From NCBI GenBank assembly GCA_007695095.1, contig REEL01000081.1, positions 1 to 39,955 on the forward strand: a stretch of 39,955 nt of DNA, in the 5' to 3' direction. The translations under genes and the position numbers were made by a program. The first letter of the stretch is position 1; each line of letters opens with the position of its first letter. Below, in pieces: positions 1-39,955 of the stretch. This DNA is from Chitinophagaceae bacterium (lineage in GTDB: Bacteria > Bacteroidota > Bacteroidia > Chitinophagales > REEL01). The notes beneath the pieces were generated by a model. That model saw only the letters and a program-made list of their open reading frames with translations. It had not been told where the DNA came from and did not search any database.

Positions 1-74
1 TACCCAAATATTTTTTGTCAAAAATTTAGAAATTTAGGTTTTTAAGGGTTGACTATTTAATAAAAACAAACATT

Positions 75-740
75 ATGAAAACCAATTTAGTTATTGCTTT
101 ATTTGTTACTTTTTTCATGAGTTACACTTCATTTTCAGCTAATAAGGGTCTTGAAGATGTAAGTGAAAATACTTTTGAAAGAAAGAACTTCTTTTATGTT
201 AGTCCTTTTCAGTTAGCAGCCGGACATCTTCAGTTTGGTTACGAAAGAGATTTTGGAGAGCAAAATAACAGCCTTATGTTCAATGCAGGTGTATGGTTGT
301 TAGAATCTAATGACAGATCAAGAGAAGGTGTTTCATTAGAATTTCAATATCGCTGGAACATGTACCACGTTCATACAAATGAAAATGCCACGAATTCATA
401 CAAGCTTTATTTCGGACCATTTGCTCAGTTTCATTATAATGAAATAGTGGAGTATTATTATGATTATGTCTATGAGCCATGGGGAGGCAGCGATTATGAT
501 ATACGCGAAGATGCGGATTCTAAAAAAGAAATTATCCGGTCTTATGGCGGAGGAGTTGTAATTGGTAACCGTTTCTTATTTTTTGACAGACTGACAATTG
601 ATTTTATGATTGGAGGTGGTTTAAAATATTCTGATATAGACGCTAAAAAAATTGATTATTATTCAAATTATAATATCTTTAACCCGAGATATACAGGTGT
701 GATACCAAAAACTAAATTGCAAATTGGGATCGCCTTTTAA
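75..740 (+). CDS. Putative outer-membrane beta-barrel protein, function unknown
   Basis: Exported 221-residue protein. Residues 1-22 form a typical signal peptide (Lys near the start, hydrophobic core, Ser-Phe-Ser-Ala before the mature Asn). The mature part is rich in alternating aromatic and glycine residues in short amphipathic stretches (for example around FGYERDF, LYFGPFAQFHY and MIGGGLKY) and ends in a terminal Phe preceded by alternating hydrophobics, which is the usual signature of an outer-membrane barrel. The size would fit a small barrel of about 8-10 strands. It lies 18 bp upstream of the MscS-type channel gene on the same strand, so the two are probably cotranscribed. I do not recognise a specific family, and the role is unknown. 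The barrel call is inference from composition. Confidence 0.7.
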   Translation: MKTNLVIALFVTFFMSYTSFSANKGLEDVSENTFERKNFFYVSPFQLAAGHLQFGYERDFGEQNNSLMFNAGVWLLESNDRSREGVSLEFQYRWNMYHVHTNENATNSYKLYFGPFAQFHYNEIVEYYYDYVYEPWGGSDYDIREDADSKKEIIRSYGGGVVIGNRFLFFDRLTIDFMIGGGLKYSDIDAKKIDYYSNYNIFNPRYTGVIPKTKLQIGIAF

Positions 741-758
741 TTAACTTAAATAAAATTT

Positions 759-1583
759 ATGGAGAATTTTAGTATTGATAACATACAGGAAACCATTGGA
801 GAAATATTAGTACTCTATGGTTTTAGTTTATTGTCTGCTTTAATAGTATTAGTTTTAGGTTGGTGGGTTTTAAAACTAATCAGAAATGGGTTTTCAAAAG
901 GTCTTGAAAAAAGTAACACAGACCCATCTTTACAGAGGTTTTTGACGAAGTTGGTAGATGCAATACTAAAGGTGTTGTTGATAATAACTGTGATTTCGAT
1001 GTTAGGTGTTGAAACTACATCTTTTATTGCAATTATTGGTGCGGCTGGTCTGGCAGTTGGTTTAGCACTTCAGGGCAGTCTCGCGAATTTTGCCGGAGGT
1101 GTTTTAATTTTAACTTTCAAACCATTTAAAGTAGGGGATTTTATTACTGCAAACGGGATAAGTGGAACAGTCCGGGAAATAGGAATAATTTATACAGTTT
1201 TATACACACCACAGAATCAAAGAATAACCATACCTAATGGATCATTGTCTAACAGTTCTGTTACCAATTTTTCTGCAGAGGACACCAGAAGGCTGGATAT
1301 GATATTTGGTATTGGATACGGGGACGATATTCCAAAAGCGAAAGAAATTATTCAAAGGGTTTTTGAAAGTGATGAAAGAGTATTAAAAGATAAGGGTGTT
1401 GTAATAGGATTAGCTGAATTAGGCGATAGCTCTGTAGATTTTACTGTGAGAGTTTGGTGTAAAAGCGCTGATTTTTTCGTACTAATGTGGGATATGAATC
1501 AGAAAGTTAAAATGACTTTTGATCAGGAAGGAGTTTCTATACCGTTTCCTCAGAGAGATGTACATTTGTTTCAGGAGAAATAA
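759..1583 (+). CDS. MscS-family small-conductance mechanosensitive channel
   Basis: Inner-membrane channel that opens under membrane tension to release solutes during osmotic downshock. Three hydrophobic segments are visible at about residues 17-39, 62-83 and 86-115. The third has the Gly/Ala-packed pore helix typical of the family (GAAGLAVGLALQGSLANFAG), followed by the beta domain with PFKVGDFI, GTVREIGIIYT and ITIPNGSLSN. The length of 274 aa is close to E. coli MscS (286 aa). A clear factor-independent terminator follows at 1603-1636. The preceding gene ends 18 bp upstream. The family call is secure; the exact conductance class is not determinable. Confidence 0.95.
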   Translation: MENFSIDNIQETIGEILVLYGFSLLSALIVLVLGWWVLKLIRNGFSKGLEKSNTDPSLQRFLTKLVDAILKVLLIITVISMLGVETTSFIAIIGAAGLAVGLALQGSLANFAGGVLILTFKPFKVGDFITANGISGTVREIGIIYTVLYTPQNQRITIPNGSLSNSSVTNFSAEDTRRLDMIFGIGYGDDIPKAKEIIQRVFESDERVLKDKGVVIGLAELGDSSVDFTVRVWCKSADFFVLMWDMNQKVKMTFDQEGVSIPFPQRDVHLFQEK

Positions 1584-1602
1584 ACCTAAAGATTTAAACT
1601 TT

Positions 1603-1636
1603 AAAAGGGTCATATGCTTGCATACTGACCCTTTTT
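1603..1636. terminator. Bidirectional intrinsic terminator after the MscS gene
   Basis: Arms AAAAGGGTCA (1603-1612) and TGACCCTTTT (1626-1635) pair perfectly. Inside them TATGC and GCATA also pair, leaving one bulged C at 1625 and a 2-nt apex. A T-run follows on the plus strand and another on the minus strand, so it can end both the MscS transcript and the convergent efflux operon. The rest of 1584-1953 shows no gene; I see only AT-rich spacer there, including a short GCTTA-gcc-TAAGC repeat near 1709. Confidence 0.9.
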
Positions 1637-1953
1637 GTTTGTACTTAAGTTGAGGATAGTTAAGCAAAATCGCTGTAAGTATCCCCAATATTATCTTTTC
1701 AAAGCGCTTAGCCTAAGCAGGATTATAAGAAATGACACGGCTTAAGCTCCTGAGTAAATAATCAAATTGGCTAAATGAAAAATTGTTCGGGAGTTATGTC
1801 AAATTTGGGAATTGTAAGATTTACTCAAACAGAACTATTAATTTAAAAACCCGGCTAATGTTTTTGTTTATTGAAAAATACTGTTAATACTTTAAGTCTG
1901 TACACTGAACTAATGAAATAACGCTTTTTAGTGAACCCATCTAAAGAATTTGA

Positions 1954-4900
1954 CTAACTAATAAATTTGTTCAAACTTCTTTTCCATCTTTCACTTATCA
2001 GATACATAGCAGGAACTACAACTAATATTAAGAATGTTGAAAAAGTTAAGCCAAAAATAACGGTAGAAGCCATTGGTCCCCAAAACAAAGCATTGTCACC
2101 ACCTATATAGGCATTGAATTCAAATCTTGTAAAGAATGCTGCAAAGTCAATATTCAATCCCAAAGCAAGCGGCATTAAACCCAGTATAGTCGTAATAGCC
2201 GTTAAAAGTACTGGACGTAGCCTCAGTTTCCCACCTTTTATAATTACGTTTACCAAGTCATTATCACTCATTTCCTTACCTTCACTTAGCTTGAGTTCCG
2301 CTCTTTTACGTTGTCTGACTAAATTGGTATAATCTATGAGTACAATAGCATTGTTTACTACTACGCCGGCTAATGAAATGATTCCAATACCGGTCATTAC
2401 AATAACAAAGTCCATTTGGAAAAGAGCTAACCCAAAAAACACCCCCATTGTACTGAATAAAACAGAAAGTAAAATAATAAATGGTGTCACTAAAGAATTA
2501 AACTGAGTTACAATAATAAAAAGGATTAAAAAGACTGCAATCATTAAAGCCCTGGTTAAGAATTCTCCCGTTTTTTCCTGCTCTTCCTGTTCCCCGGTAA
2601 AAGAAATTTCATAACCGTCAGGTATACTAAAGTTTTCAAGTCTGGCTCGTATAGAATTAACGATTTCATTTGCATTATAACCATCCATTACATTTGAGTA
2701 AATAGTTATAGTCCTGTTGCCATCAATTCTTCTGATTGATCCAAAAGTAGAGGTGTAGGTAACATCTGCAACTGCTGAAATAGGAACTTGCATAATTTGA
2801 CCGGAACCTGCATCACGGAAAGTGATTCGCTGGTTCATTAATGAACTTAAGTCATATCTGTATTCTTCAGAGAAACGTAATTGAATAGGGTATTCGTCCT
2901 CACCTTCTTTAAATTTTGAAACTTCTCTACCAAATAGTGCCGTCCTCATTGTATTGCCTATTTGTGCTGTAGAAATCCCATACCTTCTTGCCGCTTCACG
3001 ATCTACATTTATCAGTAATTCAGGCTTCCCTCTTTCCAGGTCCGTTTGAAGCTCCTCTATACCTTGAATGTTTCCATTATCGATATATGTTATTATTTGG
3101 TCTGTAAGAGATGTTAATTCCTGAAAGTCATCACCACTGACTTCAATATTGATTGGACGTCCAACAGGAGGCCCTACCTGATTTTTATCTACACTTATAG
3201 TAGCTTCCGGGAATTCTGACATTCGTTCTCTTATCGCTTCCATTATGCTGTTGGTCGAAACTCCTTCCCGGAACTCAAACTCAACAAAAGCTACGGTAAC
3301 TTTTGCCCTGTGAGGAGTACGCCCCGGAGCAGGGCCTGCCATCGGATCGGTTGTTCCTTCTCCAACATTGGTAATTACTGATTCTACTACATTTCCATAG
3401 GGTTCTATAACCTCATTTACTACTTTTTCAATTGATTTTGAGTATTCATTGGTGTAGTCAATATCACTACCTAATGGTAACTCTATAAAAATGTTTACAT
3501 AATTTGGTTCATTTTCAGGAAAGAAGCTGACTTTTGGCGTAAATATCGAAAAAAGTACAATTGATAAAATGAGCAGCAAAAATGTAGATATAAAAACGAT
3601 ATAAGGCATAAAACCTTTGAGAACAAAGGTGATTGTTTTATCATAAGCATTTTCAATCCAAACTAATATTTTATCCTGAAATAAGGCTGCTGCCGGCTTG
3701 AGTAAATAAATGTTTAAAATTGTTATTAAAGCAAAAATAATACTGATATTTCTCAAAGCAATCCAGCCGGCCAGCCAGCTAAAAATTATGAGTAAGGCAA
3801 AACCCGATAAAATAGCTATTACTTTTTTGAAACTTGTTTTTTCTTTTGGGTCTTCAATTCTCATAAACAAGGATGTCAAAACCGGATTTATAATCAAAGC
3901 CACAAATAGGGAAGAGGCAAGCACTATTATTAACGTCACCGGTAAATACTTCATAAATTCTCCAATGATATCGTCCCAAAACAATAGTGGTACAAATGCT
4001 GCAAGTGTTGTAGCTGTTGAAACTATTATGGCCCAGGCAACTTCACCGGCACCTTGTTTAGCAGCAGATATTGGGCTATGCCCTTCCTGCATTAAACGGT
4101 AAATGTTTTCTACCACTACAATTCCGTTATCTACCAGCATTCCTAATGCTAAGACCAGTGAGAATAAAACTATCAAATTAACGGTCACTCCAAAGCCGTT
4201 TAATACCATGAATCCGGTTAACATTGAAAGTGGAATTGCTATCCCAACAAAAAGTGCATTTCTTAACCCTAAAAAGAAAAGTAAAACCAATACAACCAGT
4301 ATAACTCCGAAAATGATACTGTTTTCTAAATTGTCTAATTGGTCCCTGGTAACTTTAGATTGGTCATTAGTAATGCTTATCTCAAGGTTAGGAGGAAAAA
4401 TGTTTTCAATAGCATAATCCAGAATATCATTGATTTTGTCAGTTGCTACCAATAAGTTTTCTGCAGATCTTTTTTTCACATCCAAAGAAATTACAGGGTC
4501 GCTATATGACCTGGCATAACTTTGCCTTTCTTCAAAACCAAACTGTACTGTTGCTATATCTTTTAAAAATACGGTGTTTTGATTTTCATGTTTTACGATT
4601 ACATTTTCAATGTCTCTCATTTCTTTGAATTCACCTACTACCCTGACACTTCTTCGAAAGTTATCAATCAGCAAATCTCCTCCGGAAATAGTAATGTTTT
4701 CAGAAGCAATGGCATTTTCAATGTCGTCAAAGTTGATTTGGAGAGATTGCATTTTGAAGGGATCTACCATTATCCTGACTTCTTTTTCTAATGCTCCTTT
4801 AATCTCTACTTCTGAGATTTCTGTAAGCTTTTCAATTTCGTCTTTTAGGTATTCTCCAAATTCTTTTAAGTCTTCATTAGTGAAATCACCCGATAGGTTA

Positions 4901-5382
4901 ATGTTCATTATCGGAAACTCGCTAAAGTCTAACTCAAAAACATTAGGGTCCTGATCCAAATCGGTTGGCAGTTCAGTTTTAGCCTTATCAACAGCATCTT
5001 TTACATCTCTTAACGCAGTGTTTACATCTACATCTAAATTAAACTCTACAACTATGTTAGAGAAATCCTGAATAGAAGTAGAGTTTATATTCTTTAAGCC
5101 GGTCAATGACAGAAGCTCATTTTCAATTGGTCTGGTGATGAGATTTTCTATATCTACCGGTGAATTGCCCGGATATGGTGTGTTTATTAAAATTGTGGGT
5201 ATAGAAATTTCAGGAAAGTTTTCTTTAGGCATAGACCTGTAAGAAGTGAATCCTAAAATAATGATAAGTGTCGTTAGCACCAATACACTTGTTCTGTTAT
5301 TTACAGATACAGTTGTAGGCAAAAAGTATCTAACAACTTTTTCAAGTTTTGATTTTTTATCACCCGGTTGCTGCTGGTTCAT
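1954..5382 (-). CDS. RND family multidrug efflux pump, inner-membrane subunit (AcrB-like)
   Basis: Proton-driven trimeric exporter that works with an adaptor and a TolC-type channel. N-terminal TM helix at about 30-50, then the porter-domain signature NFPEISIPTILI and YPGNSPVDIENLITRPIE, and the TM4 motif LALGMLVDNGIVVVEN (Asp418). The second half repeats the layout. At 1142 aa it is longer than AcrB (1049 aa) because extra hydrophobic segments sit at about 525-570, before the second half. The TM4 acidic pair is Asp-Asn (418-419), and the TM10 Lys position is Asn1010-Asn1011, a pattern that also occurs in AcrB relatives outside the enterobacterial group. It is the last gene of the efflux operon, 95 bp after the adaptor gene. 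The substrate is unknown. Confidence 0.95.
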   Translation of the reverse strand: MNQQQPGDKKSKLEKVVRYFLPTTVSVNNRTSVLVLTTLIIILGFTSYRSMPKENFPEISIPTILINTPYPGNSPVDIENLITRPIENELLSLTGLKNINSTSIQDFSNIVVEFNLDVDVNTALRDVKDAVDKAKTELPTDLDQDPNVFELDFSEFPIMNINLSGDFTNEDLKEFGEYLKDEIEKLTEISEVEIKGALEKEVRIMVDPFKMQSLQINFDDIENAIASENITISGGDLLIDNFRRSVRVVGEFKEMRDIENVIVKHENQNTVFLKDIATVQFGFEERQSYARSYSDPVISLDVKKRSAENLLVATDKINDILDYAIENIFPPNLEISITNDQSKVTRDQLDNLENSIIFGVILVVLVLLFFLGLRNALFVGIAIPLSMLTGFMVLNGFGVTVNLIVLFSLVLALGMLVDNGIVVVENIYRLMQEGHSPISAAKQGAGEVAWAIIVSTATTLAAFVPLLFWDDIIGEFMKYLPVTLIIVLASSLFVALIINPVLTSLFMRIEDPKEKTSFKKVIAILSGFALLIIFSWLAGWIALRNISIIFALITILNIYLLKPAAALFQDKILVWIENAYDKTITFVLKGFMPYIVFISTFLLLILSIVLFSIFTPKVSFFPENEPNYVNIFIELPLGSDIDYTNEYSKSIEKVVNEVIEPYGNVVESVITNVGEGTTDPMAGPAPGRTPHRAKVTVAFVEFEFREGVSTNSIMEAIRERMSEFPEATISVDKNQVGPPVGRPINIEVSGDDFQELTSLTDQIITYIDNGNIQGIEELQTDLERGKPELLINVDREAARRYGISTAQIGNTMRTALFGREVSKFKEGEDEYPIQLRFSEEYRYDLSSLMNQRITFRDAGSGQIMQVPISAVADVTYTSTFGSIRRIDGNRTITIYSNVMDGYNANEIVNSIRARLENFSIPDGYEISFTGEQEEQEKTGEFLTRALMIAVFLILFIIVTQFNSLVTPFIILLSVLFSTMGVFFGLALFQMDFVIVMTGIGIISLAGVVVNNAIVLIDYTNLVRQRKRAELKLSEGKEMSDNDLVNVIIKGGKLRLRPVLLTAITTILGLMPLALGLNIDFAAFFTRFEFNAYIGGDNALFWGPMASTVIFGLTFSTFLILVVVPAMYLISERWKRSLNKFIS

Positions 5383-5477
5383 ATATTTTTATTTTTAGTC
5401 TGGCTATCTTAAATCCTTATTTTATAGCTGAAAAATGTAAGTGTGTTTATGCACCTTATAATAATAAATTGAATGTT

Positions 5478-6617
5478 TTATTTATTTACTCTTATTTTTT
5501 GACCATCAGCTATATCTCTAAAACCTGCGTCTATCAACATATCTTCATCTGTTAATCCTTCAAGTATTTCAGTAATGCCACCGTAGGTCTTTCCGCTTAC
5601 TATATTTCGCTTTTCTGCCAGACTTTGTTGTCCATCCATTTTTCTGACATACACAAACTCTTCATCAAAATATTGTTGGACCAGGCGGGTTGGAATGACA
5701 ATTGCATCTTTGCTGAAATAATCCATGATTCTTACTACAGAAAGCAAATTTGGCTTAAGGAGACCTTCCTCATTTTTCAATTGAATATCAATTTTGAAAG
5801 TTCTGTTACCCGGATTGATAAATTGACCTACTGAGCTTATTGCTGCATTTTCTTCTTTATTAATTAAAGGAAATCTAACTTTAACATTATCCCCCTTTTT
5901 AACACTAGTCAGAAATCTTTCAGGAACATCTGCCCTGACATATACATTTTCTAAATTCACAATCCTTACAACCGGAGTGCCCGGGGATAAAACATCTCCA
6001 ATTTTCACAAAGACTTCATCTATGTAGCCGTCAATTGGAGATTTTATATTCAGCATATTCAGCTGAGTGTTTAAAGTATTAAGATTTTTTTCTAAAGATT
6101 CTTTTTGATTTTTAGCCTGTAAGTATTGTATTTCTGAACCGATGTTCTCTGCCCATAGATTTTTTTGTCTTTCATAAGTGGTTGTTGCTAATTCAAGAGC
6201 ACTTTCAACCTCAGCAATAGAGTTTCTAATGTTTTCTTCATTTTGTCTGACTAATAATTGTCCTTTTCTAACATAATCACCTTCTCTGACATTAATATTT
6301 CTGACAGCCCCACTCATTTCTGCACTCAGTGAGATATTAAGATCTGCCTGTACTAAGCCCTGTGCTTCTATATAGTGTTCAAAATCACTTACTTCTACCG
6401 GCCTTAAGGTCACCATTCTCCCGGTAGTTATTGTATCTTGCCTTAAGGAAGCAATTTCTGTTTCCAGTTGCTCAATCTCAATTTTCAAACTTTCAAATTT
6501 CTCCCTCTTCTCTTCAAGCTCTCTTTGCATATTCTCTAATTTATCAGTTTCTGAGGACCCGCATGAAACCATGAAAAGTAAGCCAAAAAATAGTACAGAT
6601 AAAATTGTCTTTTGCAT
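5478..6617 (-). CDS. RND efflux periplasmic adaptor (membrane-fusion) lipoprotein
   Basis: 379-residue adaptor linking the RND pump to the outer-membrane channel. It is probably anchored as a lipoprotein: hydrophobic leader followed by MVSC with Cys19 as acylated residue. A heptad-like coiled coil at about 26-62 precedes the first half-lipoyl motif (AEMSGAVRNINVREGDYVRKG, roughly 100-120). Next come a helical hairpin at about 130-190, the second lipoyl half (IKSPIDGYIDEVFVKIGD), and beta-barrel and membrane-proximal domains. The N-terminal coiled coil before the lipoyl domain is longer than in AcrA-type adaptors. The gene starts 10 bp after the TolC-like gene ends, so they are translationally close. 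Confidence 0.93.
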   Translation of the reverse strand: MQKTILSVLFFGLLFMVSCGSSETDKLENMQRELEEKREKFESLKIEIEQLETEIASLRQDTITTGRMVTLRPVEVSDFEHYIEAQGLVQADLNISLSAEMSGAVRNINVREGDYVRKGQLLVRQNEENIRNSIAEVESALELATTTYERQKNLWAENIGSEIQYLQAKNQKESLEKNLNTLNTQLNMLNIKSPIDGYIDEVFVKIGDVLSPGTPVVRIVNLENVYVRADVPERFLTSVKKGDNVKVRFPLINKEENAAISSVGQFINPGNRTFKIDIQLKNEEGLLKPNLLSVVRIMDYFSKDAIVIPTRLVQQYFDEEFVYVRKMDGQQSLAEKRNIVSGKTYGGITEILEGLTDEDMLIDAGFRDIADGQKIRVNK

Positions 6618-6627
6618 TATGTATATT

Positions 6628-7974
6628 TTAATTGTTATTTGTATTGTATAAACCCATTGAGTGCTTGAGCTGTGTTCTGCTAATAATTACCTGATACATC
6701 GACTGAATGTAATTTGCCTGAGTTTGTGACCAGTCAGACTCTGCATTAGACACTTCAAGACTGGAACCTACTCCTTCCTGATATTTTCTTACTGTAACAT
6801 TGTAAATCCTTTCGGCCAATTCCAGATTTTTAAGTTGTGTTTGATAGTTTTCAAAAGCATTTTCTAATTCAGTTCTTGCATTTTGAACCTCTAAACGTAC
6901 CAGCTCATCAAAATTTTGAATTTGATTGTTTATTTTCATTAAATCCAGTTGTCTTTGTTGAACCATAAATCTTCTGGTAAGACCGTCAAAAATTGGAATC
7001 CTTAACTGTAAACCCACAAAACCGGACTCAAACCAGGTTTCATTACTGTCAAAAAAATTAAATTCATTTCTTTGAGCATCATAGTTATAAGTACCGAAAG
7101 CATATAGTGAGGGAAAATAACCGGCTCTTGTCTGACTAATATCAAAAGTTCTCAAATCTCTTTGTAAATTCAATAAACGAAACTCAATTCTGTTTTGATA
7201 ATCATATTCCATATCTGTGAGAAGGGAATTTTCAATAAGATCGGATAAGTTTTCAGTTAATATTATTTCATCCTGAACCGGATATCCCATTTGATATTTT
7301 AGAACTGCCAAAGCTAACTTTGCCTGTCTTTCAGCATTTTTAAATTGTGTGTTTACATTTGATTGGGAGAGTTTTAATCTGTCAACATCAAGTTGTTCAG
7401 CAAAACCACTTTTCAACAGCTGTTCTGTTTCGTGAAGCGTTTTATTGATGATTTCCAGATTATTTTCTAAAATTTCTACCGTCTCCAATGATGCTAAAGC
7501 CGCGTAATAGGACTCTTCAATGGCTTTCTTTAAATCAATTTCATTTTGGTAAAGTTGCGTTTTGGCAGATTCCATCAATGCTTTATTTGCTCTGATACCC
7601 ACAAAATATCTAAAATCAAAAATCAATTGGGAAACAGTAATATTAGCATTTACATTATGGGGGAGACCAAATTGTATTTCCTGAAACTCTCCTTCAGGGC
7701 CACCTATAAACTCCAAAGGAATAAGACTAACGGGTAGTTTTAAGAAGTTTTGATAAGAAGCTTCAGCATTAATTTGTGGAAAACCTTCTGATATTACTTC
7801 CAATGATTGCTTTTGAGTGATTTTAAAATCCAAAGCCGCATTTTTCTGCTGTATGCTATTTTCAATGGCAAAGTTTTGAGCTTCTTCAAGTGAAAAAGAG
7901 TTTTCGTTAGCCTTTGAAGTGTATAGAACAAAAGTTAGGATTAAAAAAGTTGAAATGATGGTCGTAATTTTCAT
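6628..7974 (-). CDS. TolC-family outer-membrane efflux channel
   Basis: 448-residue outer-membrane channel protein. A signal peptide covers residues 1-22 (cleavage after Ser-Lys-Ala). The body shows two homologous halves of long alpha-helices separated by short amphipathic strands. For example, the stretch around LLKSGFAEQLDVDRLKLSQS in the first half is echoed by YQEGVGSSLEVSNAESDWSQ in the second, the classical OEP repeat. Length is normal for the family. It follows tetR by 21 bp and precedes the adaptor by 10 bp, giving a complete tripartite pump in one operon. It may also serve the FtsX-like permease encoded upstream. Confidence 0.94.
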   Translation of the reverse strand: MKITTIISTFLILTFVLYTSKANENSFSLEEAQNFAIENSIQQKNAALDFKITQKQSLEVISEGFPQINAEASYQNFLKLPVSLIPLEFIGGPEGEFQEIQFGLPHNVNANITVSQLIFDFRYFVGIRANKALMESAKTQLYQNEIDLKKAIEESYYAALASLETVEILENNLEIINKTLHETEQLLKSGFAEQLDVDRLKLSQSNVNTQFKNAERQAKLALAVLKYQMGYPVQDEIILTENLSDLIENSLLTDMEYDYQNRIEFRLLNLQRDLRTFDISQTRAGYFPSLYAFGTYNYDAQRNEFNFFDSNETWFESGFVGLQLRIPIFDGLTRRFMVQQRQLDLMKINNQIQNFDELVRLEVQNARTELENAFENYQTQLKNLELAERIYNVTVRKYQEGVGSSLEVSNAESDWSQTQANYIQSMYQVIISRTQLKHSMGLYNTNNN

Positions 7975-7995
7975 AACGGTTATTTTTAAACAATT

Positions 7996-8601
7996 TTAGT
8001 TTTTTATTGTCAGCTTATTTTCTTTCAAATAGTTTAAACCTTTTTCAGAGCAAATAGCATGTATGTGATAGTCAAAATACTCTATGACTAATTCTTTAAA
8101 AGTAAATTCACCAATGGGGAAAATTGATTGGTCAATTAGAGATTCTGTTTTAAAAAGATAAATTTTTGCAATGATTTCAGCATTTAGAGTGTTTCTATAA
8201 AACCCTTTCTCTATACCTGATTCCAAGTTTGATTTCACACATTTATATAAAAATTCTTTTTTAAAAGTTAAGTGATTCTGCCAGGCCTGCGGGTAATATT
8301 TTTGTAAATCATATACTAAAGCAGGATTCATTTCTCTGAGATTTCTTGTATTATACTTTACAAGCTCATACATCTGTACTATTGGGTTAGAATTTTCATT
8401 TATGATAGTTTCAACTCCATTTTTTTCTTCTTCCAGATAAAGCAGAATTGCTTTTTTTACCAATTCAGATTTATTTTCTACGACTTCGTATATGGTTTTT
8501 TTGGAAACCCCTAAATGTCTGGAAATGTCATCCATAGAGACACTTTTGATCCCATATTTTAAAAACAATTCAATAGAAAGAGAAATAATTTTTTGATCCA
8601 C
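7996..8601 (-). CDS. TetR/AcrR-family transcriptional repressor
   Basis: 201-residue regulator. The N-terminal HTH (about 5-50) reads IELFLKYGIKSVSMDDISRH then LGVSKKTIYEVVENKSEL, the standard TetR DNA-binding fold. The C-terminal helical part, which would bind ligand, has no recognisable motif. The start is GTG at 8601: no ATG exists in frame before the upstream stop, and the HTH begins only a few residues later. A Bacteroidota -7 box lies about 26 bp upstream and an inverted repeat covers the region just upstream of it. It is the first gene of tetR-tolC-adaptor-RND, so it probably represses its own operon. That is inference from context. Confidence 0.93.
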   Translation of the reverse strand: MDQKIISLSIELFLKYGIKSVSMDDISRHLGVSKKTIYEVVENKSELVKKAILLYLEEEKNGVETIINENSNPIVQMYELVKYNTRNLREMNPALVYDLQKYYPQAWQNHLTFKKEFLYKCVKSNLESGIEKGFYRNTLNAEIIAKIYLFKTESLIDQSIFPIGEFTFKELVIEYFDYHIHAICSEKGLNYLKENKLTIKN

Positions 8602-8626
8602 TTTTGTAATAATTTCTGCAAAATTA

Positions 8627-8659
8627 CAAACATAAACGCAATAAACTATTTAAAGTTTA
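8627..8659 (-). promoter_or_regulatory. Probable tetR promoter with overlapping candidate operator
   Basis: On the minus strand TATGTTTG (8634-8627) matches the Bacteroidota -7 consensus TAnnTTTG. No TTTG is found at the -33 position. Instead, that position is covered by an inverted repeat TAAACT-N6-AGTTTA (8642-8659), followed by further AGTTTA-like copies up to about 8675. This is where a TetR dimer would block transcription, so autoregulation is plausible. The sequence match is direct observation; the regulatory role is inference. Confidence 0.5.
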
Positions 8660-8694
8660 AAAGTTTATTAAGTTTTTTTTGCAAAAAAGTTTGT

Positions 8695-9945
8695 TTAATA
8701 TCTGATAGCATCTACAGGAGCCATTTTAGATGCATTTAAGGCCGGGATAAAGCCTGATACAATACCTGTGATTATAGAAATTAGCAGCCCTGTCATTATA
8801 ATCGAAAAGGATAAAGTAAAATCAAAATCAAGCAAATTTTCAGCTATGATGGTTAATACAAACACTAATAATATTCCAAAAACTCCACCAATGAGGGATA
8901 GGACTACGGCTTCAATCAAAAACTCCAGCAGTATGAAAAATTGTTTGGCACCGAGAGCTTTCTTTATGCCAATTTGAGGAATACGCTCTCTAACAGATAC
9001 AAACATTATATTAGCTACACCAAAACCTCCTACAATTATAGCAAAAATTCCAATTATAAATCCGGCAAAATTTATTACACCAAAAAGTTGATTCATATTT
9101 CTGCTGAGGAGAGATAATTGGTTTAATGCAAAATTATTATCTTGCCTTGGGCTCAGTCTTCTTTCAGCCCTTAGGATTCCGGTCAATTCGTCTTTCAATA
9201 TCTCTAAATTAGTGCCTTCAACAGCTTTTATCATTAGAAAAGGTTCGCTGCCAATATTGTCGATATTCATGAATGAAGTCAGGAAGTTATAAGGAATCAG
9301 AATTTGATTATCATTGCTCATGCTTAACAAATCTTCTCCTTCCTGTTCAAGTACTCCGATTATAGAAATTTTCCTCCCAAGCAATCTAATTTCCCTTCCT
9401 ACACTATTTTCGGGAGTGTTGAATAGTTGCACAGCTACATTATAACCTAAAACAGCAACATTATTTCCGGCTTGAGATTCATTTAAAGAGAAATATCTGC
9501 CTTCTAAAAAATCCAAATCTTTAATTCTTGAGAAGTCATGTGAAATGGCAAGTGCAGTGATATTTTCTACACTTTGATCAAGGTATCTTGCGGTACGGTT
9601 ATTTAATCCAATTTGGATGGCAGCAGCCTCTGTATAGCGACTTTGATTTTGAATACTTCTGAGTTCATTTAGATTTGGAACCGGTCTGTTCCAGTATTGC
9701 CACCAGGCATAATCTTCTCCAAAGTCCCAGGGCCATTTTTGTACATACACTATATTATCACCCAACTTTTGAATACTACCTCTAACATTTCTTTCCAGTG
9801 AATCAACAGCAGTAAGAACAGAAATTATACACAATATCCCTATGGTGATTCCCAGTAATGAAAGAAAACTTCTCAGTTTATTGCTGTAAAGCTCATAAAA
9901 TGCGAGAATTACACTTTCTTTAAAAATACTGAGGAATGTTTTCAT
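8695..9945 (-). CDS. MacB/FtsX-type ABC transporter permease
   Basis: 416-residue inner-membrane protein. TM1 at about 27-50 (LLGITIGILCIISVLTAV), then a large periplasmic MacB_PCD-like domain (about 50-285), then three C-terminal TM helices of the FtsX domain (about 290-315, 335-360, 375-400) ending in NASKMAPVDAIRY, a typical C-terminus for macrolide/lipoprotein-type permeases. No ATP-binding subunit is encoded in this window, so the nucleotide-binding partner must be elsewhere. It lies 93 bp upstream of tetR on the same strand, so read-through into the efflux operon is possible. Such permeases commonly work with an adaptor and TolC, both of which are encoded downstream. Confidence 0.92.
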   Translation of the reverse strand: MKTFLSIFKESVILAFYELYSNKLRSFLSLLGITIGILCIISVLTAVDSLERNVRGSIQKLGDNIVYVQKWPWDFGEDYAWWQYWNRPVPNLNELRSIQNQSRYTEAAAIQIGLNNRTARYLDQSVENITALAISHDFSRIKDLDFLEGRYFSLNESQAGNNVAVLGYNVAVQLFNTPENSVGREIRLLGRKISIIGVLEQEGEDLLSMSNDNQILIPYNFLTSFMNIDNIGSEPFLMIKAVEGTNLEILKDELTGILRAERRLSPRQDNNFALNQLSLLSRNMNQLFGVINFAGFIIGIFAIIVGGFGVANIMFVSVRERIPQIGIKKALGAKQFFILLEFLIEAVVLSLIGGVFGILLVFVLTIIAENLLDFDFTLSFSIIMTGLLISIITGIVSGFIPALNASKMAPVDAIRY

Positions 9946-10081
9946 TTGTTAAAATTTTCTTTTACAGCAAAATGTTCAGAAAATACTGCACATTTGGAAT
10001 TATTTGTATTTCACACGGGTACTTAAATTCTTTTGAGTAATATAATGAAGTAAGACAAAAAGTAAATTGAGTGGTTCAAAA

Positions 10082-10870
10082 TTAATCACTAATTATCTTC
10101 TTTCCAATGAAAACCTTTTCAAGTGTGTTCAGATTATACTTTTTATATTCTTCTTTATTTGAAATTTCAAGAATCTCTATTGAGAAGCCTGCACTTTTTA
10201 AACGGTTCGGATAATCTTTACCATATAAACGAACATGATCTTTTTGTCCGAAAAACCTAATGCGTTCCTCATCTGATTTAATAGTAAGATCTTCAAAAGT
10301 TGTTTCATTTGCTATACTTAAAGGAACTTGCAACATGGCAATCCCATTTGGCTTTAGTACTCTGTATAATTCACTTAAAGCAATCATGTCATTCGGGATA
10401 TGTTCCAGTACATGATTGCAAACTATTAAATCAAATGAATTATCAGGAAACTCGAGTTTTGTTATATCAATATTTTGAACTTTCCGGGGGTAGTCATATC
10501 CTTTTTCAAATTTATCACCGCATACATAATCAATATTTGATAGTTTTTTCAACTTGTCGTAAATAGGTATTTCCGGAGCAATATGAAGTACCTTATAGGG
10601 ATTTTCTTTCTCAAAGATGTGAATGTAGTCTTTTAGGAAAAGAAAAATGAGCCTTTCTCTGTCACAGGAGCCACATTTTATACAAGCAGTATTTCTTAGA
10701 CCGGCACCGATTATTTGCTTTTCTTTAATAATTGGATAGTCCTTGCCGGTGGCCAACATTATATCAGATGAAAAATTACAAATGGGACAACTGTAGGCGT
10801 CACCACTGTAGAATAGACTGTTTAATAGACCTTTTAATTTTTTTCTTATAAATAATCCTTTCCCGGGCAT
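10082..10870 (-). CDS. Class I SAM-dependent methyltransferase with N-terminal Cys cluster
   Basis: 262 residues. The N-terminal part has two Cys pairs (CPIC near 28 and CIKCGSC near 61) that could bind zinc. A Rossmann methyltransferase core follows: VLHIAPE replaces the usual Gly-rich motif I, then motif FPDNSFDLIVCNHVLEHIPN and the post-motif region ELYRVLKPNGIAMLQVP typical of Methyltransf_11/25 enzymes. Such proteins are often found in polysaccharide or small-molecule loci, but no partners are nearby here and the substrate is unknown. It is flanked by a 136-bp spacer from the efflux locus and a long A-rich spacer upstream. Confidence 0.85.
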   Translation of the reverse strand: MPGKGLFIRKKLKGLLNSLFYSGDAYSCPICNFSSDIMLATGKDYPIIKEKQIIGAGLRNTACIKCGSCDRERLIFLFLKDYIHIFEKENPYKVLHIAPEIPIYDKLKKLSNIDYVCGDKFEKGYDYPRKVQNIDITKLEFPDNSFDLIVCNHVLEHIPNDMIALSELYRVLKPNGIAMLQVPLSIANETTFEDLTIKSDEERIRFFGQKDHVRLYGKDYPNRLKSAGFSIEILEISNKEEYKKYNLNTLEKVFIGKKIISD

Positions 10871-10985
10871 ATATGTGAATTATTTTAGCAAATAGAGAAG
10901 CAAGTAAAAATAGAGAATTATTTGGTTTTGTTGCGATTAATCTATATAATAAGCTAAGCAATATTTGTTAAATGTAAAGCTTAGG

Positions 10986-11011
10986 TTTATTTAAAGTTAA
11001 CTTTAAATAAA
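10986..11011. repeat. Perfect 26-bp AT-rich palindrome centred on GTTAAC
   Basis: Half-site TTTATTTAAAGTT followed directly by its exact reverse complement; the symmetry breaks at 10985/11012. It lies 116 bp upstream of the methyltransferase start and about 230 bp upstream of the T9SS gene promoter, between divergent genes. It could be a protein-binding site or a hairpin. No T-run of terminator type follows on either strand. Confidence 0.75.
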
Positions 11012-11240
11012 TTATAGGGTAAAAAATTTTAAAAAAAAGAAAAAAAAGAAAGTTTTTTAATAACTTTATGATATGTAGAGTAAATAATATAGTAAATGTA
11101 AAAATCATTATAAAATAAGAGATTAAAAATTAAAAAAAAAGATAAGTAGTGATAATAGGTTGGAAGATAAAAGAAGTTTCACTTTCTCTTTTTGGATACA
11201 TTTCTTGAGAATAAAAAATTTAAAAATAATAGAAAAAACA

Positions 11241-11271
11241 TTTGGATTATGCTTAAATTATTATAAATTTG
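11241..11271 (+). promoter_or_regulatory. Consensus Bacteroidota promoter for the large T9SS surface protein
   Basis: TTTG at 11241-11244, a 19-bp spacer, then TAAATTTG at 11264-11271. This is an exact match to the Bacteroidota housekeeping-sigma consensus TTTG-N19-TAnnTTTG. The expected transcription start near 11278 gives a leader of about 30 nt before the ATG at 11307. Confidence 0.85.
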
Positions 11272-11306
11272 TACTAACAATTACTTAACCCAAAATTTTT
11301 TTATTT

Positions 11307-13682
11307 ATGAAAACCAAGTATCGCAATTTTTTAATGTTTAAGTCGGCCATAGTGCTGACACTATTCTTAAGTATGTCGTTTATAAATTCGGCATATTCCA
11401 CTACTTCTGCATGCTATGCAACAGAAGTTGTAGATTTTCAGCAGGGGCTTAATAAGTTAGGAGATCCCGTTATTACACAACGTAGTGATCCTGATGCTGC
11501 TTTAGGCGCACCTTTGGCTCAAGACCCGTTTAACTATGATGAGAATGATTTTTTCTCATTAGGTTTTGGAGGTTTTATTGTGCTAAAGTTTGAAGAGCCA
11601 ATTACTAATGGCCCTGGAAATGATATTCGGATTTTTGAAGCTACCGGTCCTGTTGGTGGTGCAGCTCCAACCTGCGCAGGATATCCTGAGTATGCAAAAA
11701 TTTATGTATCACAGGATAATGTAAATTTTTATTTATTAGACACGATTTGTCTCGATGGGGATGTTGATATTTCTGATGCCGTTGATGGTATGGGAAATCC
11801 GGTAACACTTGGATGGATACAGTATGTGAAAATTGTAGATGTAAGCGACCCTAACGATTTTCCAAACAGTTCTCGCTCTGATGGATTTGATGTAGATGCT
11901 ATTCAGTGCTTAAATGGATTTTCTGAGAGAACCGGTTGTTATCCAAATGAAGTGATTTCATTTAATCAGGGTCCTGCAAAGTATCCGGCTAATGGAAATC
12001 AGGTTGCTACAGATAGAAGTGACCCTGACAAGGCTTTAGGTGAACCGGCCGGAAATAATCAGGCAGGAGAATTTGTGTCTTTAGGTTTTGGTGGAGAACT
12101 AATAGTAAAATTTGAGAATCAGATTGCAAACGGACCCGGAAATGATTTGAGAATTGTAGAAACCAGTTTTGGTGATCCTTCCTGTTCTCAATATCCTGAA
12201 TTTGCTGAAGTTTTTGTATCACAGGATAACATTGATTACTATAGTGTAGGTATTATTTGCTTGACAGATGAAGTAGATGTTGCTAATGCTGTTGACGGAA
12301 TGGGAAATCCTGTAATACTTCCATGGTTTCAGTATGTCAAAATAGTAGACATGAGTGATCCTGATGATTTTAATACCAGTCCAATTACAGATGGCTATGA
12401 CGTGGATGGGATTGAATGTTTAAATGGAGAATACGAACCACCTGCTTTAGGTTGTTTTGCTGACTATGTAGTTTCCTATAATCAGGGCTTGAAAAAGAAT
12501 GGAAACCCTGTTGATGCTGACAGAAGTGACCATTTAAGTGTATTGGGTAGCCCGGATGCACAAACAGGAACCAGTGCGGATTTAGGTAACTTTTATTCCT
12601 TAGGATTTGGAGGTGAAATTGTAGTAGGCTTTAATCAGGAAATTGCCAATGGACCCGGTCCTGATATTAGAATTTGGGAAACCACATGGGGATATGACAA
12701 TTGTAACGATTATCCTGAAGTAGCCAGAGTGTATGCTGCTTTAGATAATAATTTCAACTGGGTATTCTTAGATACAGTATGCTTAGGTGGCGATGTTGAT
12801 TTAGGGCCTTTGCCATATGCTAAGTATATTAGAATCGTTGATATTAGCGACCCTGATGATTTTAGTCAGAACCCTTCAGGTTTAGACGGTTTTGATGTAG
12901 ATGCAATTGAGTGTTTAAACGGACCATTTAGTGGTTTTAAAGTTGATATTTGTGATGCATTATCACTGGATGTTGATGCCGGAAATGATAAAAGCACACA
13001 TTATTATGGGGCAGGAACGTCTTGTGTAACACTTAATGCTACTGCTACAGCCGGAGACGGCAACTATTCATACGAATGGAGTAATGGAGAAACCACATCT
13101 TCTATTACAGTATGTCCTTCTTCCAGCACACTCTATACGGTAACTGTTACTGATGGAATGGGATGTACTTCAACTGATGATGTTTATGTAGATGTTACAG
13201 ATATACAGTGTGGTTGGGGGAATAAAGGTGCTATAGTATGTTATCAGCCGGTGTCTTTCTTGCCTTGGCTGCAGTTGTCTTTATGTGTATCTAAAAATTC
13301 TGTACCTTTCTTTGTGAATAATATGGGCGCAACTCTAGGGGCTTGCGGAAGCAACGCAAGAATGTCACCATCTGAGGTTGAAAAGCACATAAAAGATTTG
13401 CCGGGTGATCCTGTAGCTATAGATAATATGCTTTATGCTTATCCGAATCCATTTGCTGATATATTGACTATTGAATATTTAGTACCGAGAGAGGGAACAA
13501 GCAAACTTCAAATATTAGACATAAATGGAAGACTTGTCTATGAACAATCTTATGAGCATTCGAAGCACTCTTTACTTAATATTACTGAAGTAAATTTAAG
13601 TAATCAGGCTAGCGGTGTTTATATTGTAAAAGTTGTTACCGAGACAGATGTATTTACTTTTAAAGTAAATAAGTCAAAATAG
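11307..13682 (+). CDS. T9SS-secreted multidomain surface protein with three LGFGG-type repeats
   Basis: 791-residue exported protein. Signal peptide at about 1-33. Three tandem modules of about 170 aa start at Cys36, Cys211 and Cys383. Each has the pattern VVxFxQG, RSDPDxALG, SLGFGG(E/F)xxVxF, GPGxDxRIxE, YPExAxVYVSQDN, ICLxxxVD, KIVDxSDP and DGxDVDxIECLNG. A PKD/SprB-like segment (about 555-635, SYEWSNGETTSSITV) and a Cys-rich linker follow. The C-terminal T9SS type A sorting domain begins at the AYPNPF motif (about 711) and ends in SGVYIVKV and FTFKV. Outer-membrane translocation by T9SS follows from that domain. The ligand or role of the repeats is unknown. A close paralogue lies at 15685-17283. 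Confidence 0.92.
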   Translation: MKTKYRNFLMFKSAIVLTLFLSMSFINSAYSTTSACYATEVVDFQQGLNKLGDPVITQRSDPDAALGAPLAQDPFNYDENDFFSLGFGGFIVLKFEEPITNGPGNDIRIFEATGPVGGAAPTCAGYPEYAKIYVSQDNVNFYLLDTICLDGDVDISDAVDGMGNPVTLGWIQYVKIVDVSDPNDFPNSSRSDGFDVDAIQCLNGFSERTGCYPNEVISFNQGPAKYPANGNQVATDRSDPDKALGEPAGNNQAGEFVSLGFGGELIVKFENQIANGPGNDLRIVETSFGDPSCSQYPEFAEVFVSQDNIDYYSVGIICLTDEVDVANAVDGMGNPVILPWFQYVKIVDMSDPDDFNTSPITDGYDVDGIECLNGEYEPPALGCFADYVVSYNQGLKKNGNPVDADRSDHLSVLGSPDAQTGTSADLGNFYSLGFGGEIVVGFNQEIANGPGPDIRIWETTWGYDNCNDYPEVARVYAALDNNFNWVFLDTVCLGGDVDLGPLPYAKYIRIVDISDPDDFSQNPSGLDGFDVDAIECLNGPFSGFKVDICDALSLDVDAGNDKSTHYYGAGTSCVTLNATATAGDGNYSYEWSNGETTSSITVCPSSSTLYTVTVTDGMGCTSTDDVYVDVTDIQCGWGNKGAIVCYQPVSFLPWLQLSLCVSKNSVPFFVNNMGATLGACGSNARMSPSEVEKHIKDLPGDPVAIDNMLYAYPNPFADILTIEYLVPREGTSKLQILDINGRLVYEQSYEHSKHSLLNITEVNLSNQASGVYIVKVVTETDVFTFKVNKSK

Positions 13683-13704
13683 ATTAAAAAACCGGGTAAC
13701 TATA

Positions 13705-13740
13705 AAAATGGGGTTTGCTTTTCTAAGCAAACCCCATTTT
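13705..13740. terminator. Strong bidirectional terminator between convergent genes
   Basis: A perfect 16-bp stem (arm AAAATGGGGTTTGCTT at 13705-13720 and its complement at 13725-13740) closes on a 4-nt TTCT loop, with T-runs leaving the stem on both strands. It sits between the T9SS gene and the convergent PLP-enzyme gene and can stop both transcripts. Confidence 0.93.
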
Positions 13741-13769
13741 TAATTGATAGCAAAGTAAAAACCTTTAAA

Positions 13770-15017
13770 TTAAATAGTATTTAGTGCTTGCTCAATGTCG
13801 CTTATAATATCCTGATCATTTTCAATACCTACTGATATTCGAATCATTTTTTCAGTTATATTAAAGTCTAATCTTGATTCTGCTGCAACATCGGCATGAG
13901 TCATAGTAGCGGGATGTTCAGCCAGGCTTTCAGTGCCCCCTAAACTGACGGCTAATTTTATAAGTTTCAGAGAGTTTAAAAATTTAAAAGCTTCTTTTTC
14001 CCCGCCTTTCAAATCAAAGGATATCATTGCTCCTGCTGAATTGCATTGATTTTTAAAAATAGATTTTTGTTCTTCTGTTTGCAAATTTCCTAAATAATAT
14101 ACCCTCTCAACTTTAGTATGGCTTTTGAGAAAATTTGCTACTTCATGTGCATTAAGGGCTTGTTTATCCATTCTTACTTTCAGCGTTTCCAAACTTCTCA
14201 TTAAAAGCCAACCAGTCCAGGGGCCTGCCATATTTCCTAAAAATGTTCTGAGTGTTTTAATTCGTTTCAAAAGCTCTTTATTTCCCAGGCAAGCACCTGC
14301 GATAAGATCACTGTGACCACCAATATATTTGGTAGCTGAATAGAGAACTAAATCAGCTCCGTGTTTTAAAGGATGCTGCCAAATAGGCCCCATATAAGTG
14401 TTATCTACGGCTAATAAAATTTCCTTGTCTTTTTTTGAAAAATGCTTGGCAATATCTTTAGACATTTTTATATCGATTAAATCATTCGTAGGATTTGCCG
14501 GGGTTTCAATAAAAACTAATGAAAGACGATCTGCTTTACCTGTTTTTTCTACTTTGGTAATAATGTCTTCTTTTTTATCAGTAGCTTTAAAACTGACTGA
14601 GTCAATACCAAACTTAGGTAATATTTTATTTATGAAATGATCGGTCCCACCATAAATAGGACTACTAAACAAAAGTAAGTCCCCGGGTTTTAAAAACTCA
14701 AGTAAAGTAGTGGTTATTGCCGACATTCCACTTTCAAAAATGGCACAATCTTCAGCTTCATCCCATAGTTTAAGCCTGTTTTCCAGAATTTCCAAATCAG
14801 GATTATTAATTCTGCTGTAAATCAATCCCATTTCTTCTCCGGGACCTGCCTCTCTTAGTCCATAGGCCATTTCAAAAAAAGATTTTCCTTCTTCAGCACT
14901 TCTAAAGACAAAAGTCGAAGTTTGAAAAATAGGACTTTTCAAAGCACCTTCAGAAAGTTCCGGCTTATATCCGTAAGACATCATCAAACTTTCAGGCTTC
15001 ATTTTTTTTTTCGTCAT
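13770..15017 (-). CDS. PLP-dependent Cys/Met metabolism enzyme (cystathionine gamma-synthase / methionine gamma-lyase type)
   Basis: 415-residue fold-type I PLP enzyme of the Cys/Met metabolism family, acting on sulfur amino acids in the cytosol. Visible landmarks: substrate/PLP region YSRINNPDLEILENRL (about 67-82), GMSAITTT for cofactor phosphate contact, the Asp that pairs with the pyridine nitrogen in LLAVDNTYM (Asp205), and the Schiff-base lysine in YSATKYIGGHSDL (Lys230). The C-terminal ISLGGTESL-type motif appears as VSLGGTESLAEHPATMTH. The family includes synthases and lyases that cannot be told apart by eye; the long N-terminal segment resembles a subgroup often labelled 'cystathionine gamma-synthase family'. 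It is transcribed away from the DUF2237 gene. Confidence 0.9.
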   Translation of the reverse strand: MTKKKMKPESLMMSYGYKPELSEGALKSPIFQTSTFVFRSAEEGKSFFEMAYGLREAGPGEEMGLIYSRINNPDLEILENRLKLWDEAEDCAIFESGMSAITTTLLEFLKPGDLLLFSSPIYGGTDHFINKILPKFGIDSVSFKATDKKEDIITKVEKTGKADRLSLVFIETPANPTNDLIDIKMSKDIAKHFSKKDKEILLAVDNTYMGPIWQHPLKHGADLVLYSATKYIGGHSDLIAGACLGNKELLKRIKTLRTFLGNMAGPWTGWLLMRSLETLKVRMDKQALNAHEVANFLKSHTKVERVYYLGNLQTEEQKSIFKNQCNSAGAMISFDLKGGEKEAFKFLNSLKLIKLAVSLGGTESLAEHPATMTHADVAAESRLDFNITEKMIRISVGIENDQDIISDIEQALNTI

Positions 15018-15055
15018 TTTTTTTAATTTTAAAACAATATTTGTATTTTACATCT

Positions 15056-15093
15056 ATTGTTTAATTAAGAATAAGGATTTTTAATTAAACAAT
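15056..15093. repeat. Inverted repeat in a divergent promoter region
   Basis: Perfect 13-bp arms ATTGTTTAATTAA (15056-15068) and TTAATTAAACAAT (15081-15093) with a 12-bp spacer. They lie between the start of the PLP enzyme gene (15017, minus) and the DUF2237 gene (15204, plus). Location and symmetry suggest an operator shared by the two divergent genes. There is no T-run of terminator quality. Confidence 0.6.
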
Positions 15094-15203
15094 TCAGAGA
15101 TAATCTGAAATTGAATATTAATTTTTTACTGAACTTATCAATTGAGCGAAATTTAGATAAAAATTTAATACTAAACAAGAAAAATAATATTAGAATAAAA
15201 TTT

Positions 15204-15581
15204 ATGAGTGATTTTAATGTATTTGGAGAGAAATTATTGGCATGTAGTTATAGTCCATTGACCGGGTTTAATAGGAATGGAAATTGTGATTCATATCCTG
15301 AGGATAAAGCCAAACATCTAGTTTGCGTTGAAATTTCTGATGAGTTTTTAGAATTTTCATATGAAATGGGCAATGATTTAAAATCCCCTGAACCCGAGTA
15401 TGACTTCCCGGGTTTAAAAGCCGGAGACTTTTGGTGTGTATGCGCGAAAAGGTGGTTGGAAGCTCACGAAGCAGGAGTTGCACCAAAAGTGAAGTTAGAG
15501 TCTACAAATGAAAATATACTGGAATTAATTTCCATAGATTTACTGATAAAGTACGCCTACCGAAAAGAAACAACAAATTAG
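15204..15581 (+). CDS. DUF2237 family protein
   Basis: About 125 residues. It shows the conserved family pattern: NVFGEKLLACSYSPLTGFNR near the start, then a PEDxAxHxVCVEIS stretch, EFLEFSYEMGNDL, PGLKAGDFWCVCAKRWLEA and HEAGVAPKVKLEST, which is essentially full-length for DUF2237. An open frame extends upstream to an ATG at 15111, but the extra 31 residues are Asn/Lys/Ile-rich with no family counterpart. ATG 15204 (MSDFNVFGE) is therefore preferred. The function of DUF2237 is unknown. The conserved Cys and Trp residues suggest a small folded cytosolic protein. It is divergent from the PLP enzyme with an inverted repeat between them. Confidence 0.9.
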   Translation: MSDFNVFGEKLLACSYSPLTGFNRNGNCDSYPEDKAKHLVCVEISDEFLEFSYEMGNDLKSPEPEYDFPGLKAGDFWCVCAKRWLEAHEAGVAPKVKLESTNENILELISIDLLIKYAYRKETTN

Positions 15582-15627
15582 ATTTGATATCTATGTAATA
15601 ATGATTGATTTTCTTTCAAAAAAAAAC

Positions 15628-15658
15628 TTGACAAGATGAGTTTTGGAGTTTATTTTTG
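15628..15658 (+). promoter_or_regulatory. Promoter of the second T9SS surface protein
   Basis: TTG at 15628-15630, a 20-bp spacer, then TATTTTTG at 15651-15658, matching the Bacteroidota TTG/TAnnTTTG arrangement. The expected start is near 15665, about 20 nt before the ATG at 15685. Confidence 0.8.
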
Positions 15659-15684
15659 CATTATAACTTAATAAAATTAAAATC

Positions 15685-17283
15685 ATGCAAAAACTAAAAT
15701 TGTTAATGGCTGCGATAATCGTATTAGCCATGACAGGACTAAGCGTCCAACAAGCAAATGCTACAGGAAGCGTCTATGCAGGTGATGTAGCCTTATTTGA
15801 AATAGGAACTCTGGGGGACGGATCTCCTGTTACCGACCCTACTCGTACTGACCCGGATGCAGCTCTTGGTGAGCCGGTCGGTGATAACTCACCTGGTTCT
15901 TTTGTTTCTATTGGGTTCGGAGGAATACTGGTTCTGGAGTTTTCTGATAAAGTTGCCAACAATGCCGGCGATGATTTCAGAATTGTTGAGGTTACCAATG
16001 GTAATCCGGATTGTTCAGGATATCCTGAAAGAGCTGAGATATGGGTTTCACAGGATAATGTAGATTTTTACTTTATCGAAGAAATATGCTTAGATGCAGA
16101 CCTCGATATAAGCAATGCTCAGGGATTATCTGAACCATTGAGCTGGATTAAATTTGTAAAAATTATTGATGTAACAGATGCAAGTGAATTTTCTCAGTCT
16201 CCATCGCTATTAGATGGTTATGATGTTGACGGTATCGTAGGTTTTGCTATTTACGAAGAGCCTAAAGTAGGTGAAGAGTGCTTTATAGCTGAAGTCGTAG
16301 AATTTAATCCCGGGTTTGCTAAGTATCCACCTAACAATAATGAGGTTTTGGCGGACAGACTAGATACAGATGCTGTTTTGGGTGAGCCTTCAAGAAACAA
16401 TGCTGCCGGTGAATTTATTTCTTTAGGCTTTGGAGGAGATGTAACAGTAAAGTTTGGTGATAAAATTAAACTGATTGAAGGAGAAGATGATGTTATAATC
16501 TGGGAAACCAGCTTTGGAGATCCTTCATGTTCTGCTTATCCTGAAACTGCTGATGTGTATGTTTCTCAAAATGGTACTGATTTTTACTTTGTAACAGATA
16601 TCTGTTTAACAGTTTCACTAGACCTGAATCAGGGTGATGTTCCTGCCGGTTGGGAATGGATACAGTATATAAAGCTAGTAGACACAAGTAACCCGAACTC
16701 TTTTTCAACTAGTCCCAATTCAGATGGTTATGATTTAGACGGTATTGAGTGCCTGAATGGTTTTTATGTAGAAGAAGATCCTAAAGAACCAGAGCCGGAA
16801 CCTGACTATTCTTGTGGAAAGAAAGGAAACAAAACTTTAGTATGTCACAGACCTCCGGGACAAGGTGGAAATAAAGAATTAACACTTTGTGTTGGGACTC
16901 CTGCTGTTCCTGCTTTTTTAGCAATTGGTGGTTCAATTGGTCCATGTAACAATACAAACAGAATAGCACCTCAGGAAGCAGAAAAGTTGATTAAGGAATT
17001 ACCGGGAGAGCCTGTAGTAATAGATAATATGGTTGCAGCATATCCGAACCCTTTCAGAGAAACTGTAAATATCGTATATGTAGTGCCTGCACCGGGTAAC
17101 AGTGAAATGCATATTTTAGATATAAACGGCAGAACTGTTAAGTCAAATATGTATACTCACACGAGAGACAACTTATTAAATGATGTTTCAGTTGATTTAT
17201 CTAATCATGCTCCGGGCATTTATTTAGTAAAAATTGTAACAGAAGATGATGTGTTCACGTACAAAATACAAAGCGTACGTTAA
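15685..17283 (+). CDS. T9SS-secreted surface protein with two LGFGG-type repeats (paralogue of 11307-13682)
   Basis: 532 residues. Signal peptide at about 1-27 (cleavage after Ala-Asn-Ala). Two modules at about 28-195 and 199-365 carry the same landmarks as the neighbouring protein: TDPDAALGEP, SIGFGG/SLGFGG, YPExAxxxVSQ, SWIKFVKIIDV and GYDVDGI. The first lacks the leading Cys and ends in GIVGF rather than IECLNG. An acidic Glu/Pro linker and a Cys-rich segment (VCHRPPG ... LTLCV ... PAVPAFL ... GPC) follow; this resembles the widespread CHxPPG...AVPAHL surface motif with the later His residues lost. The C-terminal T9SS type A domain starts at AYPNPF (about 452). It probably arose with its larger neighbour by duplication. 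Its role is unknown. Confidence 0.92.
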   Translation: MQKLKLLMAAIIVLAMTGLSVQQANATGSVYAGDVALFEIGTLGDGSPVTDPTRTDPDAALGEPVGDNSPGSFVSIGFGGILVLEFSDKVANNAGDDFRIVEVTNGNPDCSGYPERAEIWVSQDNVDFYFIEEICLDADLDISNAQGLSEPLSWIKFVKIIDVTDASEFSQSPSLLDGYDVDGIVGFAIYEEPKVGEECFIAEVVEFNPGFAKYPPNNNEVLADRLDTDAVLGEPSRNNAAGEFISLGFGGDVTVKFGDKIKLIEGEDDVIIWETSFGDPSCSAYPETADVYVSQNGTDFYFVTDICLTVSLDLNQGDVPAGWEWIQYIKLVDTSNPNSFSTSPNSDGYDLDGIECLNGFYVEEDPKEPEPEPDYSCGKKGNKTLVCHRPPGQGGNKELTLCVGTPAVPAFLAIGGSIGPCNNTNRIAPQEAEKLIKELPGEPVVIDNMVAAYPNPFRETVNIVYVVPAPGNSEMHILDINGRTVKSNMYTHTRDNLLNDVSVDLSNHAPGIYLVKIVTEDDVFTYKIQSVR

Positions 17284-17311
17284 TCATAATCATTTTTTTA
17301 ATCGAAAAAGG

Positions 17312-17345
17312 TGGCAGGCAATTTATTTGTCTGCCATTTTTTTTT
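17312..17345. terminator. Terminator between the T9SS gene and lpxB
   Basis: Arms TGGCAGGCAA (17312-17321) and TTGTCTGCCA (17327-17336) pair, with one G-T pair, around a 5-nt loop. They are followed on the plus strand by a run of nine or more T. On the minus strand a shorter T5 run follows. The hairpin overlaps the lpxB stop codon, so it can serve both convergent genes. Confidence 0.85.
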
Positions 17346-18444
17346 GCAGTGTATTCAGAATTAGATTTGCCGCATTTTCAGAAGCTCCGCTGCCACCAAG
17401 TTTTTTTCGTAAAATGTCATACTCATTTGTTATTGATTCCCGCTTTTCTTTTGTTAAAATTTGATTAAGATGTTTGATTAAGTTTTCCTTTGTAAAATCA
17501 TCTTGTATCAATTCTTTTACGACTTCCTTTTCCAGAATTAAATTCACCAGAGAGATAAATGGCACGTTTACCAATTTTTTCCCTATCCAAAAAGATACCG
17601 GATTTCCTTTGTAAACTACTATTTGAGGTACATTCAACAAAGCTGTTTCTAAAGTTGCTGTACCCGAAGTTACAATGGCTGCTTTACTTTCCTTAAGCAG
17701 GCTGTATGTATCTCCGGTTTTAATTTCTATAGCTTTGTCTTTTATTATTTTTTTGTAAAACGCAGATTCAATATTTGAAATGGCAGCTAAGGAAAAAGTA
17801 TAATCAGGAAAATGTTCTGTTAACTCACACATAAGTGGAAGGGTTTTCTGAATCTCCTGTTTTCTGCTGCCGGGGAGAAGAGCAATTCTTTTATTTTGAT
17901 TTTCTATATGATGCGCGTTTTTGATTTCCGGAATATCGAGCAGTGGATGACCAACAAAGTGAGCTTCCGTATCATATTTTTTATAAAAGGCCTTTTCAAA
18001 AGGAAGAATGACCATCATCAAATCTACATACTTTTTTATGGAATGAACTCTGGAAGCATTCCATGCCCAAAGTTGCGGAGAAATATAATAGAAGGTGTTT
18101 ATCTTATGATTGTTAAGAAATTTCAACAGTCTCATATTAAATCCCGGATAGTCTATTAGAATGACAGCATCGGGTTGATATGCCAGTATATCTTTTTTAC
18201 ACTCAGAGAAATTATTGAGTATAACCGGCAGGTTTTTTAAAACTTCCCAAAAGCCCATAAAGGCAAGGTCTTTATAATCTTTAACTAAGGTTGCTCCGGC
18301 AGCTTTCATTTTTTCACCACCCCAACAACGAAAATCACAGTTTGGGTAAAGCTCTTTTAAGGCTTTAATCAGGTTTGACCCGTGTAAATCTCCGGAGGCC
18401 TCACCGGCAATTAAATATAGCTTTATCTGACCGGTTTCAGCCAT
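17323..18444 (-). CDS. lpxB: Lipid-A-disaccharide synthase
   Basis: Glycosyltransferase family 19 enzyme of lipid A synthesis. It condenses UDP-2,3-diacylglucosamine with lipid X to give the disaccharide at the inner membrane. Signature stretches: LIAGEASGDLHGSNLIKAL at the N-terminus, VILIDYPGFNMRLLKFL (about 96-112), YYISPQLWAWNASRV (about 120-134), LLPGSRKQEI for nucleotide binding and SGTATLETALLNVPQIVVYK near 270. Length (373 aa) matches the family (E. coli 382). It follows surE and a small membrane-protein gene on the same strand, the arrangement seen in many Bacteroidota, and starts 7 bp after the small gene's stop. Confidence 0.96.
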   Translation of the reverse strand: MAETGQIKLYLIAGEASGDLHGSNLIKALKELYPNCDFRCWGGEKMKAAGATLVKDYKDLAFMGFWEVLKNLPVILNNFSECKKDILAYQPDAVILIDYPGFNMRLLKFLNNHKINTFYYISPQLWAWNASRVHSIKKYVDLMMVILPFEKAFYKKYDTEAHFVGHPLLDIPEIKNAHHIENQNKRIALLPGSRKQEIQKTLPLMCELTEHFPDYTFSLAAISNIESAFYKKIIKDKAIEIKTGDTYSLLKESKAAIVTSGTATLETALLNVPQIVVYKGNPVSFWIGKKLVNVPFISLVNLILEKEVVKELIQDDFTKENLIKHLNQILTKEKRESITNEYDILRKKLGGSGASENAANLILNTLQKKMADK

Positions 18445-18451
18445 ACAGGGA

Positions 18452-18739
18452 TTAAATAAATTTTAAAATAAGAACAATAACTACGAGAAAAAACATAGAT
18501 GCTATAACTCCTCTGGCCATTTTAAAAAATTTAAGCCAATACAACAGAAAAAAAACAAGCAGGTTTAAAATAGCGCCTAAACTAATTATTGGTCCTGTAA
18601 TTCTGCTGTCCCATATTGTTTGGTAATATTCTAAAACACCCATATAAGAAAAACGGGACAGATAAATCAATAAGGTCCCGGCAAAAGCACCAATTAAACC
18701 TAAAGCAAATCCTATGTAAACACTATCTTTAACTTTCAT
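18452..18739 (-). CDS. Small membrane protein between surE and lpxB
   Basis: 95-residue integral membrane protein with three predicted helices (about 7-26, 49-70, 75-94) separated by short charged loops. No known domain is recognised. Its ATG lies inside the last codons of surE (11-bp overlap) and it ends 7 bp before lpxB, so translation is probably coupled in a surE-orf-lpxB operon. That position between an envelope gene and surE points to an envelope role, but this is only context. Confidence 0.75.
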   Translation of the reverse strand: MKVKDSVYIGFALGLIGAFAGTLLIYLSRFSYMGVLEYYQTIWDSRITGPIISLGAILNLLVFFLLYWLKFFKMARGVIASMFFLVVIVLILKFI

Positions 18740-19514
18740 TTATGTTCCAGTTTTCATTAATGTAACGAATGGTATGATGAGCTGTTAAATCAAACTGCAC
18801 AGGGACTATGGAAACATAATTATTTTCTAACGCCCATTCATCCGTATCCTTTCCTTTGTCGTAATTTACAAATTTACCACTTAACCAAAAGTAATTTTTC
18901 CCTCTGGGATCTTGTCTTTCGTCATAATCTTCTTCCCATTTTGCCACCGCCTGTCTGACAACTTTCATGCCTTTAATCTCATTTGCAGGAATGGCAGGTA
19001 TGTTTACATTAAGTAGTGTCCCATCCGGTATTCCGGCCTTGAGCATATTTTCAGCAATCAATTTAGCATATTTTTTGGAGCCTTCAAAATCAGCTTCAAA
19101 ACTATAATCCAATAATGAGAATCCGACAGCTTTGATGCCTTCAATCGAAGCCTCTACAGCGGCGGACATAGTTCCGGAATAGATAACGTTAATCGAAGAG
19201 TTTGAACCATGGTTTACTCCGGAAACACATAAGTCCGGGTTTCCTTTTAGAATTTTATCCTTAGCCAGTTTAACACAATCAACGGGAGTGCCACTGCATT
19301 GGTATGCAGCTTTCACATTTTTAAAAATATCCACTTTTTCAATTCGAAGCGGGTCGTTAAGGGTTATCGCATGCCCCATGCCGGATTGAGGTTTGTCAGG
19401 TGCAACTACAACTACATCACCTATTTCAGACATTGCATCAATCAAAGCGCGTATACCGGGTGCAGTAATTCCGTCATCGTTTGTTACGAGAATAAGAGGT
19501 TTTTTCTTAGGCAT
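18729..19514 (-). CDS. surE: 5'/3'-nucleotidase SurE
   Basis: Metal-dependent nucleotidase/phosphatase acting on nucleoside monophosphates in the cytosol. The N-terminal LVTNDDG carries the metal-binding Asp pair, and PDKPQSGMGHAIT and SGVNHGSNSSINVIYSGTMSAA hold the remaining metal and phosphate residues (Ser, Asn). VNIPAIP marks the domain junction. The 261-aa length is typical. It sits 2 bp from the preceding M20 peptidase gene and overlaps the next small gene by 11 bp, so it belongs to a tight operon M20-surE-orf-lpxB. Confidence 0.96.
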   Translation of the reverse strand: MPKKKPLILVTNDDGITAPGIRALIDAMSEIGDVVVVAPDKPQSGMGHAITLNDPLRIEKVDIFKNVKAAYQCSGTPVDCVKLAKDKILKGNPDLCVSGVNHGSNSSINVIYSGTMSAAVEASIEGIKAVGFSLLDYSFEADFEGSKKYAKLIAENMLKAGIPDGTLLNVNIPAIPANEIKGMKVVRQAVAKWEEDYDERQDPRGKNYFWLSGKFVNYDKGKDTDEWALENNYVSIVPVQFDLTAHHTIRYINENWNINES

Positions 19515-19516
19515 TT

Positions 19517-20890
19517 TTATTTTTTTTCTAACTCAGTAAAATAATGGTAAAAATAGGGTATTGTTTCAATTCCTTTATAAAAGTTAAACAGTTCAAAATG
19601 TTCATTAGGCGAATGGATAGCATCTGTATCTAATCCAAATCCGAGTAAGACTGTTTTTGTTTTCAACACTTCTTCAAACAGGGCTACAATAGGAATACTG
19701 CCACCGCTTCTTAACGGAATTGGCTTTTTCCCAAATGTTTTCTCCATAGCCATGCTGGCAGCTTTGTATGCATTTGAGTCAGTAGGAGTAACAACGGGAA
19801 TTCCTCCGTGATGTTCTATAGCTTCAACTTTTACGGACTCCGGAGCTACTTTTTCTATATATTCTTTAAAAAGTTTGGCAATGACTTCCGGTTTTTGATT
19901 GGGTACCAGTCGCATTGAGATTTTCGCTCCGGCTTTGGAAGGTAATACCGTTTTAGCTCCTTCTCCCTGATATCCACCCCAGATACCGTTCACATCTAAA
20001 GTTGGCCTTACTGATGCTCTTTCAAGTGTAGAAAAATCAATTTCTCCTTCTATGTCAGCAATCCCAATATGTTTCTTATAGTTTTCAATACTAAAAGGTA
20101 CTCTTTTAAATTCATTTCTTTCCTCTTCGCTGAGGCTCAGTACATCATCATAAAAACCGGGAATAGTTACTTTTTTATTCTCATCCATTAAACCGGAAAT
20201 AATATTTGCCAATACGTTTATCGGATTAGCCACTGCACCACCATAAATACCGGAATGCAAATCTCTGTTTGGTCCTGTAACTAATACTTCAAAATAGCAC
20301 AAACCTCTCAGGCCGGTAGTAATCGACGGAGTATCTTTACTAAGCATGGCTGTATCAGAAATTAAAATAACATCTGAAGCCAATTTATCTTTGTATTGCC
20401 GGGTAAATTTCTCAAGATTTGGAGACCCTACTTCCTCTTCACCTTCAATTATAAATTTCACGTTGCAAGGCAGACTGTCGTTATGTTGCATTAGCTCAAA
20501 AGCTTTTATGTGCATATACATTTGTCCTTTATCATCACTTGCACCACGGGCAAAAATTTTACCGTCTTTAATAACGGGTTCAAAAGGAGGGCTATCCCAA
20601 AGTTCATAAGGGTCGGGAGGTTGGACATCATAATGGCCGTAAACTAAGATAGTGGGCAAGCTGCTATCGATAATTTTTTCTCCGTAAACCACCGGATAAC
20701 CTTCTGTTGGGATAACTTCTGTATTCTCCATTCCGGCATCTTCCATTTTTGTTTTCACAAACTCCGCAGCCTCAAAAACTTCATCTTTAAACCTTTTGTC
20801 TGCACTGATGCTGGAAATTTTTAATAAGCTGATTAGCTCTTCTAAATATTTATCTTTATTTTTTTCAAAATAATCGGTTGGGAATTGCAT
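19517..20890 (-). CDS. M20 family metallo-dipeptidase (zinc peptidase)
   Basis: 457-residue cytosolic dipeptidase of the M20 (CNDP/PepV-like) group. Zinc ligands and catalytic residues are visible: VYGHYDVQPPDPYELWDSPP (His and Asp), FARGASDDKGQ (bridging Asp), EGEEEVGS (catalytic Glu and ligand Glu), SDTAM (ligand Asp) and the C-terminal DAIHSPNEHF (ligand His). The inserted dimerisation domain spans about 190-340. The first gene of the M20-surE-orf-lpxB run. A -7-like TAACTTTG (minus strand, 20926-20919) lies about 30 bp upstream, without a clear -33 box. Confidence 0.94.
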   Translation of the reverse strand: MQFPTDYFEKNKDKYLEELISLLKISSISADKRFKDEVFEAAEFVKTKMEDAGMENTEVIPTEGYPVVYGEKIIDSSLPTILVYGHYDVQPPDPYELWDSPPFEPVIKDGKIFARGASDDKGQMYMHIKAFELMQHNDSLPCNVKFIIEGEEEVGSPNLEKFTRQYKDKLASDVILISDTAMLSKDTPSITTGLRGLCYFEVLVTGPNRDLHSGIYGGAVANPINVLANIISGLMDENKKVTIPGFYDDVLSLSEEERNEFKRVPFSIENYKKHIGIADIEGEIDFSTLERASVRPTLDVNGIWGGYQGEGAKTVLPSKAGAKISMRLVPNQKPEVIAKLFKEYIEKVAPESVKVEAIEHHGGIPVVTPTDSNAYKAASMAMEKTFGKKPIPLRSGGSIPIVALFEEVLKTKTVLLGFGLDTDAIHSPNEHFELFNFYKGIETIPYFYHYFTELEKK

Positions 20891-20918
20891 ATAGAATATT
20901 TTTATGGCATTAAATAGG

Positions 20919-20926
20919 CAAAGTTA
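20919..20926 (-). promoter_or_regulatory. Possible -7 element for the M20-surE-lpxB operon
   Basis: Minus-strand TAACTTTG fits TAnnTTTG and is about 29 bp from the M20 start codon. No TTG/TTTG stands at the expected -33 distance, so this is a weak call. Confidence 0.35.
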
Positions 20927-21052
20927 TTTTATTTTTGCTTACTTTATGCCTGTTATCAAAAAATAACGATAGACAATAAGCTGAAAATAAATCAAGAGGT
21001 TTAAAGTGTACGGAGTGTTTTTGTATGCTTCAAAGAAAAATAATATCACAAG

Positions 21053-22285
21053 ATGGCAGATGCTTTTAGAGAGTTTGGATTAGAAGAAATGGTTTTGGAG
21101 GGAATATCTTCAATGGCTTTTAAGGAGCCGACACCTATTCAGAAATTGGCTATACCGAAAATAATGGCCGGTAAGGATTTGATAGCCTGTGCACAGACAG
21201 GTACGGGAAAAACCGGTGCGTTTGTTATTCCGGTTTTAAACCACTTATTTAAAAATAAAGGAAACGGAGTGCGGTGTTTGGTTATAGTGCCGACAAGGGA
21301 ATTGGCTAAACAGATAGATCAGCAGGTTGAGGCTTTGAGTTATTTTACGAATGTGGTTTCATTGCCGATATACGGTGGGAGTATTTCTTCAGATTGGGAA
21401 ATGCAAAAGAAGGCTATTACCAGAGGAGCTGATATTTTAATAGCGACACCCGGAAGGATTTTGACGCACTTAAATATGGGCTACGTTGACTTGTCGCATC
21501 TGGAGTATTTTATTTTGGATGAAGCCGATAAAATGCTGGATATGGGATTCCAGGAAGATATAGTAAAGGTGATTAATAAACTGCCGGAAAAGCGTCAAAA
21601 CTTAATGTTTTCAGCTACTATGCCTCCAAAAATCCGGGTTTTAGCAAAAAAAATGCTACAGAACCCTGAAGAGATAAGCATAATGCCTTCCAGAGTAGCA
21701 AAAGGTGTTGAACAACAAGTTTATTTTGTGCATGACAGGGATAAGGAAACACTGCTTAAAAATTTGTTGGATGTCAGCTCTTTGGAAAGGATGATAATTT
21801 TTGCTTCCAGCAGACAAAAAGTTATTAATTTGGGTAGAATGTTACAAAAGGCCAGATTTGAAACAGCTGCAATACATTCTGATTTGGATCAGCCTGAGCG
21901 GGAAGCCAATTTGCGAAAGTTCAAAAATAAAGAAATCAGGGCCTTAGTAGCGACAGACATATTGAGCCGCGGAATTGATGTGGAAGGTGTCAGTCATGTG
22001 ATTAATTTCGATATGCCGGGCGACCCGGAAGATTATATTCACCGTATCGGCCGTACTGCCAGAGCTGAGCGTACCGGTATAGCCATTAGTTTTGCCTGTG
22101 AAAGTGATTTTCATAAATTCAGAAATATTGAAAAATTTGTGGAGCAGGACATACTGATTCAAAAGTTGCCGGAAAGCATTAAAGATGCACCGGATTACAA
22201 TGGGTTTAAGAGCAGAGGAAAAAGAAATTTTAAAAGTCAGCCATTCCGTAGCAAGCCAAGAAATCCCCGTCGCAGAGATAACTAA
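21053..22285 (+). CDS. DEAD-box ATP-dependent RNA helicase
   Basis: 410-residue RhlE/DeaD-like RNA helicase. All core motifs are present in order: Q motif (FKEPTPIQKLAIP), I AQTGTGKT, Ia PTRELAKQ, Ib TPGR, II DEAD (ILDEADKMLDMGF), III SAT, IV IIFASS, V TDILSRGIDVEGV and VI HRIGRTAR. The C-terminal tail is short and basic (SRGKRNFKSQPFRSKPRNPRRR), probably RNA-binding. It acts in RNA unwinding in ribosome assembly or decay; which one is not visible. It is monocistronic, with a 162-bp leader region that may hold cold-response elements. It converges on yedK with only 9 bp between. Confidence 0.96.
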   Translation: MADAFREFGLEEMVLEGISSMAFKEPTPIQKLAIPKIMAGKDLIACAQTGTGKTGAFVIPVLNHLFKNKGNGVRCLVIVPTRELAKQIDQQVEALSYFTNVVSLPIYGGSISSDWEMQKKAITRGADILIATPGRILTHLNMGYVDLSHLEYFILDEADKMLDMGFQEDIVKVINKLPEKRQNLMFSATMPPKIRVLAKKMLQNPEEISIMPSRVAKGVEQQVYFVHDRDKETLLKNLLDVSSLERMIIFASSRQKVINLGRMLQKARFETAAIHSDLDQPEREANLRKFKNKEIRALVATDILSRGIDVEGVSHVINFDMPGDPEDYIHRIGRTARAERTGIAISFACESDFHKFRNIEKFVEQDILIQKLPESIKDAPDYNGFKSRGKRNFKSQPFRSKPRNPRRRDN

Positions 22286-22294
22286 GAACTTTTT

Positions 22295-22915
22295 TTAATT
22301 ATCGGTTTGAATAGCTTCTAAAGAGAAATCACGGGTTAAAAAATTTGTGAGAGATGATTCTTTAAGCCATTCTGATTCTTCCTCTTTTTTGAGGATTACC
22401 GGCATTCTTTTTTTTGAGTTGTGAATGACGCTCATTTGTTCATTGGCCTCAGTGGTAACAATTGTAAAGCTTTCAATAACTTCGCCGCTTTCTTTTTCAA
22501 CCCATTCAGACCAAAGGCCGGCTAAGCAAAAAATATCTTCTCCGGGCAGCTGAATTAAGTATTTTTGTTTTTTCTTTCCACGACTGTCTAACCACTGCCA
22601 TTCATAGAATCCGTTTACAATAACCAGACATCTTTTTTGAACCGATTGCCTGAACGCCGGTTTTTTTCTAATGCTTTCTATTCTTGCATTCAGTGTATAT
22701 TTTCTAATACTTTCATCTTTCGCCCAAAAGGGAATTAACCCCCAGTTAAATAATTGGATACTTTTTTGATCCTCATTTGTGATTACAGGGAGACGGGGGT
22801 GGGCAAAACCATTTATATGTTCGCTTTGGATAAATGAATCGGGGTCTTCAAAGTTTGCATTAAATCGATTTTCAATTTTAACAGCTTCCTTGCTAAGGCG
22901 AATATGAAAACACAT
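22295..22915 (-). CDS. SOS response-associated peptidase / abasic-site sensor (YedK/HMCES family)
   Basis: 206-residue SRAP protein that covalently traps abasic sites in single-stranded DNA through its N-terminal Cys. Cys2 follows the initiator Met and should be exposed after Met removal. Conserved residues are visible: NWGLIPFWAKD, NARIES (Asn76), NGFYEW (Glu105) and VIHNSKKRMPVIL (His165). It begins 15 bp after umuC stops and is the third gene of the umuD-umuC-yedK run, consistent with a DNA-damage response unit. Length is usual for the family. Confidence 0.95.
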   Translation of the reverse strand: MCFHIRLSKEAVKIENRFNANFEDPDSFIQSEHINGFAHPRLPVITNEDQKSIQLFNWGLIPFWAKDESIRKYTLNARIESIRKKPAFRQSVQKRCLVIVNGFYEWQWLDSRGKKKQKYLIQLPGEDIFCLAGLWSEWVEKESGEVIESFTIVTTEANEQMSVIHNSKKRMPVILKKEEESEWLKESSLTNFLTRDFSLEAIQTDN

Positions 22916-22930
22916 CAGTAATCTGTTTTT

Positions 22931-24193
22931 TTAAAGAGCATGTATTGTAATAATTTCATTTAGCTTAGTTGTGTATCGAGGTGAAAGTTTCTCCTGTCGC
23001 ATTTTCCACATTCTACCGCTTCCCTGAGCAGCAAGTTTTACTTTTTCCTGTCCGATAGTTGTGTTTAAAAAATCAACGGCCTTCATTAGCGCATCATGTC
23101 TGGGGTTTGAGTTTTCGAAAAGACTCAGTTGACGATTGTCAGCCGGTTTTATGTCCATCACGATTACTCCGGCTTTTTTATAAGCATAGCCTTTCCGGAA
23201 AATTTGCTTGAGCCCCAAAACAGCAAACTTACTAAGTTCAATGCTTGAGTTGGTCGGAAAGGGGAGTTGAACAACTATGTTTCGGCTGTATTGAGGCAAA
23301 TCCTTTCGATGACTGTTTGTATGTATAAAGACCATTAATGCATTACAGGTCGACTGTTGACGCCTTAATTTTTCACCACAGCTTACGGCAAAGGTTGTGA
23401 CCCTTTCTTTTACATAAGTGAAATCATCATAGTTTTTATCAAAAGAGCGGGTTGTGGCAATATTTTTTTTAGCTTGTACTCCTTCCAGGTCTAAGATAGC
23501 TTTGCCGGATAAGTCATGTTTCAGGCGGAGTCCGACTACAGACATATTTCTTTTTACCCAGTCATCCGGTTGTTGTATAAAATCTAAGGCTGTGTGGATG
23601 CCATTGTGTTCCAGTTTGTTTGCATATCGCCTGCCTATCCCCCAAACCTTGCTGACAGGCAGCCATTTGAGCGCTTTTCTTTGTTTTTCTTCATTGTCAA
23701 TGATGTAGACATTGTTGAGTTGTTTGCTGAATTTTTTGGCTATTTTGTTGGCAGTTTTTGCTAAAGATTTGGTAGGGGCTATGCCTACGCTTATAGGGAT
23801 GCCGGTGCATTTAAAAACATAGTTTCTGATTTTTTCGGCATGTTTTTGATAATCAAGATGAGGGGCTTGCCCGAATTTTAAAAAAGCTTCATCGATGCTG
23901 TAGATTTCTATTTCCGGAGCAAATTCTGCCAGGAGGTTCATGACCCGGGCGCTCATATCTCCGTATAAGGCGTAATTAGATGAAAATACGTGGATATTAT
24001 GTTTTTTAAAAAGTGTTTCATACTTATGTGCGGGCGCTCCCATTGGAATGCCTGCGGCTTTGGCTTCTTCACTGCGCGCAATTACACAGCCGTCATTATT
24101 TGACAGGACAACTACGGGCTTTTCGTTTAGGTTTGGACGAAATACCCGCTCGCAGGAGGCGTAAAAATTATTGCAGTCAACTAATGCAAACAT
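22931..24193 (-). CDS. umuC: Error-prone DNA polymerase V catalytic subunit UmuC (Y family)
   Basis: 420-residue translesion polymerase. The catalytic metal residues are in VDCNNFYASCERVF (Asp6) and IYSIDEAFL (Asp101-Glu102). The Y-family palm/finger motifs YGDMSARVM and PISVGIAPTKSLAKTANKIAKK and the helix-hairpin-helix region LPVSKVWGIGRRYANKL are clear, and the little-finger domain and UmuC-type C-terminal extension follow. Length matches E. coli UmuC (422 aa). Its ATG shares one A with the umuD stop (TAATG), so the two are translationally coupled. It would need UmuD' and RecA for lesion bypass. Confidence 0.96.
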   Translation of the reverse strand: MFALVDCNNFYASCERVFRPNLNEKPVVVLSNNDGCVIARSEEAKAAGIPMGAPAHKYETLFKKHNIHVFSSNYALYGDMSARVMNLLAEFAPEIEIYSIDEAFLKFGQAPHLDYQKHAEKIRNYVFKCTGIPISVGIAPTKSLAKTANKIAKKFSKQLNNVYIIDNEEKQRKALKWLPVSKVWGIGRRYANKLEHNGIHTALDFIQQPDDWVKRNMSVVGLRLKHDLSGKAILDLEGVQAKKNIATTRSFDKNYDDFTYVKERVTTFAVSCGEKLRRQQSTCNALMVFIHTNSHRKDLPQYSRNIVVQLPFPTNSSIELSKFAVLGLKQIFRKGYAYKKAGVIVMDIKPADNRQLSLFENSNPRHDALMKAVDFLNTTIGQEKVKLAAQGSGRMWKMRQEKLSPRYTTKLNEIITIHAL

Positions 24194-24642
24194 TAAATTG
24201 TTTTTATGATGTGTTTAACAACTCCCCAAACAATAAATTCATTTTCTTCTGTGACCTTAAGAGGTTTAAAGTCTTCATTCTCAGGTAGTAACCAGCAGCA
24301 ATCCTTTTCTATTTTGATGCGCTTAATAGTAAACTCCCCGTCAATGAAGCAAACGGCTATTTTGCCATTATTTACCTCCAGGCTACGGTCAATTACCAGT
24401 AAATCTCCGTCTTCGATGCCGGCACCTTTCATTGAATCGCCTTTTACCCTTCCGTAAAAAGTAGAAGAAGGGTTTTTTATCAATTCTTTGTTCAGATCTA
24501 TTGAAATATCCAAAAAGTCATCTGCCGGAGATGGGAAACCTGCTTTTATTCCGCTTTCTGCATAGGGTCGTTGTAAAAAACTTTCCGTAGATGCGGAGTA
24601 AATATCAATTTTGGGTGCTTTATGGAGGTTAACGAGTTTCAA
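24193..24642 (-). CDS. umuD: UmuD-like self-cleaving S24 peptidase, DNA polymerase V subunit
   Basis: LexA/UmuD-type protein of 149 aa. It carries an Ala34-Gly35 cleavage site in IKAGFPSPADDF, the catalytic Ser70 in VKGDSMKGAG and the general-base Lys107 in GEFTIKRI, aligning along its length with E. coli UmuD (Cys-Gly cleavage, Ser60, Lys97). The frame stays open to a GTG at 24693, but that start would place the -7 box and palindrome inside the coding region. The TTG at 24642 gives MKLVNLHKAPKIDIYSAS, of normal UmuD size, and is preferred. There is no ATG until after the active Ser. It overlaps umuC by one base. Confidence 0.9.
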   Translation of the reverse strand: MKLVNLHKAPKIDIYSASTESFLQRPYAESGIKAGFPSPADDFLDISIDLNKELIKNPSSTFYGRVKGDSMKGAGIEDGDLLVIDRSLEVNNGKIAVCFIDGEFTIKRIKIEKDCCWLLPENEDFKPLKVTEENEFIVWGVVKHIIKTI

Positions 24643-24657
24643 TAGGTGATTTTTATG

Positions 24658-24684
24658 CAAAATTAGTAAATGCTGTTGTACTAA
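24658..24684 (-). promoter_or_regulatory. Candidate umuD promoter with SOS-type palindromic operator
   Basis: On the minus strand TAATTTTG (24665-24658) matches the TAnnTTTG -7 consensus. The inverted repeat TTAGTA-N10-TACTAA (24663-24684) covers the spacer and touches the -7 box, where a repressor such as LexA would block RNA polymerase. It ends 21 bp before the TTG start at 24642. The palindrome is seen directly; that LexA or a UmuD-like repressor binds it is inference, because I know no settled LexA box for this group. A second TACTAA at 24747-24752 is not paired with TTAGTA. Confidence 0.5.
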
Positions 24685-24848
24685 ATTAAACACTTTTCAG
24701 CACATTATAGACAGTCTTGAGTTTTACTTGTTCAAACTTTTATTTTACTAAATTTTACTTTTGATTTTGAGTTGTTTGTAAACTTAACTTAGTGTGTGGT
24801 AAAATCATAGAAATCCGTATTGACCTTTCTATCCGTGTTGCCCTATGC

Positions 24849-24882
24849 GCAGTAGAGACGTTGCATGCAACGTCTCTACTGC
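24849..24882. repeat. Perfect 34-bp palindrome at the head of RAYT copy 1
   Basis: Left arm GCAGTAGAGACGTTGCA is followed immediately by its exact reverse complement (centre TGCA|TGCA between 24865 and 24866), and symmetry ends at 24848/24883. It has no T-run, so it is not a terminator. The same outer arm TAGAGACG occurs in the palindrome at 26312-26341. REP-like palindromes of this kind are known to travel with RAYT transposases. Confidence 0.85.
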
Positions 24883-24954
24883 AACACAATCCCACGCGTT
24901 GCCCGCGACATCGAATCCGGTAAAAATCAATTTGGTCTACAATCAAAAAATTTG

Positions 24955-25168
24955 GCATCCATTGTTCGTGGATTCAAATCGGCCGTAACCATTTAGACGA
25001 GAATTATTGAACCTGATTTCGCATGGCAATCCCGATTTCATGACCACATTATTCGCGATAAAACATCCTATTATCACATTGTAAAACACATAAAAAACAA
25101 TCCCGCTAATTGGGCAGAGGATAGATTTAACCTTTCTAATCAGAATAACAAACAAATAAAAAAATAGG
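24955..25168 (+). pseudogene. RAYT transposase C-terminal remnant, copy 1
   Basis: The plus-strand frame reads ASIVRGFKSAVTI, then a TAG stop, then TRIIEPDFAWQSRFHDHIIR, SYYHIVKHIKNNPANWAED and a stop. These are landmarks of the C-terminal half of REP-associated Y1 transposases (SIVRGFKSAVT, FAWQSRFHDHIIR, YIxxNPxNW). The internal stop, the missing N-terminal half with its HUH (PNHxH) motif, and His instead of Tyr in the HIKNNP motif make it inactive. The corresponding tract is better preserved in copy 2. Confidence 0.75.
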
Positions 25169-25306
25169 ATAGAAACTTTACTGCCTTTTGTTTTGAAGAA
25201 CGGTAAAAAGAAAACGGCAAGAATAGAAAAATTTATTCCGGATTTTTTTTGAATAACCCTAACTGTTTGTAATGCCCTCACTCGGACAAGATATAATATG
25301 TTGTAG

Positions 25307-25332
25307 GTGGTTGGTGGAATAACACCAACCAC
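25307..25332. repeat. Terminal hairpin of RAYT element copy 1
   Basis: Perfect 10-bp stem GTGGTTGGTG / CACCAACCAC with a GAATAA loop. The identical hairpin is found at the same place in copy 2 (26767-26792), close to the right boundary of the repeat. It may be the subterminal recognition hairpin of the element. That role is inferred. Confidence 0.7.
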
Positions 25333-25437
25333 GGCGGGAAAATGGTATATAAAACACCGGTCATTCCGGCAGATGTTGACCCCCTAATTTTTATATCAAT
25401 ACAACTCACCCCCTTCCATTATGGAGTTCTTTCTGCA

Positions 25438-25743
25438 TCAATAAATAAACGGATTTCTGCTTGTATGTCTTAACCTTAAAATGTAAATAAACTCAGTCTG
25501 TACTTTGTAAGAAATGCGATAACTGTAAATTTCATAAGCTTTGTAACTCCCATCATTATTTATTTTAAAACGGTCTATAGGATGTATATCAGGATAAAAA
25601 GCGAGTGCACGTGTAGAATCTAATATTGACTTAATTACTTTCTCAGCTTCGTTCATGTTATCCCCAGCAATAAATGTAAAAATTTCTTTGAGAGCTTCTT
25701 TAGCTTTTGTATCCCAAACAATTTTTAATCCTTTTTTTTCCAT
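25438..25743 (-). CDS. RelE/ParE-family type II toxin
   Basis: 101-residue toxin-like protein. The layout matches the ParE/RelE superfamily: KIVWDTKAKEALKEIFTFIA (beta strand then helix), a second helix MNEAEKVIKSILDSTRALAFYP, then DRFKINNDGSYKAYEIYSYRISYKV and IYILRLRHTSRNPFIY, with Arg and Tyr positions typical of this fold. RelE members cut mRNA on the ribosome and ParE members poison gyrase; the sequence does not show which applies here. Its start overlaps the antitoxin end by 19 bp, as in coupled TA operons. The pair sits between two direct RAYT copies, suggesting a mobile or accessory cassette. Confidence 0.88.
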   Translation of the reverse strand: MEKKGLKIVWDTKAKEALKEIFTFIAGDNMNEAEKVIKSILDSTRALAFYPDIHPIDRFKINNDGSYKAYEIYSYRISYKVQTEFIYILRLRHTSRNPFIY

Positions 25744-25940
25744 TTTTTTGCTTCTTCCTCTAATACATCTTGTGTAGTGAATTTACCGGAAGTGATGCGA
25801 TTTTCAGCTTCGTCAATTTCATTATTATAAGTATCAGATGCGTGTTTTGACAACAACTTTTTTACTTCAGCCAATAAGGTTTCATCATTGGTTTGCAACA
25901 GTTGCTGCATCAACTCTAATTTAATTGCTTTAACATCCAT
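25725..25940 (-). CDS. Antitoxin of the RelE/ParE-type pair
   Basis: 71-residue acidic protein (MDVKAIKLELMQQLLQTNDE ... SGKFTTQDVLEEEAKKW) of the kind found next to ParE/RelE toxins in Bacteroidota. The N-terminal helices may form the dimer and the C-terminal EEEAKKW helix may bind the toxin. No classical ribbon-helix-helix or AbrB motif is obvious. It is encoded first, overlapping the toxin gene by 19 bp. Neutralisation of the neighbour toxin is inferred from gene order and size. Confidence 0.8.
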   Translation of the reverse strand: MDVKAIKLELMQQLLQTNDETLLAEVKKLLSKHASDTYNNEIDEAENRITSGKFTTQDVLEEEAKKWKKKD

Positions 25941-26061
25941 AAAGGAAATTTTAAATTATAAAACGTAAATGTACTGTCAAAAGTTTGATATCCAATGTCC
26001 ATTTCAAAAAAGTGGCTTTTGCTTATCATTTTTCATGAATTTAATAGGCATTTTAAAACAC

Positions 26062-26100
26062 TGTCCTGTTCGTATTACCCAAACTCATACGAACAAGACA
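26062..26100. repeat. 14-bp inverted repeat upstream of the TA pair
   Basis: Arms TGTCCTGTTCGTAT (26062-26075) and ATACGAACAAGACA (26087-26100) pair at 13 of 14 positions around an 11-nt loop (TACCCAAACTC). It starts about 120 bp upstream of the antitoxin start on the minus strand. No T-run follows, so a terminator is unlikely. It could be an operator, the hairpin of a mobile element or the site of one. Its role is unknown. Confidence 0.6.
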
Positions 26101-26187
26101 TGATAAGGGGTAAAAAAATCATAGTGCAAAGAATTTTATGAATTCTAACCCCCTTTGTTCGTAGTTTCATCTCAAAAAAATGCAGCT

Positions 26188-26211
26188 GTCCGTAGTTTTT
26201 TTACTACGGAC
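26188..26211. repeat. 9-bp hairpin with T6 loop
   Basis: GTCCGTAGT (26188-26196), six T, then ACTACGGAC (26203-26211). It lies about 45 bp upstream of the transposase remnant of copy 2 and may belong to the same decayed element. A similar start GTTCGTAGTTT occurs at 26157-26167. Confidence 0.5.
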
Positions 26212-26255
26212 TTGGGTATTTAGCAACCCAATTTTTTCTGTCGTAGGATCCTCTA

Positions 26256-26615
26256 ATGCAATTATTGGAATTGAGGATAATGAATATAATAAACAACAAC
26301 GTGAATCACATTGTAGAGACGCAATGCATTGCGTCTCTACACAATCCAACGCGTTCCCCGCGTCATCGAAACCATCAAAAAACCAATTTGGTCCACAATC
26401 AAAAAAAAAAATTAGCATCCATTGTTCGTGGATTCAAATCGGCCGTAACAATACAGGCGAGAATTATTGAACCTGATTTCGCAAGGCAATCCCGATTTCA
26501 TGACCATATTATTCGCGATAAAATATCCTATTGTCGGTTTGCACAATACATAAAAAACAACCCCGCTAATTGGGCAGAGGATAGCTTTAACCCTTCTAAT
26601 CAAAACAACAAATAA
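26256..26615 (+). pseudogene. RAYT (Y1/IS200-like REP-associated) transposase remnant, copy 2
   Basis: An open frame of 119 codons with the C-terminal half of a RAYT: LASIVRGFKSAVTIQARIIE, DFARQSRFHDHIIRDK and QYIKNNPANWAEDSF, keeping the Tyr in the YIxxNP motif that is the likely nucleophile position in this family. The N-terminal half with the PNHxH (HUH) motif is absent; another frame just upstream reads AIIGIEDNEYNKQQ, which looks like its frameshifted end. The palindrome 26312-26341 is translated in frame as IVETQCIASLH. Poly-A at 26400-26410 is a likely frameshift site because the linker FGPQSKKK reads in a different frame. Not functional as it stands. Confidence 0.7.
26312..26341. repeat. 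Perfect 30-bp palindrome within RAYT copy 2
   Basis: Arm TGTAGAGACGCAATG followed directly by its reverse complement (centre between 26326 and 26327). It shares the outer TAGAGACG/CGTCTCTA with the 34-bp palindrome at 24849-24882, but the inner core differs (GCAATGCATTGC here, TTGCATGCAA there) while remaining fully self-complementary. Confidence 0.85.
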
Positions 26616-26766
26616 ATAAAAAAATAGGATAGAAACTTTACTGCCTTTTGTTTTGAAGAACGGTAAAAAGAAAACGGCAAAAAGGAAAATTTTATGCCGG
26701 ATTTTTTTTGAATAACCCTAACTGTTTGTAATGCCCTCACTATGAATAAGACATAATATGTTAAAG

Positions 26767-26792
26767 GTGGTTGGTGGAATAACACCAACCAC
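26767..26792. repeat. Terminal hairpin of RAYT element copy 2
   Basis: Identical to the hairpin at 25307-25332 (10-bp perfect stem, GAATAA loop) and at the same distance from the shared right boundary of the element. Confidence 0.7.
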
Positions 26793-27077
26793 GGCGGGAA
26801 AATAACAAGATTAAATTGCTTTGCTTTACTTCTCTAACACTCTCTCCATAATACCCTCACGGCACGCCCAAAAACGAAAACCACATTTAACAATCCACAA
26901 AACCCTGCATAGTACATAATCAATCTAAAATAAGTTGAGGCTGCATTAGCCTTATAATTGTCGCTAATCATAACACTAAAAATGTTTAAACCCTCAATAG
27001 CGATTAACAAAAGTTAAAATATGTAGTTATAAAGAATATAAAAATATAAATATGCTACATATTTGACAAAAAAAATA

Positions 27078-27085
27078 TATTTTTG
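27078..27085 (+). promoter_or_regulatory. Possible -7 box for the Pif1-like helicase gene
   Basis: TATTTTTG fits TAnnTTTG. The nearest TTTG (27062-27065) is only 12 bp upstream, too close for a normal -33 element, so the call is weak. It would give a leader of about 85 nt. Confidence 0.35.
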
Positions 27086-27178
27086 TGTTAAGAGGTTTGT
27101 TTAAATTGAGAACAGAAAACTAACTGCTCTGCAGATTTCTGAATTGAATAGTGAGTACTCATAAAAAAACAAGAATAT

Positions 27179-29392
27179 ATGGAAGGTGTTATAGAAGAAA
27201 CAAAAATTGCGGCAATAGCAGCCCGTTTTATTAATAGTACCGGCCGACATGTTTTTCTTACAGGTAAGGCCGGAACGGGTAAGACTACTTTTTTAAAGCA
27301 AATTGTACATAAAACATACAAAAAAACTATTATCGTTGCCCCAACCGGTATAGCAGCTTTAAATGCCGGTGGAGTGACGATTCATTCACTTTTTCAATTG
27401 CCTTTAGGTGCTTTTCTGCCGGTAGACAATCAATTTGCTTTTAATGAAAATATTAAAATTAACACACCCTCAGGCTTACACAGAAACCACCGAATGCAAA
27501 GCAAAAAGAGGAGAATGCTGCAAGAGCTTGAATTGCTTATAATTGATGAGGTGAGTATGCTGAGAGCAGATTTGTTGGATGCTATAGATGCTGTCTTGAG
27601 AAGAGTTCGTAGAAAAAATACTTTGCCTTTCGGAGGTGTTCAGGTTTTGTTTATTGGAGATTTATTGCAACTGCCACCTGTAATTCAAAATGAAGAATGG
27701 GAAATTCTAAAAAACTATTACGATACATTGTATTTTTTTGATGCACTGGCATTAAAAAAAGACCCTCCGGTATATATTGAGCTCGATAAAATTTTCCGGC
27801 AAGCAGATGAAACTTTTATTCGTATACTGAATAATCTGCGTAATAATGAAGTTACGGAAGATGATTACGAAATTCTTAACAGTCATTACCGACCGGATTT
27901 TAAGCCCGCTAAAAATGAACATTATATTCAGCTGACTACACACAATGCAAAGGCCGACAATTTAAACCGGATTTCATTAAAAGAAATAAACCAACCGTCT
28001 TTTTTTTATAAAGCTTCAATCACCGGTGAATTTAGCGAATATGCTTACCCGGTGGAGGAAAATCTGGAGCTCAAAGAAGGTGCTCAGGTTATGTTTATTA
28101 AAAATGACCCTTCCGGACAAGGCAAATTTTACAATGGCAAGATAGGAACTATAGCATCATTAGATAGTTCTGAAATTTATGTAAAATTTAATGACGGAAC
28201 AGATCCGGTAGTTGTAGAAAAGTATAGCTGGGAAAATATTCGTTATTCAATGAATCAGACTACTAACGAAATTGAAGAAGAAGTGAAAGGTACATTTTCA
28301 CAATTTCCCATAAAATTAGCCTGGGCAATTACCATCCACAAAAGTCAGGGGCTTACTTTTGAAAAGGCTATAATAGATATAGGCCGAGCTTTTGCTCCCG
28401 GACAAGTATACGTGGCTTTGTCAAGATTGCGTTCACTTTCGGGACTGGTTTTGTCTACACCTGTAAATTACAACAGTCTGCAGATTGATGATAATATAAA
28501 AAAGTATTCAGAGGAAAAGCCCAGTGAGAAACAGTTGAACCACATTTTTAAAGAATCTACTGATGCTTTTTTTCAAAAATACATACTTCAGTGTTTTGAT
28601 TTTTCTGAACTGAGCTTTGCGGTTAACCAACATGCACAATCTTATGATAAAGAAGCTAATCGTTCAGTAAAACAAGATTTTCATGAATGGGCATTAAACC
28701 TGCAAGCTGAATTGAGAGAAGAAGTAAAGGTTGCCAATAAGTTTAAAAGGCAATTGGAAAATATTTTTACTGAGGATAATTATTTACCATTATTAACAGA
28801 AAGAGTTTCGGCCGCCTACAACCATTTTACAGGAGTTTTAAACAGCTTTTCAGCTAAAATTAAAGACCATATCAATTCGCTGAAAAACAAAGCCCGGGTA
28901 AAAAGCTATCTGAACGAGCTAAAAGAGCTGGATGCCGTTTTTTATAAGCAACACCAATCTGTTCACAAAGCTTTATCTATGTGCAAGACTATAAGTACTA
29001 ATCATCAACCGGATAATGAATCGATACATACCCGTGAACTGGATGAAAATCGAAAGAAATCAGAGGTGAAAATTAAATCCGGAAAACCTAAAAAAGGAGA
29101 GAGCCGGGAATTAAGTTTCAATTTATATAAGTCAAATAATTCAATTGAAGAAACAGCTAAAGAACGAGGGCTTGCCATTACAACTATAGAAGGCCACCTT
29201 TCTTATTACGTAAGCGAAGGTAAACTTGATGTACTTGATTTTTTATCAAAAGAAAAGCTAAACAATATCCTCAAAGCCTCTGAGACCTTAGAAACGGAGA
29301 TGCTCAATGAGATTAAGCAACATTTAGGCGATGAATACACATATACGGATTTGCGTTTTGCTATAGCATATAAAAAAACAGCATCAAACTAA
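27179..29392 (+). CDS. Pif1/RecD-like SF1B helicase with C-terminal HTH domain
   Basis: 737-residue helicase. The N-terminal AAA/SF1 core has Walker A GKAGTGKTTFL (about 29-39), VAPTGIAALNAGGVTIHSLF, Walker B LIIDEVSMLRADLLD (about 120-134), motif III FIGDLLQLPPV and the C-terminal motifs AITIHKSQGLTFEKAIIDIG and GQVYVALSRLRSLSGL, all typical of Pif1/RecD2-type 5'-3' DNA helicases. A long charged helical region (about 440-640) leads to an HTH-like C-terminus (SIEETAKERGLAITTIEGHL), as found at the end of some RecQ and Bacteroidota AAA helicases. It probably acts in replication or repair; the precise role is unknown. It lies downstream of the RAYT/TA block. Confidence 0.9.
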   Translation: MEGVIEETKIAAIAARFINSTGRHVFLTGKAGTGKTTFLKQIVHKTYKKTIIVAPTGIAALNAGGVTIHSLFQLPLGAFLPVDNQFAFNENIKINTPSGLHRNHRMQSKKRRMLQELELLIIDEVSMLRADLLDAIDAVLRRVRRKNTLPFGGVQVLFIGDLLQLPPVIQNEEWEILKNYYDTLYFFDALALKKDPPVYIELDKIFRQADETFIRILNNLRNNEVTEDDYEILNSHYRPDFKPAKNEHYIQLTTHNAKADNLNRISLKEINQPSFFYKASITGEFSEYAYPVEENLELKEGAQVMFIKNDPSGQGKFYNGKIGTIASLDSSEIYVKFNDGTDPVVVEKYSWENIRYSMNQTTNEIEEEVKGTFSQFPIKLAWAITIHKSQGLTFEKAIIDIGRAFAPGQVYVALSRLRSLSGLVLSTPVNYNSLQIDDNIKKYSEEKPSEKQLNHIFKESTDAFFQKYILQCFDFSELSFAVNQHAQSYDKEANRSVKQDFHEWALNLQAELREEVKVANKFKRQLENIFTEDNYLPLLTERVSAAYNHFTGVLNSFSAKIKDHINSLKNKARVKSYLNELKELDAVFYKQHQSVHKALSMCKTISTNHQPDNESIHTRELDENRKKSEVKIKSGKPKKGESRELSFNLYKSNNSIEETAKERGLAITTIEGHLSYYVSEGKLDVLDFLSKEKLNNILKASETLETEMLNEIKQHLGDEYTYTDLRFAIAYKKTASN

Positions 29393-29430
29393 AATGTTAA
29401 ATGCTGTCTAAATATTCATCGAAAAATTTG

Positions 29431-29504
<74 letters not shown>

Positions 29505-29567
29505 TGGCGAATGCAAAAATAAATAATTCAGGCATAGAATTCCCTTTTTTTGTAAAAATCATTTTAT

Positions 29568-30203
29568 TTACCATTCTTTTGGATTGTCTTTCCATTTTTT
29601 TAAATATGCTGCATCGGTTTCTGTTAAATAGTTCATAGTCGTAGCCACCCTAAGCAGTATGTCATAATTTGTCAAACTGTAATATGGAATCCCGGCTTTT
29701 TTAAATAGCTCCCCGGCATCATTAAATCCGTAAGTAAAAATAGATGCTAACCCAACAACGTCTGCACCACTTTCTAATAATGCCTTAACAGCATTAAAGC
29801 TGCTTTTTCCGGTTGAAACCAAGTCTTCAATAACAAATACTTTTTTGCCTTCTTTCAATTCACCTTCAATTTGGTTTTTAAGTCCATGGCCTTTGGGTTC
29901 AGGACGCACATAGCAAAAAGGCAATTGCAGTTTTTCCGCTACCAATAATCCGTGCGCAATTCCTCCGGTAGCAACTCCCGCAATCACATCCGGTGAAGAT
30001 TCGGAGGATTGTATAATTTCAGAAAAGTTTTTAGCAATCATCTCTCTCAGTTCAGGATAAGCTAACGTTTTTCGATTGTCACAATAAATAGGACTTTTAA
30101 GCCCGGAGGCCCAGATGAAAGGCTTGTTTACAGAAAGTTCAACAGCTTTAATTTTTAATAACTCAGCCGCAATTTCTTTTTCTTTCTTTTCTATATCACT
30201 CAT
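29568..30203 (-). CDS. pyrE: Orotate phosphoribosyltransferase
   Basis: 211-residue enzyme that makes OMP from orotate and PRPP in pyrimidine synthesis. The PRPP loop KVFVIEDLVSTGKSSFNAVK is intact (Asp-Leu-Val-Ser-Thr-Gly), with GVATGGIAHGLLVAEKLQLP upstream and the substrate region WASGLKSPIYCDNRKTLAYP at the N-terminus. The open frame starts at a TTG (30206) followed directly by ATG at 30203; the ATG is preferred. It is divergent from the Nudix gene, with 44 bp between starts. Confidence 0.96.
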   Translation of the reverse strand: MSDIEKKEKEIAAELLKIKAVELSVNKPFIWASGLKSPIYCDNRKTLAYPELREMIAKNFSEIIQSSESSPDVIAGVATGGIAHGLLVAEKLQLPFCYVRPEPKGHGLKNQIEGELKEGKKVFVIEDLVSTGKSSFNAVKALLESGADVVGLASIFTYGFNDAGELFKKAGIPYYSLTNYDILLRVATTMNYLTETDAAYLKKWKDNPKEW

Positions 30204-30247
30204 CAATCTGTATATTTTTATAACTTAGCTAATTTGAAATTCAGATT

Positions 30248-30865
30248 ATGCAAAAGTATGAAATCTTTCATGGTCATACACGATTTGTTCTATGCACTGA
30301 GGAAATATTCAGGGGTTTAGATGCAGAGACTAACAGGCAGAGTTCTTTGTTTAGCATGGATAAAGCAAATGCCTTTTTTTCTACAGAAAACAATGTCGTT
30401 AATGATTACGTGCTGATAAGTGAAAATCCTGAACGCGATTGGAATTTATTGGTAAAAGAACTTTTTAAAGTTATAGAAGCGGCCGGAGGTTTAGTGAAAA
30501 ACAGTAAAGATGAAATTCTTTTAATTTTTCGATTGGGCTGTTGGGATTTGCCTAAAGGGAAAATAGATCCGGGTGAAACTGACAGGGACGCTGCAATCCG
30601 GGAAGTAGAGGAAGAGACAGGGGCAAAGATTAAAAATTTAAAGCAGTTATTTGCTACAACTTATCATACATACAGACTCAATGGGGATTTAATTCTAAAA
30701 AAATCACTCTGGTACTTAATGGAAGCTGAAGACCTGGAGGAATTGATACCCCAAACTGCTGAAAATATTGATGTGGCTTGTTGGTGTCCTCCGGAAAAAA
30801 TTCAGGAAAAGTATAATAATATGTACCCTTCGGTTAAAACAGTTTTGGAAAAATACTTTGATTAA
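30248..30865 (+). CDS. Nudix hydrolase family protein
   Basis: 205-residue protein with the Nudix box GCWDLPKGKIDPGETDRDAAIREVEEETGA (about 97-126) matching GX5EX7REUXEEXGU, so a nucleoside-diphosphate-linked substrate is likely. The first 75 residues (sequence from MQKYEIFHGHTRFVL to NPERDWNLL) form an extra N-terminal region not part of the Nudix fold. C-terminal residues after the box are usual for ADP-ribose/NTP-type members, but the substrate cannot be named. It is followed by rpmE2 with its own promoter. Confidence 0.9.
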   Translation: MQKYEIFHGHTRFVLCTEEIFRGLDAETNRQSSLFSMDKANAFFSTENNVVNDYVLISENPERDWNLLVKELFKVIEAAGGLVKNSKDEILLIFRLGCWDLPKGKIDPGETDRDAAIREVEEETGAKIKNLKQLFATTYHTYRLNGDLILKKSLWYLMEAEDLEELIPQTAENIDVACWCPPEKIQEKYNNMYPSVKTVLEKYFD

Positions 30866-30886
30866 TGCAATAAATTGGATTTTTTC

Positions 30887-30917
30887 TTTGTTATTTTTTA
30901 AATAATAACTACTTTTG
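30887..30917 (+). promoter_or_regulatory. Consensus promoter of rpmE2
   Basis: TTTG at 30887-30890, a 19-bp spacer, TACTTTTG at 30910-30917: an exact TTTG-N19-TAnnTTTG match. The expected start is near 30924, 16 nt before the ATG at 30940. Confidence 0.85.
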
Positions 30918-30939
30918 CATTTCAAAATTTAGTAAAAAG

Positions 30940-31188
30940 ATGAGAAAAGAAATACATCCGGAAAATTACAGATTAGTTGTCTTCAAAGATATTTCTTGTG
31001 GAGAAGCTTTTTTATCACGTTCAACTGCTCCTTCGAGAGAAACAGTTACCTGGGAAGATGGAAATGAGTATCCATTGATTAAATTAGATATTTCTAATAA
31101 GTCGCACCCTTTTTATACCGGTAAGATGAAGTTTGTTGATACTGCCGGAAGAATTGAAAAATTCCAAAAGAAATATTCCAAGAAGTAA
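30940..31188 (+). CDS. rpmE2: 50S ribosomal protein L31 type B
   Basis: 82-residue L31. The N-terminus [20 protein letters not shown] and the middle stretch [20 protein letters not shown] are typical of the type B (zinc-independent) form: only one Cys is present, so the zinc-binding Cys set of type A L31 is missing. It is monocistronic, with a consensus promoter upstream and an intrinsic terminator at 31210-31241. No type A copy is seen in the window. Confidence 0.95.
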
Positions 31189-31209
31189 TTCTTTCAAAAT
31201 ATTTATATC

Positions 31210-31241
31210 AAAGCCTCTTTTTTAAAAGGGGCTTTTTTTTT
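31210..31241 (+). terminator. Intrinsic terminator after rpmE2
   Basis: Arms AAAGCCTCTTTT and AAAAGGGGCTTT pair with one G-T, and the stem runs into a run of nine T (31233-31241). Confidence 0.9.
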
Positions 31242-31349
31242 GCTGTTATTTTTTAAAAGAATACAAAGATTTCATTACTATTGAAACATAATTAAGAATG
31301 TTTATTTTAGCATGCTGAAAGAATGCATATTCGATATTAAAACCAATCT

Positions 31350-32519
31350 ATGAAACAGCTTTTATTATTTGATGGAACTGAGAGAAAAAAGCTACTGCCC
31401 TTTACTTTTGCGCGTTCAGTATCAAGCATCAGAACCGGTATATATACCATAAAGGAAAAGTGGGAAAAAATCAGTAATGTGGAGGTTTTTACAAAAACAG
31501 AAGATTATCTGCAAAACAAATATCCATTAAATCTAAAAGGTGAGACTCTTTATATAAACGGCAGTATTTTACCCGATAAATCTCTCTGGGATTCAATTCA
31601 GCAACTGGATTTGTATGAGGGCATAATGATTAATAATGAAAAATTAATCTTCCTTACAGACAATCATGATTCAAATATTGAAAGCATTAAAAATTGGAAA
31701 AACTATACTTCTCCGGTTTTAAAAATTGAAAATTTATGGGATATTTTCGTGCTTAATGGAAAAGCCATTGAACAAGATATATCTTTATTTCATCAGAATT
31801 TCAGTGAAAATAATTTGCCCGGCGTTCAGCTAAGCGGAAAACATCCATTAATAGTAGAAGAGGGTGGAATTGTAAGAGCATTTTCCATTAATACAGAGGC
31901 GGGGCCGGTTTTTATAGGGAAAAATGCAGAAATAATGGAAGGTGCGCTTATTCGCGGTCCATTTGCCTTGCTAGAAAAGGCTGTTGTGAAAATGGGTGCA
32001 AAAATTTATGGAGCAACTACTGTGGGCCCGCATTCTAAAGTAGGGGGAGAGTTAAACAATGTGATAATACAGGCTTATTCAAATAAAGCACACGACGGGT
32101 TTTTAGGAAATTCCGTCATTGGAGAATGGTGTAATTTGGGTGCAGATACAAATTGTTCAAATTTGAAAAATAATTACGGAAACGTGAGTATATGGTCATA
32201 TGAGGAGAAAAAAATGATTGATACAAAAATGCAGTTTTGCGGATTATTTATGGGAGACCATTCCAAATGCGGCATAAATACTATGTTCAATACCGGTACT
32301 GTTGTAGGTTTTTCGGCAAATATTTTTGGCGGAGGATTCCCGGAGAAGTTTTTACCCTCATATTCTTGGGGTGGAATAGGAGGATTTTCAGAGTATAATC
32401 CTGAAAAAGCCTTTGAAACCATGAAAATAGTTATGAGTAGAAGAAATATAAGCTTCACAGAATCAGATAAAGACATTTTTTTAAATATATTTGAGCAAAC
32501 AAAAATAAATAGGAGCTAA
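31350..32519 (+). CDS. GlmU-like sugar nucleotidyltransferase/acetyltransferase (Bacteroidota type)
   Basis: 389-residue protein. The N-terminal half (about 1-150) is a divergent nucleotidyltransferase-like domain (MKQLLLFDGTERKKLLPFTF, an atypical start lacking the LAAGxGxR signature). The C-terminal half is a left-handed beta-helix of hexapeptide repeats (VFIGKNAEIMEGALIRGPF, KIYGATTVGPHSKVGGEL, GEWCNLGADTNCSNL and the Trp-rich end). This matches the alternative GlmU family of Bacteroidetes, thought to make UDP-N-acetylglucosamine. The role is inferred from family resemblance, not shown here. It precedes tpiA by 9 bp, so they are probably cotranscribed. Confidence 0.85.
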   Translation: MKQLLLFDGTERKKLLPFTFARSVSSIRTGIYTIKEKWEKISNVEVFTKTEDYLQNKYPLNLKGETLYINGSILPDKSLWDSIQQLDLYEGIMINNEKLIFLTDNHDSNIESIKNWKNYTSPVLKIENLWDIFVLNGKAIEQDISLFHQNFSENNLPGVQLSGKHPLIVEEGGIVRAFSINTEAGPVFIGKNAEIMEGALIRGPFALLEKAVVKMGAKIYGATTVGPHSKVGGELNNVIIQAYSNKAHDGFLGNSVIGEWCNLGADTNCSNLKNNYGNVSIWSYEEKKMIDTKMQFCGLFMGDHSKCGINTMFNTGTVVGFSANIFGGGFPEKFLPSYSWGGIGGFSEYNPEKAFETMKIVMSRRNISFTESDKDIFLNIFEQTKINRS

Positions 32520-32528
32520 ATTAATTTT

Positions 32529-33302
32529 ATGCGAAAAAAGATACTTGCGGCAAACTGGAAAATGAATTTGTTGAAAAAACAGGCAGTGAATTTCATAGAA
32601 GATTTTCTGAAAGATGAAAACAGCAATTTGATAAAAGGGGAAATAGTAATTTTTCCGGCTTTTCCATATATAGACTCATTGAGCAAACAATGCGCCGGTT
32701 CCGGGCTGAAAATCGGAGCTCAGAATATTGCTTCTTTTAAATCCGGTGCTTATACGGGAGAAGTTTCAGCAGAAATGTTAAAAGATTCAGGTGCTGAATA
32801 TGTCTTAATCGGTCATTCAGAACGAAGATCTCTTTTTCATGAAAAAAGTGAAGATCTTATACAGAAGATTCAACAGGCAATTACAAACAATTTAAAAGTA
32901 ATTTTTTGTTTTGGAGAACAAAAGGATGAAAGAGAAAAATCCGTACATTTCGATATAGTAGCCGAACAACTGAAATCAGTTTTGTCGAATTTTGAAGGTG
33001 AAGAAGTAGCTGATTTTGTATTGGCCTATGAGCCGGTTTGGGCTATAGGTACAGGATTGACAGCTTCTCCCGCGCAAGCCGGTGAAATGCATACTTTCAT
33101 AAGAAAATGGCTGATGCAAACATATGGCAATGCAGTATCTGAAAATGTTTCTATACTTTATGGAGGAAGTTGCAAACCGGATAATGCTGAATCTTTATTT
33201 AGTCAAAAAGATGTAGACGGTGGTTTGATTGGCGGGGCTTCTTTAAAGGCAGAAAGCTTTATTGCTTTAAAAAATATTCTATTTCAAAAGAAGGAAGCAT
33301 AA
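32529..33302 (+). CDS. tpiA: Triosephosphate isomerase
   Basis: 257-residue (beta/alpha)8 isomerase interconverting DHAP and glyceraldehyde-3-phosphate in glycolysis. AANWKMNLL holds the catalytic Lys, YVLIGHSERRSLF the His electrophile, YEPVWAIGTG the catalytic Glu with the flexible loop 6, and ILYGGSC plus GGLIGGASL bind the phosphate. All key residues are intact. It sits between the GlmU-like gene (9 bp) and prmA (12 bp). Confidence 0.98.
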   Translation: MRKKILAANWKMNLLKKQAVNFIEDFLKDENSNLIKGEIVIFPAFPYIDSLSKQCAGSGLKIGAQNIASFKSGAYTGEVSAEMLKDSGAEYVLIGHSERRSLFHEKSEDLIQKIQQAITNNLKVIFCFGEQKDEREKSVHFDIVAEQLKSVLSNFEGEEVADFVLAYEPVWAIGTGLTASPAQAGEMHTFIRKWLMQTYGNAVSENVSILYGGSCKPDNAESLFSQKDVDGGLIGGASLKAESFIALKNILFQKKEA

Positions 33303-33314
33303 TCCCTATATGAA

Positions 33315-34151
33315 ATGAGAAAACCATCCTATATAGTTGTTTTTAAGCCTGTCTCAGATGAACAATCTGAAGTTTTAGCAGCCTTTTGTTTCGAGTGTGG
33401 GGCAGAGGGTGTATCAGAAGATGAAGATACATTAACTGCCAGCTTTCCTGAACATCCCGAAAATATAAATGAATGGGATATGGTTCTTTCTTTTTGTGAA
33501 GAGAATAATATTCCAATAACTGTTCGAAAACAAGAATGGGTAAACTGGAATGCTGAATGGGAGAAAAATTTTCAGGCGATTGATATAGGAAAGAATATTC
33601 ACGTTAGGGCTCCTTTTCATAATCATTCTCAAAAGCACTTTGACATAGTTATAGAACCTAAAATGGCTTTTGGAACAGGTCATCATGCTACAACGGCTAT
33701 GGTCATGAAAATCATGACTGAAATAGATTTTTCCGGTAAATCAGTATTAGATTATGGGTGTGGGAGTGGTATTTTGAGCATTTTGGCAGCAAAACTGAAT
33801 GCATCAAGCATAATAGCCCTGGATTATGATATAAACTCTGTTGAAAACTGTATTGCAAACTTTAAGTTAAATTCAGTAGTAAATGGAGAAGTGCGGCATG
33901 GAGATAAAGCTGCTATACCGGATATGAATTTTGATATCATTTTGGCGAACATAAATAAAAATGTAATTTTAGATTCATTTAGTGAGTTGTCTGAACGATT
34001 GGAGAAGGGGGCTCATTTGATAATTAGTGGTATACTTTCTGAAGACATTGAGAAAATAATATCTGTTGCAAATCAGTTTAGTTTAAGGCTGATTAAGCAA
34101 AACACTGAAAATAACTGGGCAGTGTTACTTTTTTCAAAAAATTCCGTATAA
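33315..34151 (+). CDS. prmA: Ribosomal protein L11 methyltransferase
   Basis: 278-residue SAM-dependent enzyme that methylates ribosomal protein L11 in the cytosol. The N-terminal domain (about 1-95) recognises L11. PrmA-specific EPKMAFGTGHHATTAMV precedes motif I VLDYGCGSGILSILAA, ALDYDINSVENC (motif II) and the motif IV ILANINKNVI. Length is slightly short compared with E. coli PrmA (293 aa) but all motifs are intact. It starts 12 bp after tpiA. Confidence 0.95.
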   Translation: MRKPSYIVVFKPVSDEQSEVLAAFCFECGAEGVSEDEDTLTASFPEHPENINEWDMVLSFCEENNIPITVRKQEWVNWNAEWEKNFQAIDIGKNIHVRAPFHNHSQKHFDIVIEPKMAFGTGHHATTAMVMKIMTEIDFSGKSVLDYGCGSGILSILAAKLNASSIIALDYDINSVENCIANFKLNSVVNGEVRHGDKAAIPDMNFDIILANINKNVILDSFSELSERLEKGAHLIISGILSEDIEKIISVANQFSLRLIKQNTENNWAVLLFSKNSV

Positions 34152-34188
34152 ATAGGTGCATGCTTCAATTTGCTTAAAATAATTGTAA

Positions 34189-37100
34189 ATGATTAATAAA
34201 ATATTCTTTTTTTTAACGGTCTGTTTGTTTTTGTTTTGCTCCAAAGACTCTGTAGCGCAAGAGGTGTTTTCTGATGATAATCAAAGCTTTGTTCGTGAAT
34301 TAACTCGCATGTTAAATCAAACCAGGCGGGATGAAAGCAGAAATCAGGCCTCTCTTCTTGAGGAAAATATTAAAGACGATAAGTTAAGCAACGCATATCT
34401 GGATTTGATGCGTAAAACCGGTAACATAATGCTGTCCCGAAATATGAGAGCACATCCTCACTTTGAGAATTATGTAATGGCTGTAAATGATTTTGTAGCA
34501 ACAAACAGAAATCTGCAAACTTTTGAAGTATGGTCTGATTTATTAAATAATGTTTTAGAAAACCAAAGAAGAGGAAATAATCAAAATTTTGACCGCTACA
34601 TTGACTTTTCGATTTCATATTTCAGAAACGGATCACTTCACCAAAGCAGAGCCAGAACCTGGCAGGTCATTGGCAGGGAAAGCAGATGGGAGAATACGGA
34701 AGAAGGACCGGTTTTACATTTTGAAAACATTTCAATTTTAGCATACACAACCGGAGATACCATTGAAATAAGGAATGTTAGCGGTATTTTTAACCCGGTT
34801 GAACAACAATTTCAGGCAAATGGAGGAAGAATAGACTGGAGTAGGGCAGGGTATGGAGCCAATGATGTTTATGCCGAACTTACAGAATATCAGTTTGCGG
34901 TAAATTCATCGGAGTTTTCTGTTGATACTGTCATGTTTTACTATAATGAAATATTATCTGAACCACTTCAAGGTAGTTTTTCTGACAGATTAATTACACA
35001 AAACAGGCCTGAAACTACTAATTATCCGCGTTTTGAATCATTTAGAAAGGATATCAGATTAGACAATATTACAGAGAATGTTTCATTTTTAGGTGGAATA
35101 ACAAAAGCAGGGCAAAGGCTTACAGGTAGCGGAGATGATTATAATAGAGCATATCTCGAATTTACAAGAGAAGACGGGAAAATACTCGCCCGTTCTTATT
35201 CAAGAAATGTTTTGATTGGCAGAAGAAATGAATTAACAAGTTCTGCGGCTGAGATTAGCGTTTATCTTGGTGATAATGATTCTATTTTTCATCCGAATGT
35301 TCGCCTCGTTTATAAATTTGATATTAAAGAGCTTGGATTATACAGGGGAATGGGTGACGGTACAAGTAAAACTACTTTTTTCAATTCATTTCATAATCAT
35401 GAAATGGCTGCCGATGTGATATATTGGAGACTGGATAAAGATGAAATGCAAGTAAGAATGCTTACCGGTGCAGGCCAAAACCCTGCAGTTATTACTTCTT
35501 CTAATTTTTTCCGGAGAGGAGAATTGCAAAGAATGCAGGGTGTTATGGATTTTAATCCGGTATCTGTAATTAAAATGTATAGCGATGAGCTTGGTTCAAG
35601 AGAAATGTATGCGCCTGATTTGGCTAAAAAAATGAATCCAAGATATACAGAAAATACCATACAAGGCCTTTTGTATACTTTAGTGGAAGAGGGATTTATT
35701 TATTATAATGAAGAAAATAGCGTTGTTACCGTAAGGGATAAGACTATAAATTATGTATTGGCAAATGCAAATCGAATAGATTTTGATCATATCCGGTTTA
35801 ATTCTTATCACACCCGGCAGAATGCAAAGCTGGATTTTGAAACAAATGATTTATTAGTTTCGGGAGTAGAAGATGTTACCCTAAGTGAAAGAAGATTTGT
35901 GTTTGTTTATCCGAATGACAGAGAGATTACTTTAAAAGAAAATATGGATATGTCATTTTCCGGTTCGATTTTGGCCGGTCGTATTGACTTTATCGGTTTT
36001 GGTTTTTATTTTGATTATGACTCCTTCAGGGTTGATATGCAAGATTTGGCATCAGCCGTTATATATGCTCCTACTGAAGATTTGGATGAATACGGTCAAC
36101 CGAAAACAGTGCCATTGAGAAGCCGTATCGAGGGCTTGACAGGCAGATTATTTGTGGATGCTCCGAATAATAAATCGGGTAGGGTAAATTTGCCACAATT
36201 TCCAATTTTTGTGAATAATGCAAAAGCTTTTGTTTACTACGATTTGGATGAGGTTCATGAAGCCAGATATGACAGAGAAAGTTTTTATTTTGAGTTAGAG
36301 CCTTTTCGATTTGATAGTTTAAATACTTTTGACCCCTACTTTTCCAGTCTTAAAGGAAGAATGATTTCCGCAGATATTTTTCCGGTTTTTGAAGAAAATA
36401 TTTACATACAGGATGACTTATCACTGGGTTTTATCAGAACAACTCCTGCTAACGGATTCCCGGTTTACGGCGGGAAAGCTACTTTTTTTGATACCATATC
36501 ATTAAGTAACCGCGGGTTGTTAGGAAGTGGTAATATTGATTATTTATTTACCAAATTTGACTCAGATCATATTTTGTTTCTCCCGGATTCTTTGGCTACA
36601 ATCGCTCAAAATTTCCATATGGCAGAAAGTGTTCATCAGGGGAATACATTTCCGGAAGTTCGTGGTGAAGGGGTTCAAATAGGGTGGAGGCCTTATGACG
36701 ATGAAATGGATTTAAACAGTGGTACCGATCCATTTGTGATGTACGATATTGAAGCCAGCATGTCAGGTTCCTTAGTGTTTACCCCTCAGGGTCTTAAAGG
36801 TATTGGTAGCTTTGATTGGCAGGAAGCAGAACTTTTATCTTCCGGCTTTAATTTTGAATCTGATGCCCTTTTTGCAGATACGATAGACATGCGAATCAAA
36901 GCAATTGACGAGGATAAAGTGACTTTCAATACACCAAATGTAAAAGGAAGAATAGATTTTGGAGATCGGATTGGTAATTTTGAGTCTAATTTATTGGATA
37001 TCCCAACTGAATTTGCAAATAATTTTTATCGCACGGAGATAAATCAGTTTACATGGGATATGGAAAATAGTGTATTAGATTTCAGGGCTCCGGATGGCTC

Positions 37101-38682
37101 ACCGGGTTCCCCGTTTGTTTCCACTCATGCTGATAAAGATTCATTAGAATTTTTAGGTAAAAGGGCTTTATTTGATTTACCGTCTTCATTGCTCACGGTT
37201 GAGGATGTACCTTATATTCCGGTCGCTAATGCTCATATAATACCCGATGGCAACGTAGTAGTAATTGAAGGAGGGGGCGTGATGAGAGAACTGGAAAATG
37301 CTACATTTAAAGCAGATACAGGCGATATTGCTCATGAGTTTTATGAGGCTACCTTACAGATTAATGGTAAAAAAGATTTTAGTGGGGAAGGTAAGTTTGA
37401 TTTTTTAAACAGAAGTAGAGGTGTGAATACTATTAGAATGCACAATATTTTTGTTGAAGAAATTCCGGGCAGACGCAGGCAGCAACCGGATTATTTTACA
37501 AGATCTGAAGGTATTGTTGAAGCAGCAGATACTTTTAGGCTTGATCCCAAAATTCAATTTCAGGGAGAAGTAAAATTAAAGTCAGAGGTTAAAAATTTAA
37601 ATTTTGATGGTTTTGCCAGATTAGATTTTAAAAATCAAGAAATTGAAACAAACTGGTTTGCTTTTGAAACAGAAATTGATGCAAATGATGTAATTATCCC
37701 TTATGAAACAGCAATTTCTCCATTTGGAGATACTTTATATAGTGGTTTGTTTTTTGACAGGTCGCTAAATCCCGGGCCATATGTAAGTTTGTTTAATCAA
37801 GTCAGAATGCCAGATGACAAAAAGATAATGACAACCTCAGGGATTGTGAGATACAGTCAGCAAAACAGTAGTTTTTACATAGGCTCAAAAGAAAAATATA
37901 AAGATAACAGTCCCGCCGGGAATATGATTATAGTTAATGAAGCAAATAATGTAATCAGAGGTGAAGGTAAATTTGACATGAATCTTGACTTTGAACCCAT
38001 TAAAATAACGACTGCCGGTAATTTTGAAAAGAATTTAAGTGATTCAAGTTTTGTGTTTAATACTATTTTTGCTTTAAATCTGGAAGTAGATGATGATTTG
38101 ATGGAGATGTTTGCCAATGACCTGATTTCATTTGTGTTTGACAAACCATCAGTAGACTATCACAAAGAGTCTTTTGTAAATGCGTATAACGAGCTTGTAG
38201 ACAGCAGAAGAGGCAGCAGGGCATTAGAAGAAGCTCAGCAAACCGGGCGTTTTGACAAACCCAGAGATCTGGACTATAATCTGATTTTTAATGATTTAAC
38301 TTTCGAATACATTCCTAAATACCAAACATATAAATCAAAGGGACCTATTGGAATTGGATTTGTTGGAGATAAAGGCGTCCATAAAATGGTTGATGGATTT
38401 ATTGAATTCGGTTTTCGAAGAGTCGGTGACTTTTTCAATATGTATTTTGAGTTGGGCCCTGACGACTGGTACTTTATAACCTATAATAATTATACGTTGC
38501 AAATAATTTCTTCCAGAGATGATTTCAATAAATTACTGGCCTCTATCAGACCCGATAGAAGGGAAAGAAAAATTTCTGATGAGATTACATACTTTTACAC
38601 AACTTCAACTTTTAATACCATGCAAAGCTTTGTGTATAGAATGAAATTTGGTGATGAAGTGGATTTGCCTCCCCAAGAGTAA
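34189..38682 (+). CDS. Very large exported protein of unknown function
   Basis: 1497-residue exported protein. Signal peptide at about 1-23 (cleavage after Val-Ala-Gln). The body is mostly short beta-strand-like segments with many Asp/Glu/Phe and repeated phrases such as GRIDFxGFGFYFDYDSF, GKATFFDTISLSNRGLLGSG and GKFDFLNRSRG, suggesting a long beta-solenoid or beta-jellyroll shape. No transmembrane helix appears after the leader, no T9SS sorting domain is present, and the C-terminus (FGDEVDLPPQE) is plain. I recognise it as a conserved-looking Bacteroidota giant without a named domain. It may sit in the periplasm or outer envelope, perhaps like AsmA/TamB- or LptD-type assembly proteins, but that is speculation. 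Confidence 0.8.
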   Translation: MINKIFFFLTVCLFLFCSKDSVAQEVFSDDNQSFVRELTRMLNQTRRDESRNQASLLEENIKDDKLSNAYLDLMRKTGNIMLSRNMRAHPHFENYVMAVNDFVATNRNLQTFEVWSDLLNNVLENQRRGNNQNFDRYIDFSISYFRNGSLHQSRARTWQVIGRESRWENTEEGPVLHFENISILAYTTGDTIEIRNVSGIFNPVEQQFQANGGRIDWSRAGYGANDVYAELTEYQFAVNSSEFSVDTVMFYYNEILSEPLQGSFSDRLITQNRPETTNYPRFESFRKDIRLDNITENVSFLGGITKAGQRLTGSGDDYNRAYLEFTREDGKILARSYSRNVLIGRRNELTSSAAEISVYLGDNDSIFHPNVRLVYKFDIKELGLYRGMGDGTSKTTFFNSFHNHEMAADVIYWRLDKDEMQVRMLTGAGQNPAVITSSNFFRRGELQRMQGVMDFNPVSVIKMYSDELGSREMYAPDLAKKMNPRYTENTIQGLLYTLVEEGFIYYNEENSVVTVRDKTINYVLANANRIDFDHIRFNSYHTRQNAKLDFETNDLLVSGVEDVTLSERRFVFVYPNDREITLKENMDMSFSGSILAGRIDFIGFGFYFDYDSFRVDMQDLASAVIYAPTEDLDEYGQPKTVPLRSRIEGLTGRLFVDAPNNKSGRVNLPQFPIFVNNAKAFVYYDLDEVHEARYDRESFYFELEPFRFDSLNTFDPYFSSLKGRMISADIFPVFEENIYIQDDLSLGFIRTTPANGFPVYGGKATFFDTISLSNRGLLGSGNIDYLFTKFDSDHILFLPDSLATIAQNFHMAESVHQGNTFPEVRGEGVQIGWRPYDDEMDLNSGTDPFVMYDIEASMSGSLVFTPQGLKGIGSFDWQEAELLSSGFNFESDALFADTIDMRIKAIDEDKVTFNTPNVKGRIDFGDRIGNFESNLLDIPTEFANNFYRTEINQFTWDMENSVLDFRAPDGSPGSPFVSTHADKDSLEFLGKRALFDLPSSLLTVEDVPYIPVANAHIIPDGNVVVIEGGGVMRELENATFKADTGDIAHEFYEATLQINGKKDFSGEGKFDFLNRSRGVNTIRMHNIFVEEIPGRRRQQPDYFTRSEGIVEAADTFRLDPKIQFQGEVKLKSEVKNLNFDGFARLDFKNQEIETNWFAFETEIDANDVIIPYETAISPFGDTLYSGLFFDRSLNPGPYVSLFNQVRMPDDKKIMTTSGIVRYSQQNSSFYIGSKEKYKDNSPAGNMIIVNEANNVIRGEGKFDMNLDFEPIKITTAGNFEKNLSDSSFVFNTIFALNLEVDDDLMEMFANDLISFVFDKPSVDYHKESFVNAYNELVDSRRGSRALEEAQQTGRFDKPRDLDYNLIFNDLTFEYIPKYQTYKSKGPIGIGFVGDKGVHKMVDGFIEFGFRRVGDFFNMYFELGPDDWYFITYNNYTLQIISSRDDFNKLLASIRPDRRERKISDEITYFYTTSTFNTMQSFVYRMKFGDEVDLPPQE

Positions 38683-38688
38683 AAAATC

Positions 38689-39369
38689 ATGGCAAAAAAG
38701 TTAAATTTTGTTACAAGAATTTTAAGCTATTTCTGGGATATTCCGATTGAAAAAATTCAAAGTCAATATGATGAGGAGTTGCAGCTTAGCTTAGATAAAG
38801 GCAGAGTAAAGTTAAGCACTTCTGAAGCTGTGTACTCATTTGAGGATTTATACTATTGTTTCAGTCAAACCTTCAGTCAAATAGAAATTCAAAAGTTTGA
38901 AGTCAATAAGGTTTTAATTTTGGGTTATGGTCTGGGAAGTATCCCTTGTATTTTAGAAAGAAAATTCCAAATTAGTCCAAATATAACGGGTATTGAGATA
39001 GACAGTTCTATAGTCGATATGGCTAAAAAATATGGGTTTTACAATGAAAAAACTCAAATTATTTGTCAGGATGCTATTGATTTTATTCAAAATAATAAAG
39101 ATAGTTTTGACCTGATTTGTATAGATGTGTTTGAAGGACATAGAGTGCCTGTTAGAATGGACGCGGAAGACTTTCTTTTAAAAATAAAAAGTGGACTGAA
39201 TGATAAGGGGATAGTAATTTTTAACCGCATGAATGATGATCTTCAAAATCGAAATCAAAATAAAACACTAGCCAAAACTTTATCCGGCATATTTCCTGAG
39301 GTCAATAAAATTCACATCAGAGATAACCTGATGTATGTCGCCCGGAAAGAAGTTATAGAATATGTTTAA
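38689..39369 (+). CDS. Spermidine-synthase-like class I methyltransferase
   Basis: 226-residue cytosolic protein. The core matches the aminopropyltransferase/methyltransferase fold: motif I VLILGYGLGSIPCIL, acidic GIEIDSSIVDMAKKYG, IICQDAIDFIQ and FDLICIDVFEGHRVP. The N-terminal beta domain with active-site residues of true spermidine synthase is short and lacks the usual GG-D pattern, so the activity is uncertain (methyl- or aminopropyl-transfer). It begins 6 bp after the giant gene and is likely cotranscribed with it. Confidence 0.8.
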   Translation: MAKKLNFVTRILSYFWDIPIEKIQSQYDEELQLSLDKGRVKLSTSEAVYSFEDLYYCFSQTFSQIEIQKFEVNKVLILGYGLGSIPCILERKFQISPNITGIEIDSSIVDMAKKYGFYNEKTQIICQDAIDFIQNNKDSFDLICIDVFEGHRVPVRMDAEDFLLKIKSGLNDKGIVIFNRMNDDLQNRNQNKTLAKTLSGIFPEVNKIHIRDNLMYVARKEVIEYV

Positions 39370-39397
39370 ATCTATACTTTGATGTAATGCCTTTTAA

Positions 39398-39955
39398 CTA
39401 ATATAATTTTGGAAATGCAGACGGGTTAAATTCATACATCATTTCGTAGGCAATTTCAAAAATATCTTCAACATTCGGTTTAGAAAAATAATCTCCATCT
39501 GAACCGTAAGGGCTTCTGTGATCAACAGCAGTAATAGTACGTGGCTGTGAATCTAAGTAATTGTAAGCTTTTTGCTCTTCTAATACTTTTTGTAAAATAT
39601 AAGCGGATGCTCCACCGGGGACATCCTCATCTAAAACAATTAACCGGTTAGTCTTTTTTACTGATTCAACTATTTCATGATTCAGGTCAAAAGGCAGTAA
39701 GGATTGAACATCAATAAGCTCAACATCAATATTAAAATTCTCTAACAATTTAATAGCATCCTGAGCTACTCTGACACATGAACCATAGGTAACCAAAGTT
39801 ATATCATTACCTTCTTTTAAAACTTCTGGCTGACCAAGTGGTAGTGTAAATGTTCCTATATTGGAAGGTAGTTTCTCTTTTAGTCGGTAACCATTCAGAC
39901 ATTCTATTACTAAAGCCGGATCATCAGAGCGTAATAAAGTGTTATAAAAACCTGC
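39398..39955 (-). CDS. 2-oxoacid dehydrogenase E1, beta (transketolase C-terminal) part, 3' end only
   Basis: Partial gene: the frame is open to the right edge (39955) and ends at the TAG at 39398, so about 186 C-terminal residues are visible. The stretch [19 protein letters not shown]-like (here [17 protein letters not shown]), [15 protein letters not shown] and [19 protein letters not shown] is the transketolase C-terminal domain of E1-beta. The upstream end ([16 protein letters not shown]) continues the pyrimidine-binding domain. It may be a fused E1 alpha/beta or a separate beta chain; the start is outside the window. Enzymes of this type feed acetyl-CoA or branched-chain acyl-CoA metabolism. 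Confidence 0.9.

Follow-up and report, generated by a model that had tools for sequence, protein, structure and literature searches.

Why should a decayed transposase gene carry a perfect palindrome within its coding sequence? The question is posed by a contig of a Chitinophagaceae bacterium (GCA_007695095.1, REEL01000081.1), of which positions 1 to 39,955 were analyzed; this stretch of 39,955 nucleotides is referred to as the window. A preliminary description had pointed to a 30-bp palindrome inside a transposase remnant, and the palindrome is indeed perfect, with arms TGTAGAGACGCAATG and CATTGCGTCTCTACA (Table 1). Three perfect palindromes with arms of at least 11 occur in the window, where first-order Markov sequences would give 0.1; two of them lie inside remnants of REP-associated tyrosine transposases (RAYTs). 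Together with codon-shuffled linkers, these counts rule out a chance origin. The third palindrome (10986-11011, 26 bp, TTTATTTAAAGTTAACTTTAAATAAA) is AT-rich and unrelated to REPs. The reading that we favor, at a probability of about 0.8, is that the palindrome, a double-foot GTAG REP hairpin, is a component of the RAYT gene proper, so that the enzyme's own substrate would be kept in its gene and the encoded peptide would be a passenger.

Table 1. Positions in the window of the two RAYT remnants, their palindromes and associated features.
Feature	Position	Strand	Remarks
ORF	26256-26615	+	119 aa; holds the palindrome
Perfect palindrome	26312-26341	.	30 bp, 15+15 bp, without loop
28-bp unit GTAGAGACG-CAATGCATTG-CGTCTCTAC	26313-26340		double-foot GTAG REP, ATGCAT core
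RAYT (TnpA_REP group 4) C-terminal remnant (copy A)	26258-26612	+	homology begins just past the lost HuH motif (AIIGIEDNEYN)
Poly-A run	26401-26411	+	11 A; 6 A in sister copies; copy A +4 nt in all
Duplicated block, copy A	26313-26799	+	other member of the ~490-bp duplication
Second palindrome	24849-24882	.	perfect, 34 bp, GTAGAGACG-TTGCATGCAA-CGTCTCTAC, GCATGC type
Second RAYT remnant (copy B)	24883-25152	+	in-frame TAG; HIKNNP, catalytic Y changed to H; WQ present
Duplicated block, copy B	24852-25339	+	~490 bp: palindrome, RAYT C-terminus and 3' tail ending in a hairpin

The ORF that holds the palindrome is a dead remnant of a group-4 RAYT (TnpA_REP subclass 2.4). It matched the NCBIfam model for REP-associated tyrosine transposases (NF047646) at 5e-5 and 23.2 bits, below the curated cut-off of 80 bits; intact homologues scored 57.5 and 58.4 bits, also under that cut-off, and this model was the sole and best family to match. 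Because the Pfam model Y1_Tnp failed to pick up these divergent RAYTs, we used NCBIfam, phmmer to 4ER8 and Foldseek instead. The remnant is 57% identical to intact RAYTs, in which the HuH motif NH[IFV]H, the W motif WQ and the Y motif YIxNNP form invariant or near-invariant columns, and the earlier assignment to a RAYT therefore stands. Copy A retains the linker, the following helix (LASIVRGFKSAVT) and the Y motif (YIKNNP), and its palindrome is situated in the linker, between the end of the AIIGIEDNEYN strand and LASIVRGFKSAVT.

Copy B has a palindrome with a different core (GTAG...CTAC at 24852-24879) at the same relative position, and its homology to the other copies starts at that palindrome. 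The blocks around the two remnants are direct copies whose tails end in the hairpin GGTTGGTG-gaataa-CACCAACCACGGCGGGA; the exact block-end motif occurs three times in the host genome, twice in the window and once on contig C32, close to another REP. Because the HuH motif is lost and WQ is changed to RQ in copy A, and because copy B contains the TAG and HIKNNP, neither copy is a working enzyme. Between the two remnants lies a gene for a ParE-family toxin (Pfam PF05016, 3.5e-11; 25438-25940, minus strand) with a small upstream partner gene.

Upon a closer inspection of the reading frame, the translation of the palindrome had to be revised. The preliminary description read it as IVETQCIASLH; the RAYT frame gives RDAMHCVST. 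Before the poly-A run is reached, the RAYT frame coincides with a second ORF (26180-26470), which encodes NAIIGIEDNEYNKQQRESHC-RDAMHCVST-QSNAFPASSKPSKNQFGPQSK, and copy A reads NAIIGIEDNEYNKQQRESHC-RDAMHCVST-...-KNQFGPQSK. The intact protein L061 is in line with that frame (HAIIGIGENEYN...RRGAMHCAST...KNKFGPQSKN), and sister remnants on contigs C128 and C154 read RDAMHCVST and RDVACNVST in the frame that runs into FGPQSK. After the poly-A run, the frame of copy A is that of ORF 26256-26615, on to LASIVRGFKSAVT...YIKNNP. The slip in the run thus makes this ORF a composite, with the wrong frame over the palindrome and the RAYT frame in its C-terminal part, and on the evidence of the sister copies and of ORF 26180-26470 we rejected IVETQCIASLH as a RAYT segment. 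Nor is the element a multiple of three in length, as had been supposed: the shared GTAG...CTAC unit measures 28 bp, and the outer T/A pair is incidental.

Comparisons with other RAYTs were made at the level of the class and the phylum, the host's family being represented by the host genome only. A first survey covered the RAYT ORFs of 295 class genomes together with 80 named loci (from Bacteroidota, Cyanobacteria, Chloroflexota, Patescibacteria, Cloacimonadota and others), and a linker palindrome with an effective arm of at least 12 was present in 61 of 117 distinct RAYT ORFs, against a mean of 0.05 in codon-shuffled linkers. The query of this first class-wide search itself had palindrome-coded peptides, which biased the sample, and the survey was therefore redone with a palindrome-free RAYT, L083, in 395 genomes of the phylum. 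It yielded 77 ORFs, 35 of them with an arm of at least 12 (shuffled, 0.0) and 46 with an arm of at least 10 (shuffled, 0.05). Palindrome density was 3.05 per kb in the linker, 0.36 in the N-terminal part and 0.05 in the C-terminal domain; around the genes it was 0.34 and 0.54 per kb in the near flanks and 0.08-0.09 farther out. In the family as in the window, the REP lies in frame between the HuH and Y motifs, and both window units have the double foot, 5' GT[AG]G and 3' C[TC]AC. The suggestion that such a transposase carries its own REP-like element in the linker is hence borne out over ~190 RAYT ORFs, and is already published (PMC6006769).

The linkers of intact homologues are palindromic with many different cores, rather than being non-palindromic and of equal length throughout, which would have spoken against an insertion. 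Intact RAYTs without the segment also occur (L083, L106, L127, L190 and L271); ~40-50% of the scanned RAYT linkers have no detectable palindrome, and in the close relatives L187, L188 and L234 it is eroding through point changes. This absence and decay indicate that the hairpin is not strictly required. L053, L102, L105, L129 and L162 have a second in-frame site, at the N-terminal beta-hairpin, in its turn; in other RAYTs this turn is short. Both palindrome sites are low-confidence loops in an AlphaFold2 model of L105, with a pLDDT of ~45-54 in the linker and 71 in the N-terminal loop; the best match of this model among solved structures (Foldseek) was 4ER8, TnpA_REP with a REP hairpin (E 3.6e-6). 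Some linkers are expanded: that of L047 (G248) contains a very long palindrome, with an arm of 29 and one mismatch, amid tandem peptide repeats (GLVSPVGS, TGDKTIDTN), and those of L075, L058 and L050 likewise have tandem repeats around half-palindromes. In the RAYT L144 the linker is short and empty, and palindromes with the CATAATTATG core occupy the N-terminal site and the very C-terminal end of the ORF.

How did the hairpin come to be in the gene? In the preliminary description it was an insert that added codons, which is plausible; the nucleotide-exact pair of empty and filled sites was not found, the G274 family giving one close pair only (L057/L064, 93% DNA identity), with both members filled. 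On a neutral account of this kind, REPs spread by RAYTs would also land in the RAYT gene and be kept there since the linker tolerates additional codons, with no function in cis. Quentin et al. (2018) favor this by judging the effect of an inserted REP on the protein to be probably small (PMC6006769); the disordered linker of the L105 model, the enrichment of the gene flanks and the decay in relatives point the same way. We counted the pattern GTAGRGAC-N12-GTCYCTAC in 14 genomes with complete listings by hand tally. Of 74 pattern palindromes, 21 fell inside a RAYT ORF or remnant, another 6 no more than 250 bp away from one and 47 elsewhere, and one genome (G251) had 18 copies, mostly dispersed, as neutral insertion would have it. 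Against it, several genomes lack a dispersed pool from which an insertion could have come: in some the hairpin is nearly confined to the RAYT gene, and in three related ones (G204, G101 and G200) the sole pattern palindrome is inside the RAYT. Moreover, palindromes are 6-9 times as dense in the linker as in the non-coding near flanks, although coding DNA should be the less tolerant of the two. Twenty genomes with no RAYT match in the class search had two pattern sites, both imperfect; one of the twenty, G035, has more distant RAYTs according to a later survey. We regard neutral insertion as a serious contender that is nonetheless somewhat doubtful.

In the host genome, which measures 3.49 Mb in 186 contigs, GTAGAGACG-N10-CGTCTCTAC occurs 16 times, with cores TTGCATGCAA, CGATTAATCG, CGATAAATCG and CAATGCATTG. 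With the palindrome masked in the search, seven of the 16 were at the linker position of recognizable RAYT remnants. The window core CAATGCATTG is present twice genome-wide, both times within RAYT remnants. The one intact RAYT of this group in the host, C27, is 227 aa long; its linker contains a perfect palindrome of 28 bp (GTAGATACGCACGGCCGTGCGTATCTAC) and its N-terminal loop a near-perfect in-frame one with the same core, ACGGCCGT; this core was found nowhere else in the host genome, so here too the RAYT gene has the only copies found. Two CGATTAATCG palindromes on contig C100 (L016 and L017) lie in near-identical duplicated context (AAGCAACTAAATTCTACTGTTAATTTACATGTGC...) unrelated to RAYT, which suggests duplication of a larger REP-bearing segment.

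RAYTs and REPs are thought to co-evolve, and the cognate hairpin of a RAYT is usually guessed from neighboring repeats. Judged from sequence, core type tracks the RAYT protein tree. On a tree of the conserved domains with the linker left out, five core classes required 5 changes against 21.3 with shuffled labels; a larger tree of 196 rows required 10 against 33.7. Both trees are built on few columns (~135) and contain many weak forks. The exact 7-mer core gave 14 changes against 25.6, a label too fine for some groups, in which GCATGC sub-variants intermix; the central hexamer performs better. The ATGCAT class coincides with the FGPQSKN subtype, which includes the window remnants. Furthermore, at 12 of 17 loci the internal core equals a flanking core (within 400 bp), whereas shuffling gives 2.5.

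Sister copies in the host suggest that the content of the site can nevertheless change. The remnants C81-A (copy A of the window) and C154 have near-identical flanks up to GTAG and from ACAATCC on, and all ten core bases between them differ (CAATGCATTG versus TTGCATGCAA). Copy B and C154 have an extra TGCAAC/AAC to the right of the palindrome, like REPs elsewhere in the host genome, and of the four host remnants that fall in the ATGCAT clade, two have a GCATGC core. The simplest reading is that one REP was replaced by another at one place, after the copies had died; independent insertions at one site may also account for the difference. These same observations could mean that any REP active in the genome overwrites the site, and does so time and again, in which case the content of the site would report current RAYT activity and not descent. 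We consider this unlikely, given that core class rarely changes on the tree of intact RAYTs; cross-class overwriting is thus at most occasional, and was seen here in dead copies only.

As single-stranded DNA, the window palindrome has a predicted folding energy of -19.8 kcal/mol (z -6.7, DNA parameters). A coding-strand hairpin of this stability, with a core that matches the encoded protein, could also act in the mRNA, through pausing, message stability or binding of the RAYT to its own message. Such autoregulation appears improbable to us: the RAYT papers cited here describe no RNA binding by these proteins, the hairpin sits mid-gene and away from the ribosome binding site, and same-core copies flanking the gene on either side fit recognition of DNA better. 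A search for a structured RNA family gave no Rfam match.

What is kept at these sites is the DNA rather than the peptide. Of the GTAG-footed linker palindromes, 41 are read in frame 0 and 24 in frame 1; none uses the third frame, in which GTAG is a stop (TAG). In L105, one 28-mer occupies both sites and is read in a different frame at each. That the encoded peptide (VET..SL or RD..VST), which recurs in many proteins, is itself functional and the palindrome a by-product of codon use is highly implausible, since two frames of one DNA give unrelated peptides, once within one gene, and since cores, hence residues, vary widely across RAYT linkers with palindromy retained; the two-frame use rules out conservation at the peptide level. 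We therefore hold with high confidence both the identity of the palindrome and the view that the DNA is what is kept.

The favored reading, a cognate hairpin held within the gene, would work as follows. The hairpin that group-4 RAYTs carry in their coding sequence would be their own recognition hairpin; it lies in a disordered loop that separates the HuH strand from the helix after it, and some of the genes have another copy where the N-terminal beta-hairpin turns. Of the two frames without a stop, the one that fits is used to read it, the resulting 9-10 residues being passengers. When the strand becomes single, for example as the lagging strand, the palindrome would fold into a stem with a GTAG foot, a known type of TnpA_REP substrate, which the group-4 protein would presumably bind and cleave. 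Enzyme and cognate hairpin would so stay linked in one gene, which could seed or receive nearby REP copies, and the window preserves two dead, duplicated fragments of such a gene. Whether the gene gains from this in cis is a matter on which we lean slightly toward doubt. More tentatively still, the internal hairpin may be a permanent cis-acting copy of the substrate that co-evolves with the protein, rather than an insertion from a REP pool, and dispersed REP families may have been founded from it, so that REPs would originate in RAYT genes.

If group-4 RAYT genes do hold their cognate hairpins, the substrate of every such enzyme is spelled out in its gene, and the specificity of enzyme for hairpin becomes readable from sequence and directly testable over hundreds of pairs. 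Single-copy hairpins within RAYT genes would also offer a concrete hypothesis for the origin of REP families.

Rickettsia palindromic elements, to which the preliminary description had likened the palindrome, are ~100-150 bp long and spread over many unrelated genes. The likeness is loose. In both cases palindromic DNA is translated in frame and adds residues at protein surfaces; here, however, the unit is 28-30 bp and concentrated in one gene family, with seven of the 16 host copies in RAYT remnants and, in some genomes, none found elsewhere. Classical REPs are dispersed, high-copy and mostly extragenic, whereas the window core has two copies in 3.49 Mb, both in RAYT remnants. GTAG-tagged REPs in general are palindromes of 20-40 bp that are associated with RAYTs, and some are intragenic (Di Nocera et al., 2013, BMC Genomics 14:522, PMC3733652).

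E. coli TnpA_REP (PDB 4ER8) resembles the proteins described here in its fold (Foldseek), in the HuH motif with a single catalytic Y, and in a GTAG-footed hairpin substrate, predicted for group 4. It requires GTAG, loop bases matter for group-3 members, and cleavage of GTAG-footed hairpins by TnpA_REP is established for groups 2 and 3 (PMC8266576). E. coli REPs differ in lying outside the gene and in having a one-sided GTAG foot and a bulged stem.

The closest known system is TnpA_REP subclass 2.4 (RAYT group 4), for which Quentin et al. (2018, BMC Genomics 19:475, PMC6006769) described REPs in tnpA_REP genes, generally between HuH and Y, that leave the frame unbroken. The features given there recur here: NH[IFV]H, WQ and YIxNNP, an in-frame REP, double-foot GT[AG]G...C[TC]AC, occurrence in Bacteroidetes and Cyanobacteria, and a gene that is also flanked by REPs. 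The window copies differ from those genes in being dead fragments that have lost HuH. Our finding thus belongs to a described kind, and the general idea is largely known. In the main text of that paper we found no mention of tracking of core by clade, confinement to the gene, two-frame use or core exchange. Beyond that main text, and allowing that some of it may be in the supplements, the present analysis adds that core type tracks the protein tree, that internal and flanking cores match, that the hairpin is in some genomes confined to the gene, that it has a second, N-terminal site, that it is used in two frames and that its core appears to be exchanged between sister copies.
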